Assembly (NCBI GenBank): GCA_949286885.1
Contig: CASEEG010000052.1
Coordinates: 1-51,521, forward strand
DNA from: an uncultured bacterium
GTDB taxonomy: Bacteria; Cyanobacteriota; Vampirovibrionia; Gastranaerophilales; Gastranaerophilaceae
DNA length: 51,521 nt
Direction of reading: 5' to 3'
A model generated the notes under the pieces. That model worked only from the letters and a program-made list of their open reading frames with translations, did not search any database and was not told the DNA's origin. The first letter of the stretch is position 1, and every line of letters begins with the position of its first letter. Below, in pieces: positions 1 through 51,521 of the stretch. The translations under genes were made by a program, and so were the position numbers.

Positions 1-215
1 CGTACGACCCTGAACAAAATATTGAGGGCGGAGTTAAATATTTAAAAAGTATGCTAAATCGTTTTAACAACGACCCAAAACTAGCGCTTGCCGCTTATAA
101 TGCAGGCCCCGGTGCAGTTCAAAAATACGGAGATATTCCACCATATAAAGAAACACAAAATTATGTAAAAAATATTTTAGCCTCTTATGAAGCAATAAAA
201 GGAGGCAAAATATGA
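1..215 (+). CDS. Lytic transglycosylase (SLT family), 3' end only
   Basis: This is the C-terminal 70 residues of a protein truncated by the window edge; the reading frame starts at base 3 and the stop is at 213-215. The segment contains [10 protein letters not shown], a hallmark of the SLT/goose-lysozyme-like transglycosylase fold that cleaves peptidoglycan glycan strands, followed by a P[12 protein letters not shown] stretch also typical of this family. The stop overlaps the flgF start as ATGA, so it is the upstream member of the flagellar operon and translationally coupled to it. By inference it may cut peptidoglycan for rod passage, since the FlgJ-type protein downstream has no muramidase domain. 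The N-terminus and any signal peptide lie outside the window. Confidence 0.85.
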
Positions 216-1090
216 TTACAAGAGGTCTTGAAGCCGCAACAAAAGGTATGATGTCGCTTTTAAAGCAGGAAGACGTTAACGCAAACAATCTTGCAAACGT
301 TAATACCGTAGGTTTTAAAAAGACGAATATTACTTTTAAAGATTTAATGCAGGCTGATGTTGAAGTTAAAAAAGTTCCTTTTACAAACAATCCTAAAGAT
401 ACGGATTTTATAAGAGTTGGAAGTTTAAGTCTGGGCAACGCTGCAGATAGAACCTATATTGATTTTTCTCAAGGCGGATTAATTACAACCGGAAACAAAC
501 TTGATGTCGGTATTCAAGGCAGCGGTTTCTTTAAAATAAGACATCAAGAAGTACCTGACAATGTAGCTTATGATGAAAAAAATTATTATTACACACGTGC
601 AGGTAACTTTCAAATAACAGATGATTATTACCTTGTAACAAAAGAAGGTGATTGGGTTATGGACACGCAAAACAGGAGAATAAGACTTGTACTAAATCCT
701 GAAGAAGAAGAATTTAACCCAAATAACAGAATTGATTACTTAAAAGACTTAAACATAGGCGAAAACGGGGTAATTCAAGTTACAAATCCAAATACCGCAA
801 GAACATTGCAACAAATTCAAGTTGTTGATTTTAATGACAAAACTCTTTTAAGCGCACAGTTGGGAGAGGGAAAATTTATTCAGGATGAAGGAATTGATGC
901 AGGTATGCATCAGGCAAACAACACTGCAAGACTGCAACAGGGAATGCTTGAGAGTTCAAATACAAACACAATTTATGAAATGATAAATACAATAACTGTC
1001 ACACGCTCTTATGAAGCTATGGCAAAAGTAGTTAAAACACAGGGTGACACAGTATCACAGGCAATAAACATAGGTGTCATAAAAGGCTAA
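212..1090 (+). CDS. flgF: Flagellar basal-body rod protein, FlgF-like
   Basis: Structural subunit of the proximal rod, exported by the flagellar type III apparatus. The N-terminus has the rod/hook family motif [14 protein letters not shown] (residues 24-37). The C-terminal ~45 residues (from the QQGMLESSN stretch onward, including [16 protein letters not shown]) form the conserved heptad-rich helix that packs in the rod core. At 292 residues it is somewhat longer than typical FlgF (~250). The ATG overlaps the transglycosylase stop and is preceded by AAAGGAGG, a strong ribosome binding site. Choice of FlgF over FlgG rests on the more canonical FlgG immediately downstream; both belong to one family, so the exact name is the less certain part. 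Confidence 0.88.
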
Positions 1091-1108
1091 GGGAGTTAGG
1101 AAAATAAA

Positions 1109-1894
1109 ATGCTAAGATCACTACACACAGCAGCAACAGGTATGATAGCACAACAAACAAATCTTGATGTTATCGCAAACAACATGGCAAACGTTAATAC
1201 CTACGGTTACAAAAAAGTTCGTGCCGAATTTCAGGATTTAATCTATCAAACAGAGCGTGCAGCAGGCGCACAAATGGGACAAGGTACATATCAGCCTGTC
1301 GGTGTTGAAATAGGTCTTGGTGTAAAAACAGCAGCAACATCAAGAATTTTTACAACAGGTATTATGCAATCAACGGGCAGAAACCTTGATGTTGCAATAG
1401 AAGGTGATGGATTTTTCCAAATAACACTCGATGACGGTACAATAGCCTACACCCGTGATGGTTCTTTTAAGATGGATGCCAACGGCTCACTTACTACAAC
1501 AGATGGTTACCAGCTTATGCCGCCTGTTCAAATTCCGCAAAATACAAAAGAAATTACCATAACCCCGCAAGGCATGGTATACGTTAAAGTAGGCGCACAG
1601 CCCGAACAAACTCAAGTAGGACAATTGCAAATTGTAAAATTCCAAAACAACTCCGGTCTTGCTGCTACAGGACACAATTTATACCTTGAAACACCGGCTT
1701 CAGGCGTACCTGTTCCGGGTATTGCAGGTCAAGACGGCTACGGCACAATACAACAATACTTTGTTGAAGGCTCAAATGTACAAACAGTTGAGGAAATGAT
1801 TGCGCTAATTAAAGCAGAACGTGCTTTTGAATCAAACTCAAAAATAATTACATCGGCTTCAAATATCCTACAGGTAACAAATAATCTTCAATAA
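1109..1894 (+). CDS. flgG: Flagellar distal rod protein FlgG
   Basis: Subunit of the distal rod, the drive-shaft section that passes through the P and L rings. It has the family N-terminal motif IANNMANVNTYGYKK (residues 22-36), the central GRNLDVAIEGDGFFQI segment typical of FlgG, and the conserved C-terminal helix (VEEMIALIKAERAFESNSK). Its length of 261 residues equals the usual FlgG length of about 260. It sits 18 bases after flgF and 2 bases before flgA in the same operon. The match to FlgG is strong along the full length, with no gaps or missing sections. Confidence 0.95.
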   Translation: MLRSLHTAATGMIAQQTNLDVIANNMANVNTYGYKKVRAEFQDLIYQTERAAGAQMGQGTYQPVGVEIGLGVKTAATSRIFTTGIMQSTGRNLDVAIEGDGFFQITLDDGTIAYTRDGSFKMDANGSLTTTDGYQLMPPVQIPQNTKEITITPQGMVYVKVGAQPEQTQVGQLQIVKFQNNSGLAATGHNLYLETPASGVPVPGIAGQDGYGTIQQYFVEGSNVQTVEEMIALIKAERAFESNSKIITSASNILQVTNNLQ

Positions 1895-1896
1895 TT

Positions 1897-2619
1897 ATGA
1901 AAAATAAAACAATAAAAAGTTTAATATCATTATTTATTCTCGCCCTTAGCATATCAAGCGTCAGTGCGTATACTTTAAGCAGAGAAAATCTTGAAGCACA
2001 AATTAAAAATCAAATTAAAGCACAAACGCAAAAACAAGTTGATGACTTAGGTGGCGGTGAAATTGAAGTAAAAATTTTAAACATGCCACAAGGTAACATT
2101 GAAACAAAAAATAAACCAACTATAAAAGTTGATTTCAACAATAACGGATTTTTAAGCAGAGATTTAAAAAGAGTGAGTATTTACGATGGAAATACCTTTA
2201 TAAAATCCTTCCCGATAAGCGTAAATACTCTTGTTTACAGAGATGTTCTATGTGCAAACAATCCAATTGTAAGAGAACAAAATATCACAATTTCAAATTC
2301 ATCGGTTAAAAGGAGCGAGATAGGACAGTATTTAGGGCAAACCATTGATACATTTCCTAAAAATCCTCTTGTAGCAACAAGAAATATCCAAAAAGGGACA
2401 GTAATTTTAAAAAATTATGTAAAATCAAAACCTGATGTACTAAAAGACTCCACGATAAACATTATTTTTAAATCAAAAGATAATTTAAAAATAACAATAG
2501 ACGGAAAAGCCCTAAAAGAGGGAAGTATAGGAGACAACATTCTGGTTAAAAGTCTAAAATACAACAAGGTATACAATGCAACAGTAAGCAATAAAAACGA
2601 AGCAACAGTTAGAATTTAA
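1897..2619 (+). CDS. flgA: Flagella basal-body P-ring formation chaperone FlgA
   Basis: Periplasmic chaperone for assembly of the FlgI P ring. An N-terminal signal peptide is visible (a Lys-rich start, then a hydrophobic stretch to about residue 24, ending VSA). The C-terminal two thirds resembles the FlgA/SAF domain: PLVATRNIQKGTVILKNYV, and then VLVKSLKYNKVYNATVSNK in slightly altered form. The ATG is only two bases after the flgG stop with no obvious ribosome binding site, so translation is probably coupled. Sequence conservation of FlgA is always low; operon position between flgG and flgH supports the assignment. Confidence 0.85.
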   Translation: MKNKTIKSLISLFILALSISSVSAYTLSRENLEAQIKNQIKAQTQKQVDDLGGGEIEVKILNMPQGNIETKNKPTIKVDFNNNGFLSRDLKRVSIYDGNTFIKSFPISVNTLVYRDVLCANNPIVREQNITISNSSVKRSEIGQYLGQTIDTFPKNPLVATRNIQKGTVILKNYVKSKPDVLKDSTINIIFKSKDNLKITIDGKALKEGSIGDNILVKSLKYNKVYNATVSNKNEATVRI

Positions 2620-2630
2620 AGGATAAAAGG

Positions 2631-3245
2631 ATGATAAAAAAGTTAGCAGTTACATTATGTTTTACAGCTCTTATTGCAGGAGTCGCAAACGCAGAAAGTC
2701 TTTTTTCACTAAATGCCACACAATCAAGCTTTATTGAACCAAGACCGCTGTATAGCTCAGTTCGTGCAAGAAATGTCGGTGATCTTGTTACTATTGTAAT
2801 TGATGAAGTCCCGACATTAACTGATTCCGGCGTATATAAAACAGAAAAAACTTCAAGCATTCTTGAAAACTTATCAAATGCAATCAATACAATATTTAAA
2901 ACAAATTTAAAAGGCGCACTGAACGGAACAAGCGGAACAATCTCGGTATCAGGCTCTACAAACACACAAAGGGCACTTGGTATTCAGGATAAAGTCGCAG
3001 TACAGGTTATACAACTTTTACCTAACGGCAACCTGCTGGTACAAGGCAAAAAAAGTCTTGTTAATGCAAACGAACGTGTAGACCTTTTAGTTTCAGGTAT
3101 TATCGACCCGAGATGGATTGACCAGCAAGGCGAAATCAGTTCAAATCAAGTTGCCAATCTGCAATTTGCAATGAGCGGAGCAGGTACAGTTTCAAGAGGT
3201 CAAAACGAAGGCGTATTATATCGCTTCATGAGATATATTTTCTAA
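2631..3245 (+). CDS. flgH: Flagellar L-ring protein FlgH
   Basis: Forms the L ring in the outer membrane that acts as a bushing for the rod, so its presence implies a two-membrane cell. The family signature is seen in VGDLVTIVIDE, and later in LLPNGNLLVQGKK and VSGIIDPRWI. The length of 204 residues is slightly below the usual ~220-230. The leader peptide ends GVANA-ES and has no lipobox cysteine at the cleavage site, unlike the lipoprotein FlgH of enterobacteria; cleavage by signal peptidase I is inferred. An AAAGGA ribosome binding site lies just upstream of the ATG. It is flanked by flgA and flgI, the standard order. Confidence 0.93.
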   Translation: MIKKLAVTLCFTALIAGVANAESLFSLNATQSSFIEPRPLYSSVRARNVGDLVTIVIDEVPTLTDSGVYKTEKTSSILENLSNAINTIFKTNLKGALNGTSGTISVSGSTNTQRALGIQDKVAVQVIQLLPNGNLLVQGKKSLVNANERVDLLVSGIIDPRWIDQQGEISSNQVANLQFAMSGAGTVSRGQNEGVLYRFMRYIF

Positions 3246-3265
3246 TTATAAAAAGGATGACACAA

Positions 3266-4378
3266 GTGTTTAAAAAACTTATTTCAACAGCAATTATATT
3301 GGCATTTTGTTTGCTAAATACAGGAGCAGCAAACGCAATAAGCGCACAAAGCGTAAGGATTAAAGACATTACGCACATTAAAGGTGTAAGAGAAAACCAG
3401 GTTGTCGGTTACGGTCTTGTTGTAGGTCTGCAAAATACAGGCGACAACTCACGCCACACGCAAATGACAAACCAATTGCTATTACAAAACTTAGGTATGG
3501 CAATTGACCAATCAAACTACATCCAAAAAGGTGCGTCGGCTGCAGTAATTGTTACAGCAACAATTCCACCCTTTGCAAAAAACGGCGACAGGGTTGATGT
3601 TGTAGTATCTGCTATGGCGGATGCTAAAAGTCTTGAAGGCGGCGTGCTTGTTCAAACTCAATTAAGAGCTCCAAACGGTGAAATCGTTGCCGTTGCACAA
3701 GGACCGCTATCTGTTGGAGGCGCAAGTGCAAAATCAGGCGGTTCAAGCTCAAGAACTGCAATTACAACAACAGGCAGAGTCCCGGGAGGCGCCATAATTG
3801 AAAGAGATATTATAAGCGCAATTGGTGATGAAAATTCACTAACACTTATTTTAGATCAAGCAGATTACACAATGGCAGCGCAAATTGCAAATATAATCTC
3901 AAGAAACGTATCTGAGGCTATTGCAGTTGATGGCGGGAGTATAAAAGTTACAATCCCGCAAAGGTACCTTACGGATAGAATTGCATTTATCTCAATCCTT
4001 GAAAATATCAGGGTAAACGCACCAAGAGAAAGAGCTAAGGTTATAATCAACGAAAGAACAGGAACTGTTGTAATAGGAGCAGATGCAAGACTAATGCCCG
4101 CAGCAGTTGCTCATGGCGGTATAACCGTTACAATTCAAGCTTACAATGACGTATCTCAACCTGCACCTTTCTCGCAAGGTCAAACGGTTGGTGTTACAAA
4201 CACTCAAATTGATATTGAAAAGAAAGAGGGCAGCCTTGTTGAAATGAAGGCAAATTCAACCTTAGGCGAACTTGTTAATGCACTAAATTCAATTGGGGTA
4301 ACGCCAACGGATTTAATTGCAATATTACAGGCACTCAGGATGTCAGGAAGTTTACAAGCAGAATTGCAAATAATTTAA
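3266..4378 (+). CDS. flgI: Flagellar P-ring protein FlgI
   Basis: Forms the periplasmic P ring around the distal rod, anchored in peptidoglycan. A signal peptide ends near GAANA, followed by the classic FlgI segment with VRIKDI, NQVVGYGLVVGLQNTGD, and later GRVPGGAIIERDI. Length is about 370 residues, as usual for FlgI. I prefer a GTG start at 3266, because the AAAAGG ribosome binding site (3251-3256) is then nine bases away; an ATG at 3257 in the same frame touches the ribosome binding site directly and would add only three residues. It lies in the flagellar operon between flgH and the FlgJ-type gene. Confidence 0.94.
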   Translation: MFKKLISTAIILAFCLLNTGAANAISAQSVRIKDITHIKGVRENQVVGYGLVVGLQNTGDNSRHTQMTNQLLLQNLGMAIDQSNYIQKGASAAVIVTATIPPFAKNGDRVDVVVSAMADAKSLEGGVLVQTQLRAPNGEIVAVAQGPLSVGGASAKSGGSSSRTAITTTGRVPGGAIIERDIISAIGDENSLTLILDQADYTMAAQIANIISRNVSEAIAVDGGSIKVTIPQRYLTDRIAFISILENIRVNAPRERAKVIINERTGTVVIGADARLMPAAVAHGGITVTIQAYNDVSQPAPFSQGQTVGVTNTQIDIEKKEGSLVEMKANSTLGELVNALNSIGVTPTDLIAILQALRMSGSLQAELQII

Positions 4379-4386
4379 GGTTAAAA

Positions 4387-4758
4387 ATGAGCGATAATTT
4401 TTACACAACTCAAAACTATATACCGCAAAGTTACTCTCAAGGCGGAGATTACGATTTTATCAACACCGTTCGAGCAACAGGTACTCAAAGGCAACAGTTA
4501 AAGAAAATCGCAAAAGAGTTTGAAGCGATACTTGTTTCAAAAATGCTGACACAAATGGACAAAACCGTAGACAGAGAAAACTCAATGTTTGGGGAATCAA
4601 AATATATGGACAATTTTAAATCTATATTTTTTAATCAAATAGGTAGAGATGTTGCAAACTCTCCTACATCAAACATTGGTTTTGCAAAACAACTATACGC
4701 ACAAATGGAAAAATCAGTTCCGGCTGAAGCTGGTGATTTAGAAGATATTACAGGATAA
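4387..4758 (+). CDS. flgJ: Rod-binding protein, FlgJ N-terminal-type (no muramidase domain)
   Basis: Rod-cap/scaffold protein that promotes rod assembly. Residues ~35-105 match the Rod-binding domain: KKIAKEFEAILVSKMLTQM, then MFGESKYMDNFKSIFFNQIGRDVAN and GFAKQLY. The protein stops at 123 residues, so the C-terminal glucosaminidase/muramidase domain found in enterobacterial FlgJ (about 310 residues) is absent. Many bacteria have this short form and use a separate transglycosylase; the SLT enzyme at the start of this operon is the obvious partner by position. The gene is eight bases after flgI and four bases before the next ORF. Confidence 0.88.
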   Translation: MSDNFYTTQNYIPQSYSQGGDYDFINTVRATGTQRQQLKKIAKEFEAILVSKMLTQMDKTVDRENSMFGESKYMDNFKSIFFNQIGRDVANSPTSNIGFAKQLYAQMEKSVPAEAGDLEDITG

Positions 4759-4761
4759 AAA

Positions 4762-5049
4762 ATGAATATTTCAACAAATACAAATCAAATAGCAGATACT
4801 CAAGCACTTAATCGTATATTTTATAACTATGCGGTTAAATCTGCACAAAACATTCAAAAAACAACACCAACGGAAACACTAAACACTAAAGAAGACGACA
4901 TTAAACTCGCACAAGATGACATTTTTAAAGGGATAGACATTGATGACATTAAAAAGTCCGCACAATCAATAGGTGAAGAAATAACCGACGAGGACATTAA
5001 ATACGGACTAACGTATGGAAGAAGCGTGCTTGCAGATTATAGCGCATAA
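4762..5049 (+). CDS. Small hypothetical protein in the usual flgM position
   Basis: A 95-residue, acidic, mostly helical protein that I do not recognise by sequence. The N-terminal half is polar (TNTNQIADTQ, then NRIFYNYAVKSAQN) and the C-terminal half ends with DEDIKYGLTYGRSVLADYSA. In many bacteria the gene between flgJ and flgN/flgK encodes FlgM, the anti-sigma-28 factor, which has similar size and a C-terminal helix repeat. Similarity to FlgM here is positional and in general character only; the FlgM C-terminal pattern is not convincing. It is tightly packed in the operon (four bases after flgJ, eight before flgN). Confidence 0.75.
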   Translation: MNISTNTNQIADTQALNRIFYNYAVKSAQNIQKTTPTETLNTKEDDIKLAQDDIFKGIDIDDIKKSAQSIGEEITDEDIKYGLTYGRSVLADYSA

Positions 5050-5057
5050 GGATGAAA

Positions 5058-5459
5058 ATGAGCGAAATAACTTTTGAGAAAATAAAAGAAAGTTACATAA
5101 CAATAAAAACACTTCTTGAGCAAAAACAAGAAGCGTTAATTAAAAAAGACCTTGAAGGTCTTGCAAATTGCGATGAAAAACTAATCTGTGCTTACAATGA
5201 AATAAAAGTAATATACGAACATAAAGAAAATTTAAACCTTACACAGGAACAAAAAAACGAATTAAATGAAATAACCGCAACAATAGGACATTTACAGAAA
5301 AATAACGAGGTGTTAATAACACACTCGCTCAATGTTATAAATAAAATATTTGAGGGAATTTTAAATATAACGTCTGCAAAAAATGCAGACTACAATCATT
5401 TGGGCAAGAAAAATCAGGAAAGCAGTCTTGATATTTCTTCAATCACGGAAGAAGCCTAA
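5058..5459 (+). CDS. flgN: FlgN-like flagellar export chaperone
   Basis: A helical protein of about 133 residues matching FlgN-type chaperones, which hold the hook-associated proteins FlgK and FlgL before export. The features are a long amphipathic N-terminal helix with TIKTLLEQKQEALIKKDLEGL, a repeated heptad pattern, and a disordered C-terminus. The assignment leans on position directly upstream of flgK and flgL. The ATG at 5058 is preferred because AAGG (5048-5051) is then six bases away; an in-frame ATG at 5052 abuts the ribosome binding site. Family conservation is low, so confidence in the name is moderate. Confidence 0.75.
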   Translation: MSEITFEKIKESYITIKTLLEQKQEALIKKDLEGLANCDEKLICAYNEIKVIYEHKENLNLTQEQKNELNEITATIGHLQKNNEVLITHSLNVINKIFEGILNITSAKNADYNHLGKKNQESSLDISSITEEA

Positions 5460-5476
5460 GTTTAAAAGGAGTTAAT

Positions 5477-7021
5477 ATGACAATAAACCAAACAATGAAT
5501 ATTAGCAGAGAGTCCATGAATAACTATCAACACGCACTTGCAGTAGTTTCTCATAACATTGCAAACCAAAATGTTGACGGTTATATTAAATTGCGTGCCG
5601 ACTTTGCCACAAATCCGACATACAGCTACGGAAACAATGTATACAGTAATATTAGAGGCTTAAACGGTGCATGTATTTCCCAAATCACAAGTTATGCAAA
5701 TAATGCTGCTGCAAACTCTGCTCGTGAAGCTAACTCGGGCGCACAATATTACTATACGCTTGATTCCATAATGGGACAATTGGGCGAAATATCAAATGAA
5801 CTTGGTGATGACGGATTGCAAGCAACACTTGCTGATTTCTTCTCTGCTGCACAAAATTTAAGTGCAAATCCTACAGACCCGTCAGCAAGAAGAATTTATA
5901 TTGAAAGTGCACAAAGTGTCGCAATGAAATTTAACTCGGTTGCAAAATCTCTTGATAATTTACAAGAACAGCTGGTAGGCAACTGGCAACAACCTGCAAC
6001 CATTGAAAACAGCGACATTTATATGAGCGTGCAAGACTTTAACCAAAAACTTGAAAGATTAACCGAAATAAACAAACAAATTGTTGTACAAGGCGTAGAC
6101 AATTCCGCAGGACTTATTAATGAAAGAGAAAATCTGCTTAATGATATGTCTGCTTATGTAGATTTAAATGTTGAATACAACAAAAACGGCTCGGTTGACG
6201 TCAAAATGGGCGATATAAAACTTGTTGCAGGTGCAGAACAACAATTGAAATTAAATGTTGTAACAGGAGATGCAACAACACCGGCGATTATTCAAGTTGA
6301 AAAAATGGATGGTACTTTAGTACACTCGAACGCAAATTCTGAGGTATCAGGCGGTCAATTAGGCGCAATCCTTGATATCGTCAATCAATCCGATGACGGC
6401 TTAATAACAATAAGCGGTATGCGGGCAAAAATTGATGAAATGGCAAGCACTTTTGCAACTGAAGTAAACAATATACAAACTTTTGTTGATGGTACAACTC
6501 AAGCAATGGCACTGAGTGTTGACCCTGCAACAGGACAACAAATTCTTGTACCTTCAACAGAACCTATATTTAACATTACAAATCCAATAACAGCAGACAG
6601 TATCAGTGTTAACCAAAATATAATTAATGACCCCAATCTTATTGCAACTGCAAGGGTTGATACATCTGTTGACGGTTGGGAAAATAACGTCGGAAATACC
6701 GATAACATTGTTGCAACCGCGCAATTAAGAGACAAAAAGACAATGAGCACTTTTGGCGGCGAAAACAATGTTACTTTTGAAGGCTTTTTAACTTATTACA
6801 GCGGTGAAGTAGGCTTGCAGCAAAGCGATATAAAAGGTAAATTTGACACTGCAAACACACTTAATGATTCAGCACAAACAAATTTGCAAAGCATAACAGG
6901 TGTTAACCTTGATGAAGAGCTTGCTGATATGATTAAATTCCAAAGAGGATATGAGGCTTCAGCGAGAGTATTTAACACAGCAAATGAGATATATCAACTG
7001 CTTGTTACGCTTGGAGAATAA
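5477..7021 (+). CDS. flgK: Flagellar hook-associated protein 1, FlgK
   Basis: First hook-filament junction protein. The N-terminus carries the rod/hook motif HNIANQNVDGYIKLRAD, followed by the FlgK-type region with LADFFSAAQNLSANPTDPSARR and VNEREN-like LINERENLLNDMS. The C-terminus has the expected helix (LDEELADMIKFQRGYEASARVFNTANEIYQLLVTL). Its 514 residues fit the 450-650 range of the family. It is preceded by an AAAAGGAG ribosome binding site and lies 12 bases before flgL. The variable middle (~250-400) is unlike standard models, as is normal for surface-exposed domains. Confidence 0.95.
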   Translation: MTINQTMNISRESMNNYQHALAVVSHNIANQNVDGYIKLRADFATNPTYSYGNNVYSNIRGLNGACISQITSYANNAAANSAREANSGAQYYYTLDSIMGQLGEISNELGDDGLQATLADFFSAAQNLSANPTDPSARRIYIESAQSVAMKFNSVAKSLDNLQEQLVGNWQQPATIENSDIYMSVQDFNQKLERLTEINKQIVVQGVDNSAGLINERENLLNDMSAYVDLNVEYNKNGSVDVKMGDIKLVAGAEQQLKLNVVTGDATTPAIIQVEKMDGTLVHSNANSEVSGGQLGAILDIVNQSDDGLITISGMRAKIDEMASTFATEVNNIQTFVDGTTQAMALSVDPATGQQILVPSTEPIFNITNPITADSISVNQNIINDPNLIATARVDTSVDGWENNVGNTDNIVATAQLRDKKTMSTFGGENNVTFEGFLTYYSGEVGLQQSDIKGKFDTANTLNDSAQTNLQSITGVNLDEELADMIKFQRGYEASARVFNTANEIYQLLVTLGE

Positions 7022-7032
7022 GGAAATAAATT

Positions 7033-7947
7033 ATGGGCATAAGAATAACAACTCAAATGACTTCTAATTTAATGTTGACAAATATGAATAAAAATTTGTC
7101 AAACATCTATAATACTTATGAACAAATAACATCAGGCAAAAAACTGACATCCGTTGGACAAAATCCATCTGACGGAACAAAAGTTATGAAGTATAACAAA
7201 CAGTTGGGACAACTTGATGACTGGTCAAAAAATATTGAAACCGCAAAAGATGAACTTAACCAATCATACGATACTTTAGGGCTAATTCAAGAAAACATGC
7301 AAAGAATAAACGAACTTGCAATTCAGGCTGCAAACTCTTTTAACTCTGAAGACAGTCTTCAAGCAATTCGTGATGAAGTAGAACAAAGAACACGTACAAT
7401 TGCTCAACTTGCAAATACAAAATATCAAGACAAGTATATTTTCTCGGGTTCAAATACCGATACTATACCATACTCACTTGATGAGGACTTAAATGTTACA
7501 TACTCGGGAACATCACAAGATGGCAATTGGGAAAGAAACATTGAAATATCAGAAGGCGTTACAATGCCATTAAATATTAACGGTCAAGAAATATTTGGCG
7601 ATGAAAACGGCGGAATTTTTGCCACCTTAAAGCAATTAAACGATGCTTTAGCAAACCCTGATATGGATATACAAGCCATAAGCGACTGTATAACACCTGT
7701 TCAAAACGGGATTAAAAATATAACAAGCGCTCAAGCAGTTATATCAAGCAGAGTCCAAAGGCTTGACGCTACAAGTTCAATAAATGATAACGTTACACTC
7801 GGCATAACCGAAATGAAATCAAATCTGGAAGACACAGACTTAGCGGAAGCTGCAACACAGCTTATGATGTACCAAACTGCACTTCAAGCATCACTTCAAG
7901 CAGGCGCTACAATAATGCAGCAAGCAACGCTTTTAAACTACATTTAA
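7033..7947 (+). CDS. flgL: Flagellar hook-associated protein 3, FlgL
   Basis: Second hook-filament junction protein, related to flagellin. The N-terminal flagellin-type helix contains MTSNLMLTNMNKNLSNIYNTYEQITSGKKL, abbreviated here as the MTSNLML and EQITSGKKL elements, and GQNPSDGTKVMKYNKQLG, then FSGSNTDTIPY typical of FlgL. The C-terminal helix ends with YQTALQASLQAGATIMQQATLLNYI. Length is 304 residues, close to the 290-320 typical of FlgL. It is the last gene of the flagellar operon; a hairpin plus T-run follows it, and infC is convergent 56 bases away. Confidence 0.95.
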   Translation: MGIRITTQMTSNLMLTNMNKNLSNIYNTYEQITSGKKLTSVGQNPSDGTKVMKYNKQLGQLDDWSKNIETAKDELNQSYDTLGLIQENMQRINELAIQAANSFNSEDSLQAIRDEVEQRTRTIAQLANTKYQDKYIFSGSNTDTIPYSLDEDLNVTYSGTSQDGNWERNIEISEGVTMPLNINGQEIFGDENGGIFATLKQLNDALANPDMDIQAISDCITPVQNGIKNITSAQAVISSRVQRLDATSSINDNVTLGITEMKSNLEDTDLAEAATQLMMYQTALQASLQAGATIMQQATLLNYI

Positions 7948-7971
7948 TTAAACATATAAACTTACCATTTT

Positions 7972-8005
7972 TAGGCCTTTTGTCTTGGCGAAGGGCTATT
8001 TTTTT
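7972..8005 (+). terminator. Possible terminator of the flagellar operon
   Basis: An imperfect hairpin with arms TAGGCCTTT and AAGGGCTA (one mismatch) is followed by a run of seven T on the plus strand. It lies 25 bases after the flgL stop. The T-run overlaps the last bases of the convergent infC gene, so the site is compact. The stem is short, so support is moderate. Confidence 0.45.
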
Positions 8006-8534
8006 ATTTTGCAGAAGGCGCCAAGACCATAACAACATTTCTGCCCTCAAGCGCAGGGGCTTTTTCAAGATTAAATGTATTTTCTTCAAATTCAGACAAA
8101 AACTTATTTGCAAGGTCTAATGCCAACTTATTATGCTGCATCTCACGACCTCTTAACATAACAACGACTTTAACTTTGTTACCTGAAGCAATAAATTTTT
8201 TGGCACTTTTTAGACGAACCTCATAATCATGAGTGTCAATTTTATAGCGCATCTTAACTTCTTTAACATCAATTGTGTGTTGCTTTTTGCGAGCTTCTTT
8301 TGCACGCTTTTCGGTTTCGTACTTATATTTACCCCAGTCCATTATCTTTGCAACCGGAGGGGACTGATTAGGGGAAACAACAACTAAATCCAAATCTTTT
8401 TCTTTTGCCATCTCTAGCGCTTTACTTGTAGCGACAAGCCCGTGGTTTGTGCCATTATCGTCAATGAGTCTTACTTCCTTTGCTCTGATTTTTTCATTGA
8501 CTAATTCTTTTTGAGCCTTGATTTCTTTGTTAAT
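8004..8534 (-). CDS. infC: Translation initiation factor IF-3, AUU start codon
   Basis: Binds the 30S subunit and polices start-codon and initiator-tRNA selection. From the first ATG (8411) only 135 residues are read, which lacks most of the N-terminal domain. Extending upstream in frame adds 41 codons including VNEKIRAKEVRLIDDNGTNH, the standard IF-3 N-terminus, and reaches an ATT at 8534-8532. This ATT has AAGGAG (8548-8543) eight bases upstream, so it is the real start, giving 176 residues. An AUU start on infC is the classic autoregulatory device, since IF-3 itself discriminates against AUU. The usual downstream genes rpmI and rplT are absent here; the gene ends against convergent flgL. 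Confidence 0.95.
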   Translation of the reverse strand: MNKEIKAQKELVNEKIRAKEVRLIDDNGTNHGLVATSKALEMAKEKDLDLVVVSPNQSPPVAKIMDWGKYKYETEKRAKEARKKQHTIDVKEVKMRYKIDTHDYEVRLKSAKKFIASGNKVKVVVMLRGREMQHNKLALDLANKFLSEFEENTFNLEKAPALEGRNVVMVLAPSAK

Positions 8535-8542
8535 TGTTGTAT

Positions 8543-8548
8543 CTCCTT
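8543..8548 (-). promoter_or_regulatory. Ribosome binding site that fixes the infC AUU start
   Basis: AAGGAG on the minus strand, eight bases before the ATT start of infC. There is no in-frame ATG or GTG with comparable placement, so this site decides the start codon. Confidence 0.85.
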
Positions 8549-8593
8549 ATTATATTGTAACTTTTAAATATTATCACAAATTTTTATTTTTGC

Positions 8594-8631
8594 AAAAAGC
8601 CGACCACCTATAAAAGGCAAATCGGCTTTTT
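8594..8631 (-). terminator. Terminator of hup
   Basis: A perfect 10-bp inverted repeat (AAAAAGCCGA / TCGGCTTTTT) with an 18-base loop, placed 27 bases after the hup stop on the minus strand. The right arm ends in a T-run on the transcribed strand, as expected for a rho-independent terminator. It separates hup from infC. Confidence 0.85.
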
Positions 8632-8657
8632 AAATTTTTAATTCAAAGTTTTCATAA

Positions 8658-8930
8658 CTATTTTACTAATTCTTTGAATTTTTTACCAGCTGAGAAAGCC
8701 GGAACTGTTTTTGCAGCAATTTTAATTTCTTTACCTGTTTGAGGGTTGCGACCAACTCTTGCTGCTCTTTTTCTTGCTTCAAAAGTACCAAAACCAACTA
8801 AAGTAACTTTTTTACCCTTAGCAACTGTTTTTTGTACTGTTTCAAGAATAGAAGCTACAACTTCAGCTGTTTGTTTTTGTGAAAGTTTAGCCTTCTCTGC
8901 AACCGCTTTTACTAATTCTTCTTTGTTCAT
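8658..8930 (-). CDS. hup: HU-family DNA-binding protein
   Basis: Nucleoid-associated protein that bends DNA as a dimer. The 90-residue length equals that of HU. Conserved elements are GFGTF (residues 46-50) and the DNA-inserting arm RNPQTGKEIK (61-70), including the proline that intercalates between base pairs. An AAGGGG ribosome binding site lies just before the ATG. It is apparently monocistronic, with its own terminator downstream. I see only one HU gene in the window; no IHF-type partner is present. Confidence 0.96.
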   Translation of the reverse strand: MNKEELVKAVAEKAKLSQKQTAEVVASILETVQKTVAKGKKVTLVGFGTFEARKRAARVGRNPQTGKEIKIAAKTVPAFSAGKKFKELVK

Positions 8931-9051
8931 TTACGAACCCCTTTCCATATTTACCCCTTTATTATACCTATTTATGGGCATTTGGCAAGAGTTTTTTTTA
9001 AAAAAAGGCAAAAAAAGAGTATTCCAAAAGAAAAAAATGCAGAAAAACAAT

Positions 9052-9930
9052 CTATAACTGAGTTTTTACTACCGAAAATTTCACGTTTTTGTAAAAATAA
9101 TTTAATATCTGATAAGCATTATAGCCTTTATTTGCAAGGTTATTAGCCCCATGTTGACTCATTCCGACACCATGCCCGTTTTTTCTTATGCCATCATCAT
9201 ATGCCGGAACTGATTTAATATAGGGCAAATCCCTCGCCCAAACAGCACCTGAAGAAACCGTCTTGCCACCCGAGGAAGCATGATAATATGCAGGAATTAC
9301 TTTCCCACCATATGTTAAAACAATACCACGAGTTTGCATAACAGCTCTTGTAGTCTGCGGCGTTTCGGCACTAGCACCTCCATAAGCCTGATCAAGCGGG
9401 GTATCTTTGAGATCATAACCGTTATGTTTTCTTTTGCCCAAATTGGCTATAGCGTAACTTCTTGCGGCGATTGCCTGCGCTTTATGTGCTTCGATATTCC
9501 ATTTAGAAGGCATCTCTGAAGGCACAACACCTAAAAGATAGTCCTCGATAGGCAAGTCATTAATTACTACAAGTTTTTTGTCTATATTGTATACAATCAG
9601 CTCACCTCTATACCATTTTCTTTTTGTCGCAAGAAAGCATTTTTTCTCTTTTGGTTTTACTTTTATATAATTTGTGCCAAAACTGTAATATTTACCGTCA
9701 ATTTTAATAACTATAAGATTATTGTACGCCCTTATGGTATAAGGCACAAACGAACTCAATGTATACAATTCTTTACCGGTTTTACCGTCAACTACAACGC
9801 TTTGTTTGGATGAACCAATGTAGGTCTGCCTTACACCATCATCAAGCCCAATTTTTATTGCATGAGCAGGCGCGAAACCGACCATCAAAAATACAAAAAA
9901 TACAACAAAATTTAAAGCCATCCTTAACAT
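9052..9930 (-). CDS. SpoIID/LytB-domain protein
   Basis: Exported protein of the SpoIID family; SpoIID itself is a lytic transglycosylase that trims stalk-stripped peptidoglycan in sporulating bacteria, and relatives enhance amidases. A signal peptide is visible (hydrophobic 5-22, ending PAHA). The domain spans roughly residues 125-285, with LPIEDYLLGVVPSEMP, then EAHKAQAIAARSYA and the C-terminal GHGVGMSQHGANNLA. The catalytic-type glutamate in VPSEMP is present. No sporulation context exists here, so a role in general wall remodelling is inferred. There is no good ribosome binding site near the ATG, though TAGAAT ends six bases before it. Confidence 0.9.
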   Translation of the reverse strand: MLRMALNFVVFFVFLMVGFAPAHAIKIGLDDGVRQTYIGSSKQSVVVDGKTGKELYTLSSFVPYTIRAYNNLIVIKIDGKYYSFGTNYIKVKPKEKKCFLATKRKWYRGELIVYNIDKKLVVINDLPIEDYLLGVVPSEMPSKWNIEAHKAQAIAARSYAIANLGKRKHNGYDLKDTPLDQAYGGASAETPQTTRAVMQTRGIVLTYGGKVIPAYYHASSGGKTVSSGAVWARDLPYIKSVPAYDDGIRKNGHGVGMSQHGANNLANKGYNAYQILNYFYKNVKFSVVKTQL

Positions 9931-9986
9931 AACAATATTCTACTTAATTCCTCCACAAACATCATCAGATAAATGCATGAAAAATT

Positions 9987-10310
9987 TTAATTAAACTTTT
10001 TATCGCATTTTCTTATGTAATCTATTATCTCCAATGATAGCTGCTTTTTTGTGTCAAAGTCAATTATTTTAAAATACTCCATGGCCTCAAATAGCTTTTC
10101 ATCTTTGTCCTGCCAACGTTTCCAAACATAATTAAAGTCATCCCTATTGTTAATATTTATTTTTACACCTCTGTTCTTTGCTTCATTTATTATGTAATCA
10201 GCTATTTTATTTTTCATATTCTCATCCGAATTCTCAAACAGTTTAACAGCAAGACTTACTGTAGGATCAAGATCATACCATCTTTTGTTTTTTATCTCAA
10301 ATTCACTCAT
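9987..10310 (-). CDS. Small hypothetical protein
   Basis: A 107-residue charged, helical protein that I do not recognise. It lacks a signal peptide or membrane segments and is rich in Asp, Lys and Asn. Features include WYDLDPTVSLAVKLFENSD near the N-terminus and a KKQLSLEIIDYIRKCDK C-terminus. Its start overlaps the end of the WecA/TagO-like gene by eight bases, so it belongs to the glyA-wecA operon and is translated by coupling. The conserved-looking Trp/Asp pattern suggests a real protein, but no function can be given. Confidence 0.75.
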   Translation of the reverse strand: MSEFEIKNKRWYDLDPTVSLAVKLFENSDENMKNKIADYIINEAKNRGVKININNRDDFNYVWKRWQDKDEKLFEAMEYFKIIDFDTKKQLSLEIIDYIRKCDKKFN

Positions 10311-11358
10311 TCTTATCTGCTTTTTTTATTGTTTTCGAAATCATATTTAAGATTAAGAGAACTGCTACGAGTATAACAGCATAAACATAATATCTGCTGA
10401 AAGAACCAGCAATAAGTATTGATATTATTGCACAGGCAAATGCAAAAGTCGAAAGTATTAAAACCACAGTATCTTGCGAACAACCATGGTGCAACAACTT
10501 GTGATGAATATGCTCACTATCTGCTATAAAGGGGCTTGACCCCTTCATTATTCTTCTTATGCTTGAAAAAGCAACATCTAAAATAGGAACAGCTAAAATT
10601 ATAAAAGGAAGATACATTACAGGACTTTGTGCATTATTCATGATTCCTTTAATTGAAAGCGTAGCAAGCAAAAAGCCGGCATACAAGGCACCTGAATCAC
10701 CCATAAATATTTTAGCAGGATTGTAGTTAAATGTTAAAAATGCAAGCATTGCACCCATTAAAATAAAAGCAACAAGGGCTGAAATAGGTGATGGTGGAGT
10801 TACAACAAAAGACACAATACCAATTGCAATACAAGCTATTGTTACAATTGAACCTGCAAGACCATCCACACCATCTATAAAATTTGTTGCATTTGAAATA
10901 CCGACAATCCAAAGCAAACTTATAGGATAAGCCCAAAAACCTAAAACAACAGGGTTTGACGCAAAAGGAACATATAGTTCATCAATTCTGATTCCTAAAA
11001 GTATTACCATGGTTGCAATGGCAATTTGTATAAAAAGTTTAAACTTGGCATTGAGGCAAAAAATATCATCAATCAAACCCAAAAGGAACATCAATGAACC
11101 GCCTACAATAATACCTGACAAGCCCACACCGTTTGGATAGTAACTTAAAAGTACTAAAAATAAAAACGTAAGCATAACAGACACCCATATTGCAATCCCG
11201 CCAAGACGGGAAATCGCACCATGGTGAATTTTTCTTTCATTTGGAACATCTACAAGTCCTGCTTTTTTTGAAAAATAAATAACAAGCGGAACAATAAAAA
11301 TTCCCAACAAATAAGCTATTATTGCACCTATTATATGAGCTTGTGTAAGTTTAATCAT
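10303..11358 (-). CDS. Undecaprenyl-phosphate GlcNAc-1-phosphate transferase, WecA/TagO-like (MraY family)
   Basis: Multi-pass membrane enzyme that moves a sugar-1-phosphate from a UDP-sugar onto undecaprenyl phosphate, the first step in making surface polysaccharides. About ten hydrophobic segments are visible. Diagnostic elements are GLIDDIF near residue 93, the NATNFIDGVDGLAG loop (Asp-rich catalytic site), KIFMGDSGALYAGF, and the HIHHKLLHHG cytoplasmic loop that typifies the WecA/TagO branch. At 351 residues it matches that branch (MraY is similar in length but lacks this loop form). The sugar is not determinable; GlcNAc is the family default. It lies four bases after glyA, in one operon. 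Confidence 0.9.
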   Translation of the reverse strand: MIKLTQAHIIGAIIAYLLGIFIVPLVIYFSKKAGLVDVPNERKIHHGAISRLGGIAIWVSVMLTFLFLVLLSYYPNGVGLSGIIVGGSLMFLLGLIDDIFCLNAKFKLFIQIAIATMVILLGIRIDELYVPFASNPVVLGFWAYPISLLWIVGISNATNFIDGVDGLAGSIVTIACIAIGIVSFVVTPPSPISALVAFILMGAMLAFLTFNYNPAKIFMGDSGALYAGFLLATLSIKGIMNNAQSPVMYLPFIILAVPILDVAFSSIRRIMKGSSPFIADSEHIHHKLLHHGCSQDTVVLILSTFAFACAIISILIAGSFSRYYVYAVILVAVLLILNMISKTIKKADKNE

Positions 11359-11361
11359 TTC

Positions 11362-12609
11362 TTATACACCGCATTTCAAATCTGGGTAAAGAGGATATTT
11401 TTTGCAAAGTTCAAGACTTCTTTGCCTCAAAACACTTTCATCTTCACGCTCTAAAATACCGTCAGCTATAATTTTTGCAAGGATTTTCATATCTTCAGCC
11501 CTAAAGCCTCTTGTGGTTACGGCAGGAACACCAATTCTCACACCTGATGTTACAAAAGGACTTTGCGGGTCATTTGGAACAGTGTTTTTATTAGCGGTAA
11601 TACCAATTCTCTCGAGCATATTAGCAACATCCTTGCCTGTTTTATTTAATTTTCTTAAATCAACTGTCATAAGATGGTTTTCACTCTCGCCGCCTACAAT
11701 ATCAATTCCTTCTTGCATAAGAGCATTTGACAGTGCTTTTGAATTTTCAATAATATTTTTACCGTATTGTTTAAACTCATCACTCAACGCCTCTTTTAGG
11801 GCAACTGCTTTTGCAGCAATTACATGTTCTAAAGGTCCGCCTTGAATACCGGGGAAAACCGCTTTATCAATACCCAAAGCATGCTCTTGTCTGCACATAA
11901 CAATACCGCCGCGAGGACCTCTTAGGGTTTTATGTGTTGTTGTTGTAATAAAATCCGCATAAGGAGCAGGGGAAGGATGATAACCTGTTGCAACAAGAGC
12001 TGCAATGTGTGCTATATCTACCATTAAATAAGCACCAACCATATCTGCTATTTCTCTAAACTTTTTAAAATCAATAATCTTTGAATAGTTACTCGCCCCC
12101 GCAATAATCAACTTTGGCTTATGTTCCAAGGCTTTATTTTTAACGTCGTCGTAATCAATTTCGCCGTTATCGTTAACGCCATAGCTTACAACATTAAAAT
12201 AAAGTCCCGAAAAGTTAACTGGTGAACCGTGAGTTAAGTGTCCTCCGTTTGATAAATCCATACCCATAATTGTATCACCCGCTTTAAGGGCATACAAAAA
12301 CACAGCCATATTAGCCTGTGCGCCGCTATGGGGTTGAACGTTAGCGTGATCAACTTTAAAAAGCTCTTTGCACCTTTCAACGGCTAATTCTTCAATTCTG
12401 TCAACGTTTTCACATCCGTTGTAAAATCTTTTATAGGGTTTACCTTCTGCGTATTTATTTGTTAAAACGCTTCCTTGTGCCGCCATAACAGCTTCAGAGG
12501 TGAAATTTTCACTTGCAATAAGCTCAATTGTATTTTGCTGACGTTCAAGTTCAAGCTCTATGTACTTTGCGACTTCAGCATCTTTTTCCCTTATTTTATT
12601 CAATTCCAT
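11362..12609 (-). CDS. glyA: Serine hydroxymethyltransferase
   Basis: PLP enzyme that converts serine and tetrahydrofolate to glycine and methylene-tetrahydrofolate, a main source of one-carbon units. The cofactor lysine lies in [14 protein letters not shown] (about residue 226). Other signatures are [20 protein letters not shown] and [14 protein letters not shown]. Its 415 residues are standard. AAGGAG precedes the ATG by seven bases. It heads a minus-strand operon with the WecA/TagO-like transferase and the small hypothetical gene, and is divergent from typA. Confidence 0.97.
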
Positions 12610-12691
12610 TTCAAAACTCCTTATTTCATAAAAATATTTTACCTTAAAAATGTTTGTTGTAAAATAATTTACATAAGAAGGATTGACAACA

Positions 12692-14488
12692 ATGAAAAAG
12701 AAAAATATCAGAAATATAGCAATAATTGCGCACGTTGACCATGGTAAAACAACTCTTGTTGACTGTCTTTTGGGGCAAACTGGCGTTTTTAAAGAACATC
12801 AAGAAACTCAAGAGAGAGTTCTTGACAACAACGACATAGAGCGAGAACGCGGAATTACAATTTTATCAAAAAATATCTCAATTAATTACAAAGGTGTAAA
12901 AATTAACGTCGTTGACACCCCCGGGCACGCTGACTTTGGCGGCGAAGTAGAGCGTGTCTTAGGCATGGTAGACGGCGCACTTTTAATTGTTGATGCTCAA
13001 GAAGGCCCAATGCCGCAGACTCGTTTTGTGCTTTCAAAAGCACTTGAGTTGGGTATTAAAATCATCGTCGTTGTTAATAAAATCGACAAACCTGGAGCTG
13101 ATCCAAACGGCACATTAGATAAAGTTTTTGATTTATTTACCGAATTAACGGACAGAGAAGATTTAATTGACTTCCCAATAATTTACGCTAGCTCCCTTCA
13201 CAAATTTGCAAAAAAAGAATTGGAAGACGAAGAAAAAGACATGCTTCCGCTTTTAGACTGTATTTTGGAAAATATACAGCCGCCTGTTGGGGATGACGAT
13301 TTAACCCTGCAATTTCATGTTACAACACTTGATTACAACGATTATGTAGGCAGAATTGCAATAGGCAGAATTAAAAACGGCATTTTGCACTCAGGCGAAC
13401 AAGTAACCCTTATAAAAGCTGACGGCACAATGCAAAAGGGCAAAATTGCAAAACTCTTTGGTTTTAAAGACCTTGGCAGAGTCGAAATTGAAGAAGCTGG
13501 CGCAGGTGATATTGTAGGTATTGCAGGTTTTTCAGATATTCAAATAGGTGAAACAATCTCAAGCCTTACAAATCCCATTGCGCTGCCTTTGATTCATATT
13601 GACGAACCCACACTTCAGATGAATTTTTCGGTTAACACTTCACCATTTGCAGGGCAAGAAGGCAAATTTGTAACAAGCCGTCAATTAAGAAAAAGGCTAT
13701 ATTATGAACTTGAAAAAAATGTTTCTCTAAGAGTTGAAGATACTGACTCTACCGATGTTTTTAGGGTATCAGGCAGGGGTGAATTACACCTTGGAATTTT
13801 AATTGAAACAATGCGAAGAGAAGGCTATGAGTTTGCAGTTTCAAAACCCGAGGTAATATTTAAAAAAGAGGACGGACACACTCTTGAACCTTATGAAAAC
13901 CTGATTGTTGACGTACCGCAAGAATATGCAGGCTCTGTTATTGAAAAATTATCCTCAAGAAAAGCTCAAATGCAGAATATGGAAACAGGCGAAAAACGCA
14001 CAAACATTGATTTTCTAATTCCTGCAAGAGGTTTAATTGGCTTTAGATCAGATTTTGTAAGAATGACAAAGGGCGAAGGTATTATGTATCATACCTTTTC
14101 GCACTATGGCGAATACGCGGGCGACATCCAGCGTCAAAGAACAGGCTCACTTATTGCTTTTGAAGATGGGGAGGCTATTCCTTATGCACTGCACCAGTTT
14201 GAAGACCGTGGAGTATTTTTTGTAACACCAAAAACGAAAGTTTACAGAGGCATGATAATAGGCGAGTGCAACCGCCCGCAAGATTTGGCGATTAATATTT
14301 GCAAGACAAAAAAACTTACAAATATGCGCTCGGCAACTGCTGATGTTATGGTTACGCTTCAAGCTCCAAAAATTATGAGCCTTGAAGATTGCCTTGAATA
14401 TATAGCTGAAGATGAGCTTGTTGAAGTTACACCGCAAAATGTTAGGATGAGAAAGGCTAATTTAAACTTTAAAAATTGTCCGAGATAA
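12692..14488 (+). CDS. typA: Translational GTPase TypA/BipA
   Basis: Ribosome-associated GTPase related to EF-G, involved in ribosome assembly and stress adaptation. G motifs are visible: [10 protein letters not shown] (G1), ERERGITI (G2), [11 protein letters not shown] (G3) and [10 protein letters not shown] (G4). The C-terminal BipA-specific part has [12 protein letters not shown] and [12 protein letters not shown]. The length of about 598 residues is typical. I place the start at ATG 12692, nine bases after AGAAGGA (12676-12682); an in-frame TTG at 12683 lies directly against that ribosome binding site. A 12-bp stem hairpin follows the gene, which is convergent with the response regulator gene. 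Confidence 0.97.
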
Positions 14489-14490
14489 AA

Positions 14491-14519
14491 CTAAACCCCG
14501 CAATTGGTGCGGGGTTTAG
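14491..14519. terminator. Hairpin between convergent typA and response regulator gene
   Basis: A perfect 12-bp inverted repeat (CTAAACCCCGCA / TGCGGGGTTTAG) with a five-base loop. It begins three bases after the typA stop codon and is 21 bases from the stop of the opposing gene. GC-rich stem and T-rich flanks on both strands suit a bidirectional terminator. Confidence 0.85.
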
Positions 14520-14540
14520 TCAGTATTAAATATTAAATAT

Positions 14541-15233
14541 TTATACTAACCCCTCTTTAATTGCTTTAACTGCCGCTTGTACTCTATCATCCACACACAG
14601 CTTCTGTAAAATTGAACATACATGCGCTTTTGCAGTATGCACACTTACAATTAATTCTTTTGCAATTTCAGTATTTGATCTGCCTTGTACCAAAAGTTTT
14701 AAAACCTCTTGCTCTCTTTCTGTTAAATGTGCTTTTGCATCAGAATTTGAACCCTTGGGAAGCAATTCAACATTCTCAGGCCTTGGAAACATTCTTAAAG
14801 CTAAATTTGCAACGGCAGGATCTATCCAACATGCCCCACGGGCAGCACTTTTAATAACATCAGACAACGCTTTTGGGTCAATATCTTTTAAACAATAAGC
14901 CGTAGCACCTGAACCTAAAGATGCTAAAACTTCTTCTTCTCTATCATGTGAAGTTAAAATAACAACCTGTGTTTTTGGCGAAATTTCTTTTGCTTTAATT
15001 GTAGCCTCAAGCCCGTTCATATTAGGTAACCCTAAATCCATAAGCACAACATCAGGCTGTTCTTTCTTGATAATTTCCAAACCGTCCTCTGCGTTTTCTG
15101 CCTCTGCAACAACATTAATGTTTTCAATTTGATTAAGAGCATATCTTAAACCAACACGAGTAAGCTTGTAATCCTCAACAATAACAACTTTAATTTCTTC
15201 TGTAGTAGAATAAACACTTGCCTGTGCCGACAT
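14541..15233 (-). CDS. NarL/FixJ-type response regulator
   Basis: Two-domain DNA-binding response regulator. The receiver domain (residues ~14-135) has the acidic pair E20/D21, phospho-acceptor D66 in VVLMDLGLP, and the conserved lysine in CLKDIDP. A LuxR-type helix-turn-helix fills residues ~168-228 (LTEREQEVLKLLVQGRSNTEIAKEL, split here as LTEREQEVL and SNTEIAKEL). Length 230 is slightly long for the family owing to an N-terminal 12-residue extension. No sensor kinase lies beside it, so it is an orphan in this window. AAAGGA precedes the ATG. Paralogues of this architecture are frequent in cyanobacteria, but the target genes here are unknown. Confidence 0.92.
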   Translation of the reverse strand: MSAQASVYSTTEEIKVVIVEDYKLTRVGLRYALNQIENINVVAEAENAEDGLEIIKKEQPDVVLMDLGLPNMNGLEATIKAKEISPKTQVVILTSHDREEEVLASLGSGATAYCLKDIDPKALSDVIKSAARGACWIDPAVANLALRMFPRPENVELLPKGSNSDAKAHLTEREQEVLKLLVQGRSNTEIAKELIVSVHTAKAHVCSILQKLCVDDRVQAAVKAIKEGLV

Positions 15234-15368
15234 TTTAACCGTCCTTTCTTTTCTAACCCTAAATTTTAATAGAATACTAAACCAATTTTTAACTTTAGAA
15301 TATTACCCGTATTGGTATATTTTAAAAATTTAACCCCTTAAAGATTTAGTCTGAAAAAACAGTGTTTA

Positions 15369-15377
15369 TGCTATACT
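15369..15377 (+). promoter_or_regulatory. Extended -10 promoter of rimM, giving a leaderless mRNA
   Basis: TGCTATACT is an extended -10 element (TG, one base, TATACT). It ends six bases before the rimM ATG at 15384, so transcription would start at or next to the A of the start codon. There is no ribosome binding site in the T-run in between. The -35 region is weak, as expected for extended -10 promoters. Confidence 0.6.
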
Positions 15378-15383
15378 TTTTTT

Positions 15384-15890
15384 ATGAATGAATTAATCTC
15401 TATAGGTAAAATAATTAACTTTCATGGCATTTTAGGCGAAGCCAAGGTAGGCTATTCAGACCCTAAAAGAATAGAAAATGCAAAAAAAGTCGTGGTAAAA
15501 AATACCCCTTTAAATATTGAAAAAATAAGGTTCCACAAAAATTTTGCAATTATAAAATTTAAAGAAATTTCGGATATAAACGAACTTTTAAACTTTAAGG
15601 GCGAAAATATTTACCTTGCAAAAGAAGAAGTTAAAAACCAGCTTGAAGAAGAAGAATATTTAATTGACGATTTAGTAGGGCTAAATGTTTTTGATGATAA
15701 AGACGATTTTATAGGAATTGTTGATTCTATTGCAAAAAGCACAGGGAATGATATTTTATCAATAAAACCTGAAGATGAAAAATTCGGCAATATCCTTGTC
15801 CCATTTGTAAAAGAACTTGTACCTATTGTAGATGTAAAAGCTAAAAAAATTGTAATTAAACCAATAAAAGGGCTCCTGCCATGGGATTAA
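15384..15890 (+). CDS. rimM: Ribosome maturation factor RimM
   Basis: Assists assembly of the 30S head and 16S rRNA processing by binding ribosomal protein S19. The N-terminal RimM domain begins ISIGKIINFHGILGEAKV (matching the usual G-K-I-x-x-x-H-G-x-x-G start) and a C-terminal PRC-barrel part has DLVGLNVFDD, ILVPFVKELVP and IVIKPIKGLLPWD. Its 168 residues match the family. The gene has no ribosome binding site; the -10 box ends six bases upstream of the ATG, so it is likely leaderless. The 3' end overlaps trmD by ten bases, the conserved rimM-trmD pairing. Confidence 0.95.
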   Translation: MNELISIGKIINFHGILGEAKVGYSDPKRIENAKKVVVKNTPLNIEKIRFHKNFAIIKFKEISDINELLNFKGENIYLAKEEVKNQLEEEEYLIDDLVGLNVFDDKDDFIGIVDSIAKSTGNDILSIKPEDEKFGNILVPFVKELVPIVDVKAKKIVIKPIKGLLPWD

Positions 15891-16594
15891 GATTTGATGT
15901 CATAACACTTTTTCCTGAAATAATTGAAAACTACTGTTCTTGTGCGCTTTTAGGCAGAGGGCTTAAAAACGGTATTATTGAATTAAACACAACTAATCCG
16001 CGCGATTTTACACATGATAAACACAGAAGGGTAGACGATACCCCCTATGGCGGCTCAGCAGGTATGGTAATGATGGCACCGCCTGTTTTTGAGGCTTATG
16101 AAAGCATTGAAAAGCTTAAAAATTATGAGTTTATAATGTTAACGCCACAGGGTGAAGTTTACAACCAGAAAATAAGTAAAGAACTTTCCAAAAAAGAACA
16201 AATAATTCTTCTTTGCGGCAGATATGAAGGCTTTGATGAGAGAATTCGCACAGGATTAAAACCAAGAGAAATTTCTTTGGGTGATTATGTTCTAACAGGT
16301 GGAGAATTAGGCGCACTTTGCATTATAGACAGCGTTTCAAGACATCTGCATGGTTTTTTGGGAAAGGATGAATCAGCAATTGATGACAGTTTTTCAGAAG
16401 GATTAAAAGGGCTTTTAGAACACCCTCAATATACAAAACCAAGGGAATACAGAGGAATGGTAGTGCCCGATGTATTGTTAAACGGAAATCATCAGGAAAT
16501 TGAAAGGTTCCGTATGCAAGAGCGAATAAATCGAACAAAAATTCGCCGTCCTGACTTATGGGAAAAGGTTAAGGATAACTTTACACAATCATAA
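15881..16594 (+). CDS. trmD: tRNA (guanine37-N1)-methyltransferase
   Basis: Methylates G37 next to the anticodon to prevent frameshifting, using SAM. SPOUT trefoil-knot motifs are seen: LLCGRYEGFDERI, and SLGDYVLTGGELGA. The N-terminus has FDVITLFPEI and DDTPYGGSAGMVM, both typical of TrmD. The 237 residues are standard for bacterial TrmD. The catalytic Asp usually found in the RRPDLW region near the C-terminus is present (RIRRPDLW form: KIRRPDLW). It overlaps rimM by ten bases; a hairpin lies between it and fusA. Confidence 0.97.
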   Translation: MGLRFDVITLFPEIIENYCSCALLGRGLKNGIIELNTTNPRDFTHDKHRRVDDTPYGGSAGMVMMAPPVFEAYESIEKLKNYEFIMLTPQGEVYNQKISKELSKKEQIILLCGRYEGFDERIRTGLKPREISLGDYVLTGGELGALCIIDSVSRHLHGFLGKDESAIDDSFSEGLKGLLEHPQYTKPREYRGMVVPDVLLNGNHQEIERFRMQERINRTKIRRPDLWEKVKDNFTQS

Positions 16595-16610
16595 TTTTTT
16601 CCTTGCCAAT

Positions 16611-16634
16611 GGTTATTTTTGTGCGAAAATAACC
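16611..16634 (+). repeat. Inverted repeat between trmD and fusA
   Basis: A perfect 9-bp inverted repeat (GGTTATTTT / AAAATAACC) with a six-base loop. It ends 37 bases before the fusA ATG and begins 17 bases after the trmD stop. It has no T-run on either strand, so it may be a regulatory hairpin in the fusA leader or a weak terminator. Confidence 0.6.
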
Positions 16635-16670
16635 TTATAGTAGTATTTTAATTTAGAAAAGGAAGAAAAT

Positions 16671-18758
16671 ATGCCAAGAAAGACACCTTTGGATAAAATC
16701 AGAAACATTGGTATCGCAGCGCACATTGACGCAGGTAAAACAACTACTACCGAGCGTATATTGTTCTACACCGGTAAAACTCACAAAATCGGTGAAGTAC
16801 ACGACGGTGCAGCAGTTACCGACTTTATGGAACAAGAAAGAGAACGTGGTATCACAATTCAATCAGCCGCAGTTACATCTTACTGGAAAGGACACCAGGT
16901 AAACATTATCGACACCCCCGGACACGTTGACTTTACAATTGAAGTTGAACGTTCGCTAAGGGTATTAGACGGTGTTGTTGCAGTATTTTGTGCAGTTGGC
17001 GGTGTTCAATCACAATCTGAAACAGTTTGGCGTCAAGCTAACCGTTACGAAGTTCCCCGTATGGTTTTTGTTAACAAAATGGACAGAACAGGTGCTAACT
17101 TCTATCGTGTAGTTGATCAAATTAAAAGCAGATTAGGCGGAAACGCTCATCCTATAAGACTTCCAATCGGTGCTGAAGACCAGTTCAAAGGTCTTGTTGA
17201 TCTTCTTGAAATGAAAGCATACATCTATACAAACGACTTAGGTACAGACATTAAAGAAGAAGAAATACCTGCAGATATGGTAGATGATGCTAAAAAATAC
17301 AGAGAAGCTTTAGTTGAAGCAATTGCTGAAGTTGATGACGATTTAATGGAAAAATACCTTGAAGGTCAAGAACTTTCAATCGACGAATTGAAAAAAGGCT
17401 TAAGAAAAGGTGTTTGCAACAACAAAATCGTTCCTGTTACTTGTGGTACAGCATTTAAAAACAAAGGTGTTCAATTACTTCTTGACTCAATTGTTGAATT
17501 AATGCCTTCTCCTGTTGATGTTAAAGCTATTGAAGGCGAATTGGAAGACGGTTCAAAAGTTGAACGTCATTCATCAGATGACGAACCTTTCTCTGCTTTA
17601 GCTTTCAAAGTTATGACAGACCCATACGTTGGTCGTTTAACATTTATGAGGGTCTACTCAGGAAAATTAACTTCAGGTTCTTATGTTCTTAATGCTACAA
17701 ATGGCAAAAAAGAACGTATTTCAAGACTTGTACAAATGCAAGCTGATCAAAGAAACGAAATATCTGAAGTTTACGCAGGTGATATTTGTGCTGCGGTTGG
17801 TCTTAAAGACACAACAACAGGTGATACACTATGCGATGAAAAAGCTCCTATCATCTTAGAAAGAATGACATTCCCGACACCTGTTATCTCTGTTGCAATC
17901 GAACCTAAAACAAAAGCTGACCAAGATAAAATGGGTATTGCATTGCAAAAACTTGCTGAAGAAGATCCTTCTTTCCAAGTTAAAACAGATAACGAAACAG
18001 GACAAACAATCATCTCCGGTATGGGCGAACTTCACCTTGACATTATTGTTGACCGTTTGATGAGAGAATTTAAAGTTGACGCTAACGTTGGTAAACCTCA
18101 GGTTGCTTATCGCGAAACAATCAGAGGTACTGCTGATCAAGATTCTAAATTCATTCGCCAATCAGGTGGTCGCGGTCAATACGGTCACGTCAAAGTTAAA
18201 ATTGAACCTGCTGAAGAAAATGCCGGATTTGTATTTGAAAATAAAATCGTCGGTGGTGCTATTCCTAAAGAATACATCGAACCTGCAAGAAAAGGTATGG
18301 AAGAAGCTCTTGAAGGTGGTATTATTGCAGGTTTCCCTGTAATCGACGTAAAAGTTACTCTATACGATGGTACATATCACGATGTCGACTCATCTGAAAT
18401 GGCATTCAAAATCGCAGGTTCCATGGCAATGAAAGACGGTATCAAAAAAGCTCGTCCTTGCATTCTTGAACCTATGATGAAAGTTGAAATCGAAGTTCCT
18501 GAAGAAAATACAGGTGATATAATCGGTGATATTTCATCTCGTAGAGGTCGTGTAGAAGGTATGGAAATGATTGAAGGAACAGGTATTCAAAAAGTTCGTG
18601 CAATCGTTCCGTTGGCTGAAATGTTCGGTTATGCTACAGACATCCGTTCAAAAACTCAAGGCCGTGGTACTTTCTCTATGGAATTTTGCAAATATGAACA
18701 AGTTCCTGCTAACATTGAAACTGAAATTATTTCTAAATCAGGTGTTTCTAATTCGTAA
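16671..18758 (+). CDS. fusA: Elongation factor G
   Basis: Translocase GTPase that moves tRNAs and mRNA through the ribosome. G1 is [13 protein letters not shown] (about residues 17-29), G3 DTPGHVDF and G4 NKMDRTGA. Domain IV has RGQYGHVKV and GGAIPKEYI. The full 695 residues are present. A good AAAAGGAAG ribosome binding site precedes the ATG. The rpsL, rpsG and tuf genes that usually accompany fusA are absent, so this locus is separate from the str operon; codon use looks like that of a highly expressed gene. A strong terminator follows. Confidence 0.97.
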
Positions 18759-18782
18759 GCGGAAACTTAGACAAGACAAAAT

Positions 18783-18809
18783 AAAAGCGAGGCACTTGCC
18801 TCGCTTTTT
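18783..18809. terminator. Bidirectional terminator between fusA and hydG
   Basis: A perfect 11-bp stem AAAAGCGAGGC / GCCTCGCTTTT with a four-base loop, followed by TTTTT on the plus strand and by TTTTATTTT on the minus strand. It lies 24 bases after the fusA stop and 17 bases from the end of the opposing hydG gene. Confidence 0.92.
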
Positions 18810-18825
18810 AATATAAAAAATAAAA

Positions 18826-20244
18826 TTAAAACTTAAAATCCCTTTGTCCCTCCTCGATTTTCTTGAGATTTTCTTTAACGGTTTGTTTTATTTTTTCATT
18901 TTCAATAAGCTCAACCTCTTTTAGAATAAGCTTTTCGCCAATTGCTTTTGTTTCATCGGACGCATAATCTTCAAGATATTCTTTCAGTGTCATAATGGCA
19001 TTTGGCTGACAGAAGTTATGTATTTGCTGACTTTTGCAAATTTCCATAAACCTGTCCCCTGTTCTGCCTTGTCTGTAGCAAGAGGTACAAAAACTCGGCA
19101 GATAGCCTAATTCCATCAGCCATTTTATAACTTCATCTAAAGGACGTCTGTCTGAAACATCAAATTGAGCAGAATCCTCACTATCAGGCATTGGCTTAAA
19201 GTATCCTCCAACACTTGTTTTTGAGCCGCCCGAGATTTGAGAAACACCAAGACTTAAAAGTCTTTCTCTACACTCTTTTGATTCTCTTGTTGATATAATC
19301 ATGCCTGTATATGGCGTTGCAATCCTAATGCAGGCAACAATTTTAGCAAAAACATCATCATCAATACCATTATCAAAAGCATTTGGGTCAATGTCATCGG
19401 CATGTTTAATTCTTGGAACGCTAATTGCGTGCGGACCTACACCAAAGGCAGCCTCCAGATGCTCTGCATGCATTAAAAGTCCTGCAAATTCATAGCGATA
19501 TAACTCTAAACCAAATAAAACGCCTAAACTTACATCGTCAATTCCTGCTTCCATTGCTCTGTCCATTGCTTCCGTATGATATGCATAATTATGCTTTGGA
19601 CCTGTCGGGTGAAGTTTTTCATAGCTTTCTTTATGGTAAGTTTCTTGAAATAAAATATATGTGCCAATTCCTGCATCATGTAATTTTTTATAATTTTCAA
19701 CCGTTGTTGCAGCAATGTTAACATTCACACGACGAATTGAACCGTTTTTGTGTTTAACATCATAAATTGTTTTAATAGAATCCAAAATATATTCAATCGG
19801 ATTGTTAACTGGATCCTCACCTGATTCAATAGCAAGACGCTTGTGTCCCATATCCTGCAATGCTTCAACTTCTTGTCTTATTTCTTCCTGAGTTAATTTT
19901 TTCCTTGGGATGTGCTTATTTTTTAGGTGATAAGGGCAGTAAACACAACCGTTTACACAGTAATTGGACAAATACAAGGGCGCAAAAAGTACAATTCTGT
20001 TACCGTAATAATCCTGTTTAATTTCACGAGCAAGTGCATAAATTTCCTCAACTTTCTCAGGGATGTCGCAATCTAATAGAACCGCTGCCTCCCTATGATT
20101 TAAACCTTTTTTAAGACGTGCTTTTTCAAGTATTTTATCAACAACTTCAACGTTATTTTTATTTTTTTGCGCATATTCAAGCGTGTCTAAAATTTCCTGA
20201 TGAGAAATAAATTCTTCAGCTTTGTGTGATTTTGGATTATACAT
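18826..20244 (-). CDS. hydG: [FeFe]-hydrogenase maturation radical SAM protein HydG
   Basis: Cleaves tyrosine to make the CO and cyanide ligands of the [FeFe]-hydrogenase H-cluster, working with HydE and HydF. The radical SAM cluster motif is CVNGCVYC (C-x3-C-x2-C). The C-terminal cluster motif of HydG is complete: CTSC followed by a third Cys in HNFCQPNA. Length of 472 residues is normal for HydG. A GAGAGG ribosome binding site lies before the ATG. HydE, HydF and the hydrogenase itself are not in this window, so the maturation genes are split. The presence implies hydrogen metabolism in an anaerobe. Confidence 0.97.
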   Translation of the reverse strand: MYNPKSHKAEEFISHQEILDTLEYAQKNKNNVEVVDKILEKARLKKGLNHREAAVLLDCDIPEKVEEIYALAREIKQDYYGNRIVLFAPLYLSNYCVNGCVYCPYHLKNKHIPRKKLTQEEIRQEVEALQDMGHKRLAIESGEDPVNNPIEYILDSIKTIYDVKHKNGSIRRVNVNIAATTVENYKKLHDAGIGTYILFQETYHKESYEKLHPTGPKHNYAYHTEAMDRAMEAGIDDVSLGVLFGLELYRYEFAGLLMHAEHLEAAFGVGPHAISVPRIKHADDIDPNAFDNGIDDDVFAKIVACIRIATPYTGMIISTRESKECRERLLSLGVSQISGGSKTSVGGYFKPMPDSEDSAQFDVSDRRPLDEVIKWLMELGYLPSFCTSCYRQGRTGDRFMEICKSQQIHNFCQPNAIMTLKEYLEDYASDETKAIGEKLILKEVELIENEKIKQTVKENLKKIEEGQRDFKF

Positions 20245-20303
20245 ATTACTACCTCTCTTACAAGCAATATTATATCACTTAATAATTAAGGCAGCGCAAG
20301 AAA

Positions 20304-20597
20304 TTATCTTATCCTCCAACTGTAATTAACATAAGCAGGATATGCGTAATTACAACAGGTGGTCATATACACAGGGCCTCTGCAATGACAAGGTCTGTGC
20401 TTTGGGTGGTGCATTCTTGGCGGTGGTGGCAGTGGAGAGCAGGGTCTTGAAAGCGCACTGGTTGCAATCGCACCTATAGCAACACCTGCCACCACACCAC
20501 CAATTACAGAGCCTACATTTGAGCATTTAGCATAAGTTGGGGTTGTTGAAATGAAAAGAAATCCGAAAATAATAAATAAAGCAGCTATTTTTTTCAT
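20304..20597 (-). CDS. Small secreted glycine-zipper/Cys-Pro-rich protein
   Basis: A 97-residue protein I cannot name. It has a clear signal peptide (Lys-Lys start, hydrophobic stretch, cleavage near TYA). A short glycine-zipper-type hydrophobic segment follows (VGSVIGGVVAGVAIGAIA, about residues 28-45), suggesting membrane association. The C-terminal part is rich in Pro, His and Cys: PLPPPPRMHHPKHRPCHCRG and TTCCNYAYPAYV. The His/Cys clusters could bind metal or form disulfides (inference). It lies downstream of enolase on the same strand but is separated from it by a terminator. Confidence 0.75.
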   Translation of the reverse strand: MKKIAALFIIFGFLFISTTPTYAKCSNVGSVIGGVVAGVAIGAIATSALSRPCSPLPPPPRMHHPKHRPCHCRGPVYMTTCCNYAYPAYVNYSWRIR

Positions 20598-20657
20598 ATT
20601 TTTAAATCCCTTAACTCCTACATTAATATAACGATTTAAAAATAAAAATGTTCAAAA

Positions 20658-20690
20658 AAATAGCGCACTTTATTAAAAAGTACGCTATTT
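20658..20690 (-). terminator. Terminator of enolase gene
   Basis: An inverted repeat with 14-base arms (one mismatch) and a five-base loop, AAATAGCGCACTTT / AAAGTACGCTATTT, ending on the minus strand with a T-run TTTTTTT. It lies 18 bases after the eno stop. Confidence 0.85.
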
Positions 20691-20708
20691 CTAAGTTTTA
20701 AGACTTAA

Positions 20709-22043
<1,335 letters not shown>

Positions 22044-22062
22044 TTAAGTATCCTCAAGCATA

Positions 22063-22090
22063 ATTATCACACATCAAAAAAGGCATGCAA
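22063..22090 (-). promoter_or_regulatory. Putative sigma-70-type promoter of eno
   Basis: On the minus strand TTGCAT (22090-22085) and GATAAT (22068-22063) are separated by 16 bases. It is 38 bases upstream of the eno ATG. A 24-bp palindrome ends 11 bases further upstream. Confidence 0.55.
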
Positions 22091-22101
22091 GCAATGTTAA
22101 T

Positions 22102-22125
22102 AATCTTTATATCGATATAAAGATT
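22102..22125. repeat. Perfect 24-bp palindrome in the eno/22194 divergent region
   Basis: Half site AATCTTTATATC followed immediately by its exact reverse complement. The palindrome has no spacer, so it can bind a dimeric repressor or activator. It lies in the 168-bp divergent region between eno and the small gene at 22194, just upstream of the eno -35 box. Confidence 0.75.
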
Positions 22126-22193
22126 GTATAAACAAAAACGGTTTTTATGTTTTTTTGGATTATACTTTAGAAAAAGCAATCAGGAGAATGAAA

Positions 22194-22505
22194 ATGCAAG
22201 CAGTTTTAAATCATAAACCCACAATTTGCGAAGATAAAGAAGCAAAATTAGACACTTTGCTTAAAATGCTAATTGATGCGGATGCAAAAACAAAAAGCGA
22301 TGTAGAAAACCGCATAGTTAATATGGGTGAAGGTATTGCAAATCTGCTTGTAGACAGGCTTCAAAGAGTCAAAGGAACTCAAAGAGGCGTTATTGCAATG
22401 AGCCTTATAAGACTTGGCGAATGTTCAATTGCTCCGCTTAAAAGGCTAGCTCTTGAATCAAAAGAATTTCAATGGATTGCAAATTATTTAATATCTGAAA
22501 TATAA
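22194..22505 (+). CDS. Small hypothetical protein (helical, HEAT-like)
   Basis: A ~103-residue soluble protein. The C-terminal part, with IANLLVDRLQRVKGTQRGVIAMSLIRLGE and IAPLKRLAL (cited in short), has the two-helix HEAT-type pattern. The N-terminal part is acidic and helical. I do not recognise the family. I place the start at ATG 22194 because AGGAG (22182-22186) is seven bases upstream; an ATG at 22188 is too close, and the longer frame would begin at a TTG with no ribosome binding site. TATACT at 22161-22166 could be its -10 box. A hairpin follows the gene. Confidence 0.7.
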   Translation: MQAVLNHKPTICEDKEAKLDTLLKMLIDADAKTKSDVENRIVNMGEGIANLLVDRLQRVKGTQRGVIAMSLIRLGECSIAPLKRLALESKEFQWIANYLISEI

Positions 22506-22575
22506 GCCTTAAGCTTAATTACAATATTTAAATAGTCCTTTCAGATAACCTTTTATGGTAATGAAGATATATTTT

Positions 22576-22616
22576 AAAAAATGCATAATTCAAGAAAAAT
22601 GAGTTATGCATTTTTT
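22576..22616 (+). terminator. Terminator after the small 22194 gene
   Basis: A perfect 13-bp inverted repeat AAAAAATGCATAA / TTATGCATTTTTT with a 15-base loop, ending in a T-run. It lies between the small gene and the SLH gene, 40 bases upstream of the latter's start. Confidence 0.7.
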
Positions 22617-22655
22617 ATTGTCAAAACAAACATATCTTCAATAAAAGGAGGGAAA

Positions 22656-24557
22656 ATGACTATTAAAAATTTTGTACTTAGTGCAACGGTTGCCTCTGTA
22701 TTTGCTCTAACTGTACCGGTCAGTTTTGCAGCATGCCCTGTTGATAACAACTGTGGATGTCCCGAACCGTGTATGGAAAAAGTAACACCTGAGACTGCCG
22801 TTTGTAAAAAGTGTAATCAAACACCTTGCAAATGCAAAAAAGAAAAGAAAAAGAAAAAACACAACTGCGACCCTTGTGAAACAGGTGCAGCAGCTCCTGC
22901 ACCGGATTGTGGTTGCGATGTACCAAAGGACGACTGCGGCTGCAACACAGGTTGCGCAGCACCGACTTGCGAACAATCACCTCAACCAAAAGCACAAGTT
23001 TACGCTTATCCTAATTCAATCTATTCAAACGCTAACGAAGCAGTTGTTGGCGAAAGTTCAAACAATGCAATTATTAACGACAACATGTTGGAAGCCTACA
23101 ACGGTGTAATGGTGGATGATTCCTGCCCTACAGGTTGTGCGGCACCTGTAATTCAGGATTTACCCAAAACAGACTGTTGCCCTGCACCAAATGTATCTTC
23201 TCCAACATCTATGGATGCAAAAAAAATTATTAAAGAAGAAATACCCAACATAACAGGTATGGCAGCAGATATCGGTGAACAATTGTACCCTGATGTACCA
23301 AATAGCTACTGGGCAAGTGCGGACATTAACCGTTTAACCGAACAATGCATAGTTGTAGGTTATCCTGACAGATTATTTAAGCCGAATAAAAACGTATCAA
23401 GGGCTGAGATGGCAACAATGGTTGTAAAAGGATATAACCTTGAAGATCAATGCTTAACAGATGCAGGCAATTTCCCTGATGTACCTAAATCACACTGGGC
23501 TTATGAAGCTATTAACAAAGGTGTTGGCGCAGATATGATTGAAGGTTACACTAACGGTTTATTTAAACCAAATGGAAATATCACAAGAACAGAAGCTCTT
23601 GCAATATTGTCTAAAGGCATTAACTGCCCTATGGATAGCTGCAAAGCAGATGAAATTCTATCTAAATATACAGATGGCAATCAAGTTCCTGCATGGGCAA
23701 GAGAATGTGTAGCAAAAGCTATTGATAACGGCGCATTAAAAGATGAATCAAGCTCAAAAATTCGTCCTAACCAAAAAGCAACCCGTGCAGAAATCAGCTC
23801 AATGCTACAAAGTGTACGTGTAGCAGGCGGTTATGATAATGATGTAAAATCAGCATGCGCGCCTTGCGAACAAACAGAAAAAATGTTTGTTGAAAAAGAA
23901 CAATGTGTAAAATTACCTACACTTGAACTTTCAATGAACGACATTATTAACGCTAAAAACGCTAACGTTGGTGAACAATTTGCAGCAACTACACTAAATG
24001 AAATTACAATTAACGGCACAACTTTCCCATGCGGTTCAACTGTAAGAGGTAAAATAACCGAAGTTGTAAGACCATCTAAAGGTAATGCAGGTGCGCTAAA
24101 ACTATCTTTCAATCAAATTTCATACGGTGATTGTAAAGAAATGCTGCCTAAGCAAGTTCACACCGCAATGGTACAAAAACAAAAAGATGTTAATTTCATG
24201 ATTCGTGCAATCCAATTCCCATTCACAATGGTAGGTACAGTACTTGGTACTGCAGGAAGAACAGTGGGTGGCGCTGCAATTGGTATTGCAAATGCAACAG
24301 AAGCATTGTTTGACCAGGCAGGCGTTGGCACAGGTGAATTGTTCTCAGGTAAATTCAGAGCAGCAGGCAGAAGCTATCAAGACGGCTTAAAAACTGCTTT
24401 CAAAGCTCCTGTTGACTTAACAAGAACAGCTCTATCAGGTACTTTAGGTACTCTGCAAACATCAGCAGATGAACTTACATACCTTGTAGATCCAAATGGT
24501 ATAGCTATTTCTAAAGTTAATCCTAAAGAAAAAGTAACTATTGCTTTTGGTGAATAA
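22656..24557 (+). CDS. SLH-domain envelope protein with Cys-rich N-terminus
   Basis: A secreted protein of about 633 residues. The signal peptide runs from MTIKNFVLS to the cleavage near SFA-AC. Then follows a segment of ~85 residues with 16 cysteines in paired patterns (CxC, CxxC) interrupted by a Lys run, then three SLH-type repeats: YPDVPNSYWASADINRL / FPDVPKSHWAYEAINKG / a third, weaker VPAWARECVAKAIDNG, each with an F/IRPNxxxTRAE-type end. SLH repeats bind secondary cell-wall polymer or peptidoglycan. The last ~200 residues (after TLNEITINGTTFPCGSTVRGK) have Gly/Ala-rich hydrophobic patches and no clear beta-barrel. I chose ATG 22656 because AAAGGAGG (22644-22651) is four bases before it. 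A strong terminator follows. Confidence 0.9.
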   Translation: MTIKNFVLSATVASVFALTVPVSFAACPVDNNCGCPEPCMEKVTPETAVCKKCNQTPCKCKKEKKKKKHNCDPCETGAAAPAPDCGCDVPKDDCGCNTGCAAPTCEQSPQPKAQVYAYPNSIYSNANEAVVGESSNNAIINDNMLEAYNGVMVDDSCPTGCAAPVIQDLPKTDCCPAPNVSSPTSMDAKKIIKEEIPNITGMAADIGEQLYPDVPNSYWASADINRLTEQCIVVGYPDRLFKPNKNVSRAEMATMVVKGYNLEDQCLTDAGNFPDVPKSHWAYEAINKGVGADMIEGYTNGLFKPNGNITRTEALAILSKGINCPMDSCKADEILSKYTDGNQVPAWARECVAKAIDNGALKDESSSKIRPNQKATRAEISSMLQSVRVAGGYDNDVKSACAPCEQTEKMFVEKEQCVKLPTLELSMNDIINAKNANVGEQFAATTLNEITINGTTFPCGSTVRGKITEVVRPSKGNAGALKLSFNQISYGDCKEMLPKQVHTAMVQKQKDVNFMIRAIQFPFTMVGTVLGTAGRTVGGAAIGIANATEALFDQAGVGTGELFSGKFRAAGRSYQDGLKTAFKAPVDLTRTALSGTLGTLQTSADELTYLVDPNGIAISKVNPKEKVTIAFGE

Positions 24558-24571
24558 GACATAACGTCTGG

Positions 24572-24607
24572 TTTGAGGACTACTTAAAAAGTAGTCCTCA
24601 AATTTTT
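24572..24607 (+). terminator. Terminator of the SLH protein gene
   Basis: A perfect 14-bp stem (TTTGAGGACTACTT / AAGTAGTCCTCAAA) with a three-base loop and a T-run ATTTTT. It lies 15 bases after the SLH gene stop, 13 bases before the end of the convergent GNAT gene. Confidence 0.92.
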
Positions 24608-24619
24608 ATATATATAAAA

Positions 24620-25081
24620 TTATTTATTCTTTTCACTAACAAAATAATATTGCAGATAGGGCAAATTTTTAAAACCTGATTTTTCATAAGCCTTAATTGC
24701 GCCCAAATTTTCTTTTTCAACTTCTAATCTAAATACTTTTTCGGGATATTTATTTTTAATATAAGAAATAAAATCAGGTATAATACCCCTACCTCTATAT
24801 TGCTCTTTTAAATATAAATCTTCAAACCACAAACATTCTCGTCCAAATTCTGTTGAATAGCTTTTTGCAAGCATAACATAACCTAGAATATTTTCAGAAC
24901 TTACAATAAGATAGCATTCTAAATAAGGGTTATTATTAATCGCATTTTTAAAATTTGCGTTAAAAATTTCTTCGCTACCATTTGTGTATAGAGCATCTGA
25001 GGAATAGAAAACTCTCATCATCTCAAGAAAGCAATCTTTATCATTTTTATTTAATTTTCTGTATTCAATATTCATAATCAT
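24620..25081 (-). CDS. GNAT-family N-acetyltransferase
   Basis: Acetyl-CoA-dependent acetyltransferase of about 151-153 residues. The acetyl-CoA pyrophosphate loop is LYLKEQYRGRGIIPDFI, the usual (Q/R)-x-x-G-x-G/A form being QYRGRGI. The C-terminal helix-strand LEVEKENLGAIKAYEKSGF is also canonical. The substrate is unknown. The ATG at 25081 or the in-frame ATG at 25075 could be the start. Neither has a ribosome binding site, and TATTAT-rich DNA upstream suggests a leaderless or very short leader. It is divergent from the C_GCAxxG_C_C gene with only 41 bases between the two. Confidence 0.88.
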   Translation of the reverse strand: MIMNIEYRKLNKNDKDCFLEMMRVFYSSDALYTNGSEEIFNANFKNAINNNPYLECYLIVSSENILGYVMLAKSYSTEFGRECLWFEDLYLKEQYRGRGIIPDFISYIKNKYPEKVFRLEVEKENLGAIKAYEKSGFKNLPYLQYYFVSEKNK

Positions 25082-25122
25082 ATTATAATATATAATAATT
25101 CAACGTAATCAAGGAGAGTTTT

Positions 25123-25536
25123 ATGGATAATAAATTTGTTGAAAATGCAGTTGATAATTTTTTAAATCAAGGTTGCTCATGCTCTGAAAGTATTGTTACG
25201 GCAGCAGTACAGGCAGGCTATGTACCTGAAGAATTAATAAGTGTTGCAACATCTTTTTCAGGAGGTATGGGTTCAGGTTGCTTATGTGGTGCAGTGGCTG
25301 GTTCGCAAATTGTTATAGGACATTTACATGGTAAAAACAAGACAAACACAGCTCGCACACTTGCAAAAGAGTTTGTTGAAGAATTCAAAAAAGCGCATAA
25401 AGTAACATGTTGCAAGGCATTAACCGCAGGATTTGATTTTCATTCGCCTGAGAGGAAAAAACACTGTGTAAATATGGTGCAAAGTTGTGCAAAAATATTA
25501 AACGAAATACTTGAACGTGAAAAATCTAAAGTTTAA
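25123..25536 (+). CDS. C_GCAxxG_C_C family protein
   Basis: A 137-residue cysteine-rich protein of the C_GCAxxG_C_C family (TIGRFAM-named), often near redox or metal genes, function not established. The expected motif is SGGMGSGCLCGAVAG, with further Cys in TCCKALTAG and KKHCVNMVQSCAKI, and an early NQGCSCSES. The family is usually 120-180 residues. AAGGAGA precedes the ATG by five to six bases. The stop overlaps the end of the convergent XRE gene by four bases. Confidence 0.88.
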   Translation: MDNKFVENAVDNFLNQGCSCSESIVTAAVQAGYVPEELISVATSFSGGMGSGCLCGAVAGSQIVIGHLHGKNKTNTARTLAKEFVEEFKKAHKVTCCKALTAGFDFHSPERKKHCVNMVQSCAKILNEILEREKSKV

Positions 25537-25763
25537 ACAATTTCTCTTAAGTTAAGTTTATGTTGTATGGGTTCATTTTCAAGAAGATCGGCAATTGAAC
25601 AATCCAAAGCTTCACAAAGTCTATCCATGTTCTCATAAGATGGCTGAGTTCTGCCGTTTGCCCACGAGTACACAGTCTGTTGCGGCAAATTCAACTCTTT
25701 TGCCAACTTGTACAAACTATAACCTTTTTTTTCTTTTGCCGTTTCTCTAATTTTAATCTTCAT
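25533..25763 (-). CDS. XRE-family helix-turn-helix regulator
   Basis: A 76-residue single-domain DNA-binding protein. The helix-turn-helix spans about residues 16-68: YSLYKLAKELNLPQQTVYSWANGRTQPS with DRLCEALDCSIADLL (both shortened forms of the Cro/C1 pattern). It lacks any sensing domain. It is convergent with the C_GCAxxG_C_C gene and overlaps it by four bases. A 36-bp near-perfect palindrome lies 38 bases upstream of its ATG, a candidate operator. Confidence 0.9.
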   Translation of the reverse strand: MKIKIRETAKEKKGYSLYKLAKELNLPQQTVYSWANGRTQPSYENMDRLCEALDCSIADLLENEPIQHKLNLREIV

Positions 25764-25800
25764 TTACAAATTCCAACATGGTTTTAGCATGTAAATACAT

Positions 25801-25836
25801 ACTATATTATATCTCTTGCAAGAGATTTAATATAGT
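25801..25836. repeat. 36-bp near-perfect palindrome
   Basis: The 18-base left arm (ending TATCTCTTG) and its reverse complement differ at one pair (T/T at 25810/25827) and meet without spacer at 25818/25819. It lies between the divergent XRE regulator and the secreted TPR protein. A T-rich tract follows on the plus strand. It is either an operator for a dimeric/tetrameric regulator or a strong hairpin. Confidence 0.8.
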
Positions 25837-25927
25837 CATTTTGTTTTTTTTACTCTTTTTGTATGAAAATTGAGAAAAAGATTAAAAATGAATAATAAAT
25901 TAAACGTAAAATAATTATGTAAAATAC

Positions 25928-25955
25928 TTGTTTTTTAACAACAAAACATTATAAA
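25928..25955 (+). promoter_or_regulatory. Putative promoter of the TPR-fliW-csrA operon
   Basis: TTGTTT (25928-25933) and TATAAA (25950-25955) separated by 16 bases, 28 bases before the ATG at 25983. An AGAGG ribosome binding site lies between. Confidence 0.4.
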
Positions 25956-25982
25956 ATATAAAAAAAGAGGTTTGTTTACATT

Positions 25983-26786
25983 ATGAAAAAAATTGCAAGT
26001 TTAATATTGTGTCTTATGCTATCAAGCACATTTTGTTTAGCAGCAACACAAACAAAAGCTGTCAGTTCGAAAGTATACTCAGGTATCGCTAACTACAAAA
26101 AAGCAAATTACACCGGTTGTATACAAGATATGGAAGCAGCACTTAAGAAAAATCCTAATGATATTTTAGCAAAATACTATCTCGCGTTAGTTTATACAAA
26201 AATAGGACTAAAAGACGAAGCAAAAAAATATTACCAAGCAGTAATTGAACAAGGTAACGAAAACCTGCTTGTTAATTACTCAAAAAAAGCCATGACATGT
26301 TTAGATAATCCTAAAGATAAAATATGTGCTAGCGAATCAAAAGAAGAAGACGATAACATGGATGAGTTCATCCGCTCGGGGCAGTTTTTGCATCCTGATT
26401 TGGTAAAAAGTATGCAAAAACGTGAATTAAAGGATGTAAAAGAAAACTTTAATGCTGATAAAATGCCAAATATGGAAGATTACAGATTTATAAATGATGC
26501 AAAAGATGAAATACCGACAGATGCACAAATTGCAGCAGCGGTTAAAGTTTTAGCAAAAGTTGGTTATAACCCTGCTGCACAAATCTACAACAACTCTTAC
26601 GTAAGCCCTGAAGTGGCTCAAATGAATATGTTTGCAAACAATCAAAATACAAGCAATAACTTTGTAAATTTGTTACCGTATCTTATGGCGCAAAAAAACA
26701 GTAATTCAAACATAAGCCCTGAGCTAATACAGGCAATGCTAATGAATCAGAGTGTGTCGGGCCTTGACTTTGGAAGTAACAACTAA
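25983..26786 (+). CDS. Secreted TPR-repeat protein
   Basis: A 267-residue protein with a signal peptide (MKKIASLILCLMLSS, cleavage near CLA-AT). TPR-type helical repeats occupy about residues 30-95: IANYKKANYTGCIQDMEAALKKNPND and ILAKYYLALVYTKIGLKDEAKKYYQ (each shortened). The rest is polar and low-complexity (Asn-rich near 215-260). TPRs mediate protein-protein contacts, so an envelope scaffold is a plausible inference. It overlaps the possible long fliW frame slightly, but fliW itself starts after its stop. It heads the fliW-csrA-flagellin group. Confidence 0.8.
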   Translation: MKKIASLILCLMLSSTFCLAATQTKAVSSKVYSGIANYKKANYTGCIQDMEAALKKNPNDILAKYYLALVYTKIGLKDEAKKYYQAVIEQGNENLLVNYSKKAMTCLDNPKDKICASESKEEDDNMDEFIRSGQFLHPDLVKSMQKRELKDVKENFNADKMPNMEDYRFINDAKDEIPTDAQIAAAVKVLAKVGYNPAAQIYNNSYVSPEVAQMNMFANNQNTSNNFVNLLPYLMAQKNSNSNISPELIQAMLMNQSVSGLDFGSNN

Positions 26787-26787
26787 A

Positions 26788-27270
26788 ATGAATATGGAAA
26801 ATAAACCGAAAAAAATTAACACTACCCGTTTTGGTGAAATAGAAATTGACAAAAATCTTTTATTTGAGTTTGTTTCACCAATAATAGGATACAATGATAA
26901 GAAGTGTTTTGCTTTGGTAGACTATAGACCGGACTCACCTTTTAAGTGGCTACAATCTACTGAAGATATGGATTTAGCTTTCCCTGTAACACTTTGCAGC
27001 TATTTCAATATAGACTACCAATTTGAACTTAGTGATGAAGATGCAAAAATTCTTGATATAAAAGATGCAAACGAAATTCTTGCACTGAATATCGTCACAA
27101 TACCTCAAATAAATCCACAAGGTGCTACAATAAATCTTCTTGCTCCCATTATTATTAACACAACAAACAACAATGCCATGCAGGTAATTTTAAAAGATAC
27201 AAAATTCCCTGTTAGACATCCTCTTTTTGATAAAGAAGAAGACAAAAATGCTGATAAGGGTGCAAAATAA
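26788..27270 (+). CDS. fliW: Flagellar assembly factor FliW
   Basis: Binds flagellin and antagonises CsrA, coupling flagellin secretion to its translation. The family signature is seen from TRFGEIEIDKNLLFEF through the SPIIGYNDKKCFALVDY stretch, with WLQSTEDMDLAFPVTLC and the usual NLLAPIIINT end. About 160 residues, normal for FliW. The ATG at 26788 is chosen because the preceding in-frame codons are inside the TPR gene and begin at GTG 26752 without ribosome binding site. The stop overlaps the csrA ATG by one base, so the pair is translationally coupled. Confidence 0.94.
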   Translation: MNMENKPKKINTTRFGEIEIDKNLLFEFVSPIIGYNDKKCFALVDYRPDSPFKWLQSTEDMDLAFPVTLCSYFNIDYQFELSDEDAKILDIKDANEILALNIVTIPQINPQGATINLLAPIIINTTNNNAMQVILKDTKFPVRHPLFDKEEDKNADKGAK

Positions 27271-27533
27271 TGCTTATATTGACAAGAAAATTAAACCAAA
27301 AATTAATTATAAACGACAACATTGAAGTTGTCATTCTTGAAACGTATAAAAATGCGGTAAAAATAGGCATAAAAGCACCAAATAATGTCCAGGTATTTCG
27401 CGAAGAAATTTATCGCGAAATCAAAAAAGCAAATGAAATGTCAAAAATTGCAGATATTAAAGCCATTGAGAGTATAAATATGTCAAAAACCCAGGGTTTC
27501 AATCTTGCGGATAAGCTAAAACATAAAAGTTAA
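27270..27533 (+). CDS. csrA: Carbon storage regulator CsrA with C-terminal extension
   Basis: RNA-binding dimer that blocks translation by covering GGA motifs in leaders. The core MLILTRKLNQKLIINDNIEV is canonical, and the RNA-contact element is V42-F43-R44-E45-E46-I47. It is 87 residues against the usual ~60-75, with about 25 extra residues after the core (MSKIADIKAIESINMSK...). It follows fliW with a one-base overlap. Two flagellin genes lie just downstream on the opposite strand, and both leaders have matching GGA sites, consistent with control by FliW-CsrA. Confidence 0.96.
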   Translation: MLILTRKLNQKLIINDNIEVVILETYKNAVKIGIKAPNNVQVFREEIYREIKKANEMSKIADIKAIESINMSKTQGFNLADKLKHKS

Positions 27534-27534
27534 A

Positions 27535-28140
27535 ATGCAGCAAAGAGCTAGAGATTTATTCTATAAAGGATGTTATACGGGGGCACTGGAGATTTTTAGT
27601 GCTTGTAATTTATATTACGAGGCAGGATTATGCGCGCTTTTAACTCAAGACGAATATGGAGCAAAAAAATTTTGGACAATTGAAAAAACTCCCGATATTG
27701 CTACAAAATGGGGGTTAATAGTACTAAATATAATTCACTTAAAAATAAAAGAACGGCCATCTTTTTTTCAAGTACGGGCATTTCTTGAGGTTTATTTGAA
27801 CCTTTTTATAGAAAATAAACTTTTAAAATGGGCAGAAAATTTAATAAGTGCTTGCGATATTTTAGCAAAATCAAATCCTGAAACATATAAATTTATTGCA
27901 AGAGCATTGTTTGCAAACGGATATTTAGAACTTTCGCATAAATTTTTGGATGAATCTAAAAAACTTTTTTATAATGATCCTGAAGCACATTTTATTGACT
28001 CTCAAGCATATTTTCTTGAAAAAAAATACGACAAAGCCCTTAAAAGTATTAATGAAACGCTGGAAAGTGCTCGTGGATATTACCCTGCGGTAGAATTTAA
28101 AAAAATTATTGAAAAAAAAATAAACCCCCAAGCCAAATAG
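27535..28140 (+). CDS. TPR-like hypothetical protein
   Basis: A 201-residue all-helical, probably cytoplasmic protein of unknown function. Helix pairs resembling TPRs are visible: ARDLFYKGCYTGALEIFSAC at the start and EAHFIDSQAYFLEKKYDKALKSINETLE near the end. It begins one base after the csrA stop, without a clear ribosome binding site. Its position beside fliW and csrA suggests a flagellar role, but nothing in the sequence proves it. The 3' end lies under a hairpin that serves the convergent flagellin gene. Confidence 0.8.
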   Translation: MQQRARDLFYKGCYTGALEIFSACNLYYEAGLCALLTQDEYGAKKFWTIEKTPDIATKWGLIVLNIIHLKIKERPSFFQVRAFLEVYLNLFIENKLLKWAENLISACDILAKSNPETYKFIARALFANGYLELSHKFLDESKKLFYNDPEAHFIDSQAYFLEKKYDKALKSINETLESARGYYPAVEFKKIIEKKINPQAK

Positions 28141-28149
28141 CAAGGGGGT
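28124..28149. terminator. Terminator of flagellin 1 (bidirectional hairpin)
   Basis: An inverted repeat ACCCCC / GGGGGT with a 14-base spacer. On the minus strand it is followed by TTTATTTTTTTT, a strong T-run, so it can end the flagellin 1 transcript. It lies partly inside the end of the convergent TPR-like gene. Confidence 0.7.
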
Positions 28150-28174
28150 AAAAAATCTTTTACAGTTGTCTTTA

Positions 28175-29050
28175 TTATATTAATGACAATGCAATGTTTG
28201 GTTGTTGGTTTGCTTGAACCAATAGAGAAGCTGATGCTTGTTGCAGAATTTGGTTTTGAATGTAGTTTGATGATTCTGTAGCAATGTCAGCATCTGTAAT
28301 ACGTGAATTAGCAGCTGATAAGTTTTCATACTGAGTATCAAGTTGTTCGATTGCTGAATCTAATCTGTTAGAAACAGAACCGATTGTACCGCGTCTTGTT
28401 GAAATTTCGGTAATTGCTTCATCAAGTGCGTCTAGTTGACCTTGCATAGCAGTCAAAGCAGCGGCAGCGTCAGTGTGACCTGCAAATTTTGATGTAAATG
28501 CACCAGTACCTGTTAAGGTTGAAACATGTGCATCGTTAAACACACCTGAAATTTCAATTGTGTTTGTAGCTCCATCTGAACCTGTACCTATTTGAAGCGT
28601 AACTGTTTCATCTGCACCGTCACGTGTTTCACCGCCAAACAAATCGAATGTGTTGTACTTAGCACCCGTTGCAATTCTGTCAATTTCAGCTAAACGAGCT
28701 TGTGCTTCTTCTTGCATAGCTTGTAACTGTTCATCTGTTTGACCACCGTTCATAGCTTGCAAAGTTAAGTCACGAATACGCATAAAGTTGTCTTGCATAA
28801 CTGCAAGGTTGCCTTCTGCTGTTTGCAATAAGTTAATGCCTGATTGGGCATTGCTTTTTGCAACAGATGTACCACGAGTTTGAACTTCAATACCTTTTGA
28901 AATTACCAAGCCTGCAGCGTCATCTGCAGCAGAATTGATTTTTGAACCCGTTGTCATCCTTTGCATAGCGGTGTTCATTGCATCTGTAACCCTATTCAAG
29001 TTGTTTTGTACTTGAATTGATTGAACGTTTGTGTTAACCACAATAGCCAT
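28175..29050 (-). CDS. fliC: Flagellin 1
   Basis: Filament subunit of 291 residues. The conserved D0/D1 N-terminus begins VNTNVQSIQVQNNLN and RMTTGSKINSAADDAAGLVIS; the C-terminus has SRITDADIATESSNYIQNQILQQASASLLVQANQQP. The D2/D3 centre is short (about 120 residues), so the filament surface is probably small. It is a close paralogue of flagellin 2, with near identity in the termini. The leader has a GGAGA ribosome binding site and an upstream GGA element (see regulatory sites). A terminator follows on the minus strand. Confidence 0.97.
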   Translation of the reverse strand: MAIVVNTNVQSIQVQNNLNRVTDAMNTAMQRMTTGSKINSAADDAAGLVISKGIEVQTRGTSVAKSNAQSGINLLQTAEGNLAVMQDNFMRIRDLTLQAMNGGQTDEQLQAMQEEAQARLAEIDRIATGAKYNTFDLFGGETRDGADETVTLQIGTGSDGATNTIEISGVFNDAHVSTLTGTGAFTSKFAGHTDAAAALTAMQGQLDALDEAITEISTRRGTIGSVSNRLDSAIEQLDTQYENLSAANSRITDADIATESSNYIQNQILQQASASLLVQANQQPNIALSLI

Positions 29051-29058
29051 AATCTGAA

Positions 29059-29089
29059 TCTCCTTTCGATTGACTAAATACTTCCTTGT
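29059..29089 (-). promoter_or_regulatory. Two-site CsrA-type operator in flagellin 1 leader
   Basis: On the minus strand ACAAGGAAGTA (29089-29079) resembles the CsrA consensus RUACARGGAUGU. The second GGA is in the ribosome binding site GAAAGGAGA (29067-29059). The two GGA cores are 22 nt apart, a spacing bridging by a CsrA dimer allows. The same arrangement recurs before flagellin 2. Confidence 0.65.
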
Positions 29090-29128
29090 GTATACACTTG
29101 TAATTCACGCTTAGCGCAAATTACTAAC

Positions 29129-29156
29129 AAGTTTTGTTTATTTTTTTACAAAACTT
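29129..29156. repeat. Inverted repeat upstream of flagellin 1
   Basis: A perfect 9-bp inverted repeat (AAGTTTTGT / ACAAAACTT) with a ten-base T-rich loop. It sits between the terminator of flagellin 2 and the leader of flagellin 1. A related but shorter GTTTT-AAC-AAAAC element lies upstream of flagellin 2. Confidence 0.6.
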
Positions 29157-29174
29157 AAAGTTTTTTGAGATACA

Positions 29175-29208
29175 AAAAGCCCTTAAACCGGCGTGGTCAA
29201 GGGCTTTT
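29175..29208 (-). terminator. Terminator of flagellin 2
   Basis: A perfect 10-bp stem (AAAAGCCCTT / AAGGGCTTTT) with a 14-base loop, followed by T-rich DNA on the minus strand (the strand of flagellin 2). It lies 40 bases after the flagellin 2 stop and so separates the two tandem genes. Confidence 0.85.
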
Positions 29209-29248
29209 GCTTGATGTGTATAATTAACAATTATTAATAATATGTTAA

Positions 29249-30130
29249 TTATATGAGAGACAATGCAATGTTTGGTTGTTGGTTTGCTTGAACCAATAAA
29301 GAAGCTGATGCTTGTTGCAGAATTTGGTTTTGAATGTAGTTTGATGATTCTGTAGCAATGTCAGCATCTTTAATACGTGAATTTGATGCTGATAAGTTTT
29401 CATACTGAGTATCAAGCTGATCCATAGCAGATTCTAATCTGTTTGAAGTTGAACCGATTGTACCGCGTCTTGCAGAAATTTCAGTAATTGCTTCATCAAG
29501 TGCGTCTAGTTGACCTTGCATATCAGCCAGTCCATCAGCTTGGCTTGCAAAACCTGCAAATTTAGATGTAAATGCACCTGTTCCGGTTAATGTTGAAACA
29601 TGAGCGTCATCAAATACATCAGAGATTGTTATAGTATCTACAGCAGAATTTGAGCCTGTACCGATTTGTAAAGTAACTTGCGTATCAGCACCTGATTTTG
29701 TACGATCTGAACCGCCAAACAAGTCAAATGTATTGAATTTTGCACCGGTTGCAATTCTGTCAATTTCAGCTAAACGAGCTTGAGCTTCTTCTTGCATAGC
29801 AGTTAGCTGTTCATCTGTTTGACCGCCGTTCATTGCTTGCAAAGTCAAGTCACGAATACGCATAAAGTTGTCTTGCATAACTGCAAGGTTGCCTTCAGCA
29901 GTTTGTAACAAGTTAATGCCTGATTGGGCATTGCTGTTTGCAACCTGAGTACCACGGGTTTGAACTTCAATACCTTTTGAAATTACCAAGCCTGCAGCGT
30001 CATCTGCAGCAGAGTTGATTTTTGAACCCGTTGTCATTCTCTCCATAGCGGTGTTCATTGCATCAGTAACCCTATTCAAGTTGTTTTGTACTTGAATTGA
30101 CTGAACGTTTGTGTTTACTACGATTGCCAT
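29249..30130 (-). CDS. fliC: Flagellin 2
   Basis: Filament subunit of 293 residues, closely related to flagellin 1. The termini are nearly identical to those of flagellin 1 (RMTTGSKINSAADDAAGL and QILQQASASLLVQANQQP) and the centre differs mainly around residues 150-210, e.g. GGSDRTKSGADTQVTLQIG. An AAGGAGA ribosome binding site is preceded by a second GGA element 19 nt upstream. It is the 5' member of the tandem pair on the minus strand, with 295 bases of non-coding DNA upstream. Both genes look intact. Confidence 0.97.
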   Translation of the reverse strand: MAIVVNTNVQSIQVQNNLNRVTDAMNTAMERMTTGSKINSAADDAAGLVISKGIEVQTRGTQVANSNAQSGINLLQTAEGNLAVMQDNFMRIRDLTLQAMNGGQTDEQLTAMQEEAQARLAEIDRIATGAKFNTFDLFGGSDRTKSGADTQVTLQIGTGSNSAVDTITISDVFDDAHVSTLTGTGAFTSKFAGFASQADGLADMQGQLDALDEAITEISARRGTIGSTSNRLESAMDQLDTQYENLSASNSRIKDADIATESSNYIQNQILQQASASLLVQANQQPNIALSLI

Positions 30131-30425
30131 AGTTGTAAATCTCCTTATTTTATGTTTACTTCCTTGTTTTTGGCATTAAAACCTTTGTCAGAACCGCATT
30201 TAAAATGAAGTTTTAACAAAACTGATAACTATTCCTATTCAAAGGTTTTTTACCTTTGACAGCACGATACTTTATCGCAATAACACCTAAATGGAGATTA
30301 TGCGGGGAAATACTTACTGTCATCATTGTCAATATTTAAGAAATTGTCTTCCTTGCCTTTGACATTACCATATTAAAACTTTTAATAATTGATTTTAACT
30401 ATAACAGTGTTTGATATTTCTCATA
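30131..30425. other. Non-coding region upstream of flagellin 2
   Basis: 295 bases between flagellin 2 and the CCA-type enzyme gene, with no ORF or RNA gene seen. It holds three direct copies of a TGWCAAAGGY-type motif on the minus strand (30190-30181, 30261-30252, 30364-30355) and an 8-bp hairpin at 30239-30259. I could not place a convincing sigma-28 promoter, though a GCGATAA element occurs at about 30270-30280 on the minus strand. Confidence 0.6.
30139..30167 (-). promoter_or_regulatory. Two-site CsrA-type operator in flagellin 2 leader
   Basis: On the minus strand ACAAGGAAGTA (30167-30157) is identical to the element of flagellin 1. The second GGA is in the ribosome binding site AAGGAGAT (30146-30139). 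The GGA cores are 19 nt apart. Confidence 0.65.
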
Positions 30426-31541
30426 CTAAAGTTTAAATGTTCTTTTTACAAACTCAATCTCGTCATTAAAGCTTATTAAATCAGGCATTTTAGACAATTT
30501 AGCTTCTAAAACTTTATCTAAAATAAAACCTATTATTTTGCCCTGATTAAAGCCTAAATTTAATAAATCCGAACCCTTAAGATATAGTTTTACGTTTTTC
30601 AATTCGTTGTAATAAATAAGTGTATTATTATCATTTGTTTTTAAATAATGAACACATAAATCAATATCGCTATAATTTTTAAAATACTTGTAAATACCAA
30701 GTCTGCTTTTAAATTCGGGTAAAATTTCTATAGGCTCTAATATATATTTAAGGCAAAGCGAACCAATATCTTTAATATTAAAGAGTTTTATGGCATTTTC
30801 AAAATTTTCTCTGTTAAATAAAAATTCATCAAAAAGAATTTTATAATAGCCGCAAGATGAAAACTCGCTTATCGCAGACATTGCACGCTCATTTGAACTA
30901 AAGAGTTTATTAAGTGTCAAAATAACCCTGTCTGTGCTTAAACCATCTCTATCAGGATTTTTTAAATACTCTTGTATTAGCTTTTCATCTTCATCAAAAA
31001 AATCAAAATTAAATCTTAATTTAAAATCTAATCCTCTCAAAATCCTTGTGGGGTCATCAATATAGCTATTTTTATGCAAGACTTTCAAAACACCTTTTGA
31101 AATGTCATCACATCCGTTAAAAATATCAATTATTTCATAATCTAAGGACGGCAAAATTCTGGCAGCAATGGCATTTATAGTAAAATCTCTGCGTATTAAA
31201 TCATCTTTTATATCACATCCTATTTTTGTAACGTGTGGCAAGCAACCTGACTTTGGATACTCCTCAATTCGAGTTGATGCAAAATCAATGCTAACACCTG
31301 AAATTTCAGTTTTGACCGTTCCAAAATCTTTATGGATTGACTTAATTTCAACAAAATCAAGCGATTTTACAAAATTAATTGCATTTCCTTCGACTAAAAT
31401 GTCAATGTCTAAAGGTGTTTTACCCATTAAAACATCACGCACAAGACCGCCGACAAAATAAATTTTAACCCCGAAACGCTCAGCTTTCAGGGCTATTTTT
31501 TTTATAATATGATTTACTTTATCATTAAACTTTATCTGCAT
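30426..31541 (-). CDS. CCA tRNA nucleotidyltransferase / poly(A) polymerase family
   Basis: Class II nucleotidyltransferase that adds or repairs the 3' CCA of tRNA, or polyadenylates RNA. The head domain has FVGGLVRDVLMG and the paired aspartates LDIDILV, then DDLIRRDFTINAIA and the DDPTRILRG element, all diagnostic for the family. 371 residues. Distinguishing CCA-adding from A-adding or poly(A) enzymes from sequence alone is not secure. It overlaps the accC 3' end by 17 bases and so is the last gene of the efp-accBC operon. Confidence 0.9.
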   Translation of the reverse strand: MQIKFNDKVNHIIKKIALKAERFGVKIYFVGGLVRDVLMGKTPLDIDILVEGNAINFVKSLDFVEIKSIHKDFGTVKTEISGVSIDFASTRIEEYPKSGCLPHVTKIGCDIKDDLIRRDFTINAIAARILPSLDYEIIDIFNGCDDISKGVLKVLHKNSYIDDPTRILRGLDFKLRFNFDFFDEDEKLIQEYLKNPDRDGLSTDRVILTLNKLFSSNERAMSAISEFSSCGYYKILFDEFLFNRENFENAIKLFNIKDIGSLCLKYILEPIEILPEFKSRLGIYKYFKNYSDIDLCVHYLKTNDNNTLIYYNELKNVKLYLKGSDLLNLGFNQGKIIGFILDKVLEAKLSKMPDLISFNDEIEFVKRTFKL

Positions 31542-32892
31542 TTCTCTTAAAGCTTTTTTCTAAAAAGCTTGTATTAAAGTTGCCGCTTATAAATACATCA
31601 TCATTTAAAATTTCACGATGGAAAGGAATTGTTGTCTTAATACCCGTTATAACATATTCGCTCAACGCCCTTAACATTCTAAGACGGGCATCTTCACGGT
31701 CTTTTCCCCAGCAAATAAGTTTTCCCACCATTGAGTCATAATATGGTGGAATTTTATAACCTGTATATACGTGGGAATCAACCCTTACACCAAACCCGCC
31801 GGGAGCAATATAGCCTTCAATTTTGCCTGCAAAAGGCATAAAATCTCTATCCGGATCTTCTGCGTTAATTCTACACTCAATTGCATGCCCTCTTAAACAA
31901 ATATCCTCTTGTTTAACACTAAGTCTTTGACCAGCTGCGACTCTTACCTGTTCTTTTACAATGTCAACACCTGAAATCATCTCAGATACACAATGCTCAA
32001 CCTGAACTCTTGTGTTCATTTCCATAAAATACCATTTTTTATCTTTAGGATTAGATTCATCAAGCAAAAATTCAATAGTACCTGCACCCTCGTAATTAAT
32101 AGCCTTTGCAGCATTAACAGCAGCCTGCCCCATTGCTTTTCTTATTTCTTCACTAATTGCAGGGGACGGTGCTTCTTCAAGCAACTTTTGGTGGCGTCTT
32201 TGAATTGAGCAATCCCTCTCGCCTAAGTGAACAACATTACCAAAAGAATCTGCAAGGATTTGAACTTCAATGTGGCGAGGATTTTCCAGATATTTTTCCA
32301 CATATACTTCAGGGTTTCCAAAAGCATTTTTTGCTTCGTTTCTGCATAAGTTGAAAGCGTCCTCAAGTTCATCATCACTGCGAACAATCCTCATACCCTT
32401 TCCGCCGCCGCCTGCAGTAGCTTTGATAATTACAGGAAATCCCACCTTATGTGCAAATTCACGAACTTCATCAACAGTTTCCACAAGCCCTGTTCCCGGG
32501 GTAACAGGAACGCCCGATGCTATCATAGTTGCACGAGCCGAAGCTTTATCACCCATAGCACGCATTGCTTTCGAGCTAGGACCTATGAATTTTATATGAT
32601 GTTCATCGCAAATATCTACAAAATCTGCACGTTCTGCCATAAAACCATAACCGGGATGTATGGCATCAGCACCTGAGGTAAGTGCAACGGAAATTATTGC
32701 AGGAATGTGCAAATAGCTTTTAGCACTTTGCGCAGGCCCAATGCAATATGCCTCATCAGCTAATGACACATGTAAACTTTCTGAATCCGCCTGCGAATAT
32801 ATTGCAACCGTTGCAATTCCTAATTCCTTGCATGCTCTTATAATTCTTAGGGCTATTTCACCCCTGTTTGCAATTAATACTTTCTTAAACAT
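31525..32892 (-). CDS. accC: Acetyl-CoA carboxylase, biotin carboxylase subunit
   Basis: ATP-dependent carboxylation of the biotin on AccB. Signatures are VLIANRGEIALRIIRACKELG at the N-terminus (short form), the ATP-grasp loop KATAGGGGKGMRIV, and MEMNTRVQVEH near residue 288. 455 residues, standard length. It lies 43 bases after accB and overlaps the CCA-type gene. The carboxyltransferase genes accD and accA are elsewhere in this window, at the head of the flagellar export operon. Ribosome binding site AAGGTC is weak. Confidence 0.97.
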   Translation of the reverse strand: MFKKVLIANRGEIALRIIRACKELGIATVAIYSQADSESLHVSLADEAYCIGPAQSAKSYLHIPAIISVALTSGADAIHPGYGFMAERADFVDICDEHHIKFIGPSSKAMRAMGDKASARATMIASGVPVTPGTGLVETVDEVREFAHKVGFPVIIKATAGGGGKGMRIVRSDDELEDAFNLCRNEAKNAFGNPEVYVEKYLENPRHIEVQILADSFGNVVHLGERDCSIQRRHQKLLEEAPSPAISEEIRKAMGQAAVNAAKAINYEGAGTIEFLLDESNPKDKKWYFMEMNTRVQVEHCVSEMISGVDIVKEQVRVAAGQRLSVKQEDICLRGHAIECRINAEDPDRDFMPFAGKIEGYIAPGGFGVRVDSHVYTGYKIPPYYDSMVGKLICWGKDREDARLRMLRALSEYVITGIKTTIPFHREILNDDVFISGNFNTSFLEKSFKRNADKV

Positions 32893-32935
32893 AACTTTTG
32901 ACCTTAAAAAATAGGTGATAACATTAAATACAGAC

Positions 32936-33379
32936 TTATTCTATATACATCAAAACCTGACCGTATTCAACGCTTTGTCCGTCTTCCACACAGATTTGCG
33001 TAACCTTACCCGATACTTCAGATTCAATTTCGTTCATTAGTTTCATAGCTTCAACGATACATACAACCTGACCGGCACTAACTGTATCGCCTACTTTAAC
33101 AAAAGGTTTAGCCCCCGGACTTGGTGCAGCATAAAACGCACCAACCATAGGAGAAGTAACAGGTTTTCCTTTTGGCACGCTAGTATTTTCTGCAGGTGCA
33201 GGAGCTGCCTTAGGAGCAGCTTGAACAGGTGCAGCAACCGGAAGCGCTTGAACCGGTGCTTGACCATATTCTCTTTTAATAGTGATGGCTTGCTCGCCGT
33301 CTTCCAAAATAATTTCACTTAAAGATTTTTCATCAATTAATTTTGCGAGCTTTTCAATATATTCAACTTCAAAATTCAT
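32936..33379 (-). CDS. accB: Biotin carboxyl carrier protein of acetyl-CoA carboxylase
   Basis: Carries CO2 between the carboxylase and carboxyltransferase. The biotinylated lysine is K113 in [11 protein letters not shown] (residues 109-119). The domain starts near TSPMVGAFY (75-83). The linker (residues ~45-70) is Ala/Pro-rich, as usual. 147 residues. It lies between efp and accC, a common bacterial arrangement (efp-accB-accC). A biotin ligase is not in the window. Confidence 0.97.
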
Positions 33380-33390
33380 ATTTTAATTTC

Positions 33391-33948
33391 CTATACTCTG
33401 TCTAAATATTCATTTGTTCTTGTATCTATTCTTAATTTATCCCCAACGTTAATAAAGAAAGGAACGTTAACTACAGCACCACCTTCAAGAGTAGCAGGTT
33501 TTGTGCCGCCTTGAGCAGTATTTCCTTTTTCAGCCGGAGGTGTTTCAACAACTTCAAGTTCAACAAAGTTTGGCAAATCAACACCGATAATTTTACCGTC
33601 ATGCAATAAAATTTGAACATTCATGTTTTCTTTTAAGTATTTTTTACCGTCGCCAATTTGAGCCTCGGGAACCGGTAGCTGTTCATAAGTTTCAAGATCC
33701 ATCATAACGTAATCTTTACCCTCAAGGTACAAATATTGCATTTCACGCCTGTCGAGCATGGCTTTTGCAACTTTTTCACCGGCTCTGAAAGTTCTTTCAA
33801 CAACTTGCCCTGTTTCAACGTTTATCAATTTTGTTCTGACAAAAGCAGCGCCTTTGCCCGGTTTTACATGTAAAAACTCAACAACAGACCAAAGTCCATT
33901 ATCAAGCTGGAGTGTTAAACCTGTTTTTAAATCGTTTACTGAAATCAT
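33391..33948 (-). CDS. efp: Elongation factor P
   Basis: Relieves ribosome stalling at polyproline stretches. The modifiable lysine is K32 in [14 protein letters not shown]. Domains II/III are present, ending [21 protein letters not shown]. 185 residues, normal. The ATG overlaps the stop of the HEAT-like gene by four bases (ATGA), so translation is coupled. It forms the head of an efp-accB-accC-CCA cluster. The enzyme that modifies K32 is not in the window. Confidence 0.97.
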
Positions 33949-34682
33949 AAAGTATCCCTATAATCACTGTCTTTACAAATTTTATCATAAACCAGATTTT
34001 TTACATAAAAATTTTTATCATTTTTCAATTTATGTAACAATTCTTTTGGAGGATTTGACATTTTTACCAATATTTTAGCGGTTTTTTCTCTAATTGTATA
34101 ATCCAAAAAATCAACCGTTACAAAACAAATTTTAATAATTTCATTATCAAAACCTACTCCGTTATATATTTCACAAATTGCCTCCAAACACCAATACAAA
34201 TTAAAAAGTTTTTTATTTTTGGCATGGTTTTTACGATTTCGCATTTTATTATCTTTAAAAGCGCCAAATTCCTTCTCGTAAATTTTAAAATCTGCAAGAA
34301 TTTTTTCAACTCTTTCAATAATAAAAGGTAGAGTTTTTGAGGCAAGAGGAGGATTTTTAACTAAAAATTCAATTATAGCTCGACAGACATTTGGGTTTAT
34401 ATCGCAAATTGAATCAGTAAAAATTTCAGCATAATCTGAAAAAAATTCACTGCCGCCAATATCTGCAAGCACAAGCGCACACGCCTCACGTGTTGGATTA
34501 GGGTGGTTTGTAAGGTGGTAAGCAATTAAATTTGCCTCATCTTTAGATTTTATTTCATCTATGTTTATAAAAGCGCAAGGCTTTAAAATTTCATTATCAC
34601 CCAAAAGCACTTTAAATGCCTCTTCACGGGTCATGTTAATAGCATTTTGGACTATTAAAAAATTTTCATTAGACTTATTCAT
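33945..34682 (-). CDS. HEAT-repeat-like hypothetical protein
   Basis: A protein of about 245 residues, unrecognised but with helical pairs resembling HEAT repeats (for example [20 protein letters not shown] and [19 protein letters not shown]). It has no signal peptide when read from ATG 34682. The longer frame begins with a TTG at 34721 that is better read as the TTGACT -35 of its promoter. There is no ribosome binding site before the ATG, so a short or absent leader is likely. Four-base overlap with efp. Confidence 0.75.
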
Positions 34683-34831
34683 AAGATAAAATATAACACA
34701 AGCGGCAATTAAAATAGTCAAACTTTAAATTATTATATTTATAAATTAAATTATCGGGTAAAACAGACGAGCATTTTTTTAATTTTAAGTGTATAATTAC
34801 AGTTAGCAAAAACAGTTAGACAGGTGAAATT

Positions 34832-34999
34832 ATGAATTTTTTTAAAAAATTATTGGGTTTAGAATCTCAAGATGAAGGTTATATTGGACTTTCAAGCTTC
34901 ACAAATAATTCCCATTGCCTTCAAGATAAAAAGGAAGAACCAAAGAAAAATATTAAAAGAGAACCTACCTTAACAGAGATTTTAAAAAGAGCCAATTAA
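34832..34999 (+). CDS. Small 55-residue hypothetical protein
   Basis: A short ORF from ATG 34832 to TAA 34999 encoding 55 residues. It starts MNFFKKLLGLESQDEGY and ends PTLTEILKRAN, and is rich in Lys and Glu in the middle. AGGTGA precedes the ATG with suitable spacing, and TATAAT at 34792-34797 is a good -10 box. Its last 18 bases overlap the end of the convergent divergent-PAP2 gene. The good ribosome binding site and -10 box argue that it is real, but no homology can be claimed. Confidence 0.55.
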   Translation: MNFFKKLLGLESQDEGYIGLSSFTNNSHCLQDKKEEPKKNIKREPTLTEILKRAN

Positions 35000-35485
35000 A
35001 TTAAGCAAGTTTTGAAAAGCCTCAAGTCTTGAGAGTGCATGCACCCCAAGTGCAACAAAAACACCAAGTGCCGCACCGCAAAAAACTTCAAATGGAGTGT
35101 GCCCTAAAAGCTCTTTTAAAACCTCATAAGGTTTTGTTTCATGGTGTTCAACAAATTCTTGCACTACACGATTCAATGTAGCCGCAGTTTTTCCTGCAGC
35201 ACGCCTAAGACCTGCGGCATCTTGCATTATAATAAGCGAAAATCCTAAAGACATGGCAAATTCTACAGACGTTATCCCCTCAATTATCCCCACACTTGTT
35301 GCAAGTGCTATAACTCCCGCACTGTGAGAAGATGGCATACCACCGGTTGTAGTAAAGATTTTAAAATTAATTTTTTTATTTTTAATATAGTGAAAAATTA
35401 CTTTTAAAGTTTGAGCTATACCGGCAGCCAAAAGCCCTGCGGCCAAAACTTCCAGACCCGTATTAAAAAACTGAATGTCATGCAT
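34982..35485 (-). CDS. Divergent PAP2-family membrane protein (DUF212)
   Basis: A membrane protein of about 167 residues of the divergent PAP2/YuiD family. Signatures are GGMPSSHSA, then DAAGLRRAAGKTA and LKELLGHTPFEV. PAP2 enzymes remove phosphate from lipid phosphates; the substrate here is unknown. I start at ATG 35485, two bases after the prenyl synthase stop; the longer frame uses a TTG inside that gene. Its pairing with a prenyl synthase, seen also in cyanobacteria, suggests prenyl-phosphate metabolism. Confidence 0.9.
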   Translation of the reverse strand: MHDIQFFNTGLEVLAAGLLAAGIAQTLKVIFHYIKNKKINFKIFTTTGGMPSSHSAGVIALATSVGIIEGITSVEFAMSLGFSLIIMQDAAGLRRAAGKTAATLNRVVQEFVEHHETKPYEVLKELLGHTPFEVFCGAALGVFVALGVHALSRLEAFQNLLNLIGSF

Positions 35486-35487
35486 TT

Positions 35488-36378
35488 TCAACTAACCCTT
35501 TCGCGCATGTCTTTTAAAATTTGCAAAAATACATCCGAATTAATTTCTGCCTTTTTGAGTATATCATGACAATTTAAAATTAGCTCGCTAAATTTTTCTT
35601 TAGCGTAATCAAGTCCAAAAAGTGTAACAAATGTCGCTTTATTTTCTTTTTCATCCTTTCCTGCGGTTTTACCCAATTCTGCAGTATTGGATATAACATC
35701 TAAAATATCGTCATACGCCTGAAAAGCAAGACCAAAGTTATAAGAAAATTCTTTCATTAAATCAAGCTGCATTTTGTTTGCTCCACCAAGCATAGCACCG
35801 CTTAGTATTGCACATTCAAATAATGCTGCGGTTTTATAAGTATGAATATACTCTAAATGCTCATAATCAACTTTTTCAATATTTTTTTCAGCCTCAATAT
35901 CGGCACATTGACCGGCAACAATCCCAAAAGCACCTGCAGATTTTAAATAAAGATTAACAACCTCTAAAAGTACCTTTGTATCAACAAAAGCAGGTGTTTT
36001 TTCTATTATTGTCTGCGCCCCAAAAGATATTAAAGCGTCCCCTGCTAAAACTGCCATAGCCTCACCATATACCTTATGGTTAGATGGTTTACCCCTTCTT
36101 AAATCGTCGTTATCCATGCAGGGTAAATCATCGTGTATAAGACTTTGTGCATGGAGCATTTCAATAGCACAAGCGCATGGCAGGGCTTGCTCATAAGAGC
36201 CGCTAAACACTCTGCAGGATTCAAGACAAAACATTGCCCTCAATCTTTTGCCACCAAGCAAAGTTGTATATTGCATAGCTTCCCAAATTGTTTTATCGTA
36301 GTTTGCTTTTTCAATTTCGACAGCAAAATACCCCTCAAGTGTAGAGTGTACAAGCTCTTTATAATCTTTAATATCCAT
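35488..36378 (-). CDS. Polyprenyl synthetase (FPP/GGPP synthase type)
   Basis: Makes C15-C20 prenyl diphosphates from IPP and allylic diphosphates. Both aspartate-rich motifs are present: HDDLPCMDNDD with the following RRGKPS, and the second FQAYDDILD near residue 215-225. 296 residues from ATG 36378, six bases after GAGG; upstream ATG and TTG in the same frame are poorer starts. It overlaps the rsgA 3' end by 11 bases and is followed by the divergent-PAP2 gene. Product length (C15 or C20) is not clear from the sequence. Confidence 0.94.
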   Translation of the reverse strand: MDIKDYKELVHSTLEGYFAVEIEKANYDKTIWEAMQYTTLLGGKRLRAMFCLESCRVFSGSYEQALPCACAIEMLHAQSLIHDDLPCMDNDDLRRGKPSNHKVYGEAMAVLAGDALISFGAQTIIEKTPAFVDTKVLLEVVNLYLKSAGAFGIVAGQCADIEAEKNIEKVDYEHLEYIHTYKTAALFECAILSGAMLGGANKMQLDLMKEFSYNFGLAFQAYDDILDVISNTAELGKTAGKDEKENKATFVTLFGLDYAKEKFSELILNCHDILKKAEINSDVFLQILKDMRERVS

Positions 36379-37399
36379 TTTCATCCTCAATTACTTCATG
36401 TAAATTTTTCATTATTTGCCTTTGCGTGTTTCTGGCACTACGTCTTTTTACTCGGCTGATTTTTGCCTTATTTTCCCCATGGGTGTGCTTTTTTGTTTCT
36501 TCTTCTTTTTGAGAACCGTATGTTACTTTTTGTTTATAATCTTTAGCTTCTTTTAAAAATTCAAGATAACTTTTGTATCTTTGGGAATTAATTTTGTTGA
36601 GATTTTTCAGCACCTCACAATCCTTTGAATGCTCATCACCTTCAATATGCAAGCAGTCCGAAAATTTACAATTTTGTGCAAACTTATAAATATCATCAAA
36701 TAAAATATCCAAATCCTTTGGCAAAATAAAATCAAATTTTAAATTTGAAAACCCGGGAGTGTCGATTATTCTAAAATCTACAAAATCTAAAATCTCGCAA
36801 TGTCTTGTAGTATGGCAACCTCTGCCTGTTTGCACACTGACATTTGATGTTCTTAAATTAAAATCAGGATTGAGCGCATTTATGACAGAGCTTTTGCCTA
36901 CTCCTGACAATCCGCAAAGCACAATGGTTTTTCCTTTTATTTCTTTTTTTAAATCATCTAACCCGTATTTTTCTTTTGCGGATGTAAAAACAATGTTATA
37001 ACCCAACGGTTTATATATATTTAATATTTCTTCAGTTTGTTTTTTAAACACAACTTCATCAAGCAAATCCTCTTTATTAAAGCAGAGCATAACCTCAATT
37101 TTATGATATTTTAAATAGGTTAAATACCTGTTTAACTGCACAAAATCAAGTTTTGGCTCAAGTAAGGAGGACACAACAACAGCTAAGTCTATATTTGCGA
37201 CACTCGGACGCAAAAGCTGGTTTTTACGGGGCAAAACCGAACATATTGCATTTAGATTTTCAATTTCAACAAAATCACCTGTTAAAATTTTTTGTTTTTG
37301 TTTTTTTAAAACTTCACGAAGTTTACATTCAAAAACCTCATTGTCTTTGGATTTTACATAGTAAAAATCGGAATGTATTTTAAAAACCTGCCCTTGCAT
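36368..37399 (-). CDS. rsgA: Ribosome small-subunit-dependent GTPase RsgA, with C-terminal extension
   Basis: Late 30S assembly GTPase with circularly permuted G motifs (G4 FNKEDL, then G1 GLSGVGKSSVIN, then G3 DTPGFSN). The zinc-binding region has CKFSDCLHIEGDEHSKDC. The C-terminal ~45 residues after the zinc domain are longer and more basic than usual (VKRRSARNTQRQIMK). 343 residues. It has no ribosome binding site: TTGAAT, 17 bases, TATTAT, six bases, then ATG, so it is probably leaderless. Followed by the prenyl synthase gene. Confidence 0.95.
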   Translation of the reverse strand: MQGQVFKIHSDFYYVKSKDNEVFECKLREVLKKQKQKILTGDFVEIENLNAICSVLPRKNQLLRPSVANIDLAVVVSSLLEPKLDFVQLNRYLTYLKYHKIEVMLCFNKEDLLDEVVFKKQTEEILNIYKPLGYNIVFTSAKEKYGLDDLKKEIKGKTIVLCGLSGVGKSSVINALNPDFNLRTSNVSVQTGRGCHTTRHCEILDFVDFRIIDTPGFSNLKFDFILPKDLDILFDDIYKFAQNCKFSDCLHIEGDEHSKDCEVLKNLNKINSQRYKSYLEFLKEAKDYKQKVTYGSQKEEETKKHTHGENKAKISRVKRRSARNTQRQIMKNLHEVIEDENGY

Positions 37400-37405
37400 A
37401 TATTA

Positions 37406-37434
37406 ATAATAGTTAAAAAATTAAGGATATTCAA
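37406..37434 (-). promoter_or_regulatory. Promoter of rsgA, leaderless geometry
   Basis: On the minus strand TTGAAT, 17-base spacer, TATTAT, then six bases to the rsgA ATG. With initiation about seven bases after the -10 box the transcript would begin at the start codon itself. No ribosome binding site is seen. Confidence 0.65.
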
Positions 37435-37441
37435 TTTATTT

Positions 37442-37471
37442 TTGCACACATTAAAGTATTTATATTATAAT
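37442..37471 (+). promoter_or_regulatory. Promoter of the accD-fli-flh operon
   Basis: TTGCAC (37442-37447) and a perfect TATAAT (37466-37471) with an 18-base spacer, 31 bases upstream of the accD ATG. It is divergent to the rsgA promoter. No other good promoter is seen until the end of the 11-kb gene run. Confidence 0.65.
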
Positions 37472-37502
37472 ATAGCTAAAGATTTTGGTTGAGGATTTTA
37501 AG

Positions 37503-38387
37503 ATGACACTTACCGATTGGTTTAATAAAAGAAAAATGCAGCAAATTGCAGCTCGTGATAACGATATAAAAATTGACGATTCAATTTCAAAACTCTGGAT
37601 GTTATGTTACAACTGCAATTCGCAATTACCAAAAAAAGACCTTGAACACAACAACATGGTCTGTCCAAATTGCGATTATCACTTTAGAATTGGCGCAAGG
37701 GACAGAATTAAATTAATTTTTGACGAAGGCACTTTTGTTGAAATGTTCCAAAATATTCAAGGTAAAGACCCTCTTGAGTTTGTAGACACACAACCATACA
37801 CTCAAAGACAAAAATCTGCTAAAGAAAAATCTAATCTGGATGAGGCTGTTATTTGCGGAGTAGGCGAAATTAACGGACAAAAAGTTGCAACAGCGGTTAT
37901 GGATTTTGATTACATGGGCGGCTCTATGGGCTCTGTAGTAGGCGAAAAAGTAACACTTGTTATGGAACATGCCCTAAAAGAAAATTTGCCTGTAATAGTA
38001 TTTACATCCTCTGGCGGCGCAAGAATGCAAGAAAGCGCACTAAGCCTTATGCAAATGGCAAAAACAAGTTGTGCAGTTGCAAAATTAAACGAAGCTAAGC
38101 TTTTATACATAACTGTTTTAACAGAGCCTACATTTGGCGGAGTAACGGCAAGTTTTGGAACAATAGGAGATATTATAATTGCTGAAAAAGGCGCAAGGAT
38201 TGGTTTTGCAGGAAGAAGGGTAATTGAGCAAACAATTAAACAAAAACTCCCTGCAGATTTCCAAACTGCTGAGTATCTTTTAAAATACGGTCAAATAGAC
38301 CTGATTGTTACGAGAAAAGAAATGAAAGAAAAACTTTCAAAGTTAATTGAGCTACATTCAAAAAACAACTGTAAAAGGAATAAATAA
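37503..38387 (+). CDS. accD: Acetyl-CoA carboxylase, carboxyltransferase beta subunit
   Basis: With AccA it transfers the carboxyl from carboxybiotin to acetyl-CoA. A zinc ribbon is formed by C35, C38, C54 and C57 (CYNC and CPNC). Further signatures are GSMGSVVGEK and FTSSGGARMQE, then EPTFGGVTASF. The length is about 294 residues. ATG 37503 has GAGG eight bases upstream; the longer frame starts at TTG 37485. It begins the 11-kb operon that continues with flagellar export genes. Confidence 0.96.
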   Translation: MTLTDWFNKRKMQQIAARDNDIKIDDSISKLWMLCYNCNSQLPKKDLEHNNMVCPNCDYHFRIGARDRIKLIFDEGTFVEMFQNIQGKDPLEFVDTQPYTQRQKSAKEKSNLDEAVICGVGEINGQKVATAVMDFDYMGGSMGSVVGEKVTLVMEHALKENLPVIVFTSSGGARMQESALSLMQMAKTSCAVAKLNEAKLLYITVLTEPTFGGVTASFGTIGDIIIAEKGARIGFAGRRVIEQTIKQKLPADFQTAEYLLKYGQIDLIVTRKEMKEKLSKLIELHSKNNCKRNK

Positions 38388-39337
38388 TGCAAATACTGGA
38401 ATTTGAAAAACCTATTTATAAAATGCAGGAAAAAATAGAAGAATTAAAAAAACTGAGCGTGGATACAAATATGGACTACAACGACGAAATTAAAAAGCTT
38501 GAAAACCAAACACAAGAATACAAAAAAGAACTCTACGACAGTTTAGAGCCTTACCAAAAACTGCAAATAGCACGCCATCCTCAAAGACCTAATTTCTTTG
38601 ATTACGTTCATTTTATGTGCGAAGATTTTATTGAACTGCACGGAGATAGAGCAGGTACTGATGACAGGGCAATAATCGGCGGTGTAGCTGAAATTGACGG
38701 CAGAGCTGTTATGTTAATCGGCACCCAAAAAGGTAAAACTACAAAAGAAAACCTTGAGTATAATTTTGGTATGCCGCAACCTCAAGGCTACAGAAAGGCT
38801 TTAAGACTTTTTGAGCATGCATCAAAATTTAATCTGCCGATTATCACCCTTGTTGATACTATGGGGGCGTATCCGGGTATGCAAGCAGAACAAACAGGAC
38901 AAGGTATTGCAATTGCCGAAAATTTAAAAGAAATGGCAAAACTTGAAGTACCCGTTATTGCGGTGATTACAGGGGAAGGCTGCTCCGGCGGAGCTTTAGG
39001 ACTTGCCGTTGCAAATAAAGTTATGATACTTGAACATGCTTACTATACTGTAATTTCACCTGAGGGCTGCGCTTCAATTCTTTGGAGAGATGCAAATATG
39101 GCACGTGAAGCTGCCAATGCTCTTAAAATTACAGGAAAAGACCTTTTAAAATACGGCATAGTGGATGAAGTCATAAAAGAACCAACAGGCGGCGCACACT
39201 ATGACCCTGAGGCAATGGCTAATGAACTTAAAAAATCGTTGTTAAATGCACTTGATGAGTACAAAAATATGAGTGCTCAAGAACTTAAAGACGACAGATA
39301 CAATAAATTCAGACGTATGGGAGTTTTTGCACAATAA
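38387..39337 (+). CDS. accA: Acetyl-CoA carboxylase, carboxyltransferase alpha subunit
   Basis: Partner of AccD. Signatures are an N-terminal helical region, YDSLEPYQKLQIARHPQRP, ELHGDRAGTDD, DTMGAYPGMQAE, and GEGCSGGALG, followed by SPEGCASILWRD. 316 residues, normal. Its ATG overlaps the accD stop by one base, so the pair is coupled. The next gene, fliP, begins only 15 bases later without a promoter between them. Confidence 0.97.
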   Translation: MQILEFEKPIYKMQEKIEELKKLSVDTNMDYNDEIKKLENQTQEYKKELYDSLEPYQKLQIARHPQRPNFFDYVHFMCEDFIELHGDRAGTDDRAIIGGVAEIDGRAVMLIGTQKGKTTKENLEYNFGMPQPQGYRKALRLFEHASKFNLPIITLVDTMGAYPGMQAEQTGQGIAIAENLKEMAKLEVPVIAVITGEGCSGGALGLAVANKVMILEHAYYTVISPEGCASILWRDANMAREAANALKITGKDLLKYGIVDEVIKEPTGGAHYDPEAMANELKKSLLNALDEYKNMSAQELKDDRYNKFRRMGVFAQ

Positions 39338-39352
39338 AAAAGAAAGAAGTTT

Positions 39353-40117
39353 ATGGGGAGAGGTTTTAAAAATTTCATAAAATTATTAGGGGCTTTTTGT
39401 CTTTTTATAATGACAAACACGCAAAGTTTTGCTGCAATTGCATTTCCAAATATTAATATTAGTATGCAAGGCGCAAATACACCACAAGAGTTTACTCAAG
39501 GCGTTCAGGTTTTAATACTTTTAACCATTTTAACACTTGCACCCAGTATAATTATTATGACAACAGCTTTTGTAAGGATTGTAATAGTCCTGACACTTGC
39601 ACGGCAAGCAATAGGTACAACAAGCTTGCCTCCATCGCAAGTAATAGTTGGTCTTGCGTTGATTTTAACATTTTTTGTAATGTCGCCGACGTTATCTAAA
39701 ATTAATGAAACAGCGTATCAACCATACATAAAAAACCAAATAACCCAACAAGCTGCTCTTGATAATGCCATTAAACCGCTTAGGGTTTTTATGTTTAAAC
39801 AAACTCATGACAAAGAGCTTGAATTGTTCAGAAATCTTGCAAAGTTACCGAAATTTAAAAATCCCGATTCCGTTCCGACTTATGTTTTAATTCCTGCTTT
39901 TGTGCTCTCTGAGCTCAAAACAGCATTTAAAATAGGTTTTATAATATTTTTACCATTTCTTGTAATAGATATAGTTGTGGCAAGTATTCTTGTTTCAATG
40001 GGTATGTTATTTTTACCACCGACAACAATTGCTATGCCGTTTAAGCTCATTATGTTTGTTATGGTAGACGGCTGGTATTTAATCACAAAATCGCTTATTG
40101 AAGGCTTTGTAACATAA
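39353..40117 (+). CDS. fliP: Flagellar export protein FliP
   Basis: Core subunit of the type III export gate. A signal peptide (FCLFIMTNTQSFA) and four hydrophobic segments are present. The signature SFVRIVIVLTLARQAIGTTSLPPSQV is seen here as AFVRIVIVLTLARQAIGT and the C-terminal stretch ELKTAFKIGFIIFLPFLVIDIVVASIL (short forms). 254 residues, normal. A fliO is not seen upstream, and the gene follows accA by 15 bases. Confidence 0.97.
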   Translation: MGRGFKNFIKLLGAFCLFIMTNTQSFAAIAFPNINISMQGANTPQEFTQGVQVLILLTILTLAPSIIIMTTAFVRIVIVLTLARQAIGTTSLPPSQVIVGLALILTFFVMSPTLSKINETAYQPYIKNQITQQAALDNAIKPLRVFMFKQTHDKELELFRNLAKLPKFKNPDSVPTYVLIPAFVLSELKTAFKIGFIIFLPFLVIDIVVASILVSMGMLFLPPTTIAMPFKLIMFVMVDGWYLITKSLIEGFVT

Positions 40118-40127
40118 GGAGAACATA

Positions 40128-40397
40128 ATGGAAGAAGAAATATTTTTAACTATTTTTCAAAAAGTCCTTGTGCTTACAATGGAAATGTGTGCGCCGGTTT
40201 TAATAACCTCAATTGTAGTCGGGCTTTTAATAAGCATTGTACAGTCGGTAACTCAAATTCAAGAGTCAACGCTTACTTTTGTACCTAAAATATTTGCCTG
40301 CATTTTGGCTCTAATTGTTTGTATGCCCTGGATGTTAAGCATTTTTATTTCAAGAACAAATGAACTTTTTGATTATATGAGAACTTTTATCGGGTGA
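40128..40397 (+). CDS. fliQ: Flagellar export protein FliQ
   Basis: Small subunit of the export gate, 89 residues with two membrane helices. The segment SVTQIQESTLTFVPKI is the FliQ hallmark. It lies between fliP and fliR, as usual, and is preceded by AAGGAGAA. Confidence 0.96.
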   Translation: MEEEIFLTIFQKVLVLTMEMCAPVLITSIVVGLLISIVQSVTQIQESTLTFVPKIFACILALIVCMPWMLSIFISRTNELFDYMRTFIG

Positions 40398-40405
40398 GGT
40401 AAAAA

Positions 40406-41197
40406 ATGCCTGATGCACCAAGCCTTTTAACGCTTTTTTCACCAAAAAACATCGTTGTATTTATGCTTATTTTTACAAGGATGTCAGGGCTTTTTGCAAC
40501 GGCACCGTTTTTTTCAACTTTTCAAATGCCTGAGCAGGTTAAAATATGGTTTTGCGCTTTAATTTCTTTTATTTTATATCCGATTTTAAGCGCAAAAGCT
40601 CAGTTTATAATGCCAAATTCCATGCCTGAATTTGCAATACTAATTGCAATAGAGTTTTGCATAGGTTTTGCAATTGGCTTTATTGCAAACCTTTTGTTTG
40701 CAGGCGTTTCAATGGTTGGTGAACTTATAAGTATTCAAATGGGTTTATCTATGGCAAATGTACTTGACCCTGTTTCAGGGGAGAGTTCTACAATTATGTC
40801 AAGCTTGTATACATACCTTGCGGTATTGGTTTTTATAGGTTTAGGTGCTTACGAGTACCTTTTTGCAGCAATTTATAAAAGCTTTTTTGCAATGCCTGTA
40901 GGTTTTATGGGTGTTTTTAACGCAGGTGTAATAGAAGGCGCAATGACACTTGCGGGGCAAATGTTTCAAATAGCCTTTGGACTTGCAATGCCTATTTTTT
41001 CAGTACTTTTAGTGTGCGACATTTTGCTTGGCATGATGAATAAAGTCATGCCACAAATGAACATTTTTATGGTGTCGCTACCTTTTAAAGTATTTTTGGG
41101 ATTGGTTTTAATACTTTTATTCCTAAAAGGCTCGGTTACATACCTTATGGATGTTATGGCACAATATTTACAAGGAATTCTGCATTTGTTTACATAA
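40406..41197 (+). CDS. fliR: Flagellar export protein FliR
   Basis: Export-gate subunit of 263 residues with about six membrane segments. Conserved pieces are FTRMSGLFATAPFFS, IGFAIGFIANLLFAGVSMVGELIS, GLSMANVLDP. It sits between fliQ and flhB, nine bases after fliQ. The match to the family is good along the whole length. Confidence 0.96.
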   Translation: MPDAPSLLTLFSPKNIVVFMLIFTRMSGLFATAPFFSTFQMPEQVKIWFCALISFILYPILSAKAQFIMPNSMPEFAILIAIEFCIGFAIGFIANLLFAGVSMVGELISIQMGLSMANVLDPVSGESSTIMSSLYTYLAVLVFIGLGAYEYLFAAIYKSFFAMPVGFMGVFNAGVIEGAMTLAGQMFQIAFGLAMPIFSVLLVCDILLGMMNKVMPQMNIFMVSLPFKVFLGLVLILLFLKGSVTYLMDVMAQYLQGILHLFT

Positions 41198-41221
41198 AAG
41201 GAAAAGTTTATAATATAAATT

Positions 41222-42292
41222 ATGGCTAACGAAGAAAGAACAGAAAGCGCCACCCCCAAACGACGGGAGAAGGAAAGAGACAGAGGAAATATTGCAAAAA
41301 GTCAGGATTTTACATCCTCACTTATGCTGACTTTGGGCGTTGGACTTATGTATATGCTCTCATCGTCAATGCTGCAAAAAATTCAAAACATTTTGTATCA
41401 AACTTTTACTCATCTTGACCCAAAAGAAATTAACGAATCAAATCCAATGGGTATATTTATACCATACGCTCAAGCTACGGGCGAAATTCTTGTACCTTTT
41501 CTTTTCCTTTTATGTCTTGGAGCAGCACTTATTTTAAGATTGCAAACAGGAGCACTGTTTGCAAAAGAAGCCCTAAAGCCTAATTTTGATAAACTTATGC
41601 CCGGTAATATGGTAAAAGCACTGCTTAAAAAATTTAACTTTTTTGAACCAAAGACAATGATGGAGCTTGTAAAATCTCTGGCAAAACTAACTGCAGTAGG
41701 ACTTGTAGGATTTAATGTAATAAATAAAAGAAAAGGCGACCTTTTTGCAACAATCGGAATGGATGTAAATACAAGTTTTGCAATTGTAGGGTCTGTTATT
41801 ATGGAACTTATTGTAAATATCTGCATAATTCTTTTAATTGTTGGTATTATTGATAAAAAATTTCAGGATTACCAATATGAAAAATCCATTAAAATGACAA
41901 AACAAGAAGTTAAAGACGAATGGAAAAACTTAGAAGGAGATCCTAAAATTAAAAGCAAAGTTCGTGCTTTTCAAATGCAAATTATGCAACAAAAGATGAT
42001 GTCATCGGTAAAACAAGCAGATGTTGTTGTTGTAAACCCAACGCACTATGCAGTTGCAATTAAATACGACCCCCAAAGTACTCCTGTGCCACAGGTTTTA
42101 GCAAAAGGTGTCGATTTTCTTGCTTTTAAAATAAGAGAAATTGCAAAAAATAATAATATTCCGATAGTAGAAAATAAACCTCTTGCGCAAAGTTTGTACA
42201 AATTAGTACCAATTGGTGGTATAATACCACAAGAACTGTATGTGGCAGTTGCAGAGGTTCTAAGATTTGTCTACTCGGCAAAAGGGAAGTAA
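41222..42292 (+). CDS. flhB: Flagellar export switch protein FlhB
   Basis: Controls the switch from rod/hook to filament export. The start ERTESATPKRREKERDRGNIAKS is canonical (short), four membrane helices follow, and the C-terminal cytoplasmic domain has the autocleavage site NPTHYAVAIKYD, which FlhB cuts between N and P. 356 residues, normal. It has an AAGGAAAA ribosome binding site. It follows fliR and precedes flhA. Confidence 0.97.
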   Translation: MANEERTESATPKRREKERDRGNIAKSQDFTSSLMLTLGVGLMYMLSSSMLQKIQNILYQTFTHLDPKEINESNPMGIFIPYAQATGEILVPFLFLLCLGAALILRLQTGALFAKEALKPNFDKLMPGNMVKALLKKFNFFEPKTMMELVKSLAKLTAVGLVGFNVINKRKGDLFATIGMDVNTSFAIVGSVIMELIVNICIILLIVGIIDKKFQDYQYEKSIKMTKQEVKDEWKNLEGDPKIKSKVRAFQMQIMQQKMMSSVKQADVVVVNPTHYAVAIKYDPQSTPVPQVLAKGVDFLAFKIREIAKNNNIPIVENKPLAQSLYKLVPIGGIIPQELYVAVAEVLRFVYSAKGK

Positions 42293-42314
42293 AAGCGGGG
42301 AGAAAATTTAACAG

Positions 42315-44417
42315 TTGAACAAACTGGCACTATTACTTAAAAATAACGATATAGTTTTTGCAATTGGTTTAGTCGTCATAGTTCTTATGATGGTTATACC
42401 AATACCGCCGCAGTTGCTTGACCTTTTGCTTACAATAAATATCTCTCTTTCTGTTTTAATTCTTCTTGTATGCTTATACACAAAAGAACCTCTAGACTAT
42501 TCTTCCTTCCCTACAATTCTTCTTGTTGCAACACTATTCAGGCTGGGGTTAAACGTAACTTCTACCCGATTAATTTTACTTGAGGCTAACGCAGGTAGCG
42601 TTATTGAATCTTTCGGGCAATTTGTAATAGGCGGCAATTACGTTGTCGGTTTTGTAATATTTGTCATTCTTGTAATTATCAACTTTATGGTAATTACAGG
42701 CGGTGCCGGCAGGGTTGCTGAAGTATCGGCAAGGTTTACTTTGGATTCAATGCCCGGCAAACAGCTCTCAATTGATGCCGATTTAAACTCGGGCTTAATT
42801 GATGAGAAAGAGGCAAAACTAAGACGTAAAAAACTTGAGCGAGAAGCAGATTTCTACGGTACTATGGATGGTGCTTCAAAATTTGTTAAGGGGGACGCCA
42901 CAGCCGGTATTATAATTACGGTTATAAATATAGTAGGCGGCTTAATTATTGGTATATTGCAGCTTAAAATGGAGCCTGCAACTGCGCTTTCAACATATAC
43001 CATTTTAACAGTAGGTGATGGTCTTGTATCTCAAATTCCGGCTCTTATTATCTCAACTGCAACAGGTTTAATTATAAGCCGTGCATCAGGTTCAGACCGC
43101 TCATTAAGCGAAGATATTGGACTTGAAATGTTTTCAAACCCAAAAGTTCTTTTTATTGTATCAGGACTTTTGTTTTTTATGGGTATTGTCCCGGGTATGC
43201 CAACAATTCCGTTTCTTTTAGTTTCGGCAGCCTCAGGCTGGTATGGCTGGAATAAGCATAAAGAAATACAGAAAAAAGAAATTGAGGACTTAAAGGCACA
43301 AGAGGATGCCAAAAAAGCTCAAAAACTCGGTAAAAAACGCAAAAAAGCAACTCGTGAAAGTGTACTTGAACTCTTGAACGTTGAAACACTTGAAATTGAA
43401 ATAGGCTACAGACTTGTAAGTCTGCTAGATCCTGAAAAAGGCGGGGATTTATTAGACAGAATAGCTCAAATAAGGCGTCAAAGTGCGCTTGACCTTGGTA
43501 TTGTATTACCCTCAATTCGTGTTCGGGACAATTTACAACTGCCGCCAAACACTTATCAGGTAAAATTAAAAGGTGTTTCAATAGAATCGGGTGAAGTTTA
43601 TCCTGAGCGCTCTCTTGCAATGAACTCTATGGGTGGAGCGGAAGACCCCAATATTAAAGGTATCAACACAATTGAGCCCGCTTTTAAACTTCCTGCTATT
43701 TGGATTGAAGAAAAAGATAAAGAATACGCAGAAACTGTAGGTTACACTGTCGTAAGCCCGTCAGCGGTTATTTCAACTCACTTAACAGAAATCATAAGAA
43801 AAAATGCAAGTGAAATTATTACTCGTGCAGATGTTCAACAACTTATTGATAATCTTAAAAAAGAAGTTTCTGATGAGTACGTTAATGATTTAATGAAAGA
43901 AATATCAACCGCCGATGTTCAACAAATTATCCAAAATCTTTTAAAAGAGTGCGTTTCAATTAGAGATTTAAAAACAATTCTTGAAACAATGAGCCTGCAA
44001 GCAAGAACAAATAAAAATCATAATGCCCTAACAGAATATTGCAGACAGGCATTAGCCAGAAATATTTGCAAGCAAAATCTGGCAGACACAGGCGAATTGC
44101 TTGCAATTACACTCTCTCAAGACGTTGAACAACAAATAGCACAAGGTGTAAACCCTGACGGAGAAAGTTTAACACTAAATCCTGATTTTGTTAAAAAACT
44201 TATGGACAGTTTAAATCTTGAATTTACAAAAGCAGTTCAACAAACGGGGAATCGTCCTGTTATTTTATGCTCATCGCCCATAAGGTTGATTTTTAGAAGA
44301 TTAATCGAGCGAACTTACCCACAAATTGTTATAATGTCATATAATGAAGTAACAAACAATACAAAAGCAAAGTCCATAGGAACAATAAGAACAGATTTAA
44401 AAACGGCAGCCGTATGA
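42315..44417 (+). CDS. flhA: Flagellar export protein FlhA (TTG start)
   Basis: Largest gate subunit, 700 residues, eight membrane segments in the first half and a large cytoplasmic domain after about 330 for cargo docking. Signatures are FPTILLVATLFRLGLNVTSTRLIL, ARFTLDSMPGKQLSIDADLN and GDGLVSQIPALIISTATGLI (short forms). The start is a TTG at 42315; the nearest ATG codons lie within the first membrane helix and would truncate it. A GGGGAG ribosome binding site is 12 bases upstream. FlhF and FlhG are not in the window. Confidence 0.96.
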   Translation: MNKLALLLKNNDIVFAIGLVVIVLMMVIPIPPQLLDLLLTINISLSVLILLVCLYTKEPLDYSSFPTILLVATLFRLGLNVTSTRLILLEANAGSVIESFGQFVIGGNYVVGFVIFVILVIINFMVITGGAGRVAEVSARFTLDSMPGKQLSIDADLNSGLIDEKEAKLRRKKLEREADFYGTMDGASKFVKGDATAGIIITVINIVGGLIIGILQLKMEPATALSTYTILTVGDGLVSQIPALIISTATGLIISRASGSDRSLSEDIGLEMFSNPKVLFIVSGLLFFMGIVPGMPTIPFLLVSAASGWYGWNKHKEIQKKEIEDLKAQEDAKKAQKLGKKRKKATRESVLELLNVETLEIEIGYRLVSLLDPEKGGDLLDRIAQIRRQSALDLGIVLPSIRVRDNLQLPPNTYQVKLKGVSIESGEVYPERSLAMNSMGGAEDPNIKGINTIEPAFKLPAIWIEEKDKEYAETVGYTVVSPSAVISTHLTEIIRKNASEIITRADVQQLIDNLKKEVSDEYVNDLMKEISTADVQQIIQNLLKECVSIRDLKTILETMSLQARTNKNHNALTEYCRQALARNICKQNLADTGELLAITLSQDVEQQIAQGVNPDGESLTLNPDFVKKLMDSLNLEFTKAVQQTGNRPVILCSSPIRLIFRRLIERTYPQIVIMSYNEVTNNTKAKSIGTIRTDLKTAAV

Positions 44418-44430
44418 AAATGAGGAAAAT

Positions 44431-45051
44431 ATGCGAGAAATAATAAAAAAAGGTCATGATTACAGAATAATCCCTGAAAATTTTGAAAGTGCAACTATTT
44501 TTGAAATAAAAAATATTAATGATACCGATTTTGATATAGAACTAACAAAAGCAAGCGACGAAGAATTAAAAGATTACCAAGAAGGTGCTGAGGTTGAAAT
44601 TTTTGGTTCAGGCAAAGATGGTTTATTGTTCTTTGAAACAAAAATCAAGAAAAGTGATGGGAAAAACCTTAAAGTAAGCATACCCGAAAATTATAAAAAT
44701 ATTCAAAGAAGAGAATATTCCAGGGTAAGGTTTATGGGTGAATTAGATATAAAAGGAGAAAACGATAACCTAATTTCAGTAGAAGACATTTCGGCCGGCG
44801 GTTTAAAACTCATTATGAAGAAACCACTGCAAGCTAACAAAGACTATGAAATAAAAATAAAACTCATCAATAATCTTACAATAAATTGCCTGCTGCATCC
44901 AGTAAGAATAGAGGAACAAGAAGGAACAAAAGATATATCATATAGTATTTCCGGATGCTATAAAAACATATCAAGTATAGACAGAATTGCACTTGTTCAA
45001 TATTCGTTCAAAATTTTAATGGAAACAGAAAACAGAGAAAATGGAAGATAA
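44431..45051 (+). CDS. PilZ-domain protein (c-di-GMP receptor type)
   Basis: A 206-residue cytoplasmic protein with a C-terminal PilZ domain (about residues 91-195). The c-di-GMP binding motifs are R94-E-Y-S-R98 and D119-I-S121-A-G-G124, both intact. The N-terminal part (1-85) resembles the YcgR-like N domain that contacts the flagellar motor or stator. A flagellar brake role like YcgR is inferred from this and from location after flhA. Its 3' end overlaps the next gene by 11 bases. Confidence 0.9.
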   Translation: MREIIKKGHDYRIIPENFESATIFEIKNINDTDFDIELTKASDEELKDYQEGAEVEIFGSGKDGLLFFETKIKKSDGKNLKVSIPENYKNIQRREYSRVRFMGELDIKGENDNLISVEDISAGGLKLIMKKPLQANKDYEIKIKLINNLTINCLLHPVRIEEQEGTKDISYSISGCYKNISSIDRIALVQYSFKILMETENRENGR

Positions 45052-45418
45052 AACAGAGGAAAAAATTTCTTATCAAAAAAGCTTAAGCACGCTTTTTGCT
45101 TCATCTTCAATGCTTGCGTTCGGAGCATTAAGTCTTCTTAATAATTTTTCTTTAGACTACTACAGCATTCTTTTTATGCTATCCATAGTCATACCTGTAT
45201 CACTTTCCATGGGTTTCATAGGTTTTGTTATAGGCAAAATATTCGACGAGGGAGAAAATTTTCATCCGTTCCAGAAAATAAAGAAAAATATAACCCCAAA
45301 AATCGATAATGCATATAAAATTCAGAGCATGTTTTCTTCAGATGCCATGATGCAAGAAACATCTGACAGTATGTTTGATGAAAGTAATGAAACGAAAGAA
45401 GATGAACAAGATGAATAA
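45041..45418 (+). CDS. Small membrane protein, unknown
   Basis: A 125-residue protein not recognised. Two hydrophobic segments (about residues 16-36 and 41-66) are predicted membrane helices, and the C-terminal ~55 residues are acidic and disordered (DSMFDESNETKEDEQDE). It overlaps the PilZ gene at its start and the kinase gene at its end. Adjacent position suggests it may be a partner of the kinase or PilZ protein, which is only an inference. Confidence 0.75.
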   Translation: MEDKTEEKISYQKSLSTLFASSSMLAFGALSLLNNFSLDYYSILFMLSIVIPVSLSMGFIGFVIGKIFDEGENFHPFQKIKKNITPKIDNAYKIQSMFSSDAMMQETSDSMFDESNETKEDEQDE

Positions 45419-47042
45419 AATCCTAAATAAATTAAAAAATATAAACTCGAACAAGAAAAAACGCCTTGGAGCTTATCTTGCTTTAATGACAGGGCTTTTA
45501 ATAACCGGCATAATAATTATTACCATGGGTTATGTTTTCAATCATATCAAATATCTTGCAATAGAATACGACACAAGAATAAGAACCTTTAACTACTCTC
45601 TTTCATCACTATTAAGAGAAACTTTTGAAAACGCTTATGAATCTAACGATACGGAAAAAATATCAGAAATAACAAATAGTTTAAAATCAAGAGATATGCT
45701 CTCATACATATATGCAGTGGATACCAAAACAAATATGGTTTTTTTCTCCAGCATACCCGAAATTATAAATAAAGATTATCAAAGTGCTAAAAAAGACTTG
45801 TTCTTAAAATATCAAAACAAAGACATAACAGAAACAAGTTCAAGCACCAAAGACTATACATTATACATAGGGATGCCAGTTAAAAGGATTGCAACCACAT
45901 ACCTTACTTCACTGCTTGAAAACATTAAAATATTTATAGCATTTTTCCTATTTGTAGGTATACTCGCTAGTGCTATTATGTCGCAGGTTATTTTAAATCC
46001 TCTCACAGAACTTACAAAAGGGGTTAAAGAATTCGCAAATGGTAATTTTGATTTTAGGCTAAAAGAATCAAAATTCGCAGAGATAAACGAACTTGTAGAT
46101 GCTTATAACTATATGGCTTTTCAACTTCATGACCTTTATGATTCATTAGAACTAAAAGTTCAAGAGCGAACTTTAGCTCTGGAGAGAGCAAATCAAGAAA
46201 TAAAAGAAACTCAAGCAATGATGGTGCATTCTGAAAAAATGCGCTCATTGGGTGAACTTGTTGCAGGAATTGCCCATGAAATAAATAACCCTGTTAATTT
46301 CATCCACGGCAACATTATGATTTTAGATAAATATGTTAAAGATATGTTCTCATTAATTGACCTGTATATTGCAAATGAAAATTCAATTCCTGAAGACGAA
46401 ATGAAGAAAATAAGCAAAACCAAAGCCGACATTGATATTGATTTTATAAGAGATGATGTAAAAGACTTAATAAAAAGTTGTATCGAGGGAACAGAGCGAA
46501 CAAAAAACATTGTCCTTGACCTTAAAAACTTTTCAAGAATGGAAGAGATGGTGCTCACACAATTTAATATTCCAAAAGAAATAGACACCACTTTAAATAT
46601 CTTAAATAATAAGTATAAAAATAGAATAACCGTTGTAAAAGATTACGAACCCAATGTGCCTAAAATAGAAGCTTATGGCGGACAGTTAAATCAAGTATTT
46701 ATGAATATTTTAGATAACGCACAATACGCAATCAAAGGTGAAGGAACCGTTACAATAAGCGTTAAACAAGAAGGTGAAAATGTCGTAATAAAATTCTCTG
46801 ACACAGGCGAAGGTATTAAAAAAGAAGACATTAAAAAAGTCTTTGAGCCGTTTTTTACAACAAAACCGGTAGGACAAGGTACGGGGCTTGGCATGTCAAT
46901 TACTTATCGTGTTATAAAAAACCACAATGGACAAATCACAATTGACTCAGAAGTAGGCAAAGGCACAACATTTACAATAAAATTACCGATAAATTATAAA
47001 AACGAAAATCAAGAAAATATTGAACAAACCCGGGAGTGTTAG
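45411..47042 (+). CDS. Membrane sensor histidine kinase
   Basis: Histidine kinase of about 543 residues. Two membrane helices (about 19-43 and 172-196) flank a ~130-residue extracytoplasmic sensor domain, followed by a HAMP domain (to ~250), a coiled coil, and a HisKA-type domain with phospho-acceptor H289 in GIAHEINNPVNF. The ATPase part has NILDNAQYAI and GTGLGMSIT-type glycine boxes. ATG 45411 is the likely start (GAAGA eight bases upstream), with 45402 as an alternative. It overlaps the previous gene and its stop overlaps the ribosome binding site of the HD-GYP regulator, its likely partner. Confidence 0.92.
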   Translation: MNKILNKLKNINSNKKKRLGAYLALMTGLLITGIIIITMGYVFNHIKYLAIEYDTRIRTFNYSLSSLLRETFENAYESNDTEKISEITNSLKSRDMLSYIYAVDTKTNMVFFSSIPEIINKDYQSAKKDLFLKYQNKDITETSSSTKDYTLYIGMPVKRIATTYLTSLLENIKIFIAFFLFVGILASAIMSQVILNPLTELTKGVKEFANGNFDFRLKESKFAEINELVDAYNYMAFQLHDLYDSLELKVQERTLALERANQEIKETQAMMVHSEKMRSLGELVAGIAHEINNPVNFIHGNIMILDKYVKDMFSLIDLYIANENSIPEDEMKKISKTKADIDIDFIRDDVKDLIKSCIEGTERTKNIVLDLKNFSRMEEMVLTQFNIPKEIDTTLNILNNKYKNRITVVKDYEPNVPKIEAYGGQLNQVFMNILDNAQYAIKGEGTVTISVKQEGENVVIKFSDTGEGIKKEDIKKVFEPFFTTKPVGQGTGLGMSITYRVIKNHNGQITIDSEVGKGTTFTIKLPINYKNENQENIEQTREC

Positions 47043-47044
47043 TA

Positions 47045-48100
47045 ATGGAAGAAAAAAAGTACAAAATTTTAATTGTTGACGATGAACCTGATAATTTGGC
47101 ACTTTTATACAGAACGCTTAGAGGCAGATACGATATTACAAAGGCATCCAGCGCTGTTGAGGCCTTGGAAATACTTAAAAATAAAGAGTTTAACTGTATT
47201 TTATCAGACCATAAGATGCCTCAAATGGACGGGGTTGAATTTTTAAGAAGGACTTATGAAGTATGTCCAAACACCACAAGATTGCTCGTTACGGCTTATT
47301 CTGACGTCAAAATACTTATTGATGCAATTAACTACGCAAAAATTTATCGCTACATAAAAAAACCCTTCAACCCTGACGAATTAATACATATAGTAGACGC
47401 TGGCCTTGAGTATCACCAATTAAAAGTGGATAATGAAAACCTTATAAAAGACTTAAAGGAACTTTTTTCAGGCACAATTAAGGCAATTATAGAAGCACTG
47501 GATGCAAAAGACTCTTTTACACTTGGAAGAAGCAGAAGAGTAACTTTTTATTCTCTCAAAATGGCAGAGAAATTGCATATCAGCAATGCTGAAAAAAGTA
47601 GAATTGAACTTGCGGGGCTCTTGCATGATATAGGTATGATTGGTGTTGCGGAAGATATTTTGAACAAAACTCAAAAGCTTACTCAGGAAGAATTTGAAGA
47701 AATTAAAAAGCACGTACACCACTCGGTTAAAATTCTTGAAGATATTAAACAACTCTATGATGTAATAGAAATAATTAAATATCACCACGAACATTATGAT
47801 GGAAACGGATACCCATACGGGCTCAAGGGTGATGAAATTCCGCTTGGCTCAAGAGTTATAGCAGTTGCAGATGCTTACGATTCTATGGTATCAGACAGAG
47901 CATACAGGGCAGGTTTGAGTTCTGATGAAGCAATGAGAATTATAGAAGAAAAAGCAGGAACACAGTTTGACCCTGCACTTGTAAAACTATTTAAAGATGT
48001 ACTGCCTGATGCAATTAAAGAAGTACGCGAATATGAAGAAAAAATGAAATTTAAAGAAAATTTCCAAACAAATGTAAATATAAACACAGAGGAAAAATGA
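47045..48100 (+). CDS. Response regulator with HD-GYP domain
   Basis: A two-domain regulator of 351 residues. The receiver domain has D11/D12 and phospho-acceptor D55 in LSDHKMP. The HD-GYP domain (residues ~145-335) has H194-D195, H-H at 225-226, and YHHEHYDGNGYP with G255-Y256-P257; these motifs mark c-di-GMP phosphodiesterases. The metal-binding residues look intact. ATG 47045 has CGGGAG eight bases upstream. It follows the histidine kinase directly, so it is its likely target. No GGDEF cyclase is in the window. Confidence 0.95.
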   Translation: MEEKKYKILIVDDEPDNLALLYRTLRGRYDITKASSAVEALEILKNKEFNCILSDHKMPQMDGVEFLRRTYEVCPNTTRLLVTAYSDVKILIDAINYAKIYRYIKKPFNPDELIHIVDAGLEYHQLKVDNENLIKDLKELFSGTIKAIIEALDAKDSFTLGRSRRVTFYSLKMAEKLHISNAEKSRIELAGLLHDIGMIGVAEDILNKTQKLTQEEFEEIKKHVHHSVKILEDIKQLYDVIEIIKYHHEHYDGNGYPYGLKGDEIPLGSRVIAVADAYDSMVSDRAYRAGLSSDEAMRIIEEKAGTQFDPALVKLFKDVLPDAIKEVREYEEKMKFKENFQTNVNINTEEK

Positions 48101-48777
48101 CAAGAACAGTTGAAGTATACACCGGAGCTTATGCCTCAGGAAAAAGCGAAACATCAATAAATCGGGCATTACAATATATAAAAGAAAATAGGGAAATAAC
48201 ACTTGTTGACTTGGATACAGTAGAACCTGCGTATTGTATGCGCCCTATTATCGGTGAACTTGAAGAACGTGGCATAAAAGTAATAGCACAAAGTGATTAC
48301 TTCGGGTTAGGTGAAGCCGGAAGTTATGTAACAGGTGAGCAAATTAACTGCTTAAATACAAAAGGCGACATTATAATTGATGTAGGTTATGGTGCTACAG
48401 GCTTAGATACGCTTGATATTTTAAACGGCATTGAACAAGAGGAAAATCTTAAAATCTATCTTGTTGTAAATACATCAAAATTTGAAACATTCGACAAAGC
48501 AAGCATTCTTGAATATATAGATTTTTCTTCAGGACTTAACAAAACCTCCTGGAAAAAGTTTTCAGGATTTATTTCAAACACTCACTTGTCAAACGAAACA
48601 ACAGTTTCAGACATCATAAGAGGATATGAAATATTAAAAGAAGTATCAAAAGAAACAAATATCCCTATTATTGCAATAGGGGCTGATGAAAAATTTAAAT
48701 ACGACTTTAAAGGCGGCAGCTACGACAATGTGCCTGTTTGGTTTTACGAAAGATTAATGCCAAAGGCATTGTGGTAA
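48097..48777 (+). CDS. P-loop ATPase, MinD/CobQ-like
   Basis: A 226-residue cytoplasmic NTPase. Walker A is G10-A-Y-A-S-G-K16-S17, near the N-terminus as in SIMIBI-class ATPases, and a LVDLDTVEP strand-loop follows, like the Walker A' of that class. The rest (DIIIDVGYGATGLDTL; YLVVNTSKF) matches the same fold. No DNA- or membrane-binding element is evident. Its role is unknown. It overlaps the HD-GYP gene by four bases, and its TAA abuts the stop of the opposing gene with zero bases between. Confidence 0.85.
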   Translation: MTRTVEVYTGAYASGKSETSINRALQYIKENREITLVDLDTVEPAYCMRPIIGELEERGIKVIAQSDYFGLGEAGSYVTGEQINCLNTKGDIIIDVGYGATGLDTLDILNGIEQEENLKIYLVVNTSKFETFDKASILEYIDFSSGLNKTSWKKFSGFISNTHLSNETTVSDIIRGYEILKEVSKETNIPIIAIGADEKFKYDFKGGSYDNVPVWFYERLMPKALW

Positions 48778-49191
48778 CTACTCGTATGCTTTAATTTTAA
48801 AAATTGTTATCCTCTCATCAGCGAGTTGAATTCTTTTTATATATTTTTCATCCTCGGGACACTTCATAATAATTGCAACAGCAGGCTTTTTGCCTGTCAT
48901 ACGTGCATAATACAAAGACTGCCCGATACTTTCAGCCCACTTATGTGCCCAATCGTATTCAATTGCATATTCATCAGTTAAGCAGTCTATTCTTGTTTTA
49001 TCGCTCAAAACGTACTCTATTGTGCCCTTGCAGTATTTTTGCACATAGTCTTTTTCTTTCATTTCCTTCTTGCAAACATTTGAAACAGGTTTGAAATTAT
49101 CACTAAATTCATCCCCGTTTGTGAAAAAATAACCCAGAACAAGGACTAATAAAGCAAGAAAAATTTTAATATCACTTTTTTTAATTTTCAT
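48778..49191 (-). CDS. Small membrane-anchored protein, possibly nuclease-like
   Basis: A 137-residue protein with one N-terminal membrane segment (about 9-24). The rest has CKGTIEYVLSDKTRIDCLT, AIEYDWAHKWAESIGQSLYYA, TGKKPAVAII (short pieces). I recognise this as a widespread but uncharacterised pattern of E-x-x-L-x-D-x-T-R-x-D-C-L ... K-W-x-E-x-I-G-Q-x-L-Y-Y. The D, E and K placement recalls PD-(D/E)XK nucleases, which is only a suggestion. The stop codon touches the stop of the opposing ATPase gene. It is one base from ispF, on the same strand. Confidence 0.75.
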   Translation of the reverse strand: MKIKKSDIKIFLALLVLVLGYFFTNGDEFSDNFKPVSNVCKKEMKEKDYVQKYCKGTIEYVLSDKTRIDCLTDEYAIEYDWAHKWAESIGQSLYYARMTGKKPAVAIIMKCPEDEKYIKRIQLADERITIFKIKAYE

Positions 49192-49664
49192 TACACTTTC
49201 TCAATCAAGCAAACACACTGAGCTGCAATTGCCTCGCCTAAGCCTATTGCATCAACTCCCTCGTTAGTTTTTGCTTTTATTGAAAGGGCTGACTCATCAA
49301 TATTTAAAAGAGGCGCAAGTTTCTCTTTCATTTTACCAATATAGGGCATTAGCTTTGGCTTTTGACAAATAATATTTGAATCAACATTTACAATTTTATA
49401 GCCGTTATTTTGCATTATCTGCATTGTTTTTTGAAGCAAAAGAGCACTGCTTATATTTTTAAAACTTTCATCAGTATCAGGAAAATGTGTACCAATGTCT
49501 TTTTCACCCATTGCGCCTAAAAGTGAATCAATTATTGCATGAATAAGTACATCAGCATCCGAGTGGCCCAAAAGTCCTTTTTCATAAGGAATTTTTACCC
49601 CGCCTAAAATTAATGCTCTATCCTCAACTAATTTATGTAAATCATACCCTGTACCTATTCGCAT
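49191..49664 (-). CDS. ispF: 2-C-methyl-D-erythritol 2,4-cyclodiphosphate synthase
   Basis: Fifth step of the MEP isoprenoid pathway, a zinc-dependent trimer. Zinc ligands D8 and H10 are in RIGTGYDLHKL, with the H in GHSDADVLIHA; the end has KAKTNEGVDAIGLGEAIAAQ. 157 residues, normal. It overlaps the HAD hydrolase gene by ten bases. The pathway feeds the prenyl synthase encoded at 35488. Confidence 0.97.
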   Translation of the reverse strand: MRIGTGYDLHKLVEDRALILGGVKIPYEKGLLGHSDADVLIHAIIDSLLGAMGEKDIGTHFPDTDESFKNISSALLLQKTMQIMQNNGYKIVNVDSNIICQKPKLMPYIGKMKEKLAPLLNIDESALSIKAKTNEGVDAIGLGEAIAAQCVCLIEKV

Positions 49665-50458
49665 AAAACATACCTTTCAACTGCCTTGCAAACACCGTCC
49701 TCTTTTACGTTAGGACAAACATAGTCAGCTATTTCCTTTAATTTTGGCGAAGCATTTTCCATTGCAACCTTAATGCCCGCATTTTTTAACATTTCATAAT
49801 CATTATCCTGATCACCCGTCGCTAAAACTTCACCTTGTGCTATTCCCCAGTAATCCTTTAAAAAGTTCAACGCAGCCCCTTTTGTGGCATTAGGGTCTGT
49901 TATTTCCATATAATATTTGTGCGAGCGAACAATACATAAAATACCTCTGTAGCGCTCTTGCATAAACTTTATAAGCTCTTGCATTTGATTTTCGTCATAA
50001 ACTATTGCAAGCAGCTTATAAACATTTTTAAGTTCAACATTATCAAAACTATCAACCGCGCGATAGGTGGTAAAACGCCCCTGACAGTAGTCATCCATGA
50101 TTTTTTTATTATCATCTTCAACAATTAATTCATCGTTATTGTACAAATTTGTATGAATATTTTTTTTCCTTAAAACCTCAATTACATCACGTGCAAGGTC
50201 TTCTTTAACAGGTGCCTGATGAAGAATTTTATCCCCCAGCCTTACCATTGCACCCTGATAACAAACAACAGGAGTATCAAGCCCCAAAAAATCCGCAACC
50301 CCTTTTGCTCCGTCAAACATTCTGCCTGTTGCAACAACCATTTTAGTGTCAGATTTCTTAACTTTTTCAATTGTTTCAAGAACTCTTTTAGAAAAAATAT
50401 TCGTTTCATCAAGAATTGTTCCGTCAATATCAGTTATCCAAAGTTTTATTGCGCCCAA
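49655..50458 (-). CDS. Cof-type HAD hydrolase (TTG start)
   Basis: A 267-residue phosphatase of the HAD superfamily, Cof/IIB branch. Motif I is WITDIDGTILDE with the nucleophile Asp in DIDGT, motif IV is GDQDNDYEML, and the cap region has ATKGAALNFL. The start is TTG at 50458, since no in-frame ATG exists before motif I; a GAGGA lies four bases before. Substrates are sugar or nucleotide phosphates in this group; not determined. It overlaps ispF. Confidence 0.92.
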   Translation of the reverse strand: MGAIKLWITDIDGTILDETNIFSKRVLETIEKVKKSDTKMVVATGRMFDGAKGVADFLGLDTPVVCYQGAMVRLGDKILHQAPVKEDLARDVIEVLRKKNIHTNLYNNDELIVEDDNKKIMDDYCQGRFTTYRAVDSFDNVELKNVYKLLAIVYDENQMQELIKFMQERYRGILCIVRSHKYYMEITDPNATKGAALNFLKDYWGIAQGEVLATGDQDNDYEMLKNAGIKVAMENASPKLKEIADYVCPNVKEDGVCKAVERYVLCE

Positions 50459-50475
50459 AAAATCCTCTTTTCACT

Positions 50476-50502
50476 TTTTATTGTTTTTATTATACAATAA
50501 AA
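50476..50502. repeat. Inverted repeat in HAD / glutamate synthase divergent region
   Basis: A perfect 9-bp inverted repeat TTTTATTGT / ACAATAAAA with a 9-base spacer. It lies between the divergent HAD hydrolase and oxidoreductase genes (75 bases), so it is well placed as an operator. Confidence 0.55.
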
Positions 50503-50533
50503 TCATAAGTAAGTATGGAGAGAAGTTTTAAAT

Positions 50534-51521
50534 ATGAGCAAAGTAGAACGCCAAAGACCCTTTGAACAGGATGAAGTTAAAAGAAGGTCTAATTTTAACC
50601 CTGTAGAAGAAAATTTTACACCTGAGCAAGCAGCGCTTGAAGCTTCAAGATGTTTAAACTGCAAAAATCCGCTATGCAGAAAAGGCTGCCCCGTTAGTGT
50701 AAATATACCCTCTTTCATCCAAAAAGTTAAAGAAGGCGACATTCAAGGCGCAGGCGAAATAATAAGAGAATCAAATATGCTACCCTCTGTTTGCGGCAGA
50801 GTTTGCCCTCAGGAAAGACAGTGCGAAAGCAAATGTGTACTTGGTATAAAAGGTGATTCGGTTGCAATTGGCGCACTTGAAAGATACGTTGGCGATAACA
50901 GCGCACCTGTTAAAACTCAAATTAAAGAAAACGGCAAAAAAGTTGCAATTGTAGGCTCAGGTTGTGCAGGTATGTCAGCTGCAGCCGATCTTAGAAATGC
51001 AGGTTTTGAAGTAAGCGTATTTGAAGCGCTCCATGAGCTTGGCGGCGTTTTAAGATACGGTATTCCCCCTTTCAGATTGCCAAGAACAGTTTTAGATAGA
51101 GAAATTGAAAGCTTAAAAGAAATTGGCGTTAAATTCTATAAAAACGTAATTGTAGGTAAATCAATTACGCTAAATCAATTAAAAGAAGAAGGTTACGATG
51201 CAATTTTTATTTGCTCGGGCGCAGGATTGCCAAAAATGCTCGGTGTAGCTGGTGAAAACTTAAACGGCGTTTACAGTGCAAATGAATTTTTAACTCGTGT
51301 AAACTTAATGCATGCAAATGAACCTGACACACCGACACCCCTTAAAGTCGGCAACAGAGCAGCTATTATAGGCGGCGGTAACGTTGCAATGGATGCTGCA
51401 AGAACAGCGGTAAGGGTCGGTTATAAAGAAGTTTACATTGTTTACAGAAGAACAGAAGAAGAACTTCCCGCAAGAAAAGAAGAAATTCGCCATGCTAAAG
51501 AAGAAGGTATTATTTTTAAAC
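50534..51521 (+). CDS. Glutamate synthase beta-type NAD(P)H oxidoreductase, 3' end cut off
   Basis: N-terminal ~329 residues of a flavoprotein of the GltD/NfnB family; the gene runs past the window edge. Two Cys clusters for [4Fe-4S] are near the start: RCLNCKNPLCRKGCPV and VCGRVCPQERQCESKC. An FAD-binding motif is VAIVGSGCAGMSAA, and an NAD(P)H motif is AIIGGGNVAMDAA. ATG 50534 is preceded by a weak GGAGAGAAG ribosome binding site 7-16 bases upstream. The family includes glutamate synthase small chain, and NADH-dependent ferredoxin oxidoreductase NfnB; the choice cannot be made without the rest. Confidence 0.9.
   Translation, partial: MSKVERQRPFEQDEVKRRSNFNPVEENFTPEQAALEASRCLNCKNPLCRKGCPVSVNIPSFIQKVKEGDIQGAGEIIRESNMLPSVCGRVCPQERQCESKCVLGIKGDSVAIGALERYVGDNSAPVKTQIKENGKKVAIVGSGCAGMSAAADLRNAGFEVSVFEALHELGGVLRYGIPPFRLPRTVLDREIESLKEIGVKFYKNVIVGKSITLNQLKEEGYDAIFICSGAGLPKMLGVAGENLNGVYSANEFLTRVNLMHANEPDTPTPLKVGNRAAIIGGGNVAMDAARTAVRVGYKEVYIVYRRTEEELPARKEEIRHAKEEGIIFK

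Follow-up and report, generated by a model that had tools for sequence, protein, structure and literature searches.

Paired CsrA-type sites in two adjacent flagellin leaders suggest a FliW-CsrA-flagellin loop in Gastranaerophilales

The window, by which we mean the whole stretch of 51,521 nucleotides that was analysed, is contig 52 of an assembly of 1.58 Mb (128 contigs, 88.7% complete). It carries fliW and csrA side by side (26788-27533), and two flagellin genes lie downstream of them on the opposite strand (Table 1). In the CsrA-FliW complex 5dmb, the FliW chain is a relative of the window FliW (E 3e-13), and the CsrA chain aligns with residues 2-70 of the window CsrA. When FliW was compared with named genomes, three loci were found with identities of 80-81%. 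Two belong to Candidatus Gastranaerophilales, an order within Melainabacteria, and one to an uncultured bacterium. The two flagellins are close paralogues, with 96% identity over a 138-residue N-terminal query. A reading frame of 201 aa lies between csrA and the flagellins (27535-28140, plus strand) and gave no Pfam match at E 0.001. The Rfam search of the window at gathering thresholds gave no match.

Table 1. Genes and proposed CsrA sites of the flagellin region, in window coordinates
Feature	Position	Strand	Basis and remarks
fliW	26788..27270	+	Pfam FliW; start set at ATG 26788; upstream GTG 26752 in ORF list
csrA (87 aa)	27270..27533	+	Pfam CsrA; overlaps fliW stop by 1 base; R44, I51, N55 present
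flagellin 1 (291 aa)	28175..29050	-	ORF and Pfam
flagellin 1 Shine-Dalgarno GGA, proposed proximal CsrA site	29061..29063	-	22 nt 3' of distal GGA
distal CsrA-type site, flagellin 1 leader, ACAAGGAAGTA	29079..29089 (GGA 29083-29085)	-	sequence; genus conservation
flagellin 2 (293 aa)	29249..30130	-	ORF and Pfam
flagellin 2 Shine-Dalgarno GGA, proposed proximal CsrA site	30142..30144	-	19 nt 3' of distal GGA
distal CsrA-type site, flagellin 2 leader, ACAAGGAAGTA	30157..30167 (GGA 30161-30163)	-	sequence; genus conservation

An earlier note on this DNA had pointed out that both flagellin leaders contain the same 11-mer upstream of a GGA-containing ribosome binding site. The 11-mer was found exactly in both leaders, and the two GGA-to-GGA spacings that the note had given were the same when remeasured. 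Its likeness to the CsrA consensus RUACARGGAUGU was also borne out, as 10 of the 12 positions agree by eye in both sites (consensus from an excerpt of PMC7652899). The note had placed fliW and csrA a few hundred to 2,000 bases away; their nearest ends are 1.5-2.9 kb from the two sites. According to the same excerpt, CsrA bridges two sites over a range of 10 to 63 nt with an optimum above 18 (PMC7652899). The window spacings of 19 and 22 nt lie within this range, and one GGA of each pair is over the Shine-Dalgarno sequence. Besides these two copies, the 1.58 Mb assembly contains the exact 11-mer once more, inside fliJ (Pfam FliJ), for a total of three. Two matches in the window alone are not beyond chance when one mismatch is tolerated, since 30 of 100 shuffles have as many. 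The weight rests on the position of the sites and on their conservation.

The flagellin search within the genus covered 15 genomes. The relatives' leaders were aligned for any loss of the element, as the earlier note had proposed, and the distal site is kept in all 22 orthologous genus leaders that could be read and recurs in several other families. The 22 leaders are 10 of type 1, 10 of type 2 and two of genome G388, which were missed by the start finder and read separately. Among the first 20, 17 have the exact 11-mer and one each has ACAGGGAAGTA, ATAAGGAAGTA and ACAAGGATGTA. In the flagellin 2 leaders (n=10), the invariant columns are 11/11 in the element, 3/10 in the spacer before the ribosome binding site and 40/163 upstream. 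The corresponding values for the flagellin 1 leaders are 8/11, 8/12 and 19/161, so that the element is no better kept there than the spacer. For three of the 22 leaders (L075, L079 and L080), the stretch examined contains no fliW, and genome G274 has fliW-csrA with no adjoining flagellin. The flagellin matches of G388 (L078 7623-7979 and 8640-8978, minus strand) begin only at residue 20 or 26. An intact-looking start and leader are present upstream of both, and an assembly frame error is a possible explanation.

The comparison was extended to 186 flagellin leaders from 88 genomes of the class, which are the rows among the matches listed plus the genus rows rather than every flagellin. The repeats L061, L084 and L085 and the FlgL loci L069 and L083 were left out, as were flagellins for which no start could be located, including the two of G388. 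In the score used, the GGA is obligatory and seven further consensus positions are counted, with a maximum of 7. A score of at least 5 was reached by 62/186 flagellin leaders and 2/186 upstream control windows (3.75 expected from dinucleotide shuffles), and a score of at least 6 by 38/186 leaders and no control window (0.46 expected); many leaders are from related genomes and the counts are thus not independent events, and the choice of leader window and score was made with the genus leaders already inspected. Of the 62 leaders with a score of at least 5, 56 have a GGA-GGA spacing of 18-26 nt, inside the bridging range given in the excerpt of PMC7652899. The score was also applied to 147 reading frames, taken from the genus loci and from 20 fliW-csrA loci outside the genus. 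It is at least 6 for 16 of the 17 flagellin leaders, while none of the 130 non-flagellin frames, which include mutual orthologues and maybe non-gene frames, reaches 5. At the latter threshold, 124/186 flagellin leaders are without a site. These include 39 of the 42 leaders of family f7, whose genera g45, g54 and g65 have both FliW and CsrA and show a site in none of 11 leaders. In another f7 genus, g68, GGA lies in the loop of a different hairpin in 9/27 leaders versus 2/27 control windows.

Hairpins with GGA in the loop (score at least 6) are found in 33/186 leaders against 7/186 control windows, with 2.6 expected, and AGGA-loop hairpins are seen in the leaders of some relatives. In genus g14, the site forms the loop of a hairpin of 10 pairs, for example ACTGTTTACA-AGGA-TGTAGACAGT. 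Over seven leaders, 97% of the cells of this hairpin pair, two pairs are changed on both sides and the innermost pair is broken in 2/7. The covariation is modest, since its score was reached by 2 of 500 shuffles and the number of both-side changes by 169 of 500. Both window leaders were folded, another check suggested in the earlier note. A hairpin-loop position of the distal GGA is usual in systems of this kind, though not obligatory. The distal GGAs of the window are in no stable hairpin and are nearly unstructured by prediction (z +1.20 and +0.21). The Shine-Dalgarno GGA of flagellin 1 is predicted to occupy the loop of an AAUC/GAUU hairpin. This helix is invariant and hence without covariation support, and no covarying pair emerged when a consensus fold was computed for the flagellin 1 leader. 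The AC and GU of the window distal site could close a six-base loop, as in the selected CsrA ligands described in the excerpt of PMC7652899.

The genome of the window has further flagellins. In the third (contig 34 type), another hairpin with GGA in its loop appears to serve the same end. In the genus, GGA is in the loop in 11/13 leaders of this flagellin, the exceptions being L057 and L068. The counter gives two pairs changed on both sides of this hairpin; one counted cell belongs to L068, which is without the hairpin, and this leaves L062 with the one convincing change. All 13 genus leaders of this flagellin (L038 and orthologues) also contain a conserved block, TTGTATATTAACAATGTAGTCAATCA, that begins 140-170 nt ahead of the flagellin start. 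The fourth flagellin (contig 109 type) is without the consensus site. Its leader (L037 1360-1490) contains no ACARGGA site, and a GTGTGGAAAAAC stretch lies near the Shine-Dalgarno sequence in most genus members. The same leader has TAAA-N15-TTCGA, which we take to be a sigma-28-like pattern.

FliW is above the cut-off in 129/382 genomes of the class, and all 129 also have CsrA. V/I51 and N55 of CsrA are contacts of FliW in C. jejuni and R44 is RNA-binding, according to the excerpt of PMC7829508. Both V/I51 and N55 are present in the window CsrA, together with R44, and in all 20 FliW-linked CsrAs sampled from 20 genera. N55 is found in none of seven CsrA domains from four of the eight genomes that have CsrA without FliW. 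I51 does not discriminate because five of these seven domains have it. Two CsrA domain matches per open frame are present in the FliW-less loci L185 (G032), L186 (G038), L188 (G111) and L189 (G040). The second match is weak in L189, and N55 is absent from the examined domains of L185, L186, L188 and the single-domain L187. The double-domain frames possibly encode a single-chain CsrA. For tandem CsrA, nothing relevant appeared among the matches listed from the openly licensed literature.

Sites are not significantly fewer in the leaders of FliW-less genomes. A score of at least 6 was found in 36/170 leaders of genomes with FliW versus 2/16 of FliW-less genomes (Fisher p = 0.53), and a score of at least 5 in 58/170 versus 4/16 (p 0.58). 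At the level of leaders, a dependence of the sites on FliW is thus not statistically supported. The FliW-less sites are in 2/2 leaders of G351 (91% complete), 1/2 of G068 (78% complete) and one f8 leader. Both FliW-less leaders scoring at least 6 (L135 and L136) belong to G351, in which no fliW or csrA was found. It is possible that csrA-fliW of G351, at 91% completeness, was left unassembled; a gap or a loss would both fit.

A strict two-site pattern (ACAAGGAWGT, 4-20 nt, AGGAG) was searched on both strands of 286 genomes of the order, with the reversed pattern as a control; weaker CsrA targets would be missed by it. It gave 74 matches, 47 before flagellin and 2 before fliD, compared with 24 for the reversed pattern. 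All 49 flagellin and fliD matches are in genomes with FliW, and the remaining 25 are about as many as the 24 of the control. In the 105 genomes known to have FliW there are 56 matches (43 at flagellin) versus 9 reversed, and a flagellin match is present in only 36 of these genomes because the pattern is strict. The 169 genomes without FliW gave 12 matches versus 15 reversed and none at flagellin; this zero says little, because only five of them (G169, G292, G321, G351 and G360) have a flagellin hit. With these five genomes and a leader contrast that is not significant, the reading that dual flagellin sites are absent from FliW-less genomes was found to be weak. The leaders of fliD, the filament cap gene, in L260 (G391) and L264 (G389) of family f14 have the same two-site CsrA-type arrangement, and Pfam FliD_N was confirmed for L260, the one fliD locus tested. 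Counted over all 382 class genomes, 131 of the 144 with a flagellin hit (E <= 1e-15) have CsrA, as do 6 of the 238 without. It is conceivable, and we put it forward only tentatively, that CsrA in this class is a dedicated switch of filament genes rather than a global regulator.

Both window flagellin leaders are very probably under FliW-CsrA-flagellin control through a two-site CsrA operator, as judged from the sequence comparisons. Two parts make up the operator, and both are visible as sequence: a ACAAGGAAGU element at the distal position and, 19-22 nt further downstream, the Shine-Dalgarno GGA. The flagellin transcripts would start upstream of ACAAGGAAGUA and so carry the distal site. A CsrA dimer would bridge both sites and thereby block ribosome binding, and FliW would bind CsrA and lift the repression. 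Unsecreted flagellin would sequester FliW, so that flagellin would be translated only during its export. The loop proposed in the earlier note appears well supported by the conservation in 22/22 leaders, the flagellin-centred two-site pattern and N55 of CsrA, and the role of FliW is its weakest link.

Other explanations of the element were weighed. It might be an untranscribed DNA part of the flagellin promoter, either a spacer or a recognition sequence. Several genus members have a TAAAGTAT stretch before the flagellin 1 element, and we presume it to be comparable with the sigma-28-type -35 of the contig 109 flagellin. A sigma-70-like match at chance level (30176-30147, 9/12) also straddles the flagellin 2 element. 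However, the TAAA stretch is missing from the window and from some other genus members, and the sigma-70 promoter scan was at chance overall (7 found versus 7.3 expected). Moreover, the distance of the element to the ribosome binding site stays at 18-26 nt (56/62) across families despite differing upstream sequence, and the element lies in RNA hairpin loops of relatives more often than in controls. A promoter element is thus improbable.

The AAGGA core is purine-rich and looks like a Shine-Dalgarno sequence placed ahead of the true one, and the presence of the site shows no significant dependence on FliW. A standby or decoy ribosome-binding site unrelated to CsrA would account for these points. 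It would not account for the ACA and GU flanks, which are kept along with the core, nor for the absence of the element from all 130 other reading frames and its place as a hairpin loop in some relatives, and we consider it quite improbable. That the common 11-mer is a functionless relic of the flagellin gene duplication is hardly credible: flagellins 1 and 2 are indeed close paralogues, but the remainder of their two leaders diverged and the element did not, and it recurs in other families with other flagellins.

The two-site operator read by CsrA is the preferred explanation, and the comparison with relatives suggests that the same brake on flagellin production as in Bacillus and Campylobacter may act here, in a lineage that branches deeply to the side of the cyanobacteria. 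This would extend the FliW-CsrA flagellin checkpoint to non-photosynthetic relatives of cyanobacteria. In this lineage CsrA closely tracks flagella, and strict two-site operators are above chance only at filament genes. It could offer a simple setting in which to ask what makes up the CsrA regulon where CsrA is no global regulator. In the openly licensed literature, no paper was found that links CsrA with Melainabacteria, Vampirovibrio or Gastranaerophilales.

The arrangement is like that of hag in B. subtilis, where fliW adjoins csrA and the flagellin leader has two CsrA sites, one over the Shine-Dalgarno sequence (excerpts of PMC7652899 and PMC6529632). CsrA is of the N55 type in both. It differs from hag in its Gastranaerophilales lineage, in having two adjacent flagellins that both carry the operator, in a third flagellin that appears to use another hairpin, and in a distal site that is predicted to be weakly structured. 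The FliC-FliW-CsrA system of Clostridioides difficile is described as the same three-part network in a different lineage (excerpts of PMC11898703 and PMC8523840). The earlier note had stressed a diderm far from Firmicutes. Such an occurrence is not new in itself because flaA of the diderm C. jejuni is under the same control, with two GGA sites of which the second is over the ribosome binding site, and its leader structure is conserved with compensatory changes (excerpt of PMC4894983). According to the same excerpt, fliW is apart from csrA in Epsilonproteobacteria, whereas the two are adjacent in the window. C. jejuni CsrA is described as binding many flagellar mRNAs; in contrast, flagellin and fliD alone lift the strict pattern above chance here. 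The kind of system is already known from B. subtilis and from C. jejuni; the lineage is new, and so is the narrow range of its two-site targets.
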